Positions 1-58,891 of a DNA stretch of 58,891 bases are shown here, piece by piece (positions within the stretch are counted from its first letter, which is position 1; every line of letters begins with the position of its first letter). The DNA is from Gemmatimonadota bacterium (GTDB taxonomy: Bacteria; Gemmatimonadota; Gemmatimonadetes; Gemmatimonadales; GWC2-71-9). A program made the position numbers and the translations under genes. The DNA lies in contig SHZU01000013.1 of NCBI GenBank assembly GCA_009692115.1, positions 1-58,891 of the forward strand, written 5' to 3'. The notes beneath the pieces were generated by a model. It saw only the letters and a program-made list of their open reading frames with translations. It made no database searches and had not been told where the DNA came from.

Positions 1-302
1 GGGAAACGGGTGGGGTCGCATCGGTACCAGGCCTGACGAGGCCAGAGCGGTGGTTTCAGACCGCCCGGTACGGCGTGAGTCTCGGCTTGCAACGATTTGG
101 CGGCTTCCATCGTCGAATACTAATCATGGCGACCCCGCCGCTCCGCCGATCCTACCCCCCCCAAAACCACCCACCCACCCCCCGTCACCCAACCGTTGCA
201 CTCCAAGCCCCCCGCCACACCCAACTCGCTTGCTGACACCGCCTTCTAGACGTAGACTCATCCCTAATCCCACCCTCGGCACCAACCTCTCGGGGAGCAG
301 CC
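1..302. other. 5' flank of coxSLM without a recognisable gene
   Basis: I find no convincing coding region in either strand of this stretch. Open frames here have biased proline/arginine composition and no family resemblance. From about position 146 it becomes very C-rich and G-poor on the plus strand, and it ends in a purine-rich ribosome binding site (GGGGAG, about 294-299) just before coxS. The promoter of the coxSLM operon presumably lies here, but I cannot place clear -35 and -10 boxes. Confidence 0.5.
155..183 (-). promoter_or_regulatory. Potential G-quadruplex tract upstream of coxS
   Basis: On the minus strand this stretch reads as four or more runs of three to eight G separated by loops of 1 to 7 bases. 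On the plus strand these are C8, CCC, CCC and C6 with A, CCA or AAAA spacers. This satisfies the usual G3+N1-7 quadruplex pattern. It lies about 120 bp upstream of the coxS start on the template strand. A regulatory role is inference only. Confidence 0.45.
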
Positions 303-764
303 ATGAAGCATTCCATTACCCTCAAGGTCAACGGGACCGCCCACGCCGTCGACGTGGAACCCCGCGCCCTCCTGGTCCACGTCCTCCGCGATACCCTGAA
401 CCTGACCGGCACCCACGTCGGCTGCGACACCAGCCAATGCGGCGCCTGCACCGTCCACCTGAACGGCCGCGCCGCCAAGAGCTGTACCGTCCTGGCCGTC
501 CAAGCCGACGGCGCCGAGATCACCACCATCGAGGGCATGAGCACCGCCGCCGGCCTCCACAAGCTCCAGGCCGCCTTCTGGGAAAAACACGGGCTCCAGT
601 GCGGGTTCTGCACCCCCGGCATGATCATGACGGCCGCCGACCTCCTGGCGTCTAACCCGTCCCCCACCGAAGCCGAGATCCGCCACGCCCTCGAGGGCAA
701 CTACTGCCGCTGTACCGGCTACCAGAACATCGTCGAGGCGGTGAAAACCGCCGCGGCGAGCTGA
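303..764 (+). CDS. coxS: Aerobic CO dehydrogenase-type small subunit, 2 x [2Fe-2S]
   Basis: A 153-residue iron-sulfur subunit of the xanthine dehydrogenase/CO dehydrogenase family, which passes electrons from the molybdenum centre to FAD. The plant-type ferredoxin cluster ligands are Cys41, 46, 49 and 61 (CDTSQCGAC). The second cluster uses Cys100 and 103 (CGFCTPGM) and Cys135 and 137 (CRCTGYQ). Length and domain order are normal for CoxS. The ATG at 303 is preceded by GGGGAG. It is the first gene of an S-L-M operon, 14 nt ahead of the large subunit; S-L-M order is typical of form II-like loci, whereas classical form I is M-S-L. The substrate cannot be deduced from this subunit. Confidence 0.93.
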
Positions 765-778
765 GGGGGCATCCTTAT

Positions 779-3129
<2,351 letters not shown>

Positions 3130-3133
<4 letters not shown>

Positions 3134-3981
3134 TTCCGGTCGGATTCGAGTACGCCCGCGCCAAGACGGTGCGTGAGGCTTTGAACATGTTGGCCGCCGG
3201 TGAGGCCAAGTTGCTGGCCGGGGGACACAGCCTGCTGCCGTTGATGAAGTTCCGGTTGGCCCAGCCGGCCAAACTGGTCGACATCGGCGGGATCGACGAG
3301 TTGAAGGGCATCGACGTCAAGGGCAAAGGCCTTCGGATCGGCGCCGCCACCACCTATCGCGACATCCTCGACTCGGGCGCCGTGAAGGAACGGGCCCCGC
3401 TCTTGGCCGAGGCCACCGAGACGATCGGGGACACCCAGGTGCGGAACCGGGGCACGGTCGGGGGCGGGTTGGCCCACGCCGATCCGGCCAGCGACATGCC
3501 GGCCGTGATGATGGCCTTGGACGCCACGTTCAATCTCCGGTCCAAGGCCGGGAAGCGCTCGGTCCCGGCCCGGGAGTTCTTCCAGGGCGCCTTTGCCACC
3601 GCTTTGAAGGACGACGAGATCTTCTACGAGATCATCGTCCCCGCGGCTCCTAAGAAGTCCGGCTCGGCGTACGTGAGCTTCGAGCAGAAGGCCTCGGGCT
3701 ACGCGATCGCGGCGGCCGCGGCGGTGGTGACCAAGAGCCGGAAGACCATCACCGGCGTCACCCTGGCCATCACCGGTGTCGGGGACAAAGCCTTCCTGGC
3801 TGATGCCTCGGCGGCGGTCGGCACCCATGGTGAGGACGGGGAACTCGAGGCGGCCTTGGCCGGGATCCTGAACGGGATTTCGGTCAATGCGGACATTCAC
3901 GCCTCGGCGGAGTACCGGTCGCACTTGGCGCGGGTGGCGGCGAAGCGGGCCATCCAGGCGGCGTTAGGCCGGGCCGGCTGA
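3130..3981 (+). CDS. coxM: CoxM-like FAD-binding subunit
   Basis: A 283-residue flavoprotein subunit (FAD-binding domain of molybdopterin dehydrogenase, then the CO dehydrogenase flavoprotein C-terminal domain). FAD motifs are AGGHSLLPL (residues 30-38) and TIGDTQVRNRGTVGGG (about 98-113). It completes the S-L-M heterotrimer and is translationally coupled to coxL by ATGA. Its last 16 or so codons recur, diverged mostly at synonymous positions, in the scar at 6407-6704, which points to a former second coxM. A hairpin with a short T run follows at 4009-4040. Confidence 0.92.
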
Positions 3982-4008
3982 ACCATCGGACGAGCGTTTG
4001 ATGGGTCG

Positions 4009-4040
4009 AACGGGGTCCTTGCGTTTGAAGGGCCCCGTTT
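4009..4040 (+). terminator. Hairpin terminator after coxM
   Basis: AACGGGGTCC (4009-4018) pairs with GGCCCCGTT (4031-4039), with one bulged T and a 12-nt loop, and GTTT follows. It lies 28 nt after the coxM stop and before the separately started Uma2 gene. The T run is short, so efficiency is uncertain. Confidence 0.55.
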
Positions 4041-4125
4041 CGCATTAATAGGGTTAGCACCTTCCGGCGCTGCGTCACCAGCTTGGGCGGATGACTTGCC
4101 GAGCCATCGCCGAGGAGGATAGCAT

Positions 4126-4701
4126 ATGGGCATGCCCGACGTGGTGCGACACTGGACCCGCGAACAGGTGCTGGCGCTTCCGGACGACGGGAAGCGCTAC
4201 GAACTCGTCGACGGCGAACTGCTCGTGAGCCCGTCGCCCCGGCCGATCCATCAGCTCGCCCTGACGGCGCTCTTTCGCCGACTCGATCACTACGTCACCC
4301 GCCATCGGCTCGGCACGACGTTGTTCGCTCCAGCTGACCTCGACTTCGGCCGGGAGTACGTCGTCCAGCCGGACCTCTTTGTCGTCTCTGAGGTCGATAC
4401 CCGCAAGCTACGCGACTGGCCCGACTGCGGAGTTCCATCCTTCATCGCGGAGATCCTGTCGCCCTCAACCGGCCGGGGCGACCGGAAGGTGAAGCGGCCG
4501 GCGTATCAGCGGGCGGGCGTGGGCGAGTACTGGATCGTCGATCCGGACTCGCGGACCGTCGAACGCTGGCAGCCGGCCGACGCCCGCCCGGAGATCTGCC
4601 TCGTCAGGGCGGCGTGGCAACCGACGCCGGACCTCGAGCCGTTCGAACTCGACCTGGGTGAATATTTCGCCGAGGTGTGGGGCGAGGGGCCGCAGGCCTG
4701 A
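4126..4701 (+). CDS. Uma2 family (DUF820) putative restriction-like endonuclease
   Basis: A 191-residue Uma2/DUF820 protein of the PD-(D/E)xK nuclease superfamily. Recognisable landmarks are YELVDGELLVSPSPRPIHQ near the N-terminus (residues about 25-45), the PDLFVV segment (about 84-90) and PSFIAEILSPST followed by K and YW positions (about 104-140). The ATG at 4126 has a strong GAGGAGGA site at about 4112-4119. The family is typically found in many copies in cyanobacteria, Chloroflexi and other environmental genomes, and its role is largely unknown. The C-terminal half is duplicated in the remnant at 6459-6704, where a 21-bp stretch flanked by CGTCGA repeats (4536 and 4557 in this copy) has been lost. 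Confidence 0.85.
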   Translation: MGMPDVVRHWTREQVLALPDDGKRYELVDGELLVSPSPRPIHQLALTALFRRLDHYVTRHRLGTTLFAPADLDFGREYVVQPDLFVVSEVDTRKLRDWPDCGVPSFIAEILSPSTGRGDRKVKRPAYQRAGVGEYWIVDPDSRTVERWQPADARPEICLVRAAWQPTPDLEPFELDLGEYFAEVWGEGPQA

Positions 4702-4857
4702 GGGGAGTGACGCCTACTACAACCTCGCCGGCGCCTGACCGGGTAGCCGCCGAGATCTCGCACTGTCCCCCTGGCCCGTCCGCCGCGGACGCGGTAGGTT
4801 CGGAACCTCGAAGCTAGTCCCTTCGGCGCGTTTGACGATCCTGCCACCAGAGGCACC

Positions 4858-6363
4858 ATGCATCATCCCCTGCGAATCGTCCGTTGCTTCGCCGTCGTCG
4901 CCGGCTCGACGATGGCTCTCGTTTCGGCACCCCTCACCGGTGGCCCCTTGGCCGGCCGGCCGCTCGCCGCGCAGGCGCCGGCGGCCTCATCGGGCGTCGC
5001 TGCCGACCCCGACGTTCTGGGGGCCGAGCGGCTGTTTTCGGCGTGGTTGGAAGGGCAGATCGCCTATCGGGGATTGCCGGGGATCGCCGTCGGCGTGGTG
5101 AGCGATCAACAGCTCGTTTGGTCGAAGGGGTTCGGCCTCGCCGACCTGACGGCGAGGCGGCCGATGTCGCCGAGCACGCTCTTCCGGATGGCGTCGCACA
5201 GCAAGCTGTTCACGGCGACGGCGATCATGCAGCTCCGCGAGCAAGGGAAGCTCCGCCTCGACGAACCGGTCGCGAAGTACCTCCCGTGGTTCACCCTCCG
5301 GCCGGCGGGCAGCGACGACGGCGAGGTCACGATCGAGGAGCTGCTCACCCACGCCTCCGGGCTCCCCCGGGAAGCGGGGGATCACTGGTCGTCGAACCAG
5401 TTCCCCACCGGCGAGGAGATCAAGCGGCTGATGGCCGACCGGCAGGCCGCCCTGCCGCCGGCGACCCGTTGGAAGTACTCGAACCTGGCCTATACGATCG
5501 CCGGGATGGTGGTCGAGGCGGTGAGCGGCGAGCGGTGGAGCGACTACGTGCAACGCCACATCTTCGACCCGTTAGGCATGGCGGGGTCGAGCGTGGACCA
5601 GAACGTCCCCGGGCTGACGGTCGGCTACGGGCGCCGGATGCCCGACGGGACGCGGGCGGTCATTCCGTTCATCGATGCCCGCGGCATGGCCGCGGCGACC
5701 GGAGTCTCCTCGAACGTGGACGACATGGCAAAGTTCGTCTCGGCGCAGTTCCGCGCCGGCAAGACGGGAGGATCGCAGATCCTCAGCACCGCGTCGCTCC
5801 GGCTGATGCACCGGGTCCGCTCGGTCGAGGAGGACTGGACCTACGGAACGGGAGTCGGCTTCTGGATCAGCCGGATCAAGGACCGCACCTACGTCGGACA
5901 CGGCGGCGGCTACCTCGGCAACACGACCCAAACCCTGATCCAGCTCGACGACAGGGTCGGGGTCATCGTCCTGACGAACACCAACGATTCGGATCCCAGC
6001 GCGATCGCCCGGCAGTTGATGGCCACGGTGGGAGCCGCGGTGGCGAAGGCGGCGGCCCCGAAGCCGGTGGTGGTGGCGTGGGACCCGGCGTGGACGCGAT
6101 TTGCCGGGCTCTATCGCGGCGCCTGGGGCGACCAGCAGGTGGTCGTCACCAAGGAGAAGCTCGTGCTCATCGACCCGACCGAACCTAACGTCGACGACCA
6201 AGGCACACTCGAGCCGCTCGGCGGCGGGCGGTTCCGTTACCTGGCGAAGTCGGGCGGCGGAGAGGTGGGAGAGGTGGTGCGGTTTGCCGAGGAGAACGGG
6301 AAGGTGACGCGGCTGATCGTGGGGGACGGCTACTACGCGCGCGTCGAACCGCCGGCAAACTGA
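4858..6363 (+). CDS. Secreted class C beta-lactamase-fold serine hydrolase
   Basis: A 501-residue protein of the beta-lactamase/penicillin-binding (AmpC, EstB) family. The N-terminus has a basic start, a hydrophobic stretch and a likely signal-peptidase site near AAQAP (residues 37-41). The catalytic SxxK is S113-H-S-K116. A YSN triad motif follows near residue 210 and an HGGG motif near residue 350. A C-terminal domain of about 120 residues after the catalytic domain is common in this group of peptidases and esterases. The gene sits between two copies of coxM-uma2 sequence, so it may have been caught in, or have caused, that duplication. It is more likely a peptidase or esterase than a true beta-lactamase. 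Confidence 0.88.
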   Translation: MHHPLRIVRCFAVVAGSTMALVSAPLTGGPLAGRPLAAQAPAASSGVAADPDVLGAERLFSAWLEGQIAYRGLPGIAVGVVSDQQLVWSKGFGLADLTARRPMSPSTLFRMASHSKLFTATAIMQLREQGKLRLDEPVAKYLPWFTLRPAGSDDGEVTIEELLTHASGLPREAGDHWSSNQFPTGEEIKRLMADRQAALPPATRWKYSNLAYTIAGMVVEAVSGERWSDYVQRHIFDPLGMAGSSVDQNVPGLTVGYGRRMPDGTRAVIPFIDARGMAAATGVSSNVDDMAKFVSAQFRAGKTGGSQILSTASLRLMHRVRSVEEDWTYGTGVGFWISRIKDRTYVGHGGGYLGNTTQTLIQLDDRVGVIVLTNTNDSDPSAIARQLMATVGAAVAKAAAPKPVVVAWDPAWTRFAGLYRGAWGDQQVVVTKEKLVLIDPTEPNVDDQGTLEPLGGGRFRYLAKSGGGEVGEVVRFAEENGKVTRLIVGDGYYARVEPPAN

Positions 6364-6406
6364 ATCGCGCCGGCGTCCCGGGCCCCCGCAGGTAGACGAC
6401 CACGAG

Positions 6407-6704
6407 TCGCACTTGGCGCGAGTGGCGGCCAAGCGAGCCATTCAGACCGCGTTGGGGGGTGCCCTCCTTCATCGCGGAGATCCTGTCGCCCTCCACGGGT
6501 CGGGGCGACAGGAAAGTGAAGCGGCCGGCGTACCAGCGGGCGGGCGTGGGCGAGTACTGGATCGTCGAACGCTGGCAGCCCGCCGACGCCCGCCCGGAGA
6601 TCTGTCTCGTTCGAGCGGTGTGGCAGCCGAGGCCGGACCTCGAGCCGTTCGAACTCGACCTGGCTGAATACTTCGCCGAGATCTGGGGCGACGGGCCTAA
6701 CTAG
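6407..6704 (+). pseudogene. Chimeric scar: coxM 3' end joined to uma2 3' half
   Basis: Positions 6407-6455 match the last codons of coxM (3918-3966): both encode SHLARVAAKRAIQ followed by A or T and ALG. From about 6459 the sequence matches the second half of the Uma2 gene (from PSFIAEILS to the end). The intervening coxM stop, terminator and Uma2 N-terminus are absent, so a second coxM-uma2 block has been shortened by deletion. Inside the Uma2 part, 21 bp are missing between two CGTCGA repeats, turning WIVDPDSRTVERW into WIVERW. The Uma2 frame stays open and stops at 6704 (TAG). Its terminal CTAG is shared with the opposing sulfatase remnant. It is unlikely to be functional, but it is recognisable and datable as an old duplicate. 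Confidence 0.8.
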
Positions 6705-7012
6705 CGGGTCTTGAGCCCAAGGGCTTCCACCACCAATCGCGCCAGTTCCGCCCGCATCCGCGACCGCACCCCCGCCATCGCCGGGTCCGCCGCCACGTTC
6801 CGGCGCTCGAGCGAATCGCGCTTCAGGCCGTACAACTCATCCTGCTCCGGAAACTTGATCCAGTGGACGTATTTGTACCGGGCGGTCCGGACCGCCCGGT
6901 AGCCCAAGTCGAGGAGGTGCGGAAACGGCTGCTCGTTGGTGTAGAACTCGACCAGCACCGACTGCCGCCAGCTTCGGCCCGCCGGTGAAAGTCCGGTTCC
7001 CGTAGCCGGGGG
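6701..7012 (-). pseudogene. C-terminal fragment of a sulfatase
   Basis: The minus frame encodes a segment typical of arylsulfatase-family C-termini: RSWRQSVLVEFYTN, then VRTARYKYVHW, a DELYGL-like motif, and a final RMRAEL helix. The frame is closed by an in-frame stop at 7013-7015. The N-terminal two thirds, including the formylglycine CxPxR site, is missing. It abuts the end of the membrane protein gene at 7041, so only about 100 of some 450 or more residues remain. Confidence 0.7.
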
Positions 7013-7040
7013 CTACCGGAGATCGAGCGGGGCGGGCACC

Positions 7041-7514
7041 TTAGCGAATGGACCCGCTCCGCCAGCCGGCTAGATGGCCGGCCAGCACCGCCACCACAAC
7101 GAGCGCCGTGACCACCGGACGGCGCCCCAACCACTGCCGGTTGACCGCCCAGAACGCCGTCAGCCACACCGCCACCGGCACCACTACGCCGAACCCGATC
7201 GCGACCTTCTGGGGTCCCCCGAGGTCGCGTTGAATCGCGGCGGCAATCCACTCGAATACCCGATAGGCCGCCACCCCGAGCGCGAGATGCAGGGCCAGCA
7301 CCATCATCACCTGGGCCCGCCGCCCAACGCCGATCGCCAGCGCCACCGCCACGGCCAGCCACCGCATCGGCATCAGGATGATGATCGCACCGAAGCCGGC
7401 CATCCCGCTCTTGTCGCCATGGAGTGGGTAACTGCCGAGTTCACCCCACGCCACGGCCAGTTGGGCGCCGAGGAAGGCGGCAACCAGGAGCAGCAGATTG
7501 GCGACGAAGGTCAT
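7041..7514 (-). CDS. Hypothetical four-helix membrane protein
   Basis: A 157-residue protein with about four hydrophobic segments (residues about 5-25, 38-62, 66-90 and 103-125, with a possible fifth near 134-150). I do not recognise the family. The ATG at 7514 faces the CPBP-like gene at 7568 across a 53-nt divergent intergenic region, so both promoters would have to be very compact. The strand is opposite to the surrounding Cox accessory genes, and the gene is followed directly by the sulfatase remnant. Confidence 0.6.
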   Translation of the reverse strand: MTFVANLLLLVAAFLGAQLAVAWGELGSYPLHGDKSGMAGFGAIIILMPMRWLAVAVALAIGVGRRAQVMMVLALHLALGVAAYRVFEWIAAAIQRDLGGPQKVAIGFGVVVPVAVWLTAFWAVNRQWLGRRPVVTALVVVAVLAGHLAGWRSGSIR

Positions 7515-7567
7515 AGGGCAAAATACCGCCTCCTTGTCGACTGCGCGCCCGAGCCCGATAATTCAGG

Positions 7568-8053
7568 ATGCCGGAATTCGTAAGGAAACACCCAGCGCTG
7601 TCGTTGTTCCTCGTGGCCGTGGCGTTCGGGCCGGCCCTGGTAGCCCCCGTGCTGGCCGGCTGGCTGTCACCCAAGTTCCTCCAGCTCGGCGCCCTGATCG
7701 CAACCCTGATCATCGGCGGGTTCCACGCCCTCTGGCACATCCCGCTCTTCCTGGTCAAAGGTGAGGCCTACAACACTCTGGCCGAGCAGATCGGCTTCCT
7801 GCCCGCGTTCCTGGGTTACGCCGGCTTGGTCGTGGCGCTGTCGTTCCAACTGACCTGGATCTTCACCAATACCGGCGGCAGCGTGCTGCTGGCCGCGGTG
7901 TACCACGGAGCCGGGAATGCCTGGGCCGGCTACCTCGCCATCGACCGGGGCGGATTGGCCGGCCCGGTCGCGCTCGTGGCGACCCATCTCGTGCTCTCCT
8001 TGCTCCTGGTGGTGTTCTTCGGGCCCCGAACGTTGTCGCGGGCCGAGTCATGA
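7568..8053 (+). CDS. CPBP family membrane protein lacking the EExxxR motif
   Basis: A 161-residue polytopic protein resembling CPBP/Abi intramembrane glutamic proteases. The second and third motifs are visible: FHALWHIP (about residues 52-59) and VYHGAGNAWAG (about 111-121). The usual first motif, a Glu-Glu pair followed by Arg that would lie before FHALWH, is not present; the corresponding stretch reads VAPVLAGWLSPKF. The protein is also about 100 residues shorter than common members. It may be a degenerate or non-catalytic relative. Its stop overlaps the mocA start (ATGA at 8050), placing it first in the accessory operon. Confidence 0.65.
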   Translation: MPEFVRKHPALSLFLVAVAFGPALVAPVLAGWLSPKFLQLGALIATLIIGGFHALWHIPLFLVKGEAYNTLAEQIGFLPAFLGYAGLVVALSFQLTWIFTNTGGSVLLAAVYHGAGNAWAGYLAIDRGGLAGPVALVATHLVLSLLLVVFFGPRTLSRAES

Positions 8054-8664
8054 CGGTTCACGCGATCGTCCTGGCCGCCGGCGCCGGCACCCGGTTCGGC
8101 GGCGACACGCCGAAGCTCTTAGCTCCCTGGAACGGGCGGCCGCTGATCGCATCGGTGCTCGCCACCTTGGTGTCGGCCCAAGCCGAAGGGTTGGTCTCGG
8201 AGGTGTTCGTGGTGTATCCGCCCGAGCATCCGGCCATCGGAACCCTGGCCCACGAGGCCGGATTCGATGCCGTCCTGGTAACCCGGTCGCGGCCGGCCAT
8301 TGCCGAAACCATCAAGGCCGGCATGGTCACCATGACCGCGATGCACGACCTCCGGAGCGTGACCGGCGTGCTGCTGGTGTTAGGCGATCAGCCGAAACTC
8401 TCGGTCGACGCAATCCGGGCGGTAATCGGCCGGGCCGGCGGGTCGCCGGCGGCGTTGGTCCGGCCCCGGTACGCCGAGGCGCCGGAGGAGCCGGGTCACC
8501 CGGTGTTGGTGGGGCGGGTCCATTTCGGCTTGCTCGAAGCCACCGAGGGCGACCACGGCCTCGACGCGGTCATCAAGCAGCAAGGCCGCGAGTGGCGGTA
8601 TGTTGACCTGCCCGGGACCAATCCCGATGTCGACACCCCGAAGGATCTCGAGAAGCTGACATGA
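8050..8664 (+). CDS. mocA: Molybdenum cofactor cytidylyltransferase (MobA/MocA-like)
   Basis: A 204-residue NTP-transferase with the N-terminal nucleotide-binding signature LAAGAGTRFGG followed by PKLL (residues about 6-23), a LGDQP metal-binding motif (about 112-116) and GHPVL (about 150-154). MocA converts molybdopterin and CTP into the MCD form of the cofactor, which enzymes of the CoxL family use. That fits a role in maturing the 303-3981 hydroxylase. It overlaps both neighbours by 4 bases, so it belongs to a tightly coupled operon. Confidence 0.87.
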   Translation: MTVHAIVLAAGAGTRFGGDTPKLLAPWNGRPLIASVLATLVSAQAEGLVSEVFVVYPPEHPAIGTLAHEAGFDAVLVTRSRPAIAETIKAGMVTMTAMHDLRSVTGVLLVLGDQPKLSVDAIRAVIGRAGGSPAALVRPRYAEAPEEPGHPVLVGRVHFGLLEATEGDHGLDAVIKQQGREWRYVDLPGTNPDVDTPKDLEKLT

Positions 8665-9119
8665 GAATGAGTTTTGGCGGCGCCCCCGAAATCCGGGCTA
8701 GCCGCGCCCAAGTCTGGAAGGCGTTGCTCGACCCGACCTTCGTCGCGGCCTCGGCGCCGGCCATCGAGAAGGTCGACACCATCGACCCGACCCATTTCAC
8801 GGTAACCGCGGGGCTCGGGATCGGCTCGCTCAAGCTCAAGTTCAAGTTGACGGCCGAGTTGTTCGACATCGTCGAGGGGCAAACCGCCAAGATGCGAGTC
8901 CGCGGGAAGGCGCCCGGCTCGACCCTCGACGCCACGACCTCGTTCCACTTGGAAGACGCGCCCGGCGGGATCAAACTCAACTGGACCGCCGACAGCGAAG
9001 TGGGTGGCACCATCGCGAGCATCGGCGCCCGGCTTCTCGAAGGAACCTCCCGGCGGCTGGCCGAGGAGTTTTGGCGAGATTTCGCCGCTGCGGTATCCAA
9101 GGCCTCGGAGCCCCGATGA
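8661..9119 (+). CDS. coxG: CoxG-like SRPBCC family protein
   Basis: A 152-residue START/SRPBCC-fold protein of the CO dehydrogenase subunit G family. The N-terminal pattern of small-residue motifs (Trp19 in VWKALLDP, VTAGLGIGSL, then RGKAPGS) is typical. CoxG has been linked to membrane recruitment of CO dehydrogenase or to lipid-quinone handling near it. It lacks the C-terminal transmembrane tail some members have; here the protein ends after a predicted amphipathic helix. It is coupled to mocA and to the amidase by ATGA overlaps. Confidence 0.85.
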   Translation: MRMSFGGAPEIRASRAQVWKALLDPTFVAASAPAIEKVDTIDPTHFTVTAGLGIGSLKLKFKLTAELFDIVEGQTAKMRVRGKAPGSTLDATTSFHLEDAPGGIKLNWTADSEVGGTIASIGARLLEGTSRRLAEEFWRDFAAAVSKASEPR

Positions 9120-10627
9120 CTGAATCCACTGAATGGTCCCGCCGGGAGTTCGTGGCCGCCGCGGCCGCCGCCGGCGCCTTGGCCTGCCGGCCCGCGACCC
9201 CGCCGCCGCCAATCGCCTCGGCCGAATTGCTCGAGTTGAGCGCGGTAGATGCGGTGGCCGGGATGACCAAGGGCGATTTCACGGCCGAGCGGTACGCCGG
9301 GGCGCTGCTGGAACGGTGCGAAGCGCGGAAACGACTCAACGCCTTCATCACCCTCGACCCCCCGCGGGTCCTGGCCGCCGCCCGCGACGCGGACGGTCGC
9401 CGCAAAGCCGGCGCCACACTTGGTGCGCTTCACGGGCTCCCGATCCCGATCAAAGACAGCATCAACACCAAGGACCTCCCGACCACCGCGGGCACGCCCG
9501 CCCTCCGTAACTTCCGGCCGAAGGCCGACGCGCCGGTGGTCGCGGCCCTCATCGGGGCCGGCGCCATCGTCCTCGGCAAGACCAACCTCCATGAGCTCTC
9601 GCTCGGTTGGACCAGCGCCAATCAAGCCTTCGGCCCGGTGGGCAACCCGTACGACCCGACCCGAATCCCGGGCGGCAGCAGCGGGGGCACGGCCGCGGCC
9701 GTGGCGTCGCGGATGGCGCCGTTAGGCGTCGCCGAGGACACCGAGGGGTCGATCCGGGTCCCGGCGGCACTCTGCGGAGTCGCCGGATTCCGGCCCACCA
9801 CGGGCCGCTACTCGACCGCCGGCGCGGTGCCGATCACCCCGCTGTTCGACCAAGTGGGGCCTCATGCCAGGTCGGTGGCCGATCTGGCTCTGTTCGATGC
9901 CGTCGTCTCCGGCACCACCGGGCCGATCGAACCGGTGCCGCTGGCCGGCGTTAGGCTCGGTGTCTCCCGCCGGTACTACTTCGAAGGGCTCGACCCCGAG
10001 GTCGAACGGATCACCAATGAAGCCCTCAAACGGCTGACCGACGCCGGCGCCATCCTGGTCGAGGCCGAGGTGCCCGATCTGGCCCGGCTGATCGGCCTGA
10101 CGACCTTTCAGATTCAAGTCCACGACCTGGTCCCGAGCCTGATCAAGTTTCTGGCGGACTACGACACCGGGGTCACCTTCGAGCAAGTCCGGGCCCAGGC
10201 AAGCCCCGACATCAAGCAGGCCTTCGATCTCTTTGCTCCCGGCGCGAAGGGCGCCGTCTCGAAATCGGCCTACCTCGCGGCCCGGGACGTCCACCTTCCC
10301 CGGCTCAAGGCCGTCTTTCAGGCGTACTTTGCGGCCAACGGCGTCGCGGCGCTGGTGTTCCCGGCCACCCGGATGCCGGCCGTGCCGATCGGGACCGACA
10401 CGGTGGAACTCGGAGGGAAGACGATCCCGTTCGACACGGCGATCGCCCGAAACATTGCCCCCGGCAGTACCACTGGTCTTCCGGGTCTGGTACTCCCGGC
10501 CGGCCTCACCTCGGGCGGCCTGCCGGTGAGTTTGGAGTTTGACGGGCCGAGTGGGAGCGATCGGGGCCTGCTTGGGCTCGGACGATCGCTCGAACGGGCC
10601 CTCGGCAGCCTGCCCGCGCCCACCTGA
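9116..10627 (+). CDS. Secreted amidase (amidase signature family)
   Basis: A 503-residue amidase signature enzyme. The ATG at 9116 overlaps the coxG stop. The N-terminus has a twin-arginine-like SRREF and a hydrophobic stretch ending in ALAC, so it is probably exported by Tat and possibly a lipoprotein. The catalytic triad can be read: Lys in IPIKDSI (about residue 115), the cis-Ser in GGSSGG (about 190) and the nucleophile Ser in DTEGSIRVP (about 213). The usual DTGGS is DTEGS here. It hydrolyses amides or ureides. Its place inside a Cox accessory operon suggests the pathway substrate contains an amide or ring nitrogen; that is inference. Confidence 0.85.
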   Translation: MTESTEWSRREFVAAAAAAGALACRPATPPPPIASAELLELSAVDAVAGMTKGDFTAERYAGALLERCEARKRLNAFITLDPPRVLAAARDADGRRKAGATLGALHGLPIPIKDSINTKDLPTTAGTPALRNFRPKADAPVVAALIGAGAIVLGKTNLHELSLGWTSANQAFGPVGNPYDPTRIPGGSSGGTAAAVASRMAPLGVAEDTEGSIRVPAALCGVAGFRPTTGRYSTAGAVPITPLFDQVGPHARSVADLALFDAVVSGTTGPIEPVPLAGVRLGVSRRYYFEGLDPEVERITNEALKRLTDAGAILVEAEVPDLARLIGLTTFQIQVHDLVPSLIKFLADYDTGVTFEQVRAQASPDIKQAFDLFAPGAKGAVSKSAYLAARDVHLPRLKAVFQAYFAANGVAALVFPATRMPAVPIGTDTVELGGKTIPFDTAIARNIAPGSTTGLPGLVLPAGLTSGGLPVSLEFDGPSGSDRGLLGLGRSLERALGSLPAPT

Positions 10628-10641
10628 CGGTGATCGGTTAG

Positions 10642-11403
10642 ATGGACGCCCGGCAGATCCGCGCCGAGATCCGCGCCGGCCGGATCACTGGTGTCACCAG
10701 CGGGCTGGCGCCCGGCTATGCCCAGGCCAATCTCGCGGTGCTCCCAGCCGGCTTGGCCGCCGATTTCCGGCGGTTCTGTGAATTGAATCCGAAGCCCTGC
10801 CCCCTGCTCGACGTCACCGAGCCCGGTGAGTTCGAACCGGCCCGGGTCGCGCCGGGCGCCGATCTCCGAACCGACCTGCCCCGGTACCGGGTCTATCGCG
10901 ACGGGAACCTGGTGGCCGAGGTGACCGATGCCACCGAATGGTGGCGCGACGACTTGGTAGCCTTTCTGCTCGGCTGCTCCTTCACGTTCGAATCGGCGCT
11001 CGTCGCCGCCGGCGTTCCGGTGCGCCATCAAGCCCGGGGACGGAATGTCCCGATGTATCGGACCTCGATCGCCTGCCAACCGGCTGGACCATTCCGCGGT
11101 CCGATGGTGGTGTCGATGCGGCCGATCCCCGAGCACCTCGTGGATTTGGCGGTGACCACGAGCGGCCGGTTTCCCGACGCCCATGGCGAGCCGATCCATA
11201 TCGGGAACCCGGGGGCCATTGGGATCACCGATCTCACCCGGCCCGACTGGGGCGATCCGCCTGAAGCCCTTCCCGGCGACGTCCCGGTGTTCTGGGCCTG
11301 CGGGGTCACGCCCCAGGCCGTCGCGTTGGCGTCGCGGCCGAGTTTCCTGATCACCCACGCGCCTGGTCACATGTTCCTGACCGATCTTATCTTCCCGCCA
11401 TGA
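10642..11403 (+). CDS. DUF1445 / D-glutamate cyclase-like putative hydro-lyase
   Basis: A 253-residue protein of the DUF1445 family (annotated as putative hydro-lyase; related to the D-glutamate cyclase domain). Family landmarks are the GYAQANLA-like segment near residue 25, CSFTFE (about 112-117), RNVPMY (about 133-138) and a C-terminal HAPGHMF. Members often sit with amidases and lactamases in oxoproline or allophanate-type utilisation loci. Here it lies 14 nt after the amidase and overlaps coxD by ATGA. The reaction is unknown for this clade. Confidence 0.8.
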
Positions 11404-12299
11404 CCAGCCCTTTCAGCACCGTTGCCGATCTCGAAACCGGATTTGCCGCCGAGGGATACCTGGCGGATGTCGACGTGGCCACGGCGTTGTTCCTGGCCCT
11501 GAAACTCGGCCGGCCATTGTTCCTGGAGGGCGAAGCGGGGGTCGGCAAGACCGAATTGGCCCGGACCCTGGCCACCGTCACCGGCGGCGAGTTGATCCGG
11601 CTCCAGTGCTACGAAGGCATCGACGCCGCCACCGCGCTCTACGAGTGGGATTACCCCCGCCAGATGCTCGAGATCCGCTTGCTCGAAGCCCGGGGCGAGG
11701 CCGGAAGCGCCCAGACCAAGAACATCTTCGGACCGGAGTTTCTGGTCCGCCGGCCGCTGCTCCGCGCCATCGAATCGGTGAGCGCGGCGCCGCCGGTGTT
11801 GCTGATCGACGAAATCGACCGGGCCGACGAGGAGTTCGAAGCCTTCCTGCTCGAACTGCTGGCCGATTTCGCGATCACCATCCCCGAACTCGGCACCATC
11901 AAGGCCAAGATCAAGCCCTACGTGATCTTGACCAGCAACCGGACCCGGGAAGTGCACGACGCCCTGAAACGGCGCTGCTTCTATCACTGGATCGACTATC
12001 CCTCCGCCACGCGGGAACTCGCGATCTTGAAGGCCCGGCTGCCCCAGCTGCCCGACCGGCTGGCCGCCGAGGTGGTGGCGTTCGTCCAGCGGCTCCGGAC
12101 CTCCGACCTGTCGAAGCTTCCTGGAGTAGCCGAAACCATCGACTGGGCCGCCGCGCTCGATTCGTTAGGCGCCCGCCAGCTCGGCCCCGAGGATATCGAC
12201 CGGAGTCTCGGCGTGTTGCTCAAGTATCAAGAAGACGTGTCCCGGATCCGGGGCGACGCGGCCCGGACTCTTTTGGCGGAGATCCAGGCGGGCCGGTGA
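11400..12299 (+). CDS. coxD: CoxD-like MoxR family AAA+ ATPase
   Basis: A 299-residue AAA+ ATPase of the MoxR family. Walker A is GEAGVGKTE (residues 44-52), Walker B is [10 protein letters not shown] (about 138-147), and a sensor-1 region [10 protein letters not shown] follows. In Oligotropha CoxD helps insert sulfur and copper into the CO dehydrogenase active site together with CoxE. The GTGA overlap with coxE at 12296 confirms the usual pair. Its presence argues that the hydroxylase undergoes Cox-type post-translational maturation even though the active-site loop is form II. Confidence 0.88.
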
Positions 12300-13426
12300 T
12301 CACGGCGAACTTGGTCACCTTCGGGCGACTGCTTCGCCGCGCGGGATTGTCCGTCACGCCAGACTCGACCCGGCTGTTCGGCCAAGCGATCGACACCGTG
12401 GGGTGGGACCGGAAAGCGGCGGTCCGCGCGGCGGGCCGGTCGATCTTCGTCCGCCGCCGGGAAGACCGGGAGCTCTACGACCAGGCGTTCGGCCTGTTCT
12501 GGCGCCGCTACGCCCCGTTAGGCGACGACGCCCCGGTGCTCCCCCGGATGAACCAGGACCCAGCCAAGGCTCCGACCTTTCCCGCCGCCGCCCCTCCAGC
12601 TGAACTCACCTTGGATGACGTCCCCGCGATCACCGAGCCGACGCTGGCCGGCCACGCCGAACGACTCAAGCACGCGGACTTCGCATCGCTCACGCCCGCC
12701 GAAGCCCGCGACGCCCTGGCCATGCTGGCGGCGCTCCGTCCCTCCTTGCCTCGGCGGCCGTCGCGGCGGTGGATCGGGTCGCGGCACCGGGGCCAGCGTC
12801 CCGCCCGGGCCCGGATGCTCCGGGCCGCCCTCCGGACCTTCGGCGAACCGATCCGGTGGGATTGGGTCCACCACCCCAAACGCCCCCGGCCGATCGTGGT
12901 GATTTGTGATATCAGCGGCTCGATGGAACGGTACAGCCGGCTGATGCTCCGGTTTGCCCACGCGATGAGTCAATCGGGCGCCCCGGTCGAAGTCTTCGTC
13001 TTCGGGACTCGGCTCACCCGGATCACCCGCGAACTCAGGGTCCGCGACCCCGACACGGCCCTGGCCCGGGTCGGCCTCACGGTCGTGGATTGGAACGGCG
13101 GGACCCGGATCGGCGAGAGCCTCCGGGAACTCAACCGCCGCTGGGTCCGGCGAACGATCCGGAGCGGATCGGTGGTGTTGCTGGTATCGGACGGCTGGGA
13201 ACGCGGCGATGCCACCGTGCTCGGCGCCGAGATGGCCAAGCTCCGGCGGTCGTGCCACCGGCTCTATTGGCTCGATCCGTTAGCCAGCCAGACTGGGTTC
13301 AAACCGGAGGTCGAGGGGCTTCGGGTGGCGTTGCCGTTCGTGGATGGGCTGTTGCCCTGCGCGTCGGTTGCGTCGCTCGAGGATCTGGCCCGGCGGCTGG
13401 CGGTGGCAACGGCCCGAACCCGCTGA
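12296..13426 (+). CDS. coxE: CoxE-like VWA domain protein
   Basis: A 376-residue CoxE-family protein with a C-terminal von Willebrand factor A domain. The MIDAS motif DISGS lies at about residue 205 and a VSDGWERGD loop follows at about 300. A GTG start at 12296 overlapping the CoxD stop is preferred; a much longer open frame upstream only runs through coxD in a wrong phase. CoxE works with the MoxR ATPase CoxD as a chaperone pair for the molybdenum hydroxylase. It is the last gene of the mocA-coxE operon. Confidence 0.87.
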   Translation: MITANLVTFGRLLRRAGLSVTPDSTRLFGQAIDTVGWDRKAAVRAAGRSIFVRRREDRELYDQAFGLFWRRYAPLGDDAPVLPRMNQDPAKAPTFPAAAPPAELTLDDVPAITEPTLAGHAERLKHADFASLTPAEARDALAMLAALRPSLPRRPSRRWIGSRHRGQRPARARMLRAALRTFGEPIRWDWVHHPKRPRPIVVICDISGSMERYSRLMLRFAHAMSQSGAPVEVFVFGTRLTRITRELRVRDPDTALARVGLTVVDWNGGTRIGESLRELNRRWVRRTIRSGSVVLLVSDGWERGDATVLGAEMAKLRRSCHRLYWLDPLASQTGFKPEVEGLRVALPFVDGLLPCASVASLEDLARRLAVATARTR

Positions 13427-13534
13427 AAACCCCTGAAAATGGGTACAATCCTGCGAAATTTGGTCCTTCGGACGGGATTTCGACCGTTACCATAGGTGGC
13501 GACGATGGTCAGAAACCGAGTGACATATTTGACC

Positions 13535-13549
13535 ATAGTCATTGACTAT
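13535..13549. promoter_or_regulatory. Palindromic operator of the toxin-antitoxin operon
   Basis: ATAGTCA-T-TGACTAT is a perfect 7-bp inverted repeat around one base, ending 13 nt before the antitoxin ATG. It overlaps a -10-like TATAGT (13547-13552). The surrounding 13500-13562 stretch is clearly more A+T-rich than its neighbours. Phd/YefM antitoxins typically repress their own promoter by binding such repeats, so this is the likely autoregulatory site. Confidence 0.6.
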
Positions 13550-13562
13550 AGTACGTTTATTC

Positions 13563-13820
13563 ATGACCAAGAAGCCGTCAGAGACCATGCCGATTTCCGA
13601 GTTCAAAGCCACCTGTCTCGCGGTTCTGGACCGGGTCCACCGGACCGGGACGCCGATCATCGTCACTCGCCGGGGCCAGCCGATCGCCGAGGTGGTTCCG
13701 CCGTCGATGGCCAGCACAGCCAATGGGTGGCTGGGAGCCATGCGGGGCTCCGCCGTCATTGTCGGTGATCTCGTCGCCCCCGCGGGCGCTCCTACCGACT
13801 GGGAGGTCTTGGGCTCGTGA
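13563..13820 (+). CDS. Phd/YefM family antitoxin
   Basis: An 85-residue type II antitoxin. The Phd/YefM DNA-binding fold is recognisable from MPISEFKAT (about residues 9-17), LDRVHRTGTPIIVTRRG (about 22-38) and PIAEVVPP (about 40-47). The C-terminal half would wrap the toxin. An ATG at 13563 is preferred over the in-frame TTG at 13542, because the TTG lies inside the operator palindrome. The stop overlaps the toxin start (GTGA). No strong ribosome site precedes it and the TATAGT box is only 10 nt away, so the mRNA may be nearly leaderless. Confidence 0.82.
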   Translation: MTKKPSETMPISEFKATCLAVLDRVHRTGTPIIVTRRGQPIAEVVPPSMASTANGWLGAMRGSAVIVGDLVAPAGAPTDWEVLGS

Positions 13821-14212
13821 AGCTGCTGCTCGACACCCACATCTGGCTCTGGGCCCTCCTGGAGCCGGAGCGGCTCACGCCCGCGGTTCGGACCGCGCTC
13901 GAGTCGGCTGACAATGAACTCTGGCTCTCACCGATCAGCGTCTGGGAGGCGTTGGTGCTGGCGGAACGGGGCCGGCTCGCGCCGAGCCTGCCGGCGGCGG
14001 AGTGGATCCAGCAAATGGTCCGGGCCATTCCGCGCCGGGAGGCTCCGCTCACCCACGACATTGCGGTGGCCAGCCGGCAGCTGACCCTGTCTCATCAGGA
14101 CCCGGCCGATCGGTTCCTGGCCGCCACCGCCAAGGTCCTCGGCCTGACGCTGGTCACCTCCGACGATCGATTGCTCAAGTCGGAAGAATTCGCGGTTTTG
14201 GCCAACCGGTAG
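13817..14212 (+). CDS. vapC: PIN domain ribonuclease toxin (VapC-like)
   Basis: A 131-residue PIN-domain protein starting at a GTG that overlaps the antitoxin stop. The acidic metal-binding residues of PIN nucleases are in place: Asp6 (LLDTHIW), Glu44 (SVWEAL), Asp98 (DPADRF) and Asp116/117 (TSDDRLL). The LLDTHIWLW start is typical of the VapC subgroup paired with Phd-type antitoxins. It would cleave RNA when released from its antitoxin. A weak CCGG hairpin plus a run of seven T follows at about 14205-14231 and may terminate the operon. Confidence 0.87.
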   Translation: MKLLLDTHIWLWALLEPERLTPAVRTALESADNELWLSPISVWEALVLAERGRLAPSLPAAEWIQQMVRAIPRREAPLTHDIAVASRQLTLSHQDPADRFLAATAKVLGLTLVTSDDRLLKSEEFAVLANR

Positions 14213-14292
14213 CCCGGCAAGATTTTTTTAACTTGTTGCGGTCTGGTTCCCACGGAATATTGGCGGCATCTCGTGACGCGGGAGCGCCCCCC

Positions 14293-14463
14293 ATGGAATG
14301 GCTCGAACGAGGGTTTCGGATCGTGTTCGTGGTGCTGTTTGGCATCTTGTTGAGCGGCGTGTTCGCCATGCTGGCGCTCAAAACCGTGGTTCGACGGCGG
14401 CGCGACCACCACCGTCGAGGACGGTCATTGGTGGCCGGTCACGATGCCGGGATGCGCTCGATC
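14293..14463 (+). pseudogene. Possible remnant of a small single-helix membrane protein
   Basis: From the ATG at 14293 the frame gives a convincing transmembrane helix (about residues 9-30) followed by a basic RRRRDHHRR stretch. It then runs without a natural end through sequence that belongs to the opposite-strand lipoprotein. The 3' end given here is only the limit of the plausible part. Either a short gene has lost its stop by fusion or the resemblance is accidental. Confidence 0.25.
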
Positions 14464-14858
14464 GGGATCTCAGCCTGGGAGCCCTTGGTCTGGGTGGTCG
14501 ACACGGGAGCCGGCGCGAGGGTCACGAGGGTCAGCCGGAGGCCGAGGGCACCGCCCGCATGGGGTTCGAGTCCGGTGTTGAGCGGCACGAGGTGGTCGGG
14601 ACCATCGCCCGCGGCCGGGCCCACCCGGAGCATCAGCTCCGCGTTGCCCTGCCAGACACACGCCACATCGATCGGGCAGCGGGAATCGCCTTTGACCTCG
14701 GCACACCGGATCAGCGCGCCGCTCACGGTGCGGCTCTCACCCACTTTGAGCGTCAAGATTGCCGGGAGGGTGTTGATGACGGGGCTCGGTTCGGGCGGGG
14801 TAATCCCGCCGCAGGCGGCGAGTACCGCTCACCAACCAATGGTTTTGCCGGTCGACAT
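14439..14858 (-). pseudogene. Small lipoprotein gene with a stop inside its signal peptide
   Basis: The minus strand encodes a 105-residue soluble beta-rich domain with the landmarks VGESRTV, DSRCPIDVACVWQGNA and LRLTLVTLAP. This pattern is familiar from small secreted proteins of environmental bacteria, but I cannot name the family. Upstream in the same frame is an ATG at 14858, with a GAGGT-like site before it, and a lipobox-like VLAAC. Codon 10 is TGA (14829-14831), so the signal sequence is broken. Only a TTG at 14756, after the lipobox, could restart translation, giving an unexported product. Probably a recent pseudogene; a base error in the sequence is the alternative. Confidence 0.5.
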
Positions 14859-14961
14859 GAATGGGACCTCGTTTCGTGGGGCAACAACTCACCACGGATA
14901 CCCCCGGACCCCCGGTTCCGTCACCGGTCCGCCGGGGCGACAGCCACCCCGACTAGGATAC

Positions 14962-15239
14962 TGGAATGCGAATCGCCTTTGGCCTTGGCCGGACTCGGCG
15001 TGCTCACGGTGCGTGACCGGATCTGGAATGAGGCCCGCGACAGTACCGGGACCCTGCTCAACAATTTCTCGGTCAACGGCACCTCGAGCGACGGGGCGCT
15101 CCAGGGCCATCTCGGGGCCGGGTTCTCGATCCAACCGGTGGACTCCCGGATCGGGCTTGGTCTCGAGGGCCGGGCCACCGCCCTGCTCCACAATTACTCG
15201 GGTGGGCCGCTGACGAGCGTGGCCCGGCGGCCTTCCTGA
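14962..15239 (+). pseudogene. Outer-membrane-barrel-like fragment
   Basis: This frame has alternating polar/hydrophobic strands and glycine-rich turns (GHLGAGFSIQP, RIGLGLEGRATALL) like part of an outer-membrane beta-barrel, preceded by a short hydrophobic leader-like stretch. There is no credible start or full-length domain. Immediately after it, in another frame, a lipoprotein-like FLTLMAGCGNKN appears (about 15231-15266) and stops at 15316. I read the stretch as joined scraps of envelope-protein genes. Confidence 0.3.
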
Positions 15240-15252
15240 CGTTGATGGCGGG

Positions 15253-15573
15253 ATGCGGAAACAAGAACTATGTTCGGCCACCCCAATTCGAGACGACGCA
15301 ATACCCAAGTACGTGATCGAGCGAGATATCCCCGGCGCCGGAGGCCTTTCAGCGGCCGACCTCCAAGCCATCAGCCAGAAGTCGTGCGGCGTCCTGGCCA
15401 ACCTCGGCCCCCAGATCCAATGGGTCCAGAGTTATGTGACGGCGGACAAGGTCTACTGCGTCTACAACGCTCCGAACGAGGCCCTGGTCCGCGAGCACGC
15501 CGCCCAGGGTGGCTTCCCGGCCAACCGAGTGTCGAAGGTCACCACGATCATCGACCCGACCACCGCGGAGTAG
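15253..15573 (+). CDS. DUF4242 domain protein with altered start
   Basis: A 106-residue frame, of which residues 17-106 are a clear DUF4242 protein (PKYVIERDIPGAG, ISQKSCGV, QWVQSYVT, then EHAAQGGFPANRVS and IDPTTAE). Members of this family are about 90 residues long, small ferredoxin-like-fold proteins reported to bind metal. In homologues as I recall them the protein begins MPKYVIE. Here the Met codon position is ATA (15301-15303), so translation would have to use the ATG at 15253 and add 16 unrelated residues. The domain itself looks intact. Confidence 0.7.
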   Translation: MRKQELCSATPIRDDAIPKYVIERDIPGAGGLSAADLQAISQKSCGVLANLGPQIQWVQSYVTADKVYCVYNAPNEALVREHAAQGGFPANRVSKVTTIIDPTTAE

Positions 15574-15578
15574 CCTCG

Positions 15579-16037
15579 CTCACGATTTGGATCGACGCCG
15601 ACGCGGCGCCTCGCGACGTGAAAGACTTGGTCTTTCGCGCCTCGAAGCGCCTCGGCCTGCCCGTGGTGCTGGTGGCCAACCAACGGCTCCAGACGCCGCC
15701 GGGCTATCCCCTGGTCACCACGGTCTGGGTCAACGGCGGGCCTGACGTCGCCGACCAGCACATCGTCGCCCACGTTGCCTTCGGTGATCTGGTCGTAACC
15801 CAGGACATTCCCCTCGCCGCGCTCCTGGTGCCGAAGGGCATTGCGGTCCTCGATCCCCGAGGCGAGGAGCATACCGAGGAAACGATCGGCGAACGGCTCT
15901 CGATCCGCGACTTCATGGAAGCCGTTCGGATGGGTGGCACCGAGACCGGCGGGCCCCCGCCCTACGATGCCCGAGCCAAGCAGGCGTTTGCCTCGGCCCT
16001 CGACCGGGTCCTCACCCGGTTGCTACGCATCACATAG
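15579..16037 (+). CDS. YaiI/YqxD family (DUF188) protein, start codon missing
   Basis: A clear DUF188 protein of about 150 residues: IWIDADAAPRDVKD at the N-terminus, VANQRLQTPPG, a D-x-AD-x-HI motif, TQDIPLAALL, then RGEEHTEETIGERLS. The fold is PIN-like and the function unsettled. The expected Met before TIWIDADA is CTC (15579), and there is no ATG, GTG or TTG in frame near it. The coordinates therefore mark the homologous region. The gene overlaps nothing and begins 5 nt after the DUF4242 stop. Without a usable start it may not be expressed. Confidence 0.65.
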   Translation, partial: LTIWIDADAAPRDVKDLVFRASKRLGLPVVLVANQRLQTPPGYPLVTTVWVNGGPDVADQHIVAHVAFGDLVVTQDIPLAALLVPKGIAVLDPRGEEHTEETIGERLSIRDFMEAVRMGGTETGGPPPYDARAKQAFASALDRVLTRLLRIT

Positions 16038-16501
16038 CGGATACCCGGTCGAGCGCCGCTCAGCTGGAATGGGTTGCCATCGGTTGAGACTCGGCTTGCC
16101 GGACACCGATTCGAGCAGGCCCCGGAGGTAGCCGGTGGCGAAGACGTGCCCGAGAAAGCCGTAGCCATCGTTCGATCCGGGCTCGAGGGCGAGCCGTGGT
16201 ACGTGATCGATCCGAATCGGACTGTCGCATCCGGTCCGCTCAAGGGCTTCGCACACCGGGATGAAATCCGTGGGGCCGTCGTCGGGAAACGTCTCGACGA
16301 AATCGGTCGGGGTTCCGGCTACGTCGCGGAAGTGGAGATGGTGGATCCGGCCCCCGGAACCGTTCCGTCATGGCCACGAGGTCGGCGCCCATCGCGTCGG
16401 CTAGTACCCTCGTAGTAGGCGAGGTGATCGACCCCGATCTACTTGATGACCTGCAACCGTTCGGGCGGGTAGGGGGCCACCGCCGCCATGGCGACTCGCA
16501 T
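16023..16501 (-). pseudogene. uxuA: Mannonate dehydratase-like pseudogene
   Basis: Four pieces of one UxuA-like gene are legible on the minus strand. From the ATG at 16501 comes a typical N-terminus (MRVAMAAVAPYPPERLQVIK). A TAG at 16439-16441 replaces an expected Gln codon, and IGVDHLAYY continues in frame. A segment MGADLVAMTERFRG follows after most of the middle has been deleted. After a further one-base shift near 16340 the intact C-terminus runs IHHLHFRDVAGTP, TFPDDGPTDF, RIDHVPRLALEPG, then GYGFLGHVFATGYLRGLLE. About 480 of an expected 1,100 bases remain, with a nonsense codon, a deletion and a frameshift, so it cannot be functional. Confidence 0.78.
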
Positions 16502-16618
16502 TCGAGAGAAGATATGGTCCCCCCCCCGATTCCGCGCGACCGGGCGGGCCGCCTGGACTTACGCCTGGCCCTGCGGACCACGTATCGTTGGCAGGTTCAA
16601 CCGAAGTGGAGCGCGACG

Positions 16619-17665
16619 ATGCGGGAACTACTGGAAGCCTATGAGCGGCTCCGGGCCGAAGGACTGGTCGGCCGGGCCGTGGTGACTCAGATCTGGGGAT
16701 CGGCCCCGCGGCCCGAGGGCGCCGTGCTCCTCGCGAGCCCGACCGGCAAGATGGCCGGTTCCGTGTCGGGCGGGTGCGTCGAGAACGCGGTGGTCGAGGA
16801 GATCAGGGCGGCCATCGAACGCGGCACGCCCAAGGCGCTGGAGTACGGGGTGACGCACGAACGGGCCTGGGAATTCGGGCTCTCCTGCGGCGGCACCATC
16901 TCGCTGTTCGTCGAGCCGACGGTTCGGGCTGAAATCGTGGCGGCCGCCGGCCGGCGGGAGGGGAGCGTGGTCGCCACGGTCATCGGCGGGGCGGCCCCCC
17001 TCGGGGCCGCGCTCGTGTATCACGAATCGGGCGCTCGCGAGAACCTCCGGGTCCCGCCGGGCCTCGCCGAGACGATGGCCGCCGGCGCCGCCGATGCCAT
17101 CACGCACTTGTCGAGCAAGTCGGAAACGATTCCGACCCCGAACGGCGAGGTTCGGGTCCTCTACGAGGTGTTTCCCCGGCGGCCCACGCTGTTGATCTTC
17201 GGGGGCGTGCATATCGCCACCGCGCTGGTCACGCTCGCCCGGCCGCTCGGGTTTCGAACCGTGGTGGCCGATGGCCGCGAAGCGTTTCTGACGCCGGAGC
17301 GGTTTCCCGACGCCGACGAGTTGATCGTCGGCTGGCCCGATGAGGTCTTTGCCAGAGTCGGGATCGACTCGGCCACCTGCATCTGCCTCCTGACCCATGA
17401 CCCCAAGTTCGACGAACCGGCCATCGAGGTGGCGCTCAGGTCGCCGGCGGCGTATATCGGGGTGATCGGATCGCGGAAGACCCAGCAGATCCGGCGGGAA
17501 CGACTCAAGGAAGCCGGTCATTCCGCCGAGCAGATCGCCCGATTGCATGGACCGATCGGGCTCGACTTGGGCGGGCGGGAGCCGAGCGAGATCGCGTTGG
17601 CGATCTTGGCGGAGATCACGGCCACCCGATATCAAGGCAAAATCACCAGGGGGACCAAATCATGA
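16619..17665 (+). CDS. xdhC: XdhC/CoxI family molybdenum hydroxylase maturation factor
   Basis: A 348-residue protein with the N-terminal XdhC/CoxI domain (SGGCVE at about residues 53-58, SCGGTI at about 88-93) and the C-terminal Rossmann domain (LIFGGVHIA at about 191-199, GVIGSRKT at about 283-290, then GLDLGG..PSEIA). XdhC proteins bind the molybdenum cofactor and supply it in sulfurated form to xanthine dehydrogenase-type enzymes, so this is likely another maturation factor for the coxSLM product. The ATG at 16619 starts the homologous region; the longer frame upstream crosses the uxuA pseudogene. It is ATGA-coupled to the next gene. Confidence 0.86.
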   Translation: MRELLEAYERLRAEGLVGRAVVTQIWGSAPRPEGAVLLASPTGKMAGSVSGGCVENAVVEEIRAAIERGTPKALEYGVTHERAWEFGLSCGGTISLFVEPTVRAEIVAAAGRREGSVVATVIGGAAPLGAALVYHESGARENLRVPPGLAETMAAGAADAITHLSSKSETIPTPNGEVRVLYEVFPRRPTLLIFGGVHIATALVTLARPLGFRTVVADGREAFLTPERFPDADELIVGWPDEVFARVGIDSATCICLLTHDPKFDEPAIEVALRSPAAYIGVIGSRKTQQIRRERLKEAGHSAEQIARLHGPIGLDLGGREPSEIALAILAEITATRYQGKITRGTKS

Positions 17666-19116
17666 CATCCCGATCCGTACTCAGCGCCCTGCTGTTCGCG
17701 GCCGCCGTCCCGGCCACCGGCCGCACCCAATCGGTGGCCAATCATCCGCGGGTCAAGGAAGCGACCGCGGTCCTCGAGAAGTGGATCGAGGCCACCCGAG
17801 CCTATACCCGGTACCCCGGCGTCTCGGCCGCGGTGGTGGTCGACCAAGAGGTGATCTGGCAGGGTGGGTTCGGCTACGCCGACATCACCAAGCGGACGCC
17901 CGCGACGGCGACGACGCTCTACAGCATCTGCTCGATTTCGAAGTTGTTCACCAGTGTCGCCCTGATGCAGCTCCGCGACCTGGGGAAGGTTCGGCTCGAT
18001 GACCCGGTCGCCAAGCACTTGAGTTGGTTCACGATCAAGAATCCGCGGCCCGACCAGGAAGCCGTGACCGTGGAGGGCATCCTAACCCACGCGGCGGGAC
18101 TCCCGCGCGAGGCGGCCTATCCGTATTGGAGCGCCCCGAGCTTCGAGTTCCCGACCCGCGAACAGATCATCAATGCGGTGTCGAGCCAGGAAATGCTCTA
18201 CCGGCCCGAGACCTATTTCCAATACTCGAATCTCGGCCTCACGCTGGCCGGCGAAATAGTGGCGGTCGCCTCCGGCAAGTCCTACGGTGATCAAGTGCAA
18301 GCCAATGTGCTGAATCCTCTCGGGCTCAAGGACACCTATTGGGACATGCCGGCGCAGGAGCGGGGCAAACGGCTCGCCATGGGCTACAGCGGCTGGCCCC
18401 GGGAGGGCGCCCGCCGGGAAATTCCGTTCTTTCAGGCCCGGGGCATTGCCCCGGCGGCCGGATACGCGTCGACCGCGCTCGACCTCGCCAAGTTTGCGTC
18501 ATGGCAGTTCCGGCTCCTGGCCAAGGGTGGCGCCGAGGTGCTGTCGGCCAACACCCTCCGCGAGATGCAGCGGGTCCATTTCATGGATCCGGCCTGGGAG
18601 ACCACCTGGGGACTCGGGTTTGAGGTGTGGCGAAACGACGGCAGGACGTTCGTCGGCCACGGCGGGAGTTGCCCCGGCTACCGGACCCAGCTGACCATGC
18701 GGCCTGAGGAGAAGATCGCCACGATCACGATGGTCAACGCGATCGACGCCGACGCCGAGGGCCTGGCCCAGCAGGCCTACAACCTTCTGGCCCCGGCCAT
18801 CAAGGCGGCCCAGGATACCTCGAGCCGTGCCCTGCCCGTGGCCGACGCCAGCCTCGACAAATACCTCGGCACCTATGCCGAGTCGTTCGGGGGGGAATTG
18901 GAGATCATTCGGTGGGAGGGCAGGCTCGCCTCGATTTTTCTCCCGACCGAGAATCCCGCTCGGGCCATTACCAAATACCAGAAGGTCGGCGAGCACACCT
19001 TCAAGCGGATCCGGAAGGACGGGGAGTTGGCCGAGTCGATCACGTTCGACATCGGCCCGGACGGCCGCGCCACGACGTACCGGAGCAGCAACAACTTCAT
19101 GCCCCGGATCCGGTAA
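17662..19116 (+). CDS. Secreted class C beta-lactamase-fold serine hydrolase
   Basis: A 484-residue paralogue of the hydrolase at 4858-6363, with a signal peptide (cleavage near GRTQS, residues 20-24). SxxK is S91-I-S-K94, YSN lies near residue 192 and HGG near residue 333, followed by a C-terminal domain of about 110 residues. It starts in an ATGA overlap with xdhC and is followed after 12 nt by a symporter, so hydrolysis of an exported substrate and uptake of the product is a plausible pairing. Substrate unknown. Confidence 0.88.
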   Translation: MTSRSVLSALLFAAAVPATGRTQSVANHPRVKEATAVLEKWIEATRAYTRYPGVSAAVVVDQEVIWQGGFGYADITKRTPATATTLYSICSISKLFTSVALMQLRDLGKVRLDDPVAKHLSWFTIKNPRPDQEAVTVEGILTHAAGLPREAAYPYWSAPSFEFPTREQIINAVSSQEMLYRPETYFQYSNLGLTLAGEIVAVASGKSYGDQVQANVLNPLGLKDTYWDMPAQERGKRLAMGYSGWPREGARREIPFFQARGIAPAAGYASTALDLAKFASWQFRLLAKGGAEVLSANTLREMQRVHFMDPAWETTWGLGFEVWRNDGRTFVGHGGSCPGYRTQLTMRPEEKIATITMVNAIDADAEGLAQQAYNLLAPAIKAAQDTSSRALPVADASLDKYLGTYAESFGGELEIIRWEGRLASIFLPTENPARAITKYQKVGEHTFKRIRKDGELAESITFDIGPDGRATTYRSSNNFMPRIR

Positions 19117-19128
19117 GGCCCCCGCTCC

Positions 19129-21015
19129 ATGCGACTGCAACCCCTCGACTGGGTCATCGCGGTAGCGTCGCTGCTGATCTGCTTCCTACCGGCCCTGTTC
19201 TTCGGAAAACGGGCCGGCAAGAACACCTCGGAGTTCTTTGCTTCCGGCCGGTCGGTGCCGTGGTGGCTGGCCGGGTTGTCGATGGTGGCCACCACGTTCA
19301 GCAGCGACACCCCGAATTGGGTAACCCAACAAGTCCGTCAGTTCGGGGTGGCCGGCAACTGGCAATGGTGGGCGTTCGTGCTGACCGGGGTGTCGACGGT
19401 GTTCTTCTACGCCCGGCTCTGGCGGCGGTCCGGGGTCATGACCGACCTCGAGTTCTATGAACTCCGCTACTCGGGCCAAGCCGCCTCCGTGGTCCGGGGC
19501 TTCCGCGCCGTCTATCTCGGCCTGTTCTTCAACTGCTTCATCATGGGGACGGTGACGCTCGCGGCCTGCAAGATCGCGAACATTCTGTTCGGGATGCCAC
19601 CGTGGCAGACGATCCTCATCTGCGGCGTCTTGAACGTGGCTTTCGCCGCCCACTCCGGCCTTTGGGGTGTGCTGGTCATCGACATGATTCAGTTCTTCAT
19701 CAAGATGACGGCGGTCATCGCCGCGGCCTACTTCAGCCTGAAGCAAGTGGCCCGGTCCACCGGAGTCGGCGAAGGCGCGTGGGACGGGCTCCAGAAACTG
19801 GTGGCGACGCTCGGCGGACAGCAGGTCAACTTCGTCAACGGCACCCCGGTTCGCTCCGCCATCGACGGCACCGGGCAGCCGATCCTCGACCTGCTGCCGA
19901 ACTTCTCGATGAGCGAGTTGGCGCTGATGATCTTCATCATGCCGATCGCGGTCAGTTGGTGGGCCAACTGGTACCCGGGGTCCGAACCGGGCGGCGGCAG
20001 CTACATCGCCCAGCGGATGCTGGCGTCTAAAACAGAGAAGGATTCGTTGGGCGGCACCCTGTTCTTCAATTTGGCACACTACGTCCTCCGGCCCTGGCCC
20101 TGGATCATCACGGCGCTTTGCTCGATCATCATCTTTCCAGAGCTGTCCGACATCCAGGCGGCATTTCCTGCGGCCGATCCCGCCCTGATCGGGCATGACA
20201 GCGCCTTCCCGGCCATGCTCAAATTCTTGCCGGTCGGGTTCGTGGGCCTGATGGTCGGCGGATTGATCGCGGCCAACTCGTCGACCATCCTGACCCATCT
20301 CAACTGGGGCTCGTCGTACCTGGTCCACGATTTGTACCGACGGTTCCTCCGGCCCGCCGGCACCGAGAAGCACTACGTCAACGTCGGCCGGCTCTGCACG
20401 GTGGGCCTGTATGTGGTGGCGGCGGGATTAAGCCAACTCCTGACCTCGGCGCAGGACGCCTTCGAAATCTTGATTTCGATCGGAGCCGGCACCGGGCTGA
20501 TTTACCTGCTCCGGTGGTTTTGGTGGCGGATCAGCGCTTGGTGCGAGGTGGCGGCCATGGTCAGTTCCTTCACGATCTCGATCATCTTCTTCGTGATGAA
20601 GAAGACCGGCCATCCCCTGCCGTTTGCCACCACGGTGCTCTTTTCGGTGGCGTTCACCACGGTGTGCTGGCTGGTGACGGCCTACGTCGCGGCCCCGACC
20701 AGCCGCGACCAACTGGTGGCCTTTTTCCGGAAAGTGCACCCGGCGGGCCCGGGCTGGACCAAGATTCGAATCGAAGCCGGGGTCAGCGCCGAGGATGCGG
20801 CCCTGCACGGCGACCACATGGGCATGGCAACCTTGGGATGGGTTGCCGGTTGCCTGACGATCTGGTCATCGCTGTTCGGAATCGGCCAATTCCTCTATGG
20901 CCGCACCCAATTGGCCCTGGCCCTTGGCGCGCTGTTTGCCGTGAGCGGGCTCACGCTGCTTTGGGTCATCAACCATCTCTGGGACCCAAAGCCGGGCTCG
21001 CGGGCTCCGAATTAG
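19129..21015 (+). CDS. Sodium:solute symporter family transporter
   Basis: A 628-residue polytopic protein of the SSS family (LeuT fold). The N-terminal pattern FFGKRAGKNTSEFFASGRSVPWW and the SMVATTFSSDTPNW segment in helix 1 are characteristic. Some 13 to 14 hydrophobic helices follow, ending in a hydrophobic C-terminal helix. The substrate may be a product of the hydrolases or amidase encoded upstream. Its stop (TAG) and the stop of the convergent epimerase gene share TTAG at 21012-21015. Confidence 0.85.
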   Translation: MRLQPLDWVIAVASLLICFLPALFFGKRAGKNTSEFFASGRSVPWWLAGLSMVATTFSSDTPNWVTQQVRQFGVAGNWQWWAFVLTGVSTVFFYARLWRRSGVMTDLEFYELRYSGQAASVVRGFRAVYLGLFFNCFIMGTVTLAACKIANILFGMPPWQTILICGVLNVAFAAHSGLWGVLVIDMIQFFIKMTAVIAAAYFSLKQVARSTGVGEGAWDGLQKLVATLGGQQVNFVNGTPVRSAIDGTGQPILDLLPNFSMSELALMIFIMPIAVSWWANWYPGSEPGGGSYIAQRMLASKTEKDSLGGTLFFNLAHYVLRPWPWIITALCSIIIFPELSDIQAAFPAADPALIGHDSAFPAMLKFLPVGFVGLMVGGLIAANSSTILTHLNWGSSYLVHDLYRRFLRPAGTEKHYVNVGRLCTVGLYVVAAGLSQLLTSAQDAFEILISIGAGTGLIYLLRWFWWRISAWCEVAAMVSSFTISIIFFVMKKTGHPLPFATTVLFSVAFTTVCWLVTAYVAAPTSRDQLVAFFRKVHPAGPGWTKIRIEAGVSAEDAALHGDHMGMATLGWVAGCLTIWSSLFGIGQFLYGRTQLALALGALFAVSGLTLLWVINHLWDPKPGSRAPN

Positions 21016-22106
21016 CCCCGGGCGTGCCACTCCTTTAGGAGTTCGATTTCCCGGGCCGCGGTCAGGCCCGGGCGGGGCACGGCTTCCCACGCGGTTCCCT
21101 CCGACTTGAACCACTTGAGGGTGTCCGCCGCGGTATCGGCCAAGGAACGGTAGGTCAGGCCGGCCGCGACGGCACGCTTGGGGCTGATCAGCCCGTTGCC
21201 CTTGTGATCACCAATCGGCGGGTACCAGATCGGGATGTCCCGCCACGGCCGAATCTTCCGGTCGAGGAGAAACTGAGTCTCAACCCAGATAAACCGGACG
21301 TCGGCGCTGGTGATGGCCCGGATCCCGTAGAGAAATTCGGCCATCGAGAGCGGAGTACCCGGTCCCATCGCGTTGAACACTCCGGTGGTCTTCTGCTCGA
21401 GCAGCCGAACGATCCATTCGGCCATGTCCCGGGCATCGATGATTTGCACCGGGTCGGTCGGCGCGCCGGCGGCCAGCACTTCGCCGCCCCGGTCGATCCG
21501 GACCGGCCAATAGGTGAAGAGGTTGGCGTTGTCACCCGGGCCGACGATCCAGCCTGGCCGGATGATGGTATTGCGCTCCGGAAACGCCTCGCGGACTTCC
21601 TGCTCGCAAATCACCTTGAGCGGTCCGTAGTACTTCCGGGTGTCCTCCGAGTTCGGCTCGGGTAGCACGGCCTTGGGGGCATCCTCGTCCATATGGTCGA
21701 CGGTGAAATCTTTATAGACGTCGCCGGTCGAGATGAAGAGGTAGTGGTCGGCCTGGGCCTTGAGCATTTGCGCCGAGGCGCGGACCACCCGCGGCACATA
21801 GCCCGAGGTGTCGATGACCGCGTCCCACTTCCGTCCCTTCAAGACGCCAAGGCCGCCGTCCCGGTCGCCGATCAGCTTCTCGAGGCCCGGAAAGAGGCCC
21901 GGATTGGTCTTGCCTCGATTGAAGAGCGTCGGCACGTGACCTCGGGCCTGAGCCGCCCGAACCATGTGGGGACCGATGAATCCGGTCCCGCCGATGAACA
22001 AGATCCGAAGCGGAGCCTTCCGCCGAAGCGTGAAGGCCGAGGGTCCGATCGAGAGCGCGGCGCCGGTGACGGCGGTGGTCTTGATGAAATCGCGTCGAGT
22101 AGTCAT
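21012..22106 (-). CDS. Tat-exported NAD-dependent epimerase/dehydratase
   Basis: A 364-residue extended short-chain dehydrogenase/epimerase. The N-terminus has a twin-arginine signal (TTRRDFIKTTAVTGAAL), and the Rossmann motif GGTGFIG follows at about residues 39-45. SGYVPR and STGDVYKD segments follow, and YYGPLK, with a YxxxK-like Tyr/Lys, is visible near residues 159-164. Tat export would suit a cofactor-bound periplasmic oxidoreductase. It overlaps the hisIE stop by ATGA and is the last gene transcribed from the his promoter. Any link to histidine synthesis is not evident. Confidence 0.8.
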   Translation of the reverse strand: MTTRRDFIKTTAVTGAALSIGPSAFTLRRKAPLRILFIGGTGFIGPHMVRAAQARGHVPTLFNRGKTNPGLFPGLEKLIGDRDGGLGVLKGRKWDAVIDTSGYVPRVVRASAQMLKAQADHYLFISTGDVYKDFTVDHMDEDAPKAVLPEPNSEDTRKYYGPLKVICEQEVREAFPERNTIIRPGWIVGPGDNANLFTYWPVRIDRGGEVLAAGAPTDPVQIIDARDMAEWIVRLLEQKTTGVFNAMGPGTPLSMAEFLYGIRAITSADVRFIWVETQFLLDRKIRPWRDIPIWYPPIGDHKGNGLISPKRAVAAGLTYRSLADTAADTLKWFKSEGTAWEAVPRPGLTAAREIELLKEWHARG

Positions 22107-22687
22107 TGAGGTAATGTAGCAGAGGTGGATTCCCGGCGGCCAAAGGCTTCCTGGACGTCGGCCAGCGACACCCCCAGCGCCCGGACGGCCACCAGCGTGT
22201 GGTAGAGAAGGTCGGCGGCCTCTTCGGTGGCACGGACCGGGTCGCCATCGACGCAGGCCACCGCTAATTCGGTCGCTTCCTCACCCAGTTTTTTCAGGCG
22301 GAGGTTTCGGTCGGCGAGGAGCTTGGCGGTGTAGCTGGCTCCGGCATCGGGCCCGGCGGCGCGGGCCGCGATGGTCCGGTCGAGGCGGCCGAGGACTCCG
22401 GCGCCCATGTCCCCAAAGCAGGTTGGGGCGCCGGTATGACACGCCGGTCCCGCCGGGATCACCTAGGCCAAGAGCGTATCGCCGTCGCAATCGGGCAGCA
22501 GGCTGACCACCCGCTGGACGTTGCCGCTGGTGGCGCCTTTATGCCAAAGGCCCCGGCTCCGGGAGCGATAGTGCATCTCGCCGGTCTCGAGCGTCTTGGC
22601 CACCATCAGCACCGCCCCGGTCGTGGCGTCTTGGGCAACCACCGCCACGACTCCACCCCGTTTCGTGAAGTCCAAGCGATCGATCAT
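22103..22687 (-). pseudogene. hisIE: Bifunctional HisIE interrupted by an amber codon
   Basis: The start (ATG 22687) is coupled to hisN by ATGA. The N-terminal part is phosphoribosyl-AMP cyclohydrolase ([13 protein letters not shown], then [10 protein letters not shown]). A TAG at 22463-22465 interrupts the frame, and in the same frame it continues VIPAGPACHTG, the zinc-binding C-terminus of HisI, followed by a full HisE pyrophosphohydrolase domain (KKLGEEATELAVAC, EEAADLLYHTLVA). HisI stopped at the TAG would lack an essential Cys. The codon after TAG is GTG, so HisE might be made by reinitiation. Natural suppression or a sequencing error are alternatives. Confidence 0.8.
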
Positions 22688-23454
22688 GGGGATACCAACA
22701 TCGACCGGACCGTCACCGCTAGTTCCCGGTTGGTGGCAATCGTATCGCCGCCAAAGGCGGTTCGCCGGCCTTGCCAATCAGTCAACACGCCACCCGCTTC
22801 CTCGATGATGGGCATCAAACAGGCTGAGTCCCAGGGGTTCATTCGGTCGTCAACCATGACATCGGCCCGGCCGGTGGCGACCAGGAGATAGCCGAAGCAA
22901 TCGCCCCAGGTTCGGACCACCCGGGCCTCAGCCGCCAGGGCCTGCCACGATTGCCTCCGCACCGGCTGATCGGGAAATCGCTCGTCGGTGGCGAGGACCA
23001 CGGCATCGGCCAACACCGACTGGGTCGACACCCGGCAGCGCGCTCCGTTGCACCAAGCACCTTCGCCCCGGGCGCCGGCGACCAACTCGCCGGCCGCGGC
23101 ACAGTTGATGGCCCCGGCCAGCACCTCTTCTCCCTCTACGACGGCGATCAGGGTTCCCCAGAGCGGGGTTCCGGCCACGAAGCTCTTGGTCCCGTCGATC
23201 GGGTCGATCAGCCAGCGCCGGCCGGTGCCGCTCCCGGTCAATCCGAACTCTTCGCCGAGAATGGTATCGTTGGGAAATCGAGCGCTGATCCACGCCCGTG
23301 CCGCCTGTTCAGCGGATTGGTCGGCGATGGTGACCGGACTCCCGTCACCTTTCCATTCGACCGCCACACCCTTGCCGAAATATCGGAGGGCCACCTCGCC
23401 GGCCACGCGGGACACATCGGTCACCGCCTGGAGGAGTTCGCTCGGATTGCTCAC
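22684..23454 (-). CDS. hisN: Histidinol-phosphatase, inositol monophosphatase type
   Basis: A 256-residue member of the IMPase superfamily. Metal-site motifs are GEEFG (about residues 67-71), [11 protein letters not shown] (about 85-95) and [17 protein letters not shown] (about 205-221). The position between the his fusion gene and hisIE, with GTGA and ATGA overlaps on both sides, supports histidinol-phosphate phosphatase activity over inositol phosphatase. The GTG at 23454 begins the homologous region; the longer open frame upstream overlaps the preceding gene out of phase. This is the only gene of the his remnant that looks intact. Confidence 0.82.
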
Positions 23455-23807
23455 CAGGTTCTCCGGGTTGGAATGCCGGCCGCGGCCATGGCCTGTTTGA
23501 ACTCGGTGACGGTCGTCTGGCCGTCGTGGAGGATCCGGCACCGGCCGAAGTTGAGGTCGAGCCGGTCGACCAGCGCCCGCTCCGACTCGGTGACCAGATC
23601 CCAGCCGGTGATCCCGACCAGGGCGGCGCCGTCGGCCACGAACTCGGGAATGTCCTGCGATCGGACGAAGATCGCTTCGTACTCGTCGCCGAGCTTGGCA
23701 ATCAGGGCCCGGTCGCTCTGGACCCGGACGGAGAGTCCGGCATCGTCGAGGAGGGCGCGAACATCGTCGGCCAACCGACCTTTGTTTGGCAACGCGATTT
23801 TGAGCAT
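23451..23807 (-). pseudogene. hisG: hisG'-'hisF deletion fusion
   Basis: A 118-residue frame. Residues 1 to about 87 are the N-terminal domain of ATP phosphoribosyltransferase (IALPNKGRLADDV, RSQDIPEFV, GITGWDLV, LDLNFGRCR). Short-form HisG is some 200 residues, and the phosphate-binding second half is missing. The last 30 or so residues (ILHDGQTTVTEFKQAMAAAGIP...) read as the C-terminus of HisF. The simplest explanation is one deletion removing the rest of hisG, most of hisF and any his genes that lay between. The fusion is in frame and ends with a GTGA overlap to hisN, as an intact hisF would. It should be inactive as HisG and as HisF. Confidence 0.75.
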
Positions 23808-23816
23808 CCGGCCTCG

Positions 23817-23849
23817 AAAAAGAAAGCGGCCCGTCTGGTGACGGGCCGC
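23817..23849 (-). terminator. Attenuator terminator of the his operon
   Basis: On the minus strand GCGGCCCGTC (23849-23840), loop ACCA, GACGGGCCGC (23835-23826) form a perfect 10-bp stem, followed by TTTCTTTTTC (23825-23816). It lies between the leader peptide stop (23882) and the start of the hisG fusion (23807). The 5' arm contains CGGCCCG (23848-23842), complementary to CGGGCCG (23917-23911) just after the His codons, giving an alternative antiterminator pairing. Confidence 0.88.
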
Positions 23850-23881
23850 GGAGTCATGTCGTTACGCCTGAAGGTTCCGAA

Positions 23882-23965
23882 CTAGCACCCCTGCGCAGCA
23901 AACCAGACCCCGGCCCGATGACCGTGGTGATGGTGGTGCGCGTGCCGAATCAGAGCGGTGTGCAT
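23882..23965 (-). CDS. hisL: His operon leader peptide
   Basis: A 27-codon frame (ATG 23965, TAG 23884-23882) with eight His codons: positions 2, 8, 10-14 and 16. Five are consecutive. It lies between argR and the hisG fusion and is followed by the perfect terminator at 23826-23849. Stalling of a ribosome at the His codons would free CGGGCCG (23917-23911) to pair with the 5' arm of the terminator, which is the classical attenuation logic. There is no Shine-Dalgarno site. The promoter spacing puts the transcript start at or next to the A of ATG, so translation is probably leaderless. Confidence 0.88.
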   Translation of the reverse strand: MHTALIRHAHHHHHGHRAGVWFAAQGC

Positions 23966-23971
23966 GGCCCG

Positions 23972-24001
23972 AAGGTATCCCAAGCCGGCCGGGGCTGTCA
24001 A
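23972..24001 (-). promoter_or_regulatory. Promoter of the his operon
   Basis: A perfect -35 TTGACA (24001-23996) overlaps the argR stop codon. A -10-like TACCTT (23977-23972) follows after 18 nt. The predicted transcript start, about 7 nt downstream, coincides with the ATG of the leader peptide at 23965. The his remnant can thus be transcribed independently of the arg operon. Confidence 0.6.
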
Positions 24002-24459
24002 GCCGGTGGTGCCTGGGTCAAGCGGCCGAGTTGCCGGAGCACCCGGCGCTGCCCCGGATTGTCCCGGGTGGCCAGAAAGATCGTGTCATCGCCGGAAATG
24101 TTGCCTAACACTTCGGGCCAGGCCAGCCGGTCGAGAGCCGCCCCGACTCGGTTGGCCTCGCCGGGAGGCGTGTGGAGCACGATGAGGACGTCGCCCGCCG
24201 CGGTGTACGCCAGGACGCCCTCGACAATCCGCTGCTCGTCCGAATCGCGCCGGGGCGGATTGGTCACCACTTGGCGGTGATAGGCCCCCTCCACCTTGAC
24301 CAGCTTCAGGGCGGCGATGTCCCGGCTTACCGAGGACTGGGTCACGTCCCAGCCCTCACGGGCGAGCGCCGCCGCCAAATCCTCCTGGGTACCGATCGAG
24401 TGGGTCTCGATCAGTTCGAGGATCTTGAGGTGGCGCTGCCGCCGGTCGGCCCGAATCAC
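23998..24459 (-). CDS. argR: Arginine repressor
   Basis: A 153-residue ArgR. The N-terminal winged helix is recognisable (DRRQRHLKILELIETHS, then TQSSVSRDIAALKLVKV at about residues 40-56, the recognition region). The C-terminal arginine-binding/oligomerisation domain has VLIVLHTPPGEANRVGAALDR and GDDTIFLATRD. The GTG at 24459 overlaps the argH stop (GTGA), and the extended frame upstream is out of family. It ends the arg operon and probably senses arginine to repress transcription from the argG promoter; see the palindrome at 33304. Confidence 0.88.
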   Translation of the reverse strand: MIRADRRQRHLKILELIETHSIGTQEDLAAALAREGWDVTQSSVSRDIAALKLVKVEGAYHRQVVTNPPRRDSDEQRIVEGVLAYTAAGDVLIVLHTPPGEANRVGAALDRLAWPEVLGNISGDDTIFLATRDNPGQRRVLRQLGRLTQAPPA

Positions 24460-25820
24460 GGGGCCCGACCGGCCAGCCGGGTGATGGCCGCTTCGAACTT
24501 TCGGGCCGCTTGGTCGTTGACCCTGGCCAAGGCCACGAATCGCCGCCACGCGACGCCGAGGCCGAGCCGGCCGAGACCGCCGGTTGACCGGCGCCGGCTG
24601 ATAATCCGGGCCGCCGAGATGCCCGGCATCCGGTCGCCCCGGTTGAGCGCGGCCGCCACGTCGCGATAGGCCTGCCGGAACGGGACTCCGGTCTCGACCC
24701 GCCGCATCACCTCGTCGGTGGCCAGCACGCCGCCTTGCAACATCTCGAGCCCCCGACTGCCCCGAACACCGAGAGCCGGGACGACCAACGTCATCATCGT
24801 CACCATGTCCTCGGTCCGGCCGAGCCCCCGGATCAACGGCTCCTTGAGCAACTGGAAGTCGCGGTGATAGCCGCTGGTGAGCTTGGAACGCAACGCCAAG
24901 ACCGCGGCCAAGTCGCCCTCCAGCACCGCGGCCCGCGCCCGAGTCAACTCGAAGACGTCAGGGTTCCGCTTCTGGGGCATGATGCTCGAACCGGTGGCAA
25001 ACCGGGCGGGGAGTTCGAGGAGGCCGAACTCCTCACCCGACAACAGCACGACATCACTGGCCAGCTTCGACAGATCGTGGCCGAGCTGAACGCACCAGAA
25101 CAATACCGCGGCCTCGAGCTTGCCCCGGCCGTTCTGGACCTGCGCGACGTTAGGTTCTACTCCCGCGAAGCCGAGCGCCTTGGCCGCGGCCTCACGGTTG
25201 AGCGGCAGGGGCACCCCGTAGCCGGCCCCGCTCCCGAGCGGCGACCGATCGACCAACCGCCAGACCCCGTCGAGCGTCCCGATGGTATCGAGCAGGCCCT
25301 CCGCGAACGCCCCGGCCCACATTCCCACGCTCGACGGCATGGCCGGCCGGAGATGCGTGTAGCCGGGCCAGAGGCTGTCCCGGTGCTGGTCGGCAAAGAA
25401 CAGCAACTCGCTCACCAACCCAAGCGCCTGCATCTCGATCTGGAGGAGCGAGTCCTTGAGATAGAGCCGGAGATCGCAGGCAACCTGGTCGTTGCGGGAG
25501 CGGCCCGTGTGGAGCCGTTCGCCGGCCGACCCGAACCGCCGGGTGAGCCACGCCTCCACGGCCGAATGGGCATCCTCATGCTCGGCGCCGATGCCTAACG
25601 TTCCGCGCCGCACTGCCGCCAGCGCGGCCCGGAGACCGACTCGGAGCCGGTCACGTTCGCTCCGGGGAATCAGCTTGGAGGCATAGAGTCCCTCGACATG
25701 ACCCAGGCTTCCGATCACGTCCCATTCGAGGAGGTAGCCGTCCCAGTGCCGGTCGTCACCGACGGTGTACGCCAACATCGCCGGATCCGGCGGGGTGCTT
25801 TGCGACCACAAGGTCTTCAT
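24456..25820 (-). CDS. argH: Argininosuccinate lyase
   Basis: A 454-residue ArgH, which splits argininosuccinate into arginine and fumarate. The fumarase/aspartase superfamily signature GSSIMPQKRNPD is at about residues 268-279, and the HTGRSRNDQVACDLR segment of argininosuccinate lyases is at about 106-120. The ATG at 25820 overlaps the argE' stop. The longer frame upstream crosses argE' and is not coding. Length is within the usual 450-470 range, though the residues after the catalytic domain are rich in Arg and small residues. It is coupled to argR downstream. Confidence 0.9.
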   Translation of the reverse strand: MKTLWSQSTPPDPAMLAYTVGDDRHWDGYLLEWDVIGSLGHVEGLYASKLIPRSERDRLRVGLRAALAAVRRGTLGIGAEHEDAHSAVEAWLTRRFGSAGERLHTGRSRNDQVACDLRLYLKDSLLQIEMQALGLVSELLFFADQHRDSLWPGYTHLRPAMPSSVGMWAGAFAEGLLDTIGTLDGVWRLVDRSPLGSGAGYGVPLPLNREAAAKALGFAGVEPNVAQVQNGRGKLEAAVLFWCVQLGHDLSKLASDVVLLSGEEFGLLELPARFATGSSIMPQKRNPDVFELTRARAAVLEGDLAAVLALRSKLTSGYHRDFQLLKEPLIRGLGRTEDMVTMMTLVVPALGVRGSRGLEMLQGGVLATDEVMRRVETGVPFRQAYRDVAAALNRGDRMPGISAARIISRRRSTGGLGRLGLGVAWRRFVALARVNDQAARKFEAAITRLAGRAP

Positions 25821-26896
25821 CGGAGATACTCCTCGGCCACCGCCCGATAGAACCGGCGGGCGGCCGTCACTTCGGGAAGGTCGACGCATTCGTCGGCGGT
25901 GTGGGAGCGCCGGCTGGTGCCGGGCCCGCACTTGATCGTGTCGATAGTGCGGACGAAGACCCAATCGGAACAGGTCGGGCTGCCGAACGTGGTCACCGAC
26001 GGCTCGACCCGCCGGGCGGCGGCCAGGACCTTGGAATCCGGCGGCGTTTCGCAGGGGACCAGTCGTTCAGACGTGACCACGACGTCGCAATCCAGTCCGG
26101 CACGGAGCGCCGCCGCGATCTCGGTGTGCTCAAAGGACGGGGTACTCCGAATGTCGAGGACGGCCTTGGCGGTCGGTGGCGTCACGTTCCGGCTCACGCC
26201 CGCCTCGATCATGGTGGCCGTGACGGTCGTCTTGCCTAACACCGGGTGGCTCCGGTCCTGCAATAACGACGGGAGCCGGACCAGATCGGCCGCCAACTGG
26301 GTAATCGCATTGGTGAAATTGCCGTCGGCGGCGTATCCGGCGTGGCGTTGGTCGCCCTGAGCCACCAGGTCGACCATCATCAAGCCCCGCTGGGCAATGG
26401 CAATGGCCAGATTGGTCGGCTCGCCGACCACCGCCGCGGTGATCGGCGGCAACGTCGCCACCGCCCGGCCCATGGTCGTGTGCTTGGTTTCTTCCCCCAG
26501 GCCGAACACCACCACCAGCGATCCGCCGACGGAACCAGCCCGGTGCTCGGCGAAATCGAGCGCGGCCAACAGCATGGAGGCTACCGAGGCTTTGGCATCG
26601 CCGGAGCCCCGCCCATACAACAGGTCGCCTTCGATGACCGGGGTGAAGGGGTCCCGAGTCCATCCTTCGCCCGGTGGGACGACATCGAGATGGGAAATGA
26701 ATGCCAACGTCCGGCCCGGCCGGCCGGTGTCGACCATCACTTTGACTCCGGTCTCATCCCGGACCACATCGAGCCCGAAACCGGCCGCAATCCCCTCGAC
26801 CAACCGGGCCATCGCCTCCTCGTCGCCACTGACCGAGGGGCATGCCACCAACGCCTTCAGGAGCTCGATTTCATTCCGCAAGTTCGGCTCCGACAT
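25817..26896 (-). CDS. argE: M20 deacetylase, probably N-acetylcitrulline deacetylase
   Basis: A 359-residue zinc metallopeptidase-fold deacetylase of family M20. Metal and catalytic motifs are ISHLDVVPPGE (about residues 67-77), YGRGSGDAKASVA (about 93-105) and FGLGEETKH (about 130-138). It lies directly after argB (26-bp overlap) and before argH. Because the transcarbamylase of this operon is of the acetylornithine type, the expected substrate is N-acetyl-L-citrulline, as for the Xanthomonas ArgE'. Plain acetylornithine deacetylase activity cannot be excluded from sequence. Confidence 0.82.
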   Translation of the reverse strand: MSEPNLRNEIELLKALVACPSVSGDEEAMARLVEGIAAGFGLDVVRDETGVKVMVDTGRPGRTLAFISHLDVVPPGEGWTRDPFTPVIEGDLLYGRGSGDAKASVASMLLAALDFAEHRAGSVGGSLVVVFGLGEETKHTTMGRAVATLPPITAAVVGEPTNLAIAIAQRGLMMVDLVAQGDQRHAGYAADGNFTNAITQLAADLVRLPSLLQDRSHPVLGKTTVTATMIEAGVSRNVTPPTAKAVLDIRSTPSFEHTEIAAALRAGLDCDVVVTSERLVPCETPPDSKVLAAARRVEPSVTTFGSPTCSDWVFVRTIDTIKCGPGTSRRSHTADECVDLPEVTAARRFYRAVAEEYLR

Positions 26897-27809
26897 AGGT
26901 CGCCTTTTCCTTCTTGCCGACGATCATCGTGCCGGCCCCGGACCCCGTGAACACTTCCTGCAACAACGAATCGGTGGCCCGCCCGTCGATGATATGGGTT
27001 CGCTCCACCCCGCTCGTCGCGGCCCGAATGCAGGCCTCGACCTTGGGCCGCATGCCGCCGGCCAGAGCGCCTGCTTCCATCAACTGGGTCAGATCGTCCG
27101 GATCGGCGAACGTGACCAGCGACGACGGGTCGTTCCGGTCACGGAGAACGCCCGGCACGCCGGTCAAGAAAATCAACTTCTGCGCTTTCAAGGCGACGGC
27201 GATTCGCTCCGCGACCGTGTCGGCGTTGACGTTGAAGACATGACCGTCGCGGTCGCCGGCCAGCGAGCAGATCACCGGCACGAACCGCTGATCGAGCAGG
27301 GTGGTGAGCACCCGGCCATCGACCTGGTCGATCTCGCCGACGTGTCCGTAGTCGACGATCCGGGTAATCCCGGCATCGTCCTTGACCGCCATGGGCGGGC
27401 GCCGGGTGGCCGACAACAGGTCGGCATCCACACCGCTCAGCCCGACGGCCTGGACCCCGTGCCGGCGCAGGGCGCAGAGCAAGTCGAGGTTGACGGTGCC
27501 GGCAAATACCATCTTGGCCACTTCGAGGCCCGCGTCATCCGTGACCCGGCGTCCGGCCACGATCTCGGGTTCCTGTCCGAGCCGGCGAGAGAGCGCTGTG
27601 GCCTGGGGCCCGCCACCGTGCACGATGACGATCCGAATCCCGAGACTGTGCAGCAACCCCAACTGGGCCGACACTTGGTCGAGTCCGTGGGCATCGGCGA
27701 CCACGTCGCCCCCGACCTTGACCACGAACACATGGTCGCGATAGGCGCGGACATACCGAAGCGCGCCCTTCAAGCTCGCCAACGGGCGGGCCACTTCATG
27801 AGACGACAT
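26871..27809 (-). CDS. argB: N-acetylglutamate kinase
   Basis: A 312-residue amino-acid kinase family protein phosphorylating N-acetyl-L-glutamate. The nucleotide and substrate loops are VVKVGGDVV (about residues 29-37), VIVHGGGPQATAL (about 61-73) and NVNADTVAERIAVALKA (about 197-213). It lacks a fused N-acetyltransferase domain of the kind found in Xanthomonas ArgA/B, so it does not supply N-acetylglutamate itself. The ATG lies immediately after the argF' stop (27810), and its 3' end overlaps argE' by 26 bases. Confidence 0.9.
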   Translation of the reverse strand: MSSHEVARPLASLKGALRYVRAYRDHVFVVKVGGDVVADAHGLDQVSAQLGLLHSLGIRIVIVHGGGPQATALSRRLGQEPEIVAGRRVTDDAGLEVAKMVFAGTVNLDLLCALRRHGVQAVGLSGVDADLLSATRRPPMAVKDDAGITRIVDYGHVGEIDQVDGRVLTTLLDQRFVPVICSLAGDRDGHVFNVNADTVAERIAVALKAQKLIFLTGVPGVLRDRNDPSSLVTFADPDDLTQLMEAGALAGGMRPKVEACIRAATSGVERTHIIDGRATDSLLQEVFTGSGAGTMIVGKKEKATYVGAELAE

Positions 27810-28823
27810 CTATTTTCTCCCGATCAGGTCAAGCAGCAACGCCCGCTGGACGTGGAGCCGGTTTTCGGCTTGGTCGATGACGACCGAACAGTGGCCATCG
27901 AGGACCGCATCGTCGATTTCGACATTCCGCCGGACCGGAAGACAGTGCATCACGATCCCCGTGCCGGCCTTGGTGGCTTTGAGGAGGTCGGTGGTCATCT
28001 TCCATCCGCGCAAACCTGCCCGGAACGCCTTCTCCTCCTCCGGTTTGCCGAAATGCTGCAACGACCCCCACGACTTCACGTAGACCGCATCGGCCCCGAC
28101 CATAGCGTCGGTTTGCGACTGCGCCAGGGTGACCCGGCCCCCGGCCGCGGCGGCCTGCTGATAGATCGTCGCCATGTCCTCGGCGTCGAGGTCGAATCCC
28201 GGCGGCCGGGCGATCACCACGTCCATGCCCAACTGCGCCGCCGCGATGGCCGCGCTGGCCGGGACCGCGGTCGGCAACGCCTTCGGATGCCAGGCCCAGC
28301 TCAGCACGAACTTCTTGCCCTTTGGCTCGCCCAATTTCTCCTTGAGCGTCAGCGCGTCGGCCAGACCCTGGCAGGGATGCCGCCGGGCCGACTCGAGGTT
28401 GATCACCGATTTGTCGCTGTACGCCGCGAAGTCCTTGATGACCCGGTCCTGACGTTCCCGAACCCACTCCGTGCCCTTGGGGAACACCCGGACGCCGATG
28501 ACATCCGCGTAGCGACCCAACACCCGCGAGGTCTCGATCAAGTGCTCAACCGCAGTGCCTTCCATCACCGCACCCAGCTCGGTCTCCAGGCTCCAGCTGC
28601 CCCGGCCCGGCTCCAGCACGATCATGTGCCCGCCGTGCATGAACATCGCCGACTCGAAGCTGGCCCGGGTCCTGAGACTCGGGTCCATGAAGGCGGCCGC
28701 CATGATCTTGCCCTCGAGGCCCCCTTTGACTTCGCCCCGTTTGACCCGAGCGGCGAGTTCGAGAATCGACTGGAAGCCTTCGGGGCCAAGGTCTTCGGTA
28801 GCGAGGAAATCACGTTTTCTCAT
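27810..28823 (-). CDS. argF: N-acetylornithine carbamoyltransferase
   Basis: A 337-residue transcarbamylase. The carbamoyl-phosphate motif is DPSLRTRASF (about residues 47-56), and HPCQGLAD is at about 148-155. The segments GGHMIVLEPG, WAWHPKALPTAVP and HCLPVRRNV followed by AENRLHVQRA match the acetylornithine type (Xanthomonas ArgF') better than ordinary ornithine carbamoyltransferase. The product would be N-acetylcitrulline. The Lys after HCLPLRRNV in the Xanthomonas enzyme, reported as carboxylated, is Glu here (about residue 300). It overlaps argD by ATGA. Confidence 0.87.
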   Translation of the reverse strand: MRKRDFLATEDLGPEGFQSILELAARVKRGEVKGGLEGKIMAAAFMDPSLRTRASFESAMFMHGGHMIVLEPGRGSWSLETELGAVMEGTAVEHLIETSRVLGRYADVIGVRVFPKGTEWVRERQDRVIKDFAAYSDKSVINLESARRHPCQGLADALTLKEKLGEPKGKKFVLSWAWHPKALPTAVPASAAIAAAQLGMDVVIARPPGFDLDAEDMATIYQQAAAAGGRVTLAQSQTDAMVGADAVYVKSWGSLQHFGKPEEEKAFRAGLRGWKMTTDLLKATKAGTGIVMHCLPVRRNVEIDDAVLDGHCSVVIDQAENRLHVQRALLLDLIGRK

Positions 28824-29971
28824 GAGAGAGCCCGACGCAAGGCGTCGACGACAAGAGTCGCTTCAGTTCGGGAAAAAGACAGCGGAGGCATCAGCCGGAG
28901 AACATTCGGATCACTGGAGGTGCCGGTCAGGACCCGGGACTCGAACAACTTCCGCTGGACGTCGGCGGCCGGCCGGTCGAGCCGAAGGCCGAGGAGGAGA
29001 CCCCGGCCGGTGATATCGGTCACGCCGCTGATCCGGCTCACCGCCCGGCGGATGTGGTCACCCACGAGTACGGCGTTGTCCACCAACCGATCCCGCCGAA
29101 TCACTTCGAGATTCGCGAGGGCCGCCGCGCAGGGCACCGGGCCGCCGCCGAAGGTGCTGCCGAGATCGCCGATCTTGAGGCCCGCGGTAATGGCCGAGGT
29201 GGCCACCATGGCCCCGATCGGCAAACCGGCCGCGAGGCCTTTGGCAAAGGTCAGGATATCAGGGATCACTTCGTACGCTTCCGCCGCACTGAACGCCCCG
29301 CACCGGCCCACGCCGCATTGGATCTCGTCGAAGATCAGCACAGCGCCCTCCCGATCGCAGGCAATCCGGGCTGCCCGTAAGAAGTCCGGGGAACAGTCCC
29401 GGGCGCCGGCCATCCCCTGCACCGGCTCGACGATGACCGCGGCGACCGAGTCATCGACCACGGCGCTCATGGCGGTGACGTCGTTGAACGGCACCTTCAC
29501 GGAGAGCGGAATGCCGGCCCGCCGCGCCCCCTCCTCGTACTTGGCGCCGTCGGTCACCGCGAGCGTTGCCACCGTCCGGCCGTGCCACCCGCCGGACACC
29601 GAGACGATCTGTTGCCGGCCGGTGACCTTCCGGGCCAGCACCAAGGCGTTCTCATTGGCCTCGGCGCCGCTATTGCAGAAGAACACTTTGGCCAGCGGAT
29701 CGGGACAGAGCGACGCGATCACCTCGGCCAAGGCTTCCCGGCCAGCATGAGGAATGACCGTGGAGTAGAAGATCAGCTTGGCCGCCTGCTCCGCGATGGC
29801 GCGCACCACCTCCGGGTGCGAGTGCCCGGTGGCGGCAACGGCATGGCCGCCATAGGCGTCGAGCCACTTCTCGCCCTGGTCGTCCACGATCCACGACCCA
29901 TGACCGGACACGGCCCGGAGCGGAAACTGGGCATAAACGGGGAGCAGAGCCCCCGTGGTCACTGCCGTCAT
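28820..29971 (-). CDS. argD: Acetylornithine aminotransferase
   Basis: A 383-residue class III PLP aminotransferase making N-acetylornithine from N-acetylglutamate semialdehyde. Landmarks are FCNSGAEANENAL (about residues 98-110), the GGWHGRT loop, LIFDEIQCGVGRCG (about 193-206) and the PLP lysine in TFAKGLAAGLP (about 221-231). Length and order are normal. It starts 22 nt after argC and overlaps the start of argF'. Confidence 0.9.
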   Translation of the reverse strand: MTAVTTGALLPVYAQFPLRAVSGHGSWIVDDQGEKWLDAYGGHAVAATGHSHPEVVRAIAEQAAKLIFYSTVIPHAGREALAEVIASLCPDPLAKVFFCNSGAEANENALVLARKVTGRQQIVSVSGGWHGRTVATLAVTDGAKYEEGARRAGIPLSVKVPFNDVTAMSAVVDDSVAAVIVEPVQGMAGARDCSPDFLRAARIACDREGAVLIFDEIQCGVGRCGAFSAAEAYEVIPDILTFAKGLAAGLPIGAMVATSAITAGLKIGDLGSTFGGGPVPCAAALANLEVIRRDRLVDNAVLVGDHIRRAVSRISGVTDITGRGLLLGLRLDRPAADVQRKLFESRVLTGTSSDPNVLRLMPPLSFSRTEATLVVDALRRALS

Positions 29972-29993
29972 CGATCACCCCTCGTGGTGTGCA

Positions 29994-31022
29994 TTAGATC
30001 GGAAACGGGGAGGCCACCCGGAGTCCGGCAATTTCCGGGAGGCCGAGCGCCAAGTTCATGGCCTGGACGGCCTGGCCGCCGGCACCCTTCACCAAGTTGT
30101 CGATCGCCACGGAGACGGCCACTTCGCGGCCATCGGCGGTGGCGGTGATGTGAATCAGCGCATCGTTGGTGCCCACCACATGGGTAAGCTCCGGCGGCCG
30201 GTCGATCATCCGCACGAACGGCCGGCCCTGGAAAGCGGTCTTCGCGCTCGCGAGCACCGCCGCACCCGCGGGCTCCCGCAAGTGGGCGTGGATGGTGGCG
30301 TAGATACCCCGGACAAACGGGCCGGAGTGCGACATCAGCCGCGGCGTGGCCCCGCTCCGACCGGTCCAGGCTCGCCATTGTTCGGCCATCTCCGCTTCGT
30401 GCCGGTGGCCCAGCATCGAATAGGCGAACACGTTGTGAGCCCGGGCCGGATGATGGGTCGTTGGCTTCGGGTGGACGCCCGCGCCGCTCGAGCCGGTAAT
30501 GGCATAGATCGCCGGCTCGCAGGACAGCGGCGCCGCGCGGAGCAGATAGAGCGCCAGTTGGGAGGCCGTGGCAAAACAGCCCGGCGCCGCAATGGCCGTA
30601 GCCCCCTTGAGATCGGTGCCGCGGACGTCCGCCAGTCCGTATTGGAACCGAGCGACCAATCCGGGCGCCGGATGGGCCCCGTAATAGGCCTGGTAGAGCC
30701 GCCCGTCTTGGATCCGGAAATCGGCGGCCAAGTCGACGATCAACCCGGCGCCCTGATCCGCGATCTCGGCCATCAGCTTCGAGGACTCGCCGTGTTCGAG
30801 CGCCAGGAACACCACGTCCATGCCCCGGGCTGCCTCCGCCGGAGCGGCTCCAGAGAACCGGGCCTCGGCCAGATGGGCCAGCCCCGGGTGGGTATCGCCT
30901 AACGGCCGGCCGGCCTGGCTCCGGCTGGTGGCCACGACCTCGGAGACGTCCGGGTGCTGGAACAGGAGACGGAGCAGCTCGCCGCCGGCGTAGCCGGCCG
31001 CTCCGATGACCGCGACCCGCAT
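29994..31022 (-). CDS. argC: N-acetyl-gamma-glutamyl-phosphate reductase
   Basis: A 342-residue reductase converting N-acetylglutamyl phosphate to the semialdehyde. The NADP-binding motif IGAAGYAGGELLRLL is at the N-terminus. The active-site Cys lies in APGCFAT (about residues 146-152) and the conserved His in HSGPFVRG (about 217-224). The ATG at 31022 shares one base with the stop of the preceding NTPase gene (TGATG); an in-frame TTG just upstream is less likely. Confidence 0.9.
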   Translation of the reverse strand: MRVAVIGAAGYAGGELLRLLFQHPDVSEVVATSRSQAGRPLGDTHPGLAHLAEARFSGAAPAEAARGMDVVFLALEHGESSKLMAEIADQGAGLIVDLAADFRIQDGRLYQAYYGAHPAPGLVARFQYGLADVRGTDLKGATAIAAPGCFATASQLALYLLRAAPLSCEPAIYAITGSSGAGVHPKPTTHHPARAHNVFAYSMLGHRHEAEMAEQWRAWTGRSGATPRLMSHSGPFVRGIYATIHAHLREPAGAAVLASAKTAFQGRPFVRMIDRPPELTHVVGTNDALIHITATADGREVAVSVAIDNLVKGAGGQAVQAMNLALGLPEIAGLRVASPFPI

Positions 31023-32116
31023 CAACCGGCCGCCACGGGGCCTGCCGCGGCCATGGCCGAGCGGACCAAGGGTTCGATCCGATCAACCAGCCCGCCGGCA
31101 TCCCGGAGCGCATTGTGGGAGGGCAAACCGAGCGTGCCCTCAATGAAGTCGCGACCGACCTGATTGTCGGTGGCGGGGCCGGTGAACACCGCAATCGGGA
31201 GCTTGAAGCGGTCGCGGAACAGTTCCACCGCGCCCCAGCATGCCACCGGGTCCGGGGCCGCCATCACGTGGGCGGCGGCCACGGCCATCAACTGAGCATC
31301 GAGCAGAATGTCCTGGACCCCGTATTCGCCGAGGATACCGTCGCCCAACTCCGCCACGATTACATCCGGCGATCCGGCTTGCCGGCTGCCGAGCCGGTTG
31401 AGGAGACCCTTGGCCACCCCAACGGTTTGGCCTGGATGGGTGCTCGCGATCCCGGCATCGTTGAACGTCAGGGCCGCGATGGCCCCCGCGTCGAGCATCG
31501 AGAGCGTGTCACGCATCAAGGACACACCGGTGAGCTTGGCCGCGCCCACCTTGAGCCCCCGGCGTGACAAGCCCCGGACCAACTCAGTGGCCGCGACGGT
31601 CTTGCCGGCGTTCATACAGGTGCCCGCCACGAATACGATCGGTGTGTCCGACAGAAGAGAGTCGGCGGTCGGAATCGCGCCGTCTCGAATCGTCGCCGGC
31701 CGGCCGATCCGGTCGCCCAGTTCCGGGAAGGCCAGCACGGCGCCGAGCACTTCCGCCTTGAACGGCTGCCCGATGTCGGGATTGACCGAGGTGCACCGGC
31801 CGAGAATGCCGCCCAGGTTGAGCACGTCGATCGTGTCACCGACCGCCACGGACGCGGGAACCTCCCCGGCATAGCCACGGAGCGCCCGGCGGGAGCCTAA
31901 CGTGCCGGCCAGGACATCGCCGGCCCGGAGCGCCATCATCCGCCCGCTCGGGTCTTCGACCGTGTTGTAGCTCGACTTGTCGGTCAGGATCCGGACCGCC
32001 AGGATCCGCCCTTCCTCGGCCACGATCTCGTCGCCGAGAATCACGTCGGGCGTGAGCCGGGCGTTTTTGGTCGAGGAGGCAATCCGGTCGAGCCGGACCC
32101 GCGTGGTCCGGACCAC
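31022..32116 (-). CDS. P-loop NTPase of unknown function within the arg operon
   Basis: A 364-residue protein. The N-terminal 135 or so residues are beta-rich (glycine/valine-rich segments such as GDTIDVLNLGGILGRC). The C-terminal part carries a Walker A, GTCMNAGKTVAATEL (about residues 161-175), and a GDGILGEYGVQDILL segment (about 255-270), recalling SIMIBI-class NTPases and distantly the DUF1611 C-terminal domain. The GTG at 32116 starts 2 nt after the argG stop and its own stop overlaps argC, so it is fully embedded in the operon. No arginine enzyme is known to me with this architecture. The operon lacks a visible N-acetylglutamate synthase, so this gene is a candidate for a missing or regulatory step; that is inference. 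Confidence 0.6.
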   Translation of the reverse strand: MVRTTRVRLDRIASSTKNARLTPDVILGDEIVAEEGRILAVRILTDKSSYNTVEDPSGRMMALRAGDVLAGTLGSRRALRGYAGEVPASVAVGDTIDVLNLGGILGRCTSVNPDIGQPFKAEVLGAVLAFPELGDRIGRPATIRDGAIPTADSLLSDTPIVFVAGTCMNAGKTVAATELVRGLSRRGLKVGAAKLTGVSLMRDTLSMLDAGAIAALTFNDAGIASTHPGQTVGVAKGLLNRLGSRQAGSPDVIVAELGDGILGEYGVQDILLDAQLMAVAAAHVMAAPDPVACWGAVELFRDRFKLPIAVFTGPATDNQVGRDFIEGTLGLPSHNALRDAGGLVDRIEPLVRSAMAAAGPVAAG

Positions 32117-32117
32117 G

Positions 32118-33311
32118 TCAGCCGCCTTTCGCGGCAACCTTGGCCGCGAGCAATGAGGGGATGGCGCCGATCCGGGCAAAGGCCCGGGCTTCGTCGCCGG
32201 TCCAGAGCCGGTTTTCCTCGCCGTAGGTGGCGACCGAGCGGTCCATCAGGGAGAACGGACTTCGGGTCCCGGTCACCATGAACCGGCCGGGCGCCAGCCG
32301 AACCCGGGTGTCGCCGGTGACCCGCTGCTGCGAGCTGGTGATCAGCGCTTCGATGTCCCGGAGTGCCGGATCAAAGTAGAGACCCTCGTGGAGCCGGTCG
32401 CCGTAGAACCGGGCCAGGTGGTCCTTCCAGTAGCTCTGCCACTTGGTGAGGACCAGCTTCTCCAGGTCGCGGTGCGCGGTGATCAGGATGATGGCGGCGC
32501 CGGCTTCGAAGCCGATCCGGCCCTTGATGCCGAGTGCCGTTTCGCCGACATGGATGTTGTGGCCGATCCCGAACGATTCGGCGGCCCGGCTCATCGCGGC
32601 AATCAGATCGGGTGGCGAGAGCTTGGTGCCGTCGAGGCTGACCGGAAGACCCTGTTCCCAGCCGATCACGACGTCTCGCGGCGCCGGCGCGTCGGCGGGC
32701 GGATCGAGCAGCTCGGCCGGCGGGGCGGCCCAGGTGTCGTGGGTCCAGCCGCCACCCCAGGTGGTGCCCCAGAGGCCTTTGTTGATGCTGAAAGCTCCGG
32801 CCTTGGGTGGTACCGGGAGTTTCCGGGCTTCGAGGTATGCGATGGCGGCATCGCGCGAGAGGCTCTCGTCGCGGATCGGGGTGACGATGGCCAATTCCGG
32901 CGCCAGCACCCGGAGCGCGATGTCGAACCGGACCTGATCGTTGCCGGCGCCGGTGGAACCGTGGGCCACCGACCCCGCGCCGATCCGGCGGGCCACTTCG
33001 ACCACCGACAGGGCCTGTTGGGTCCGTTCGGCGGCCACGCTCAACGGGTAGACCTCGCCCCGGAGCACGTTGCCCTGGATCAGGTAGCGGACAAACCGTT
33101 CGAACACGGCCTGGCGGGCGTCGACTTCGTGGTGCTCAACGGCGCCGACGGCCATGGCTTGGCGGCGGATCTGGGCCAGTTCTTCCGGGCCGGCGCCGCC
33201 GGTATTGACGTAGACGGTGTGGACGACGAAGCCCTGGTCGGCGAGGCGCGGGACGCAGTAGCTGGTGTCGAGGCCGCCGGAAAAGGCGAGCGCGAGAGTC
33301 TTGTTATGCAT
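32118..33311 (-). CDS. argG: Argininosuccinate synthase
   Basis: A 397-residue ArgG joining citrulline and aspartate with ATP. The P-loop-like SGGLDTSYC is at residues 9-17, with GSTGAGNDQVRFD (about 114-126) and SINKGLWGTTWGGG (about 177-190) further on. It resembles the shorter ArgG variants found with acetylornithine-type pathways. The ATG at 33311 lies inside the palindrome TTATGCATAATGCATAA, there is no Shine-Dalgarno sequence, and a weak promoter places the transcript start at the ATG. It is the first gene of the arg operon; further upstream Met/Leu codons give no family sequence. Confidence 0.9.
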   Translation of the reverse strand: MHNKTLALAFSGGLDTSYCVPRLADQGFVVHTVYVNTGGAGPEELAQIRRQAMAVGAVEHHEVDARQAVFERFVRYLIQGNVLRGEVYPLSVAAERTQQALSVVEVARRIGAGSVAHGSTGAGNDQVRFDIALRVLAPELAIVTPIRDESLSRDAAIAYLEARKLPVPPKAGAFSINKGLWGTTWGGGWTHDTWAAPPAELLDPPADAPAPRDVVIGWEQGLPVSLDGTKLSPPDLIAAMSRAAESFGIGHNIHVGETALGIKGRIGFEAGAAIILITAHRDLEKLVLTKWQSYWKDHLARFYGDRLHEGLYFDPALRDIEALITSSQQRVTGDTRVRLAPGRFMVTGTRSPFSLMDRSVATYGEENRLWTGDEARAFARIGAIPSLLAAKVAAKGG

Positions 33312-33320
33312 AATGCATAA
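33304..33320. promoter_or_regulatory. Palindromic operator at the argG start, candidate ArgR site
   Basis: TTATGCATAATGCATAA is a perfect 8-bp inverted repeat around one central A, and it contains the argG start codon. Its half-sites resemble the TNTGNAT and ATNCANA halves of known ARG boxes, but with a central spacing of 1 instead of 4, so it is not a standard ARG box. The position over the predicted transcript start and the presence of argR at the end of the operon make it the best candidate for autoregulation. Confidence 0.5.
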
Positions 33321-33348
33321 ACATGCAACACCGGGGTCCCGACCGCAA
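33320..33348 (-). promoter_or_regulatory. Candidate arg operon promoter
   Basis: TTGCGG (33348-33343) and CATGTT (33325-33320) are separated by 17 nt, and the predicted start falls within 1-2 nt of the argG ATG. Each box matches the consensus at only three of six positions; the support is the spacing, the lack of a ribosome site and the overlapping palindrome. Confidence 0.35.
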
Positions 33349-33451
33349 GGGCTCCCGGCCGCCAACTTGTCCCCCGGGAACGAAACGGTACATTGGGTCC
33401 GGACGCAACGATCTGACCCGGTTCGGACTCCTCAGGTACCCCGGAGAGAGT

Positions 33452-33916
33452 ATGAAGCACGCGGCATGGCTCGCCCGGTCCCTCGCCCCAGTCTCACTGT
33501 CGTTAGCTCAAACCAGATCCACCCCGGACTTCACCGCCAAGTTCCGCCAAGTCGTCGAGGCCCTCCAGACGCGCGACACCGTAACCCTCAGTGGGATTTA
33601 CGCCAACGGCTATACCTTCGCCATCGGCGGGGGCGACTCGGTCACCACGCTTAGCCGAGCCGAGCGACTGCAGTCGATCGCCGCCAGCAACGACAGCATC
33701 TCGACCCTGAACCTCGAACGGTGCGACTTCGACCGCTTCGGTGCCACCGCCGTCGGACCCTGTTGGATCCGCCAGCCGAACATCGAAGGCCGCCACAGCG
33801 AGTGGGTCGGGATCTACACGACCGTCATCTTCAATCGCACGCCAGCGGGACGGTGGCAGCTGGTGGCCAGCCACGCCAGAGTCAATCGCCCCAAACGGCG
33901 CACGGTCTCACCGTAG
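33452..33916 (+). CDS. Secreted SnoaL-like/DUF4440 domain protein
   Basis: A 154-residue protein. A signal peptide (basic start, hydrophobic core, cleavage near SLAQT at residues 17-21) precedes an NTF2-like domain (FRQVVEALQTRDTVTLSGIYANGYTF, then a C-terminal WVGIYTTVIFNRT and GRWQLVASHAR). Such domains bind or isomerise small molecules, but without a known partner the role is open. The ATG at 33452 has a GGAGAGAG site. It faces argG divergently across 140 nt. Confidence 0.7.
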   Translation: MKHAAWLARSLAPVSLSLAQTRSTPDFTAKFRQVVEALQTRDTVTLSGIYANGYTFAIGGGDSVTTLSRAERLQSIAASNDSISTLNLERCDFDRFGATAVGPCWIRQPNIEGRHSEWVGIYTTVIFNRTPAGRWQLVASHARVNRPKRRTVSP

Positions 33917-33928
33917 GCCTACCCAACG

Positions 33929-34510
33929 ATGGCATTCGACTCCACCCGCGGCGTCCCGACCCTGGCCACTGGCCGGCTCCGGCTCAGGCCACTGACCGAA
34001 GCCGACACCGACGCCATCTTTTCCTTGTTCTCCGATCCACTGGTAACCAGGTACCTGAGCCGCGCCCCGATGAGCACCCCCGCCGACGCTTTGGCCGCCA
34101 TCGAACGCGCCGCCAAGGAATTTGCCGCAGGCACGGCACTCCGGGTGGGGCTGGTGCGGCCCGAAGACGATCAGGTCATCGGCACCGGAAACCTGTTGCA
34201 CTTCGATTGGCCGTGCCGGCGGGCGGAAGTCGGCTATGCCCTGGCCCGGCCGTTTTGGGGCCAGGGCCTGGCCTCCGAGGCCACGGCCGCCCTGGTCGAG
34301 TATGGATTCGAGACCCTCGACCTCCACCGGCTCGAAGCGGAGCTCGACCCCAGGAACGAGGCCTCGACTCGGGTCCTCGAACGCCAGGGGTTCATCCGAG
34401 AAGGCCTGCTCCGGGAGCGCTGGATCGTGGGTGACGAGATCTCAGACTCGCTCCTGATGGGGCTCCTCCGGAGCGACTACCGAAACCGGGCGATCCGGTC
34501 CACCGCGTGA
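33929..34510 (+). CDS. GNAT acetyltransferase, RimJ/RimL type
   Basis: A 193-residue acetyltransferase. The N-terminal LATGRLRLRPLTEADTD is typical of the RimJ/RimL group. The acetyl-CoA-binding region follows (VGYALARPFWGQGLASEAT at about residues 92-110, then LDLHRLEAELDPRNEASTRVLERQGF). It probably acetylates an N-terminal or small-molecule amine. It starts 12 nt after the NTF2-like gene and its end overlaps the convergent nitroreductase gene by 34 nt. Confidence 0.87.
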   Translation: MAFDSTRGVPTLATGRLRLRPLTEADTDAIFSLFSDPLVTRYLSRAPMSTPADALAAIERAAKEFAAGTALRVGLVRPEDDQVIGTGNLLHFDWPCRRAEVGYALARPFWGQGLASEATAALVEYGFETLDLHRLEAELDPRNEASTRVLERQGFIREGLLRERWIVGDEISDSLLMGLLRSDYRNRAIRSTA

Positions 34511-35091
34511 CGATGGTGCGGAAACCCCGGCTCGTCTCCCAACCCCATCGCGATCACCGCTGGGATGGTGACGTGGTCCGGCAGCCCGAGAATCGACTTG
34601 ACCTCCTCCGGTTTGAAGCCCAACATCGAGGAGGTCCGGTAGCCCATCGATTCCGCCGCCAGCAGCAGGTAGCCTAACGCGATGTAGGCAATGCCGTGGG
34701 CAAACCGCTGCCGTTCCTCGACCGACTGCCGGTCCCACTCCCTGGTGACCCCGGCCAGCGCCTTGACCCGGGCCTCCCCGGTGATGCCCGGATGGACGAT
34801 GTCGGAGGATGTCGCCAGGACATCCTCCATGTCGGCATAGAGCACGATCAGACAATGGGTCGAGAGCACTTGGCGCTGGTTGAGTACCGCCGGTTCGAGC
34901 TGCTGCCTGAGCGCCGGATCTCGGACGACCACGAACCGCCACGGCTGAATGTTGTTCGGTGAGGGCGCCAGGCTCACCTGGCGGAGGATTTCGCGGACGT
35001 CCTCCTCCGGCACGGGCTGCTGGACGTACTTCCGGATGGCGCGCCGGGACTCGGCGGCTTCCCGGACGGTTAATGGATGGGGCGTCGACAT
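34477..35091 (-). CDS. Nitroreductase family flavoprotein
   Basis: A 204-residue FMN-dependent nitroreductase-fold protein. The FMN contacts are visible in SRRAIRKY (about residues 15-22) and SLAPSPNNIQPWRFVVV (about 40-56), with the C-terminal LGLPDHVTIPAVIAMGLG segment. The ATG at 35089-35091 begins the family similarity; a TTG further out (35121) is less likely. It reduces quinones or nitro-compounds with NAD(P)H. Between it and the OmpA gene (35092-35371) I see no further gene. Confidence 0.85.
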   Translation of the reverse strand: MSTPHPLTVREAAESRRAIRKYVQQPVPEEDVREILRQVSLAPSPNNIQPWRFVVVRDPALRQQLEPAVLNQRQVLSTHCLIVLYADMEDVLATSSDIVHPGITGEARVKALAGVTREWDRQSVEERQRFAHGIAYIALGYLLLAAESMGYRTSSMLGFKPEEVKSILGLPDHVTIPAVIAMGLGDEPGFPHHRHAVDRIARFR

Positions 35092-35371
35092 GGCAAAGCA
35101 TCTTTCGGTGAGTCGGTACAACGACGGAGCACTTCAGGAAGTTCCTACGGCAGGACCTCGATCTCGACCGCATCCCGGACCCGGCCTTGAACGGCTTCGA
35201 TCCGGTGGCGGCCAACCACGAGCGGCCATCGCGCGGAGGGAAAGCATGCTCATAAACTAGCCCAGACCGGCCAGGGCTACCATCGTCCGTCAAATCCATC
35301 TATCTTGTGGCACTGCAACTACTTACGAAAAGCGATGAGCGACGAAAACCCTTGGAAGGAGTAAACTCCAG

Positions 35372-36928
35372 ATGCGAAGCAGCTTCCTAGTGGTGGGAGC
35401 CTTGGCGTTCATTGCTCTCCCGGCCGTAGCGCAGGAGAAGGGCACGATCGAAATCGGCGGCTTCGGTCGGTACACCAAGTACGACGGCAGCTTCAGCACG
35501 TCAAACAAGAGCCAGAATAGTTTCGGTGCGGGTGGCCGTCTCGGGTACTTCCTCTCGCCGAAATTCTCGCTCGAGGCGGACGCGTCGTTCAACGCCACCG
35601 ATCTCAAGAATTACTTCACCGGGCAAGCCAGTTCGCCGATCCGGCACTCGCCGATCCATCTCCGGGGCCTCTATCACGCTCCGTTAGGCACCAAGGCGAG
35701 CCTCCTGCTCGGTGCCGGCCCGATGGTCAACTACTACGGGAAATCCAACAACGCCGCCGTCAAGACGATTTTCGGTAACGATTTCGGGGTCGGCGGGTTG
35801 GTGGGTCTTCGCTACAAGGTCAACAGCTGGCTCTCCCTCCGCGGCGACGGCACGCTCGACTTCACGCCGAGCCCCCGCAACGGAGGCACCGAGGTCCAGG
35901 CGCTCGGACCGGTGGCGTCGGTCGGCGATCCGTCGAGCAACACCCACTTGGCGGCGCAACTCGGGCTCTCGATCTTCCAGAATTCGAAGTGCACCAAGCG
36001 GCTCGAAGGGATTGACCTGACGCGGAACACGGCCAGCGTGCAAACCGGCCAGTCGGTCGCCTTCAACGTCTCCGGCCGGCTCTGCGACGGGTCCTCCACC
36101 ACGCCGCAAGTGACCTACGCGGTCATGCCGGGCGGCACGATCGGTCCGAACGGCGTGTTCAGCTCGAACACCGCCGGCACCTACCGGGTCGTCGCGACGA
36201 CGTTGAACGGCAAGTACGCCGACACCTCGACCGTCACGGTCACCCCCCCGCCCCCGCCCGCGCGGTTGTCGCGGATCGAGATCAGCCCGAAGACCTCGAA
36301 CCTCAAACTGGGCGAATCGGCAACCTACGCGATTACCGGCTACTGGACCGATGGAAACAGCCGGGCCATGCGCGCCGACGAGTGCACCGTGGCCGCCGAA
36401 GGCAGCCCGAGCGCCCAGGCGTGGACCTACAGTTGGAGCCGGAGCGGCGATTACGGTGTGACGGCCACCTGCTCCGGTTCCTCGGATCGGGCCGCGGCCA
36501 CCGTCAGCGGGCTCTCGGTCATGCTCCGGGCCATGTTCGGCACCAACCAGTACAACGAGGCCGCCGGCGTCGATCGGATGTCGCTCGATCAGGTGGCTGA
36601 GAACATGAAGACCGACCAGACGATCCGGGTCTACATCGACGGGCACACCGACTGGCGGAACAGCGTCAAGTACAATGCCTGGCTGTCCCAGAAGCGGGGC
36701 GAGTTCATCCAGCGCGAGTTGGTGAAGCGCGGCATCGACAAGGGCCGGACCACGGTTCGCGCCTTCAGCGAGTGCAAGCCGAGCGCCGACAACACCACCG
36801 ACGACGACATGACGCAGAACCGCCGGGTCGAACTCAACCAGATCGAGACGGCGGCGCCGGAACCCGCCGCCACCTGCGCGGAGACCGGCCCGAACGGTAC
36901 CAGCAAGATCGGTCGCCCCGGCGAGTAG
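35372..36928 (+). CDS. OmpA family outer-membrane protein with Ig-like domain
   Basis: A 518-residue envelope protein. The signal peptide (cleavage near AVAQE, residues 18-22) is followed by an eight-strand-like beta-barrel (about 25-210), a bacterial Ig-like (Big2-type) region (about 215-385) and a C-terminal OmpA/MotB peptidoglycan-binding domain (about 390-500) with YIDGHTDWRNS and the QNRRVEL motif. The strong site GGAAGGAG precedes the ATG. It links the outer membrane to the wall. A near-perfect terminator follows at 36952. Confidence 0.87.
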   Translation: MRSSFLVVGALAFIALPAVAQEKGTIEIGGFGRYTKYDGSFSTSNKSQNSFGAGGRLGYFLSPKFSLEADASFNATDLKNYFTGQASSPIRHSPIHLRGLYHAPLGTKASLLLGAGPMVNYYGKSNNAAVKTIFGNDFGVGGLVGLRYKVNSWLSLRGDGTLDFTPSPRNGGTEVQALGPVASVGDPSSNTHLAAQLGLSIFQNSKCTKRLEGIDLTRNTASVQTGQSVAFNVSGRLCDGSSTTPQVTYAVMPGGTIGPNGVFSSNTAGTYRVVATTLNGKYADTSTVTVTPPPPPARLSRIEISPKTSNLKLGESATYAITGYWTDGNSRAMRADECTVAAEGSPSAQAWTYSWSRSGDYGVTATCSGSSDRAAATVSGLSVMLRAMFGTNQYNEAAGVDRMSLDQVAENMKTDQTIRVYIDGHTDWRNSVKYNAWLSQKRGEFIQRELVKRGIDKGRTTVRAFSECKPSADNTTDDDMTQNRRVELNQIETAAPEPAATCAETGPNGTSKIGRPGE

Positions 36929-36951
36929 TTCGCCGGCAGGGCACGAAGTAG

Positions 36952-36988
36952 AAAGGCCGTCCTCACCCCGAGGACGGCCTTTCTTTTT
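36952..36988. terminator. Bidirectional terminator between ompA-like and DMT genes
   Basis: AAAGGCCGTCCTC (36952-36964), loop ACCCC, GAGGACGGCCTTT (36970-36982), then CTTTTT. The stem is a perfect 13 bp. The A-rich 5' arm can serve the convergent DMT transporter gene, which ends at 36988. Confidence 0.9.
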
Positions 36989-37959
36989 CACTCCGCTCGC
37001 CGGGGAACCGGAAACTCGCCGGTTTCCAGGGTACCAACCTCCTCCTCGATCGGATCGGGTTCGTGGTGAACCGGAACCCGAATCAGGACGACGCCGACCA
37101 GGCTGATGACCGCCCCGAGCAGCATCCGCCCGGTGAGGGCCTCATTGGCCAAACTCCACCCGAGGAAGACGGCCACCAGCGGGTTCACATACGCGGAGGT
37201 GCCCACCATTTGTGGGGTCGTTACCCGGAGCAGATAGGCAAACGCCGTAAAACCGATGATGCTGCCGAAGATGACCAGGTAGGCAAAAGCCGCCCACGAG
37301 CCTGGTGAGACCTGACTGACCGAGAACCCCCGGGTTTCACCGGCCACCAACGCCACCACCACGAGTTGGGCGCCGCCGACCAGCATCTTCATGCCGGTGG
37401 CCATGGCGGGGCTGGCCGGTAGGTGGTGCCGATGGGCGAAGACCGACCCCACCGCCCAGGCCACCGAAGCGCCTAACAGCGCAATGATTCCCCCGAGCGA
37501 GACGACCCCGCTGGTGGTGCCGACATCGGGCGCGGCCAACAGGACCAGGCCGATCACCCCGAACCCGATCCCGGCCAAGACCCGAGTCGGCGGGCGGCGC
37601 CAGCGATCGAGGGCGCTCTCCAAAATGACCGTCCAGATCGGCGACGTCGATGCCAACAACGCGGTTCGTCCCGACGGCACGTGCTGCTCGGCCCAGACGA
37701 CCAACCCGTTGCCCAACACGAAGAACAGGGTCCCGAGAATCGAGGCGGTTCGCCAGGAAACCAGGTCGGGCAGCGCCTCGCCTTGCCACCGGGCCCAGGC
37801 CACCAGGATCGTCCCGGCCAGCAGAAACCGGGCAGCCGCCAGCAAAAATGGCGGCATGGTGTGGATCGCGATCTGAATCCCGAGATAGGTCGAGCCCCAG
37901 ACGAGATAGATCGCCGCGAACGCCCAGAATACGAGGGTTCGGTTGGCGGTTGCCTTCAC
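36988..37959 (-). CDS. EamA/DMT family transporter
   Basis: A 323-residue polytopic protein with ten hydrophobic helices in two EamA repeats (AAIYLVWGSTYLGIQIAI near residue 15; the second repeat starts near GGIIALLGASVAWAVGS). Exporters of amino acids and metabolites belong here. The GTG at 37959 overlaps the stop of the AI-2E family gene (GTGA) and begins the homologous region. The C-terminal tail is acidic (EPDPIEEE). Confidence 0.85.
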   Translation of the reverse strand: MKATANRTLVFWAFAAIYLVWGSTYLGIQIAIHTMPPFLLAAARFLLAGTILVAWARWQGEALPDLVSWRTASILGTLFFVLGNGLVVWAEQHVPSGRTALLASTSPIWTVILESALDRWRRPPTRVLAGIGFGVIGLVLLAAPDVGTTSGVVSLGGIIALLGASVAWAVGSVFAHRHHLPASPAMATGMKMLVGGAQLVVVALVAGETRGFSVSQVSPGSWAAFAYLVIFGSIIGFTAFAYLLRVTTPQMVGTSAYVNPLVAVFLGWSLANEALTGRMLLGAVISLVGVVLIRVPVHHEPDPIEEEVGTLETGEFPVPRRAE

Positions 37960-39023
37960 GGCGAAGGTGGCGGCGGCGACACGGTCGGCAGCGGAGCAGT
38001 CGCGACTTCGTCGGTGAACCCGCTGGCGCTGCCCGTCTTGACGAATTCCTCCCGGTACATCCCCAAGATTTCGAAGAAGTACGACAGCGCGAGCGGACCG
38101 ACCAAGAGGCCCAGGAGGCCGAAGTAACTCACGCCCGCCACGGCCCCGACCAGCGTAATGAGGGGATGGACCTGAGCAAACCGATTGAAGACGAGCGGCC
38201 GGAAGATGTAGTCGATTACCCCAGTCGTCGCGATGCTCCAGGCCGCCAGGAAGCCGGCGGCACCAAACCGGCCGTCGAACAGCAGGACGGCTACCCCGGG
38301 GCCCCAGATCATCCCGCTCCCGACCACCGGAAGAATGGCGAACACCACCGTCACCACGCCCCAAAACAACGGGTCGGGCAACCCCGTGAACGCGAAGCCG
38401 AGCGCCGCCGCGATCCCCTGAGCCCCGGCCGTCACCCCGGTGCCGATCACCGTCGAGACCGCCACCGCCCGGAACCGCTCCCGAAGGCGGTCCGTGTTGA
38501 CCGGGGAGAATGGGATATACGGCCGGACCGCATGCCAGACGACGTTCGGTTGGAGGAGCAGGTAGAACAACCCGAACAACGCCAGCAGGATGTTAAGTGC
38601 CAACCGGGTCATCGTGCCCAACAGCGAAAAGGCGTTACTCCCGAGCCAACCGACTACGGTCTGGCCCAGCCGGACCAACTCGGCGCCGACATCGAACGGC
38701 CCAAGCTGGAGCAGCCGGATTCGATCCAGGAGGGGGCCGGCCATCACTTTGCCGGCCATCCCTTGAGCTTGGCCGAGAATCAGGCTGAGGAGCGAAACCC
38801 CCGGGATGACGATCAGGAGGATGGTGAGCAAAATCACCAGGCCCGCCGACTTGGCCGGACTGAGCCACTTCGTCAGCCGGGTATGAACCGGCTCGAGAAT
38901 GACGTACAGCACCGGCACGGCGATCAACCCGGTGGCGTAGGGCGCCAGGGCAAGGGCCAAGCCCACGGTTAGCAACCCGAGGACCAGGGCGGCCCGCTGG
39001 TGCCGGGAATCGAAAAAGTTCAT
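37956..39023 (-). CDS. AI-2E family transporter
   Basis: A 355-residue membrane protein of the AI-2E/PerM family, with the usual two N-terminal helices, a central soluble segment (about residues 75-140) and five or more C-terminal helices, including AILPVVGSGMIWGP and LLGLLVGPLALSYFFE. Family members export peptides, auto-inducers or ions; the substrate here is unknown. A Pro/Ser-rich C-terminal tail ends the protein. ATG 39023 is preferred over the adjacent GTG at 39026. Confidence 0.85.
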   Translation of the reverse strand: MNFFDSRHQRAALVLGLLTVGLALALAPYATGLIAVPVLYVILEPVHTRLTKWLSPAKSAGLVILLTILLIVIPGVSLLSLILGQAQGMAGKVMAGPLLDRIRLLQLGPFDVGAELVRLGQTVVGWLGSNAFSLLGTMTRLALNILLALFGLFYLLLQPNVVWHAVRPYIPFSPVNTDRLRERFRAVAVSTVIGTGVTAGAQGIAAALGFAFTGLPDPLFWGVVTVVFAILPVVGSGMIWGPGVAVLLFDGRFGAAGFLAAWSIATTGVIDYIFRPLVFNRFAQVHPLITLVGAVAGVSYFGLLGLLVGPLALSYFFEILGMYREEFVKTGSASGFTDEVATAPLPTVSPPPPSP

Positions 39024-39106
39024 CACGAGAAGAGTAGGGAGAGCCAGAGACGCTGGTCAACCGGTGGAGGCACCTCTATCCCTATCCCTATCGTGAAACC
39101 GAGCCC

Positions 39107-39608
39107 ATGAGCGCCGAGGCGGATTTCCCATCCCAGTTGGCCGCCCCGCATGCGACGGAACCCCTCCTCGTCATCGACCGAGACCGGGTTCGCTTCGCCA
39201 ATCAGGCCTTTGCCAACCTGGTCGGCGTCCCGCTCTTGGACCTCGACGGGAAGGGTATCGACCAGCTGGTCACGATCCTCGACGAACCGCTGGTGGTCGA
39301 ACGACTTCGGAATGCGGTCCGGCAGGACCAACCGTTCCGCGGTGAAGCCACCTGTCACACCGCGAGCGGCGGGTTCGACACCGCTCTCGTCGCTCCAGGT
39401 GCTGGTCTTGGATGCCTTCAACAACCCAGTGGGCGACGAAACCGTCATCTGGGCGGCACGGGATGGCGGCTCGGTTGGAGGGATCCCGGGGACGGATTCA
39501 TCCGGCTTGGCCTCCACGACCATCCGCCGGGCCCCGACCCCGGGACCGCAGCGATTTCAGGCGACGACTCCACTCGGTACTGTCACCTTCATCGTGACGG
39601 CGCGGTAA
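39107..39608 (+). pseudogene. PAS domain fragment joined out of frame to an Ig-like domain fragment
   Basis: From the ATG at 39107 about 90 residues look like the start of a PAS sensor protein (LLVIDRDRVRFANQAFANLVG, then DEPLVVERLRNAVRQ). Near 39375-39400 the meaning jumps to another frame. There, about 75 residues up to a TAA at 39606-39608 read as a bacterial Ig-like repeat (VLVLDAFNNPVGDETV, GGSVGG, DSSGLASTT, a TTPLGTVTFIVTAR end). Neither half is complete and they are out of phase, so this is a deletion junction between two unrelated genes. Confidence 0.65.
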
Positions 39609-40329
39609 GCAGCGGGCGGATCGTCTTCCAGACGGTGGCCGCGACCAACTCCTGACCCCTCTGCGTTGGGTGAATTCCGTCGGCCTGGTTCAAAGAATCA
39701 ACCCCGGCCACCCCCTCGAGCAGAAACGGAATGAAGCTCGCCCCGTTGGCCTGGGCCAACTCGGGGAACAGGGTCCGGAACTTGGTGATGTAGGCCTGCC
39801 CCAGGTTCGGCATGGCCTCCATGCCCGTCAGCACCAACTTGGGCGCCGGTTCGAGGGCCCGAACCCGATCGAAGATCGCTTGGATATTGGCCCGGGTGCT
39901 GTCAGGGTTCTGCCCCCGCAGCCCGTCATTGGCCCCGGTTTCCACCATGACCACAGCGATGTTGCCCCGATCCAGAACCCAGCCCATCCGCCGAAGCGCC
40001 CCAGCCGAGGTCTCGCCGCTGACCCCTGCATTGACGGTGCGGTAGCCCAAGCCCAGGGAGTCGATCTTTCGCTGAATCAGGGCCGGATAGGCGAGCTTCG
40101 GGTCCGGCAACCCATAGCCGGCCGTCAGACTGGTCCCGACGAACACAACGAGCGGCGTGGAGTCTTCCGGGATCCCAGCCATGGTCGGCGGTTCCCGAAC
40201 CGACTCGGCCGCCGGGGGCTCTGGCGGAGGAGGATTCCGCCCCGAGTCACCGCAGCCCCCAAGCAGGCCGGCGGCAATGAAACCGAGGGCGGATCTCACT
40301 ATTATTGAGCCACGTATGAGCTTATCCAT
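39589..40329 (-). CDS. tesA: GDSL-type arylesterase/lysophospholipase, lipoprotein
   Basis: An approximately 246-residue SGNH hydrolase. Blocks I, II, III and V are VFVGTSLTAGYGL (Ser nucleophile, with GTS in place of GDS), NAGVSGETSAG, VETGANDGLRG and DGIHPT. The N-terminus has a lipobox GLLGGC, so it is probably a lipid-anchored periplasmic enzyme. The start is either ATG 40329, which overlaps the divergent ABC gene, or GTG 40299, which avoids overlap and still leaves a short signal. It stands divergent to a ybbA-ybbP-like pair, the same arrangement as tesA/ybbAP in Escherichia coli. Confidence 0.82.
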   Translation of the reverse strand: MDKLIRGSIIVRSALGFIAAGLLGGCGDSGRNPPPPEPPAAESVREPPTMAGIPEDSTPLVVFVGTSLTAGYGLPDPKLAYPALIQRKIDSLGLGYRTVNAGVSGETSAGALRRMGWVLDRGNIAVVMVETGANDGLRGQNPDSTRANIQAIFDRVRALEPAPKLVLTGMEAMPNLGQAYITKFRTLFPELAQANGASFIPFLLEGVAGVDSLNQADGIHPTQRGQELVAATVWKTIRPLLTAPSR

Positions 40330-41008
40330 AGAACCAATGCTCAAGTGCCAGGGACTCACCCAGACCTACGTGTCGGGGGGTCGGTCCCTTACGGTCCTGA
40401 ACAATATCACGTTCGCCCTCGAGCGCGGGGGCTTCCTCGCCATCGTCGGCCCCTCGGGAAGCGGCAAGACCACCCTGCTCGGCCTCCTGGCCGGGTTGGA
40501 CCGCCCCAGTTCGGGAACCATCGAGCTCGACGGGCACGACCTCGGGGGCATGACGGAGGACCAACGGGCCATTCTCCGGTCCCAGAAGGTGGGCTTCGTG
40601 TTTCAGCAATTCCACCTGATTTCGACCCTGACCGCCCGGGAAAACGTCCAGGTCCCGCTCGAGCTCCGGGATGAACCGGCCGAAGAACGGGCCCAGGACC
40701 TGCTCAGCCGGGTGGGGCTCGGCGATCGGGGCCATCACTACCCGGCCCAACTCTCGGGCGGAGAACAGCAACGGGTGGCATTGGCCAGGGCGTTTGCCTC
40801 CCGGCCCCAGATCCTCTTTGCCGACGAACCGACCGGTAACCTCGACGCCAAGAACGGGTCCAGCATCATCGACTTGATGATGGGCCTCAACCGCGAGTTG
40901 GGGACCACCCTTGTTCTCGTGACTCACGACCGCGAACTGGCCTCGAAGGCCCATCGGATGATCCGGCTTGCCGACGGGAACGTGGTCGAAGACGTGACCA
41001 TTCCATGA
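40316..41008 (+). CDS. ybbA: ABC transporter ATP-binding protein (YbbA/LolD type)
   Basis: A 230-residue ABC ATPase. Walker A is GPSGSGKTT (about residues 44-52), the Q-loop lies in FVFQQFHL, the signature is LSGGEQQR (about 149-156), Walker B is ILFADEPTGNLD and the H-loop is TTLVLVTHD. It would drive the FtsX-like permease encoded next (ATGA overlap), as in the MacB/YbbAP class that moves lipids or lipoproteins. Start: ATG 40316, or ATG 40337 in the same frame. The second would leave room for divergent promoters in the A+T-rich 40299-40336 stretch. Confidence 0.88.
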   Translation: MSLSIEPMLKCQGLTQTYVSGGRSLTVLNNITFALERGGFLAIVGPSGSGKTTLLGLLAGLDRPSSGTIELDGHDLGGMTEDQRAILRSQKVGFVFQQFHLISTLTARENVQVPLELRDEPAEERAQDLLSRVGLGDRGHHYPAQLSGGEQQRVALARAFASRPQILFADEPTGNLDAKNGSSIIDLMMGLNRELGTTLVLVTHDRELASKAHRMIRLADGNVVEDVTIP

Positions 41009-43605
41009 ACCTCAAGTTCGTCTTCAAATTGGCGTGGCGGGAAACCCGGGCGTCACGTCGGCGCTTGAGTCTCCTGGTGGGTTCGGTGGCGGCCGGCGTC
41101 GCGGCCTTGGTGGCCATCAACGGGTTCACCGACAATCTCCGCACCTCGGTCAGTGCCCAGGCCAAAACCCTGCTCGGCGCGGATGTCGCGATTTCGGGCC
41201 GCAAAGCCTTTCCCGATCAGATCGAGCGGCTCGTCGATACCCTGATCAAGGGTGACTCGGCCACTGGCACCCGGGGGGCCGCCGCTCGGGTCACCAGTTT
41301 TGCCGGAATGGCCTACGTGGCCCGGACCGCCGGGGTTCGCCTGGTCCAAGTCCGGGCCCTCGAGCCCGGCTATCCGTACTACGGCGATATCGTGACCTCG
41401 CCCGCGGGGCGCTGGGGCTCGGTCGCGGTCGGCGGACGCGCCGTGGTCGATCCATCCCTGCTTACCGCCCTCAGGGCCGTGGTCGGCGACACCCTGACGC
41501 TCGGCCAAGCCCGGTTCGTCATCGACGCCACAGTCAGCAACATCCCGGGCGACATCGGGGTGGCCACCTCGATCGGCCCTCGGGTCTTCATTGCCGCCGC
41601 CGATCTTCCGGCCACCAACCTGCTGCAGTTCGGATCGCGGGCGGAGTACGAGGTGTTCGTCAAGCTCCCCGATCCAACCAAGGCCCAGACCATTGCCGAC
41701 CAACGGCGCTTGCCGCTCCGGGAAATTCGCTACCGGATCCGGACGGTGGAGGACGATCGCGAGAACCTCACCGACTCGCTGACCCGGCTCGGCAACTACC
41801 TCGGGCTGGTGGCCCTGGTGGCGCTGTTGCTCGGCGGCCTCGGCGTGGCCAGCGCCACCCATTTGTTCATCCGGAAGAAACTCGACACGATCGCGGTCCT
41901 TCGGTGCCTGGGCGCCACGTCGGCCCAGGTGTTCCTGGCGTACCTGGTCCAGGCACTCGCCATGGGAGCGTTAGGCAGCCTGGTTGGGGCGGCGCTCGGG
42001 GTCAGCATTCAGCAGCTGCTGCCTTTCTTGGTGAAGGATTTCCTGCCGGTCGATGTCAAGGTCGCCATGGCACCCCAATCCCTGATCGTCGGGATCGGGC
42101 TCGGACTCTGGGTGGCCCTCGTCTTTGCCTTGCTGCCGCTGCTTGGGGTCCGCCGGGTCTCGCCGCTCGTGACCTTGAGGAGTGCCTACGAACCGGCCCC
42201 GGGCCGGGCCGACCCGTTGGCCTGGGCCGCATTCGGGCTCCTGGCATTGAGCGTCATCGGACTCTCGGCGGTTCAGGTCCAAAATCTCCGCGACGGGGCG
42301 ATCTTCGCCGGCGGTGTCGGCGTGGTGGTGTTGGTCCTCTGGCTCGCCGCGCTCGGGCTGATCGCGGCCCTGCGGCGATGGTTTCCGCGGCGGTTGCCCT
42401 ATCTGTACCGACAAGGATTGGCCAACCTCTACCGGCCGTCCAACCAAACCGCCACGGTCGTGCTGGCCCTCGGTTTCGGGGCGTTTCTGTTGGCCACGCT
42501 GTTCCTGGTCCAGCACAATCTGCTCCGGGAATTCCAGGTCGGTGGCGACACCAGCGCCGCCGGGCGCCCGAACCTGATGTTTTTCGATATCCAGCGCGAC
42601 CAGGCGGCGGGCGTCGACTCCGTTCTCACAGCGGCCGGTCATCCCGGGAGCGCCCCGGTGCCGATCGTGCCGATGCGAGTCGCCTCGCTCAAGGGCGTAC
42701 CGGTACCGGTGGTTCCCGACAGCGTACCCCGCGACACCACCGAGGCCGAGGAAGAAGCGCCCCGCCAGCGCCGGCCGGGCGGGTGGGCCGTCCGCCGCGA
42801 GTATCGCTCGACCTACCGCGATTCGATCACCGACAGCGAAAAGCTGGTGGCCGGCACCTGGTGGTCGGGTCCTCGCGGCGACGGACCCGCCCGGATTTCG
42901 GTGGATGCCGACCTGGCCCGCGACCTCGGCGTGACGATTGGGGACGAGATCGTCTGGGACGTCCAGGGCGTGCAGGTACCCAGCAAAGTCGTCAACCTGC
43001 GCCAGATCGACTGGGGGCGATTCCAAACCAACTTCTTCATCGTCTTCGAATCCGGAGTCCTCGAACAAGCGCCCCAGATGCTGGTGACCTTGACCCGGGT
43101 CGACAGCGCCGCCGTCCGCGGCCAAGTGCAACGCCAGATTGCCGAGCAATTCCCCAACGTGGCGGCCATCGATCTCTCCCAGATCCAAGAAGCGATCGAA
43201 GGGGTCCTGGCCAAGGCCGCCCTCGCCGTCCGGTTTCTGGCCCTGTTCAGCGTGGCGGCCGGCACCATCGTGCTGATCGGAGCGGTCACGACGGCCCGGC
43301 TCCAGCGGCTTCGCGAAGGCGTCTTGCTCAAGACCCTGGGCGCCACTCGCCGCCAAGTTCTCCGGATCTTGGTGGCGGAATACGTCGCGCTCGGCCTGCT
43401 GGCCGCGACCGTAGCCATCGTACTGTCGGCCGTGGCAGGATGGGCCTTGGCCAAATGGGTCTTCGAGGCCCGCTATGACCTGCCGTTGGGTTCGCTGACC
43501 GGCTTGACCGCTCTGCTCGTCCTCCTCACGTTGCTGGTTGGATTGTGGAGCAGCGCCGAGGTTCTCAAGCGACCGCCGCTGGCGGTGCTCCGCTCCGACA
43601 CTTAG
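41005..43605 (+). CDS. ybbP: FtsX-like permease (YbbP family)
   Basis: An 866-residue permease with an N-terminal helix, a large periplasmic MacB-like domain (about residues 45-250) and FtsX-type helix triplets (about 255-390). A central pair of helices, a second periplasmic domain (about 510-730) and a C-terminal helix triplet follow. This 4+2+4-like layout is that of YbbP. A Glu/Arg/Pro-rich loop (DTTEAEEEAPRQRRPGG) lies in the second periplasmic region. It works with the ATPase encoded immediately upstream, probably on membrane lipids or secreted products; the exact substrate is not known. Confidence 0.88.
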   Translation: MNLKFVFKLAWRETRASRRRLSLLVGSVAAGVAALVAINGFTDNLRTSVSAQAKTLLGADVAISGRKAFPDQIERLVDTLIKGDSATGTRGAAARVTSFAGMAYVARTAGVRLVQVRALEPGYPYYGDIVTSPAGRWGSVAVGGRAVVDPSLLTALRAVVGDTLTLGQARFVIDATVSNIPGDIGVATSIGPRVFIAAADLPATNLLQFGSRAEYEVFVKLPDPTKAQTIADQRRLPLREIRYRIRTVEDDRENLTDSLTRLGNYLGLVALVALLLGGLGVASATHLFIRKKLDTIAVLRCLGATSAQVFLAYLVQALAMGALGSLVGAALGVSIQQLLPFLVKDFLPVDVKVAMAPQSLIVGIGLGLWVALVFALLPLLGVRRVSPLVTLRSAYEPAPGRADPLAWAAFGLLALSVIGLSAVQVQNLRDGAIFAGGVGVVVLVLWLAALGLIAALRRWFPRRLPYLYRQGLANLYRPSNQTATVVLALGFGAFLLATLFLVQHNLLREFQVGGDTSAAGRPNLMFFDIQRDQAAGVDSVLTAAGHPGSAPVPIVPMRVASLKGVPVPVVPDSVPRDTTEAEEEAPRQRRPGGWAVRREYRSTYRDSITDSEKLVAGTWWSGPRGDGPARISVDADLARDLGVTIGDEIVWDVQGVQVPSKVVNLRQIDWGRFQTNFFIVFESGVLEQAPQMLVTLTRVDSAAVRGQVQRQIAEQFPNVAAIDLSQIQEAIEGVLAKAALAVRFLALFSVAAGTIVLIGAVTTARLQRLREGVLLKTLGATRRQVLRILVAEYVALGLLAATVAIVLSAVAGWALAKWVFEARYDLPLGSLTGLTALLVLLTLLVGLWSSAEVLKRPPLAVLRSDT

Positions 43606-43608
43606 GAG

Positions 43609-44529
43609 ATGACCATGCTCGCCATTGATCTTCGCGGCAAACGCGCCTTCGTCGCTGGAGTGGCCGATGACGGGGGCTTTGGATTTGCCATCGCCAAGGC
43701 GCTGGTGGAAGCCGGGGCCACGGTGTGCGTCGGAACCTGGCCGCCCGCCATGGGCATTTTCGAGAAGATGCTCGACCGCGGCAAGATGGATGACTCGATG
43801 ACCCTCGCCGCCGGGACCAAGTTGGTTTTCGAACGGATCTATCCCCTCGACGCGGCCTTTGACGTCCTGGAAGACGCGCCGGCCGAAGTCCGGGAGAACA
43901 AGCGATACAAGGAGCGGGGCGATTTCTCGATTCGGGGCCTCACGGATCGGCTCGCGGCGGATTTCGGACCCTCGTGCCTCGACATCGTGGTCCATAGCTT
44001 GGCCAACGGACCGGAAGTGAAGTCGCCCCTGCTGGACACCAGCCGCCAGGGCTACCTGGCCGCCATCAGCGTCAGCGCCTACAGCAACATCTCCCTGGTC
44101 CGCCATCTGGCGCCCCTGATGCGGCCGAATGGGTCGTTTCTCTCGCTCACCTACATGGCGAGCGAGCGGGTCATCCCGGGCTATGGCGGCGGCATGTCGT
44201 CGGCCAAGGCGGCCCTCGAGTCCGACACCCGGACGTTGGCATTCGAAGCCGGCCGGCGGTTCGGGGTCCGGGTCAATACGATTTCGGCCGGACCCTATGC
44301 TTCCCGAGCGGCCAGCGCCATCGGGTTGATCGACCGGATGATCAGCTACACCAAACAGCACAGCCCGCTGACCCGGGAGTTCGAGGCCACCGATGTCGGG
44401 AACGCCGCGGCGTTCCTGGCCAGTCCGTTGGCCGCCGGGATCACCGGTACGGTCATGTACGTCGACAACGGGTACCATGCCATGGGCATGGGGGTCGAGG
44501 TGCCGACGCCGCCGGCGGCGACCGAGTGA
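43609..44529 (+). CDS. fabI: Enoyl-ACP reductase, plant-type FabI
   Basis: A 306-residue short-chain dehydrogenase. It has the insertion-rich N-terminal half of plant-type enoyl-ACP reductases (GVADDGGFGFAIAKAL, then VHSLANGPEV at about residues 127-136). The catalytic region SLTYMASERVIPGYGGGMSSAKAALESD has Tyr and Lys near residues 192 and 199, and the C-terminus has SPLAAGITGTVMYVDNGYHAMG. It performs the last reduction of fatty acid elongation. It starts 3 nt after ybbP and overlaps the DUF423 gene by GTGA. Confidence 0.9.
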   Translation: MTMLAIDLRGKRAFVAGVADDGGFGFAIAKALVEAGATVCVGTWPPAMGIFEKMLDRGKMDDSMTLAAGTKLVFERIYPLDAAFDVLEDAPAEVRENKRYKERGDFSIRGLTDRLAADFGPSCLDIVVHSLANGPEVKSPLLDTSRQGYLAAISVSAYSNISLVRHLAPLMRPNGSFLSLTYMASERVIPGYGGGMSSAKAALESDTRTLAFEAGRRFGVRVNTISAGPYASRAASAIGLIDRMISYTKQHSPLTREFEATDVGNAAAFLASPLAAGITGTVMYVDNGYHAMGMGVEVPTPPAATE

Positions 44530-44912
44530 ACGCCCGAACGGTCCTGGCGATGGCCGGGCTGGCCGGCGCGTTAGGCGTCGGGCTCGGCGCCTTCGGGGCC
44601 CACCTGCTGGCGGCCCGTCTCGCCCCCGCCGATCTCGCCATCTTCGAAACCGCCGCCCGCTATCAGATGTTCCACGCCGTGGCGCTGCTCGGGCTCGCGG
44701 CGTGGATCGAGCGGCACCCGGCGCCCCGTCTCAGCTGGGCGGCGCGAGCGTTTGGATCGGGGATTTTGGTCTTTTCCGGAAGCCTCTACGCGCTGGTCCT
44801 GACCGGCCATCGGTGGCTCGGTGCCGTCACGCCGGTCGGCGGGGTCGCCCTGATCGCCGGGTGGATCCTGGTCATGGCCGAAGGGGCCTCCACCATGGAT
44901 CGCACCGGGTGA
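44526..44912 (+). CDS. DUF423 family membrane protein
   Basis: A 128-residue, four-helix inner-membrane protein of the DUF423 (YgdD-like) family. Landmarks are LGVGLGAFGAHLL (about residues 17-29), YQMFHAVALL (about 46-55), SGSLYALVLTG and the final TPVGGVALIAGW. Function unknown. It is GTGA-coupled to fabI and to the YkgJ gene. Confidence 0.85.
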   Translation: MNARTVLAMAGLAGALGVGLGAFGAHLLAARLAPADLAIFETAARYQMFHAVALLGLAAWIERHPAPRLSWAARAFGSGILVFSGSLYALVLTGHRWLGAVTPVGGVALIAGWILVMAEGASTMDRTG

Positions 44913-45556
44913 CCACACCGCGGTACCTCCCGCTCCTCAACCAGCTCGATCGGTGGCAGGCCGGCGCCGCGGCCCGCCATCCCGGGGTGATTCCCTGCCG
45001 GTCGGGGTGCACGGCCTGTTGCCTGGGGCCCTTTGACATCTCGGTAGCCGATGCGGCACTGGTCGCCCTGGCCGTGAGCCGGCTTGATTCGACGGTGAGG
45101 GCCGGCGTCCTGGCCCGGGCCGAGGCCCAAGTCGCCCTGATGAACCGACTCGAACCGTCGTGGGGCCGGCCATACGACGTCGCCGCCATCGGAGAGGCAC
45201 GATTCGACCAACTGACCGACGCCCTCGCGACGGAACCCTGCCCCGCCCTCGACGACCAGGGTGCTTGTACGATTTACGAGCACCGGCCTTTCGTCTGTCG
45301 GGTCATGGGTCTCGGCATGGTCATCGAGTCCGGCGATGTGATCGAAAACGGATGCCCGATCCAGGACCAATTCCCCACCTATGCCGCCCTCCCCGCCGAG
45401 CCGTTCCGATTGGAAGCGTTCGAGACCGGCGAGGACGAGGCCAAGGGCGCGGCGGCAGGGTCGTTGTTTGGCGACGAATCCCGGGGCAACTACGAAACCA
45501 CCATTGCCGCGGCCATCACGACCTGGCGCGATTCGGCGCCGGCTGACAGCTTGTAG
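44909..45556 (+). CDS. YkgJ-type cysteine cluster protein
   Basis: A 215-residue protein with the CxxC..CC pattern of the YkgJ/Fe-S or zinc cluster family: CRSGCTACC near residues 31-39, then CPALDDQGACTIYEHRPFVCR at about 107-127 and a later Cys in ENGCPIQ. The GTG at 44909 overlaps the DUF423 stop; the long frame upstream lies across fabI in a wrong phase. It probably binds a metal cluster; the process is unknown. Confidence 0.82.
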   Translation: MTTPRYLPLLNQLDRWQAGAAARHPGVIPCRSGCTACCLGPFDISVADAALVALAVSRLDSTVRAGVLARAEAQVALMNRLEPSWGRPYDVAAIGEARFDQLTDALATEPCPALDDQGACTIYEHRPFVCRVMGLGMVIESGDVIENGCPIQDQFPTYAALPAEPFRLEAFETGEDEAKGAAAGSLFGDESRGNYETTIAAAITTWRDSAPADSL

Positions 45557-45558
45557 GC

Positions 45559-45995
45559 ATGAACGCGCTCAAGGATTTGATCCACGGAACCGGGTCGCAC
45601 GTCGACCCAATCGCGGCCGTCGAGGACCTGACCTGGGAACTCGCGGGGCGACGGGTGCTCCATTTGCCCCATACCATCTGGCAGCAGGGCGGCCACCTCA
45701 ACTACTGGATCGATTTCGGTCTGAAGGCGATCGAAGGGGCCCGGCCGAACCCCCCGAAGACGACGTGGTGTGGCGCCATGAATTGGCCCTGCTCCGGACC
45801 AACCTCGATCAGATGACGACCCTGGCCGATGCCCGGGCTTCGACCCTGAGCCGAATCGTGAGCCCCAAGGCGGGTAGCACGGTCGAGTCAGTGCTCTGGC
45901 AGTTGATGACACATAACAGCTATCACCGCGGTCAGATCATCCAACTCCGATACGCGTTAGGGCAGTGGCCGAGGACGGCCGCCGGCCCGGGCTGA
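45559..45995 (+). pseudogene. DinB family gene with a poly-C frameshift
   Basis: The ATG at 45559 opens a DinB-like four-helix metal-binding protein (WELAGRRVLHLPHTIWQQGGHLNYW, with the first His ligand). After GARPNP the frame fails at a run of six C (45750-45755). One more C would restore PPEDDVVWRHELALL and the full C-terminal half (MTTLADARASTLSRIV, LWQLMTHNSYHRGQIIQLRYALG, with the remaining His ligands) to the stop at 45995. Real frameshift, slippage switch or sequencing error are all possible, because the change is in a homopolymer. Confidence 0.75.
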
Positions 45996-46937
45996 GACGA
46001 CCCGCCTGGCAATATCGGGAAAGTCGGTGAAGAAGCCGTCCACCCCGAGTTCCACCATTCGCCGGACTTCCGCTTCCGGATCCCCGTCATAGCCTTTCGG
46101 CAGGAAGGACGAATCGGCCCGGAGCGTCCAGACATGGACGAAGAGCCCCGCCGCGTGGGCATCCGCCACCAACGACGTGGGCAGGCCGAGGCGGCCATCC
46201 GGCTCGATCGGCTGGATCAAATCTTTCGAGGGGCCGATCCCGTCGGCAAACGTCGCGATCTCCCGGAGGCCGGCCGGCGTAGTCAGCGGTCCGGCCGCCT
46301 CGATCAAGAGAACCAGTCGAAGTTTGGTGTGCCCACGGGCGGCGCGCAGGTTGCCTGACTCGAACGACTGAACGAAAACCGGATCGGAGGGACCCCGATA
46401 TCCGTGCCGCGCCAAGACCGACAGCAAGGAGTCCGTGATCGGAAGACCGAGTGACCCATGATAGGTCGGATGCTTGGTTTCGGGATAGACGCCGATCCGC
46501 CGGCCGAGCCGCCGCTCTTCCTGGCGGACCAACCCAAGAATTTCCTCGAACGTCGGCACGTCGAACTGGCCGTCGAACCGGTGGGACCGAAACGCCAGGC
46601 GCTCCCGGGCGCGGAGCGTTTTGATCTCGGCCAGCGTGAAATCTTCGACGAACCAGCCGGTCGTCGACTGGCCGTCGATCACCTTGGTGCGTTGACGGTC
46701 GGGGAACTTCCGCGCGGCGTCGGTGGTGGCGCCGAGCTCATTTTCGTGGCGCGCCACCAGGATCCGGTCCCGAGTCATGACCAGGTCCGGTTCGATCACG
46801 TCGGCGCCCTGCGCAATCGCCAGACGATATGATTCGAGCGTGTGCTCCGGCCGGTAGCCGCTGGCCCCCCGGTGGCCGATGATCAACGGCGGCCCGGCCT
46901 GACTCATCACCAATGCCAACAAACCAATGACTTCCAT
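45957..46937 (-). CDS. Secreted glycerophosphodiester phosphodiesterase
   Basis: A 326-residue GlpQ/UgpQ-type TIM-barrel enzyme that hydrolyses glycerophosphodiesters. The active-site motif is IIGHRGASGYRPEHT (about residues 19-33), with catalytic Glu and Asp in ADVIEPDLVMT (about 45-55). A short hydrophobic N-terminus (IGLLALVMSQA) looks like a signal peptide. Its 3' end overlaps the end of the DinB frame by about 39 nt. Confidence 0.86.
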   Translation of the reverse strand: MEVIGLLALVMSQAGPPLIIGHRGASGYRPEHTLESYRLAIAQGADVIEPDLVMTRDRILVARHENELGATTDAARKFPDRQRTKVIDGQSTTGWFVEDFTLAEIKTLRARERLAFRSHRFDGQFDVPTFEEILGLVRQEERRLGRRIGVYPETKHPTYHGSLGLPITDSLLSVLARHGYRGPSDPVFVQSFESGNLRAARGHTKLRLVLLIEAAGPLTTPAGLREIATFADGIGPSKDLIQPIEPDGRLGLPTSLVADAHAAGLFVHVWTLRADSSFLPKGYDGDPEAEVRRMVELGVDGFFTDFPDIARRVVSARAGGRPRPLP

Positions 46938-46992
46938 CGGAACCTCCCGGACGAATCTTGGCGGGCAGTCGTCACGATCGGGTCACCAGGCC

Positions 46993-48402
46993 TCAGCTGA
47001 CGCCGGGCGCGGTAATACTCTTGACCAGCCGGAACATGAACTCGAGACCCTGGTAGAACGCTTCGGCCGAAATCTTTTCATTCATCCCGTGGGCGTTGGG
47101 GTCGGTGTAGAACAAGCCGGAAACCCCATAGGTCGGGATGCCGGAATTCCTTAGGTACACACCGTCGGTGGCCCCGGTGCTCATCGTCGGAATGATCGGC
47201 ACCCCGGGCCACAACTGACCCGACACCCGCTCGATCTGTCCCATGAGATCCGCCGTCAGCGGGGAGGGAGGCGTGTTGCGGGCGGTGCCCTGCTCGGTGA
47301 TGGTGACCTTGGGGTTGGCAACGACTCGTTCGAGGGTTCGCTGGACGTCCTCCGGAGACTCGTCAGGCAGGACCCGGCAATTGACGTGGGCCCGGGCCCG
47401 CTGCGGCAGCGCATTCCGCGCATGGCCGCCCTCGAGCATCGTCGCGACACAGGTGGTTCTAAGCTGGGAGTTGTACCGCGGATCTTCGGACAAGACGCGG
47501 GCGGCCTCCGCATCGGCTGGATTGTTGGCGATCGCCGTCATGGCGGCCGACACCCGGCCCTGGGTCACGGCCGCGGACCGGGCAAAGTAAGCCTTGGTGA
47601 TTTCGTTGAGACGGACCGGGAAGTCGAAGCCGCCGAGCTTGACGAGGGCGTCGGCCAAGTGGGTGATGGCGTTGTCCTTGACCGGAACGGAGCTGTGACC
47701 GCCCGAGTTGGTGCTTTCGAGGACGAAACTCGCCACCTTCTTTTCGCTGGCCTGCACGTCGTTGGAGAGCTTGACGCCGTCGCGAACCCGGCCCCCGCCG
47801 CCCTCATTGAAGGCGAACTCGGCATCGATCAGGGCCCGCCGGTTCTGGAGCAGCCACTCGACGCCGTTGGCAGGGCCGCCTTCCTCATCGGCCGTGAGGG
47901 CCACGATGATGTCCCGGTCGGGCACGAAGCCCTCCGCCTTCATCCGCATGATCAGGGCGAGATGGATGGCGGCTTCGTCCTTGTTGTCCGCCACGCCGCG
48001 CCCGTAAAAGACGCCATCCTTCTCAGTGAAGGTGTACGGCGGGAGGGTCCAGTCTTCCGGCTTCGCCTCGACGACATCGATGTGGGACAGCAACAGAATC
48101 GGCTTCTTCCCGGTGGGCCGGCCACGGAGCCGCGCCACGAGATTGCCCTTCCGGGTCACATGCTCCACGACCACGACATCCGAATCCGGAAAGCCGGCAG
48201 CCTTGAGCCGGGCGGCCATCGCGTGGGCCGCCTTGGCGGTACTCCCGACACTCTCCGACGTATTGATCTCGACCAACTCCCGCAACAGATCACGAGCGGT
48301 TTGTTCAAAGCGACCCAGTGGCTTGGGCGCTTGGGCTGATCCGGATCGCGAGGCCACCAGGGCCAGGATCAGGATCAGCACGAAGGGACTCCGGGTCGTC
48401 AT
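46993..48402 (-). CDS. Secreted M20 family metallopeptidase
   Basis: A 469-residue zinc peptidase with a signal peptide (SPFVLILILALVASRSGSAQA, cut near residue 24; ATG at 48402). Metal motifs are LLLSHIDVVEAKPEDW (about residues 105-120), VFYGRGVADNKD (about 131-142) and ALTADEEGGPANG (about 170-182). The dimerisation domain carries GGHSSVP. M20 peptidases of this kind cleave dipeptides or acylated amino acids in the periplasm. A hairpin at 48465 separates it from the cta operon upstream. Confidence 0.85.
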   Translation of the reverse strand: MTTRSPFVLILILALVASRSGSAQAPKPLGRFEQTARDLLRELVEINTSESVGSTAKAAHAMAARLKAAGFPDSDVVVVEHVTRKGNLVARLRGRPTGKKPILLLSHIDVVEAKPEDWTLPPYTFTEKDGVFYGRGVADNKDEAAIHLALIMRMKAEGFVPDRDIIVALTADEEGGPANGVEWLLQNRRALIDAEFAFNEGGGGRVRDGVKLSNDVQASEKKVASFVLESTNSGGHSSVPVKDNAITHLADALVKLGGFDFPVRLNEITKAYFARSAAVTQGRVSAAMTAIANNPADAEAARVLSEDPRYNSQLRTTCVATMLEGGHARNALPQRARAHVNCRVLPDESPEDVQRTLERVVANPKVTITEQGTARNTPPSPLTADLMGQIERVSGQLWPGVPIIPTMSTGATDGVYLRNSGIPTYGVSGLFYTDPNAHGMNEKISAEAFYQGLEFMFRLVKSITAPGVS

Positions 48403-48464
48403 AGGGGCTCCAGGCTTCTCGGGTTCGGTCGGGGGCAGGGCAAACGACAATGCGGCGGGACACC

Positions 48465-48487
48465 GGGGCGGGCCTTGCACCCGCCCC
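48465..48487 (-). terminator. Hairpin after ctaF
   Basis: GGGGCGGG, loop TGCAAGG, CCCGCCCC on the minus strand form a perfect 8-bp G+C stem 14 nt after the ctaF stop. There is no T run, so it may act as an RNA 3'-end stabiliser or a Rho-assisted terminator and not as an intrinsic terminator. Confidence 0.45.
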
Positions 48488-48501
48488 CACGGTCAGGTGG
48501 A

Positions 48502-48855
48502 CTAGAAGGACGCCTTGAGCCAAAGGATCTCGAGTACAATCAACCCCATGATAACCGCCGCCGCCAGGATGATCGGCCAGACGAAGAGGTTGGTGAACAA
48601 CTTCGAGTCCTGTTTCAAGTGCATGTAGAACATGGCCACCAGCGCGAACTTGGCCGCCGACAGAATCAGCAGGATCGGCACGACCAGCGGCTCGACCAGC
48701 GCATGCAGGGGCCAGGTTGGCCGACGGCCTACTTCGTACGCCAGAACCTCGAGGGCGGTGAGGACAAAGAGCACCACCGCCACCTTGAGGTACAACGCCG
48801 GGGTCGGATGAGAGTGATCCCCGGCAGCGTGTCCCTCTGTTGCATGAGCGTGCAT
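48502..48855 (-). CDS. ctaF: Cytochrome c oxidase subunit IV (prokaryotic type)
   Basis: A 117-residue membrane protein with three helices (about residues 24-42, 58-76 and 90-113) of the CyoD/CtaF COX4_pro family. It has a His-rich N-terminus (MHAHATEGHAAGDHSH) and the AKFALVAMFYMHLK motif. It is the last gene of the ctaC-ctaD-ctaE-ctaF operon and is thought to stabilise the subunit I/III assembly. Confidence 0.85.
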   Translation of the reverse strand: MHAHATEGHAAGDHSHPTPALYLKVAVVLFVLTALEVLAYEVGRRPTWPLHALVEPLVVPILLILSAAKFALVAMFYMHLKQDSKLFTNLFVWPIILAAAVIMGLIVLEILWLKASF

Positions 48856-48870
48856 TCGATGGTATCCCGG

Positions 48871-49527
48871 TTAGCGCATCAGGTAGACGACGGGGAAGAT
48901 CACGATCCAGACCACGTCGACGAAGTGCCAGTAGAGCGCGGCCATCTCCAGATTGAGCGACTTCTCGGGCGGCACCTTGCCGCGAACCGCCAGGATCAAC
49001 ATGGTCGTGAGCCAAATGCCGCCAAGGGTCACGTGGGCGCCATGAAATCCGGTCAGCGTGTAGAAGGTCGAGCCGAACAGATTGGTACTGTACCCGAGTC
49101 CCTTGTGGTAGAAATGATTGAACTCGTAGACCTGCATCCCGATGAAGAACAAGCCGCAGATCACCGTGGCCGTGAGCCAGGTCAGCAGCGCTTTCCGGTC
49201 GCCCCGCTGGGCACCGTTCAGCGCCAGCACGACGAAGAAGGAACTGAACAGGAGGACCGCGGTGCCGAAGGTCACCAAAGGAATCGAGAAGATCGGGTCG
49301 CAGGCCTGCATCTTCCCGTGCAGCATGCACTGCGACTCCTCATGCGGAAGCGGCCCGACCAGGCTCTTCCCGCGGTACACGAGGTAGGTCGAGATCAGGG
49401 AAGCGAAGAACAGGCATTCGGAGCCGATGAAGGCCCAAATCGCCACCTTCCGGCTGTTGAGGCCGGTTGCGGTCCAGTGGTGCTCGTCGATTTCGCCAGG
49501 GGCGGGGGCAGTAGCAGCGTGAGCCAC
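48871..49527 (-). CDS. ctaE: Cytochrome c oxidase subunit III
   Basis: A 218-residue polytopic subunit III. The landmarks are KVAIWAFIGSECLFFASLI (about residues 26-44), FYTLTGFHGAHVTLGG (about 145-160) and YWHFVDVVWIVIFPVVYL at the C-terminus. It lies 24 nt after ctaD and 15 nt before ctaF. Confidence 0.9.
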   Translation of the reverse strand: MAHAATAPAPGEIDEHHWTATGLNSRKVAIWAFIGSECLFFASLISTYLVYRGKSLVGPLPHEESQCMLHGKMQACDPIFSIPLVTFGTAVLLFSSFFVVLALNGAQRGDRKALLTWLTATVICGLFFIGMQVYEFNHFYHKGLGYSTNLFGSTFYTLTGFHGAHVTLGGIWLTTMLILAVRGKVPPEKSLNLEMAALYWHFVDVVWIVIFPVVYLMR

Positions 49528-49551
49528 GGTATCTAGTCTCCGAATTCCTGG

Positions 49552-51423
49552 TTAGTGCCCGGTCGGCTCGAAAGCCCACTTGAACGCGCCGACGAACAGC
49601 AGCAGCGCGCTCGCGATCGTGGCCATCCACCAATGCGGCCACAGTCGGACGAATAGCAAACTCCCGAGCACCAAATTGACCCCGATCGCAGTAACCAACG
49701 GCCAGTACGAAGGATTCGGCATCGGGATGTCGGCGCCGCTGACCAGGGCCGGCTCCGGCAAATGCCCGCCAGCCGCCCGGCGAGCATCCCACTGGGGCAT
49801 CGAGCTGCCGACCACCGGGAGCTTCGGGAAGTTGAATTCCTGCGGCGGCGACGGAATCGACCACTCGAGGGTGGCGCCGTGCCACGGATCGGCCGGGGCG
49901 TTGGCCGGCCCCATCCACGTCTTGATGATATTGACGATGAACACCAGGAACGCCGCCGCGATCAAGAAGGCACCCACCGTCTCGATCTGGTTCCAAAACT
50001 CGAAATTGAGGCCCTCGGGATAGGTGTACACCCGGCGAGGCATCCCGTTGAGGCCAAGGATATGCATTGGGAAGAACGTGACGTTCATACCGACGAACAT
50101 CAGCCAGAAGTGGACTTTGCCAAGCCCCTCATCGAGCAACCGGCCGAACATCTTCGGCCACCAATAGTAGGCGCCCGAGGTGAGCCCGAAGATCGATCCG
50201 CCGAACAAGACGTAGTGGAAGTGGGCCACGATGAAATAGGTGTCGGTCTGCTGAAGGTCGGCCGGCGGCGAGGCGTGCATCACGCCCGACAACCCGCCGA
50301 TGATGAACAGCGCCACCATGGCGATCGAAAACATCATCGCCGAGGTGTACCGGAGCGACCCGCCCCACATGGTCCCGATCCAGTTGAAGATCTTGACCCC
50401 GGTCGGGATCGCGATCACCATCGTCGCGAGCGAAAAAAACGTGTCGGCAAACGGCCCCATGCCGGTCGCGAACATGTGATGGCTCCAGACCCCGAAGCCG
50501 ACGAACCCGATGAAGATGCCCGAGAACACCATGGCGGTGTATCCGAACAGCGGCTTCCGGGAAAAAACCGGCAGCACCTCCGACGCAATCCCGAAGGCCG
50601 GCAAGATCAGGATGTACACTTCCGGGTGGCCGAAAATCCAGAACAAGTGCTGCCACATGATCGGATCGCCGCCGCCATCTGGCATGAAGAAGCTCGACCC
50701 GAAGTTCCGGTCCATCATCAGGTACACCAACGCCACCGTGATGACCGGGAAGGCGAGCAGCAACAGCACTTGGACGACGAAGCTCATCCAAACGAACATC
50801 GGCATCCGGAGCAGCTTCATGCCCGGCGCCCGGAGGTTGACGATCGTCACGAAGAAATTGAGGGCCGCGGCAATGGATGCGATGCCGAGGATTTGCAGGC
50901 CAATAACCCAGAAGTCGATGTTCATGCCCGGCGACGGCGCGGCGGCGGTGGCTTCCATGACCCGGCTGCTGGTCAGGTTGGCATAGCCGAACCACCCCCC
51001 ATCGGGCGGCGCGCCCACCAGAAAGCTGACGTTGATGAAGATGCCGCCCAGCAGGAACACCCAGTAACTGAAGGCGTTGAGCCGCGGAAACGCCACGTCC
51101 CGGGCCCCAATCTGGATCGGGATGAAGTAGTTGAAGAAGGCGGCACTCAGCGGCATCACACCCAAGAAGATCATGGTGGTGCCGTGCATCGTGAAGAGCG
51201 CGTTGTAGGTATCCGGATCGACCAACTTGCCGTTCGGCCCCATCAACTGGAGCCGCAGGATCAGGGCTTCAACGCCGCCGAGGAGAAAGAAGATGAACGC
51301 GGTGGCGCCATAGAGAATGCCGATCCGCTTGTGGTCGACCGTCGTGATCCAGCTCCACAACCCGGTCTTGGGAAAATTGTGCGCCGTCGCGGGCGCGCGG
51401 TGCTCGAGTACCGAGGTAGCCAT
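49552..51423 (-). CDS. ctaD: Cytochrome c oxidase subunit I
   Basis: A 623-residue haem-copper oxidase catalytic subunit. It has TTVDHKRIG near the N-terminus and the low-spin haem ligand in FTMHGTTMIF. The Cu-B/cross-link motif FGHPEVYI (about residue 253), including the helix VI Glu, marks an A1-type enzyme. WSHHMF (Cu-B ligands) and HFHYVLFGG (haem ligands) follow. A longer C-terminal extension with extra helices is normal for caa3-type subunit I. It lies 17 nt after the subunit II gene. Confidence 0.92.
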   Translation of the reverse strand: MATSVLEHRAPATAHNFPKTGLWSWITTVDHKRIGILYGATAFIFFLLGGVEALILRLQLMGPNGKLVDPDTYNALFTMHGTTMIFLGVMPLSAAFFNYFIPIQIGARDVAFPRLNAFSYWVFLLGGIFINVSFLVGAPPDGGWFGYANLTSSRVMEATAAAPSPGMNIDFWVIGLQILGIASIAAALNFFVTIVNLRAPGMKLLRMPMFVWMSFVVQVLLLLAFPVITVALVYLMMDRNFGSSFFMPDGGGDPIMWQHLFWIFGHPEVYILILPAFGIASEVLPVFSRKPLFGYTAMVFSGIFIGFVGFGVWSHHMFATGMGPFADTFFSLATMVIAIPTGVKIFNWIGTMWGGSLRYTSAMMFSIAMVALFIIGGLSGVMHASPPADLQQTDTYFIVAHFHYVLFGGSIFGLTSGAYYWWPKMFGRLLDEGLGKVHFWLMFVGMNVTFFPMHILGLNGMPRRVYTYPEGLNFEFWNQIETVGAFLIAAAFLVFIVNIIKTWMGPANAPADPWHGATLEWSIPSPPQEFNFPKLPVVGSSMPQWDARRAAGGHLPEPALVSGADIPMPNPSYWPLVTAIGVNLVLGSLLFVRLWPHWWMATIASALLLFVGAFKWAFEPTGH

Positions 51424-51440
51424 GGTCGTCGTTCCTCGCC

Positions 51441-52538
51441 TTACTTGTGCATGCGGAGATAGGCCACCAAGGCCGTAATCTCCGTTTCAGTCAACGGGCG
51501 CGGAAGAATCATGTGACTTCCCTGCTTCATGCCCTGGGGATCCCGAAGCCACCTCGCCAAGTTGGTCGGAGTGTTCTCGTACATGTTGGCGCCGATCGTG
51601 GTGCGGGCGCCAAGGTGGCTCAGATTCGGGCCCCGGAGCTTCAGCGCCCCGGCGAGCGGAGTCCCGACCATCGCGTGGCAGCTGATGCAACCTCCGGCAA
51701 GGAACGCCGCCTGACCCTTGGTGTGAATGGTGTCGGTCTTCCAGGCGCTGTCGAGCCCGGGATCGACCTTGGCCCCGTTCACCAGCGGCGACCCGACTCG
51801 GCTGGCGACAACCCATTGATCAAAATCCGCTTGGCTCTTGACGATGACCCGAAGGCCCATCCGGGCATGTTGAATCCCGCAGAGCTCGGCACACTGCCCC
51901 GTGTAGTCGCCGACCGTGTCGGCCGTAAACCAGAGCGGGTTGACCTTCTTGAACTTGGTCTTGGAGAAGATCGGGAAGACATCGCGCTTCGACGCCAACT
52001 GCGGCGACCAGAAGCTGTGGAGCACATCCGCGCTCCACATCCGAAGCCCCACCATCTTGCCCTGGGGCACCACCAACTCATTGGCGGTCACGACGCCGAG
52101 CTTCGGATACCGGTATTCCCACCACCACTGATGGCCGATGACCTCAACCTCAACCTCGGGGTTCGGGGCCGGCAATGAGGTCTTGAAGATGGTTCGAACG
52201 GTCGGAATCGCGATAAAGACCAGGATGATGGCGGGAATCACGGTCCAGGCAATCTCGATCGTGGTGTTACCGTGGCTCTGCTCCGGCTTCGGATCGTTCG
52301 GCTTGGCCCGGAACCGCCAGAGGGCATACACCAACGCGCCTTCCACCAGGACAAACACCGCGGCCGCCCACCAGAACGTGGTGCGGAACAGGCTGTCGAT
52401 CATCCGGGTGATGTCGGATGCCGGAGCGAGAGTGGTCTGCGGGTAGTCCTTCGCGCAGGCCGCCACAAACACCAAAAGTCCGAGCCCGAGGGCCCGAGCC
52501 AGCCACGCGCGCCACGCGCGTACGGGGCGACTATCCAT
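51441..52538 (-). CDS. ctaC: Cytochrome c oxidase subunit II fused to cytochrome c (caa3 type)
   Basis: A 365-residue subunit II. A lipoprotein signal (LLVFVAACAK, lipobox Cys about 29), two transmembrane helices and the IGHQWWWEYRYP motif precede the CuA centre (DVLHSFW, then CAELCGIQHARM). A C-terminal cytochrome c domain has the haem site CISCH (about residues 288-292) and an axial Met in GSHMILPRPL. The enzyme is therefore caa3-type, with electrons entering through its own haem C. ATG 52538 gives a normal lipoprotein signal; an ATG at 52580 would add 14 residues. Confidence 0.9.
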   Translation of the reverse strand: MDSRPVRAWRAWLARALGLGLLVFVAACAKDYPQTTLAPASDITRMIDSLFRTTFWWAAAVFVLVEGALVYALWRFRAKPNDPKPEQSHGNTTIEIAWTVIPAIILVFIAIPTVRTIFKTSLPAPNPEVEVEVIGHQWWWEYRYPKLGVVTANELVVPQGKMVGLRMWSADVLHSFWSPQLASKRDVFPIFSKTKFKKVNPLWFTADTVGDYTGQCAELCGIQHARMGLRVIVKSQADFDQWVVASRVGSPLVNGAKVDPGLDSAWKTDTIHTKGQAAFLAGGCISCHAMVGTPLAGALKLRGPNLSHLGARTTIGANMYENTPTNLARWLRDPQGMKQGSHMILPRPLTETEITALVAYLRMHK

Positions 52539-52601
52539 GCGGTTTGCGTCCAAATTGTGGGGACAGAGCCGAGCCTGCATCGACCGGATGAGGCGCGCGG
52601 A

Positions 52602-52630
52602 AGGTTAGTCTACCCAACAAGTTGCGTCAA
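52602..52630 (-). promoter_or_regulatory. Candidate cta operon promoter
   Basis: TTGACG (52630-52625) and TAACCT (52607-52602) with 17-nt spacing point toward ctaC, giving a leader of about 55-60 nt to ATG 52538. The -35 matches the consensus at five positions, the -10 at three. Confidence 0.45.
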
Positions 52631-52712
52631 GAAATGGCAGCCGGGTTCGGGAATTGGCGTCCCACCCGGGCCGAACGGCCCTCCCCGGCCCGGTTTCGCT
52701 CCCGTCCCGAAG

Positions 52713-52741
52713 TTGGTATCTTTATGTCTGATTGATACTTG
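52713..52741 (+). promoter_or_regulatory. Candidate greA promoter
   Basis: TTGGTA (52713-52718) and TACTTG (52736-52741) are spaced by 17 nt within an A+T-richer patch. The -10 is poor (three of six matches). It would start a leader of about 50 nt containing the hairpin at 52744-52768. Confidence 0.3.
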
Positions 52742-52743
52742 AC

Positions 52744-52779
52744 GCCCGGCTGGTTTCCCCCGCCGGGCGGACTTCTTTT
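52744..52779 (+). terminator. Hairpin in the greA leader, possible attenuator
   Basis: GCCCGGC (52744-52750) pairs perfectly with GCCGGGC (52762-52768) across an 11-nt loop, followed by GGACTTCTTTT. This is terminator-like and lies 17 nt before the greA ATG with no gene between. In E. coli a terminator in the greA leader releases a short RNA and limits greA expression; a similar logic is possible here. Confidence 0.5.
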
Positions 52780-52795
52780 GGGCCCGGCAGCCGAC

Positions 52796-53266
52796 ATGAT
52801 CCAGGAAATGCGGGAAAAACTTGGCAAGGAGATCGAGGCGTTGAGCCATGAGCTCACCGTCACCTTGCCCCAGGCCATCGCCACCGCCGTCGCGATGGGC
52901 GACCTCCGCGAGAACTCGGAATACAAGGCCGCCCTCGAGCGTCAACAACTGGTCCAGGCCCGCCTCGGGCAATTGCATCTTCGCCTGTCCCAACTGGCCC
53001 AGCTCGCTAATACCGAAGCCCCGACCGACCGGGTCGGCCTCGGGTCGAAGGTCACCGTCACCGACCTCGAAACCGACGAAACCGAGACCTTCCATCTGGT
53101 CTTGGCCGAGATGATGGACATCGATGCCGGCCACATCTCCCTGATGTCACCCCTCGGCCGGGCCCTGGTAGACCGGAAGGTGGGGGAGGAAGTGTCCCTC
53201 CGCCTGCCAACCATGTCCCGCAAGCTCCGGCTGATCGAATTGATTACCGTCCACCAGACGAAGTAG
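52796..53266 (+). CDS. greA: GreA/GreB-family transcription elongation factor
   Basis: A 156-residue Gre factor that rescues backtracked RNA polymerase. The N-terminal coiled coil contains the family motif GDLRENSEYKAA (about residues 39-50), with the tip acidic residues Asp and Glu preserved. The C-terminal FKBP-like domain (VGLGSKVTVTDL, SPLGRALVDRKVGEEV) is present. ATG 52796 starts the homology. A co-chaperonin-like gene follows after 3 nt. Confidence 0.85.
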   Translation: MIQEMREKLGKEIEALSHELTVTLPQAIATAVAMGDLRENSEYKAALERQQLVQARLGQLHLRLSQLAQLANTEAPTDRVGLGSKVTVTDLETDETETFHLVLAEMMDIDAGHISLMSPLGRALVDRKVGEEVSLRLPTMSRKLRLIELITVHQTK

Positions 53267-53269
53267 GGT

Positions 53270-53638
53270 ATGGATTTTCCCCCAAAGAAGATTCTGGTCG
53301 TGGGCGATCGGGTCCTCATCACCCCGAACGACGGAGAAGAGCGGACCCGGGTCGGACTCTACCTGCCGGCCACCGCCATCGACACCCAGCAGGTCCAGAG
53401 CGGACTGATCGTCGCGACCGGCCAGGGCGACCCGGTGGCCGACCTCTCGACCTTCGATGAGGAGCCGTGGCGCGCCATGGAAAAGACCCCCCGCTTCCGC
53501 CCGATGCAGGCCCGGGTCGGCGACCAGGCGATCTTCTTCCGCAAAGCGGCGGTCGAAATCAGCTTCGAAGACAAGAAGTACCTGGTGGTGCCGCAGGCCG
53601 CCATTCTGGTGCTGGTGCGCGACGAGATCCCAATCTAG
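53270..53638 (+). CDS. GroES-like co-chaperonin fold protein
   Basis: A 122-residue protein with a Cpn10-like fold: VVGDRVLITPNDGEERTRVGLYLP (about residues 9-32), a mobile-loop-like insertion, SGLIVATGQG (about 44-53) and a C-terminal YLVVPQAAILVLV. It is longer than GroES (about 95 residues) because of an insertion at about 55-80 (FDEEPWRAMEKTPRF). It may be a specialised co-chaperone; the presence of a standard GroES elsewhere cannot be judged. Confidence 0.72.
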   Translation: MDFPPKKILVVGDRVLITPNDGEERTRVGLYLPATAIDTQQVQSGLIVATGQGDPVADLSTFDEEPWRAMEKTPRFRPMQARVGDQAIFFRKAAVEISFEDKKYLVVPQAAILVLVRDEIPI

Positions 53639-53640
53639 AG

Positions 53641-54066
53641 ATGACCGCGTTTCCGCCTCCCCGGACCTTGTTCTCCCGGGCGCTCCGGCTTCGGTGTCCG
53701 GTCTGCGGCGGTCACCCAATCTTCGTGAGCTGGTTTACGGTCTGCCCGTGCTGTCCGGTCTGCGGCTTCCGCCTGGATCGCCATGAGCCCGGCTACTGGC
53801 TCGGCAGTTACACGATCAATCTGTTTGCCACCGAAGCCGCCTTCTGCGCCTTTTTTGCCACTGCCATGGTGGCGACCTGGCCCGCCGTGCCGTGGAACGC
53901 GCTGCTGGCGGGCGGACTCCTGACGGTCGGGCTGACCCCGGTCCTGATTTTCCCGTTCACCAAGACCGTCTACCTCGCGATCGATCTCTGTTTTCGGCCG
54001 CCCGCCCCACCCGATCTCGCCACGCCGATCGAGCGGGGGTTTGTGGCACCGCCTACAACCCGCTGA
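53641..54066 (+). CDS. DUF983 family protein
   Basis: A 141-residue protein. Two zinc-ribbon-like CxxC pairs (CPVCGG about residues 19-24; CPCCPVCG about 35-42) precede two hydrophobic helices. The HEPGYWLGSYTINL segment is diagnostic of DUF983. Function unknown; members often sit near respiratory or stress genes. It starts 2 nt after the GroES-like gene. Confidence 0.82.
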   Translation: MTAFPPPRTLFSRALRLRCPVCGGHPIFVSWFTVCPCCPVCGFRLDRHEPGYWLGSYTINLFATEAAFCAFFATAMVATWPAVPWNALLAGGLLTVGLTPVLIFPFTKTVYLAIDLCFRPPAPPDLATPIERGFVAPPTTR

Positions 54067-54190
54067 CCGTTCCCGGAACCGGGCGGAGCCGCCGCCAGCC
54101 GGCCCGAATCCCCAAAACCCCAAGCCCCGCGAGCACCACCACCGGGATCAGGCCGCCAGCCATCGCGATCCCCCCGGCAATCACCGCCAC
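54053..54190 (-). CDS. Possible 45-residue membrane peptide after the M20 gene
   Basis: Immediately after the M20 stop (TGA, 54206-54208) the same frame continues with GWRNF and then VAVIAGGIAMAGGLIPVVV, a full transmembrane helix, ending in arginine-rich residues and TAG at 54053. A GTG at 54190 could start it as a separate 45-residue peptide. Alternatively it is the leftover of a C-terminal anchor or of another gene. There is no clear ribosome site. Confidence 0.35.
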   Translation of the reverse strand: MAVIAGGIAMAGGLIPVVVLAGLGVLGIRAGWRRLRPVPGTVSGL

Positions 54191-54205
54191 GAAGTTCCGC
54201 CAGCC

Positions 54206-55828
54206 TCAGGGCACGGCCTTGGGCCTGCACGTCCCGTCGGGCGCCCGGACGGTGGGGTACTTGATTCCCAGTTGCTCGAGGTAGGTCCCATACTTGGTTG
54301 GATCGTAGTAAAACGGCCGGAGCTGATCACGATACTTACCCAAGATGCCCGCATTGAGGTGGGTCGCGGGCCGGTCATCCGGGCGGATCAGGGGCTGGTA
54401 CTTCACGTCCTTGGTTTGGACGTTCTTGAAATAGTCCCACGCATCGGCGATCAGCTTCGGGGTGAGCAAGATGTCGAGCATGGTCATGGCCATGGCTTTG
54501 GCCCCCGCAGTGGCGCCCTGATGGGCCACCGGAGTGGCCATGGCGATGGCGTCGGTCCAGTTGTGCCCGGGCAAGCCTGGAACGTTGGACGGGAACCCGA
54601 GGGTCACCGAAGGCAGGGTCCAGGTTACGTCCCCGATATCGTCGGAGCCGCCCCCCTTCATGTTTTCCATCTTGGGGGGCGTCTGCAGAGTGTCGGACAC
54701 GGTGCTGTCGAGGCCCTCGACCTTGACCTGCATTTCCGTTTGGAGCGCCTTGGCAAACCGCTGGTCCTCGGCCGACCACTTCGGCATCCCCACCTGCTTG
54801 ACGTTCTCCAGCATGGCCAGGGCTATGGGCTTGTTGTGGTGATTGGGCCAAGCCGAGCCTAGCACCCGGACCGGTTCGAGGGTGGTACCGGTCATCATCG
54901 CGGCGCCCTGCGCCACCGAATCGCCGATGGCCCAGAGGGTCTTGATGCTCGGAAAGTCGAGCTCCCGGAAGTAGTACCACACCGAGGCCACTTGGGGGAC
55001 GACGTTGGGCTGGTCGCCGCCGTTGGTCACCACATAGTGCGACCGATGCGGGAGCCGAAGGTGCTCTCGGCGGTAATTCCAGCCGACGTTCATCAGCTCC
55101 ACGGCATCCGCGGCGCTCCGCCCCCGCCAGGGCGCCCCGGCCGAGTGGGCCGACTGGCCCCGGAAGGTGTACTCGACCGAGACGAGGCCGGTACCGTCCG
55201 GCTGGCCCCAGGCAACGCCGAACTTGCTACTGACGTGGCTGAAAATGTTGATGTCGACGTCACGGAACAGACCGGCCCTGACGTAGTAGGCCTTGGTCCC
55301 AATTTGCTCTTCGGCCACCCCGGGCCAGAGCTTCAAGGTCCCTGGGATCTTGTCTCGCTCCATCAGCCGCTTCACCGCGAGGGCCGCCGTAATATTGAGC
55401 GGCACGCCCGCGTTATGACCTTCACCGTGGCCCGGACCGCCCGGCACCAGCGGCGCTCGACAGGCGACCCCCGGCATCTGTGACGCCTGGGGGATCCCGT
55501 CGATATCGGAGCCTAACGAAATGACCGGTTTGCCTGAGCCCCAGGTCGCCACCCAGGCCGTGGGAATCCCGGCATAGTTCTCCTCGACGGTGAAGCCTTC
55601 TTTCCGAAGGATGCTCACCAGGTACTTCGAGGTTTCGAACTCCTGAAAGCCGAGCTCTCCGAAACTGAAGACCTGGTCGACCATTTCCTGGGTGAACTTG
55701 GCCCGGTCCTGGACGTCGGCGGCCACATCCTGCTTGAGCTTGGCGAGCCGGGGATCGGGCCGGGACGGTTTCGTTTGCGCCGCGGCCGCCGATGCGGCGG
55801 TGGCGAGGAGGAGGATCGTGTGTCTCAT
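54206..55828 (-). CDS. Secreted M20 amidohydrolase (AbgB-like), copy 2
   Basis: A 540-residue protein with a signal peptide (cleavage near AAAAQ) and an M20D/AbgB-like amidohydrolase domain. Landmarks are GELGFQEFETSKYL (about residues 50-63), GSDIDGIPQ, GHGEGHNAG (metal His), WPGVAEEQIG (catalytic Glu-Glu), SAHSAGAPW and the late GGGSDDIGDV metal site. Length exceeds typical AbgB by about 60 residues because of insertions in the lid domain. It is ATGA-coupled to its paralogue upstream; the two are recent-looking tandem duplicates. It probably removes acyl or aminobenzoyl groups from amino acids outside the cytoplasm. Confidence 0.86.
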   Translation of the reverse strand: MRHTILLLATAASAAAAQTKPSRPDPRLAKLKQDVAADVQDRAKFTQEMVDQVFSFGELGFQEFETSKYLVSILRKEGFTVEENYAGIPTAWVATWGSGKPVISLGSDIDGIPQASQMPGVACRAPLVPGGPGHGEGHNAGVPLNITAALAVKRLMERDKIPGTLKLWPGVAEEQIGTKAYYVRAGLFRDVDINIFSHVSSKFGVAWGQPDGTGLVSVEYTFRGQSAHSAGAPWRGRSAADAVELMNVGWNYRREHLRLPHRSHYVVTNGGDQPNVVPQVASVWYYFRELDFPSIKTLWAIGDSVAQGAAMMTGTTLEPVRVLGSAWPNHHNKPIALAMLENVKQVGMPKWSAEDQRFAKALQTEMQVKVEGLDSTVSDTLQTPPKMENMKGGGSDDIGDVTWTLPSVTLGFPSNVPGLPGHNWTDAIAMATPVAHQGATAGAKAMAMTMLDILLTPKLIADAWDYFKNVQTKDVKYQPLIRPDDRPATHLNAGILGKYRDQLRPFYYDPTKYGTYLEQLGIKYPTVRAPDGTCRPKAVP

Positions 55829-57456
55829 GGGGTTGCCTTGGCGCCGCAACTGCCGTCGGCGGCTCGAACGGTGGGATACTTGATGCCAAGCTGATCGAGA
55901 TAGGTCGGGTACTTGGCGGCGTCGTAGTAGAACGGCCGCATTTGATCGCGGAACCGGGCCAGGATCGGCCCATTGAGTTCAGTCGCGGGCCGGTCCTCCG
56001 GACGAACGAGGGACTCGTATTTCGTGTCTTTGGTTTGGACGTTCCGGTAGTAGTCCCACGCGTCGGACACCAATTTCGGCGTGGTCAGCACATCGAGCAT
56101 CGTGAGCGCGAGGGCTTTGGCGCCGGCGGTGGCACCCTTGTGGGCAATCGGGGTGGCCATGGCGATGGCGTCGGCCCAATTGTGGCCCGGGGTGCCCGGG
56201 ACGTTCGACGGGTAGAGCAGCTGCACGGTCGGAACAGCCCACGAGACATCGCCGATGTCGTCGGACCCGCCGCCTTTGCGATCGGCGTCTTTGGGCGGCG
56301 CATCGAGCCCGCGGGCCAAGGTGTCGAGTCCCTGTTCCGTTTGCCCCATTTCGTGCTGGATCGCCTTGGCAAATCGAACATCATCGGCCGACCACTTCGG
56401 CATCCCGACCCGCTGGACGTTGGCCGCCAACGCCTCGGCGACGGGTTTGTTGAAGTGCGGCGGCCACGCGGCGCCGAGCACGCGGACACTGGAGAGCTTG
56501 GTGCCGGTCATCAGGGCCGCGCCGGCGGCCACCGAATCGGCAATGGCCCAGAGGTCGCGGATCTTCGGGGCTTCGAGCTCGCGGAGGAAGTACCAAACCG
56601 AGGCGGTCGAGGGCACTACGTTCGGCTGGTCGCCGCCGTCCCGAACCACATAGTGGGAACGGTGTTCGAGCCGGAGGTGTTCGCGCCGGTAGTTCCAGCC
56701 GACGTTCATCAACTCGACGGCATCGAGCGCGCTCCGGCCCCGCCAGGGCGCCCCCGCGCCGTGAGCGCTGATACCCTGAAAGGAATAGAGGACCGAGACG
56801 AGGCCGCTGTATTCGTTCGGGGCGCCCCACGGCGTCGAGAAGTTGTCACCGACGTGGGTGAAGAAGCTGATGTCGACGTCTTTGAAGAGCCCGGCCCGGG
56901 TAAAGAACGCCTTCCCGCCGAGCTGTTCCTCGGCCACCCCCGGCCAGATCTTGATCGTGCCGGAGAGCTTCTCGCGCTCCATCAGCTTCTTGACCGCGAG
57001 CGCCGCGGTGACGACCACCGCCTGGCCGGAATTGTGCCCTTCGCCGTGGCCGGGGGCGCCGGGAATCATCGGCTGGCGGCAGGCCACACCCGGCACCTGC
57101 GAGGCTTGAGGAATCCCGTCGATATCGGAGCCCACCGCGATGACCGGTTTCCCGGCGCCCCAGGTGGCCACCCAGCCGGTCGGCATCCCGGCGTAGTTCT
57201 CCTCCACCGTAAAGCCCTCTTTGCGGAGGAGCGCCACCAAGTACTTCGAGGTTTCGAATTCCTGGAAGCCGAGTTCGCCGTAGCTGAAGATCTGGTCGTT
57301 GATCTCTTGGGTCAGTTTGGCGCGGGCATCGACATCGGCCACGAGCGATTTCTTGAGCGACTCAACCCGGGGATCCGGCCGAGCCGCCGGCTTCTGCGCC
57401 AAGAGCGGCATGGCAACGGACGTGATCAGGGTACATAACGAAAGGGCCCTTCGCAT
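55825..57456 (-). CDS. Secreted M20 amidohydrolase (AbgB-like), copy 1
   Basis: A 543-residue paralogue of the downstream gene with the same order of motifs (GSDIDGIPQASQ, GHGEGHNSG, WPGVAEEQLG, SAHGAGAPW, GGGSDDIGDV) and a signal peptide ending near PLLAQ. The ATG at 57456 is preferred to the in-frame TTG at 57468. It is the first gene of the pair. A good -10 (CATAAT, 57514-57509) lies upstream without an obvious -35. Confidence 0.86.
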   Translation of the reverse strand: MRRALSLCTLITSVAMPLLAQKPAARPDPRVESLKKSLVADVDARAKLTQEINDQIFSYGELGFQEFETSKYLVALLRKEGFTVEENYAGMPTGWVATWGAGKPVIAVGSDIDGIPQASQVPGVACRQPMIPGAPGHGEGHNSGQAVVVTAALAVKKLMEREKLSGTIKIWPGVAEEQLGGKAFFTRAGLFKDVDISFFTHVGDNFSTPWGAPNEYSGLVSVLYSFQGISAHGAGAPWRGRSALDAVELMNVGWNYRREHLRLEHRSHYVVRDGGDQPNVVPSTASVWYFLRELEAPKIRDLWAIADSVAAGAALMTGTKLSSVRVLGAAWPPHFNKPVAEALAANVQRVGMPKWSADDVRFAKAIQHEMGQTEQGLDTLARGLDAPPKDADRKGGGSDDIGDVSWAVPTVQLLYPSNVPGTPGHNWADAIAMATPIAHKGATAGAKALALTMLDVLTTPKLVSDAWDYYRNVQTKDTKYESLVRPEDRPATELNGPILARFRDQMRPFYYDAAKYPTYLDQLGIKYPTVRAADGSCGAKATP

Positions 57457-57549
57457 GGCGGGGTTCAAGCTCCGAATTGGTCTGATCTGGAACTGGCGGC
57501 GACCCTCAATTATGGCTCCCCGCCGGACGGCGCGCCACGGGGACCGGAC

Positions 57550-57963
57550 TCAGGGGGCCCGATCGCGCAAATAGGTGTTCACGAAGTGCTGAAGACCCTC
57601 GGCCTCGAATCGCTCGGGTTCCCAAGGCGAGCCGTCGACTCGGTCGGGATGAAGGAAGAGATAGGCGCAGGCGTCGAGGGCGCTGGCGTCATCGAGCTCG
57701 ACCGAGACCGGAATCCGACCATAGGTTTTACCTGCGTCCTCGAACCGGTCCAGTGTCGCAAGGTCGGAGGCGGAAACGTCGAGGTAGAGAACGCCGGGGA
57801 CGGCGCTTTGCGCGGGCCCGCGCAGCAGTGCCGGGTAGACCTCGTTGCCGACCCGGACCCGGACGAACCCCCGGATCGTGGCGGCCCGGGCCTGGTAGCC
57901 GCCCGCAACGACCCGATCCCAGACTTGGCGGTACATCAGGGAGCCATAGGTAAAGACGTGCAT
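57550..57963 (-). CDS. Gamma-glutamylcyclotransferase-like (AIG2) protein
   Basis: A 137-residue protein with the substrate-binding VFTYGSLM at the N-terminus (residues 3-10), the catalytic Glu in LDRFEDAGKTYGR (about residue 75) and the GFVRVRVG and VPGVLYL strands. These cyclise gamma-glutamyl amines or peptides. It runs convergent neither with the M20 pair nor with the next gene; the 190 nt upstream contain only a promoter-like TATATA for the opposite gene. Confidence 0.82.
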   Translation of the reverse strand: MHVFTYGSLMYRQVWDRVVAGGYQARAATIRGFVRVRVGNEVYPALLRGPAQSAVPGVLYLDVSASDLATLDRFEDAGKTYGRIPVSVELDDASALDACAYLFLHPDRVDGSPWEPERFEAEGLQHFVNTYLRDRAP

Positions 57964-58098
57964 GGTTCGGCCTCGGCTAGCGGTCTTGAACCCTCCGAAA
58001 GAAGATCATCCCGCCCTCCATCCGAAAGGGCTCTGCCGAAACCAAAACCGAATCCGAAGAAGACCGGTCTTGCCCCCGCCTGGCCCGCGCGCCACTCT

Positions 58099-58104
58099 TA
58101 TATA
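58099..58104 (+). promoter_or_regulatory. Candidate -10 box of the SnoaL-like gene
   Basis: TATATA lies 52 nt before the ATG at 58157 in an otherwise G+C-rich stretch. No convincing -35 is found at the proper spacing. A ribosome site AAAGGGA lies close to the start. Confidence 0.3.
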
Positions 58105-58156
58105 GAGCCGCCGGGACCCCCCGGGGCCGCAACCCGACTGGAAAGGGAACCCGATC

Positions 58157-58573
58157 ATGAACTCGATCCGAGAAACGGCGGAGCAGTTCTTCGACGCGTG
58201 CGAGACCGGCAAAGGATGGGCGGTCTGCCGCCAGTATTGCCGTCCGGATGCAACCTTCTCGGCCCAAGCCGACGCGCTGGCGGCGGTGACGACGGTGGAG
58301 GGTTACACGGAGTGGATGAAGGGCATGTTCACTCCGGCGCCCGACGCGAGTTACGAAATCCGTTCGTTCGCGGTGGACGAACAGCGCGGGAACGTCATCG
58401 GGTTCGCGATCTTCCGGGGCACCCACACCGGCCCGGGTGGGCCAGTTCCGCCGACCGGCAAGCGAGTCGAGGCGGACTACGTCTACATCATGGATTTCGA
58501 GGGCGGCAAGATTCGCCACCTGACCAAGGTGTGGAACGATGCCTTCAGTCTCAAGCAATTAGGCTGGATGTAA
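58157..58573 (+). CDS. SnoaL-like/NTF2-fold protein
   Basis: A 138-residue protein with the NTF2-like pattern: EQFFDACETGKGW at the N-terminal helix, YCRPDATFSAQ, YTEWMKGMF, then RVEADYVYIMDFEGGKIRHLTKVWND. Several SnoaL-like proteins are cyclases, hydratases or small carrier proteins. No partner gene is seen except the adjacent paaZ end on the other strand. Confidence 0.75.
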   Translation: MNSIRETAEQFFDACETGKGWAVCRQYCRPDATFSAQADALAAVTTVEGYTEWMKGMFTPAPDASYEIRSFAVDEQRGNVIGFAIFRGTHTGPGGPVPPTGKRVEADYVYIMDFEGGKIRHLTKVWNDAFSLKQLGWM

Positions 58574-58579
58574 ACCGGC

Positions 58580-58891
58580 TCAGGCTGGGGGGCGTTTCGC
58601 CACCAGCGTCAGGATCGAGTAGACCGCACAGACCTCCTGGTCGTGATTGGTCACCTCGACATCCCACTCGACCACGCCTTGCGGCACGCCATCGGGCGGC
58701 GTGTCCTTGGCGGTCTTCTGCTTGCAGGTAAACCGGACCTGAATGGTATCGCCGGGGTAGACGGGCTTGGTGAAGCGGAGCCGCTCGAGCCCGTAGTTGG
58801 CCAGCACCGGCCCCTTCGGCGGATACACGAACAACCCAGCCGCGGCCGAGAGCACGAAATAGCCATGCGCTACCCGGCGCCCGAACAGGGA
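58580..58891 (-). CDS. paaZ: PaaZ-type MaoC hydratase domain, 5' part outside the window
   Basis: The C-terminal 103 residues of a MaoC/hotdog hydratase, reading off the right edge of the window. [19 protein letters not shown] contains the catalytic-loop His region, and [22 protein letters not shown] is characteristic of the C-terminal hydratase of the phenylacetate-degradation protein PaaZ. Whether the N-terminal aldehyde dehydrogenase domain is present cannot be seen. In full-length PaaZ the enzyme opens the oxepin-CoA ring and oxidises the aldehyde. Confidence 0.72.

Follow-up and report, generated by a model that had tools for sequence, protein, structure and literature searches.

Ribosome-mediated attenuation of the his operon is textbook knowledge for enterobacteria, and leader-peptide regulation of his genes is on record for Proteobacteria and a few Firmicutes. 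The locus described here raises the question of whether the same device operates in a bacterium of another, poorly studied phylum and, if so, what it could still control. The window, i.e. the whole stretch of DNA that was analysed, is the entire contig 13 (58.9 kb) of a Gemmatimonadota MAG, a 3.12-Mb draft genome in 23 contigs that is rated 97% complete. In it, a short frame with a run of histidine codons, followed by a terminator, precedes hisG on the minus strand, the strand of all features given below. Working from the sequence alone, an initial annotation had read these elements as a his attenuator with the logic of the classical enterobacterial system, in an organism that did not look enterobacterial; the source of the DNA bears out the second point, and comparison across the phylum backs the first. 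The reading that we favour, with high confidence, is that of a leaderless, ribosome-mediated his attenuator which is conserved across the phylum and stands here above a gutted operon, either as a recent relic or in control of the genes that remain.

The annotation had also placed the attenuator ahead of the hisG of a working operon, and this part of it did not hold. The frame at 23451–23807 is a hisG remnant, in which hisG codons 1–92 run on, without a change of frame, into the ~26 terminal codons of hisF; the junction is at about 23531. The Pfam HisG match covers only positions 1–51 of the 158 in the profile and is the sole HisG match in the genome, and tblastn to same-genus operons assigns residues 1–92 to hisG and 92–118 to the end of hisF, which in the same-genus genomes lies about 5.4–5.5 kb further on. 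The fusion shows ~5 bases of microhomology, and an in-frame deletion of roughly 5–6 kb probably joined hisG to the hisF end. An open hisN-like gene of the inositol-monophosphatase family (22684–23454; PF00459), a homologue of which comes after hisF in four same-genus genomes, begins with a GTG that overlaps the stop codon of the fusion. The hisIE gene that follows (22103–22687; PF01503 on the HisE part, and alignment) is likewise a remnant, with an in-frame TAG at 22465–22463 and a deletion of eight codons in the HisI part that are present in all four same-genus relatives compared; these lesions are independent of the hisG–hisF deletion. HisD and HisB were not found in this 97%-complete genome, nor was a true hisA or hisF, the His_biosynth family giving only two weak matches elsewhere. 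With hisG truncated and hisD, hisB and hisA/F not found, the attenuator cannot regulate a complete pathway here, whilst relatives of the same genus carry the stretch from hisG to hisF. Given an operon gutted in this way by the hisG–hisF deletion and the hisIE lesions, histidine auxotrophy is probable.

Could the attenuator be real and the operon intact in the living organism, with the hisG–hisF junction an artefact of MAG assembly? We think this unlikely, even though the genome is a draft of many contigs and four same-genus genomes do have the segment in question, since the junction is in frame and its few shared bases were judged too short for a k-mer misjoin, since the missing his genes are absent from a nearly complete genome, and since hisIE, which lies outside the deletion, carries a nonsense codon and a deletion of its own. 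Loss of HisG is, moreover, common. HisG was searched for in 102 family genomes and 370 phylum genomes. Of the 102 family genomes, 42 had no HisG match, and of the 50 among them that combine ≥90% completeness with ≤5% contamination, 14 had none, so that loss of the histidine pathway is not rare and repeated loss of histidine synthesis in the family lineage is likely. The simplest reading, for a locus seen in a single MAG assembly, is that of a recent histidine auxotroph with its attenuator still intact; the element would be a recent relic, or would now control only what remains, the hisN-like gene. Having outlived its pathway, it offers a means of gauging the pace at which such RNA decays.

The leader frame itself (hisL, 23882–23965) runs from an ATG at 23965 to a TAG at 23884–23882 and encodes the peptide MHTALIRHAHHHHHGHRAGVWFAAQGC, with 27 codons of which eight specify histidine; five of these are consecutive (23924–23938) and form the predicted ribosome-stalling site. 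Upstream DNA was drawn from ~130 hisG loci, and 84 loci with a leader, the window included, were compared; the leaders upstream of hisG have 18–33 codons and 4–10 histidines (median 6). The window leader appears to begin on the first base of its mRNA (+1) or close to it. A −35 element, TTGACA (23996–24001), sits on the argR stop codon (24000–23998), and a −10 element, TACCTT (23972–23977), follows after a spacer of 18 nt, its last base 6 nt before the leader ATG. The initial annotation had listed the same −35 over the argR stop, a −10-like box 18 nt on and this 27-codon frame with its eight histidines and run of five, and all were recovered from the sequence, with the reservation that TACCTT is a weak −10, matching TATAAT at 3/6 positions, though it fits the TANNNT form found in relatives. 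Because of this weak −10, a simple consensus promoter scan of the window segment reported no promoter.

In the relatives, TTGAC lies 34–40 nt upstream of the leader start (mode 36) in 78 of the 84 loci, as against 1/84 in a control window ~115 nt further upstream, and this spacing is the one expected of a −35 element if the leader start codon is +1. The best-scoring −10 ends 5–10 nt upstream of the leader start in 79/84 loci, and a promoter score of at least 8 is reached in 75% of loci but in less than 1% of shuffled upstream sequences. A Shine-Dalgarno-like motif was found in none of the 84 loci within the 16 nt upstream of the leader start. At the sequence level, these leaders thus present what defines a leaderless gene, a promoter adjoining the start codon and no Shine-Dalgarno, which is strong evidence that leader mRNAs across the phylum are leaderless or nearly so; as the annotation had proposed, the mRNA from which the window leader peptide is read is very probably leaderless. 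The contrary view would have transcripts arriving from the upstream arg genes, or from an undetected promoter, and translation starting after a 5′ UTR. The weak −10 of the window leader speaks for it, as does the position of argR and other arg genes directly upstream and in the same direction, which makes read-through into the leader possible, but nearly all relatives have an equally close-spaced promoter before the leader and none of the 84 loci has a Shine-Dalgarno-like motif, and we consider this view improbable.

In the leader RNA, four regions and a T tract were delimited from the sequence, from pair counts and from RNAalifold, the comparisons being made over 27 sequences. Region 1 (CCACGG, 23922–23927) is the end of the His run and pairs with region 2 in a protector hairpin, the pairs CC-CGG/CCG-GG being present in the window leader. 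Region 2 (CGGGCCGGGG, 23908–23917) is the 5′ strand of the antiterminator and is complementary at 9/10 positions to region 3 (CCGCGGCCCGTC, 23840–23851), which is common to antiterminator and terminator. Region 4 (GACGGGCCGC, 23826–23835) is the 3′ arm of the terminator and is followed by the T tract TTTCTTTTTC (23816–23825). The perfect 10-bp terminator described in the annotation, with TTTCTTTTTC behind it, is indeed there on the minus strand, its arms (23849–23840 and 23835–23826) being 100% complementary around a 4-nt loop, and so is the exact complementarity of CGGGCCG (23917–23911) to CGGCCCG (23848–23842) in the terminator 5′ arm. CGGGCCG had been placed directly after the His run, which is right for the last His codon, whereas two codons (GGT CAT) separate it from the run of five. 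Taken alone, the window sequence is suggestive of an attenuator but falls short of proof: the free leader folds only moderately better than shuffles (z −2.1), and its antiterminator complementarity does not significantly exceed that of shuffles (p = 0.11) because the region is very GC-rich, so that the claim of an antiterminator rests on the relatives.

Amongst these, a terminator stem of at least 8 bp is found 20–43 nt past the leader stop in 71 of the 84 loci. The antiterminator duplex in the 71 usually begins 0–12 nt downstream of the last His codon, and in 34 of them it is more complementary than dinucleotide shuffles at p < 0.05, against an expected 3–4. When 27 leaders are aligned with MAFFT (A1), the antiterminator in one fixed register pairs in 79% of cells, and in 36–47% once that register is shifted by 1–3 columns, a control that somewhat favours the register, since it was read from the same sequences. 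Two-sided changes affect 17 antiterminator cells (shuffle mean 8.8; 1/500 shuffles as high), and the terminator, with 92% of cells paired, has 11 such changes (0/500 shuffles as high), in a shuffle test that is inflated by the relatedness of the sequences. The unguided RNAalifold consensus of the same alignment contains the terminator and the protector hairpin, the latter joining columns 54–63 with 67–75, i.e. the last His codon (CCACGG) with CCGnGG inside region 2. The locus thus has the consecutive-His frame, the intrinsic terminator and the protector hairpin of a his attenuator, and the mutually exclusive antiterminator is seen across the relatives. The conservation and covariation checks that the annotation had suggested accordingly came out in its favour, since relatives keep both the His run and the alternative pairing, and compensatory changes occur in antiterminator and terminator alike.

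Folding of the 71 leaders is consistent with a switch governed by the position of the ribosome. If a ribosome is made to occupy the His codons, the 5′ arm of the terminator finds an upstream partner in 70/71 leaders; if the full-length leader is left free of ribosomes, 70/71 form the terminator. As long as the 3′ arm of the terminator is still missing, however, region 3 pairs upstream in 43/71 of the ribosome-free leaders as well, so that the outcome must depend on timing. The mechanism that we propose is classical ribosome-mediated his attenuation, which is well supported by comparison of the leader sequences. Transcription would start on the leader ATG or no more than a few bases away from it. 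When charged tRNA-His is scarce, the ribosome would stall on the five His codons and cover region 1; region 2 could then pair with region 3, the terminator would be blocked and RNA polymerase would read on. When His-tRNA is plentiful, the ribosome would clear the His codons, region 1 could pair with region 2 in the protector hairpin, and regions 3 and 4 would form the terminator, stopping transcription before hisG. In the enterobacterial his leader, as usually described, a ribosome at the leader stop sits on region 2. The window leader has its stop ~24 nt past region 2, which a ribosome at that point would leave uncovered; the protector hairpin, together with the kinetics of folding, would then have to bring about termination. 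Six other leaders (L040, L046, L049, L089, L092 and L094) have their stop codon TAG inside the antiterminator segment (GGGGGATAGCCGG), which is nearer to the classical layout than is the window leader.

The His-rich leader precedes hisG in most of the phylum members sampled. It was located at 84 loci, and no same-genus genome with sufficient upstream sequence lacks it (the leader region of L008/G089 is cut by a contig end); it is missing at 44 other loci, a few of which are merely cut too short to tell. Among those without it are ~30 same-family genomes with another short-type hisG and the six sampled members of family f7. A covariance model (R1), built from 24 leaders (alignment A5) with the window leader among them, was run on the window's genome with E ≤ 0.01 and gives a single site, the window attenuator (73 bits). 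It matches in 43 of 101 sampled phylum genomes; the strong matches are mostly at hisG positions, and weak ones (about 27–37 bits), often away from hisG, are probably due to chance. Sequences that are not members of the model also match it, in Eisenbacteria at 59–70 bits and in Myxococcota at 38–51 bits. In a named set of loci with at least 250 nt of upstream sequence, chosen by HisG similarity to the window's genus and hence not a census of the spread of the leader, it precedes hisG at 51/52 loci of the Gemmatimonadota group, 4/4 of Eisenbacteria and 21/21 of the Myxococcota group. The same leader–terminator layout is found before hisG in L145, L170, L188 and L195 (Myxococcota) and in L160, L196, L205 and L207 (Eisenbacteria), where the leader starts with ATG or GTG and the terminator sequence is very similar to that of Gemmatimonadota. 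In a HisG tree, the sample for which was selected by similarity and includes a mis-extracted f6 row (L062), the Myxococcota HisG proteins fall in a poorly resolved fork with the Gemmatimonadaceae types. Two records in that tree are oddly placed: L177, titled Comamonas sp. KCTC 72670 and counted here in the Myxococcota group, nests in Myxococcaceae, and L173, titled Candidatus Kuenenia stuttgartiensis, nests in Gemmatimonadaceae, which suggests misnamed or misbinned records. In the window's genome, inspection of the DNA ahead of trpE and leuA turned up no comparable leader for Trp or Leu.

A role in trans for the attenuator RNA or its peptide would explain why every element is intact although the operon is broken, and there is a precedent in rnTrpL/peTrpL of Sinorhizobium meliloti, according to the available text of that report (PMC7298713). 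Recent loss explains the intact leader equally well, however, and outside the His run the peptide sequence varies, its conserved part coinciding with RNA region 2; we give such a role very little credence. The wider proposal, in which a trans function keeps the attenuator in place and a leaderless family shared by Gemmatimonadota, Myxococcota and Eisenbacteria has moved between phyla with the his operon, strikes us as similarly far-fetched. The idea that the His-rich frame is a chance run, or a metal-binding peptide unrelated to regulation (His runs are able to bind metal, but no result here supported this), can be dismissed, since only one other frame of at most 45 codons in the 58.9-kb window reaches 4 His in 10 codons and none has more, and since the position before hisG, the promoter spacing, the terminator and the antiterminator pairing are all conserved across the phylum.

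A leaderless his attenuator, present here above the remains of its operon, would make leader-peptide regulation of histidine synthesis a common device of an additional phylum, and one that recurs in Myxococcota and Eisenbacteria. This leaderless his form has no Rfam model. It is further evidence that transcription and translation can be tightly coupled even where initiation is leaderless, and offers about 80 natural variants for testing what determines the sensitivity of an attenuator, with Gemmatimonas and Myxococcus as cultured hosts for experiments.

Amongst known systems, the enterobacterial His_leader (RF00514) resembles the window element in its short frame with a His-codon run ahead of the his operon, its antiterminator and terminator alternatives and its protector hairpin, whilst the window type is apparently leaderless, belongs to an unrelated phylum and has a longer peptide tail, which puts region 2 inside the frame, well before the stop. 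An Rfam search gave no His_leader match in the window segment, even at E up to 10, and no family at gathering score in 15 relative loci. A His T-box was considered and rejected, there being no match to the T-box covariance model in the window segment or in the same 15 loci. Control of Corynebacterium glutamicum hisD has been ascribed to a T-box(His)/5′ UTR, a translation-coupled mechanism being excluded in review because there is no His-rich frame (PMC3896937); RNA control of his genes is what that system and the window have in common. His leaders are on record for Firmicutes his operons (Bacillus cereus group, Eubacteriales and Erysipelotrichales; PMC9413887) and for hisS/hisZ in bacilli (PMC2965389), and the available portions of both reports describe a His-rich peptide with terminator and antiterminator before his genes, as in the window, but with 3–5 consecutive His codons, in other phyla and with no mention of a leaderless start; a word search of both papers returned no mention of Gemmatimonadota. 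Leaderless leader peptides are likewise on record, for trpL of S. meliloti (PMC7298713) and for trpL, leuL, ilvL and others in Streptomyces lividans, with a TANNNT −10 (PMC8079986). As far as the accessible parts of these papers go, the attenuator RNA starts at or near the leader ATG, as we propose for the window, whilst the leaders serve other amino acids, there being no histidine leader among the eight of S. lividans. The literature covered, chiefly open-access papers, yielded nothing relevant on his leaders in Myxococcus or Gemmatimonadota, and the priority of the leaderless his form is uncertain. Set against these accounts, what was already known is the existence of non-enterobacterial His leaders (PMC9413887, PMC2965389) and of leaderless leaders for other amino acids (PMC7298713, PMC8079986), to judge from the parts of those papers that were available; new within the literature covered are the leaderless his form, its conservation across the phylum and its recurrence in Myxococcota and Eisenbacteria, and new in the window's genome is the survival of such an attenuator above a dead operon.
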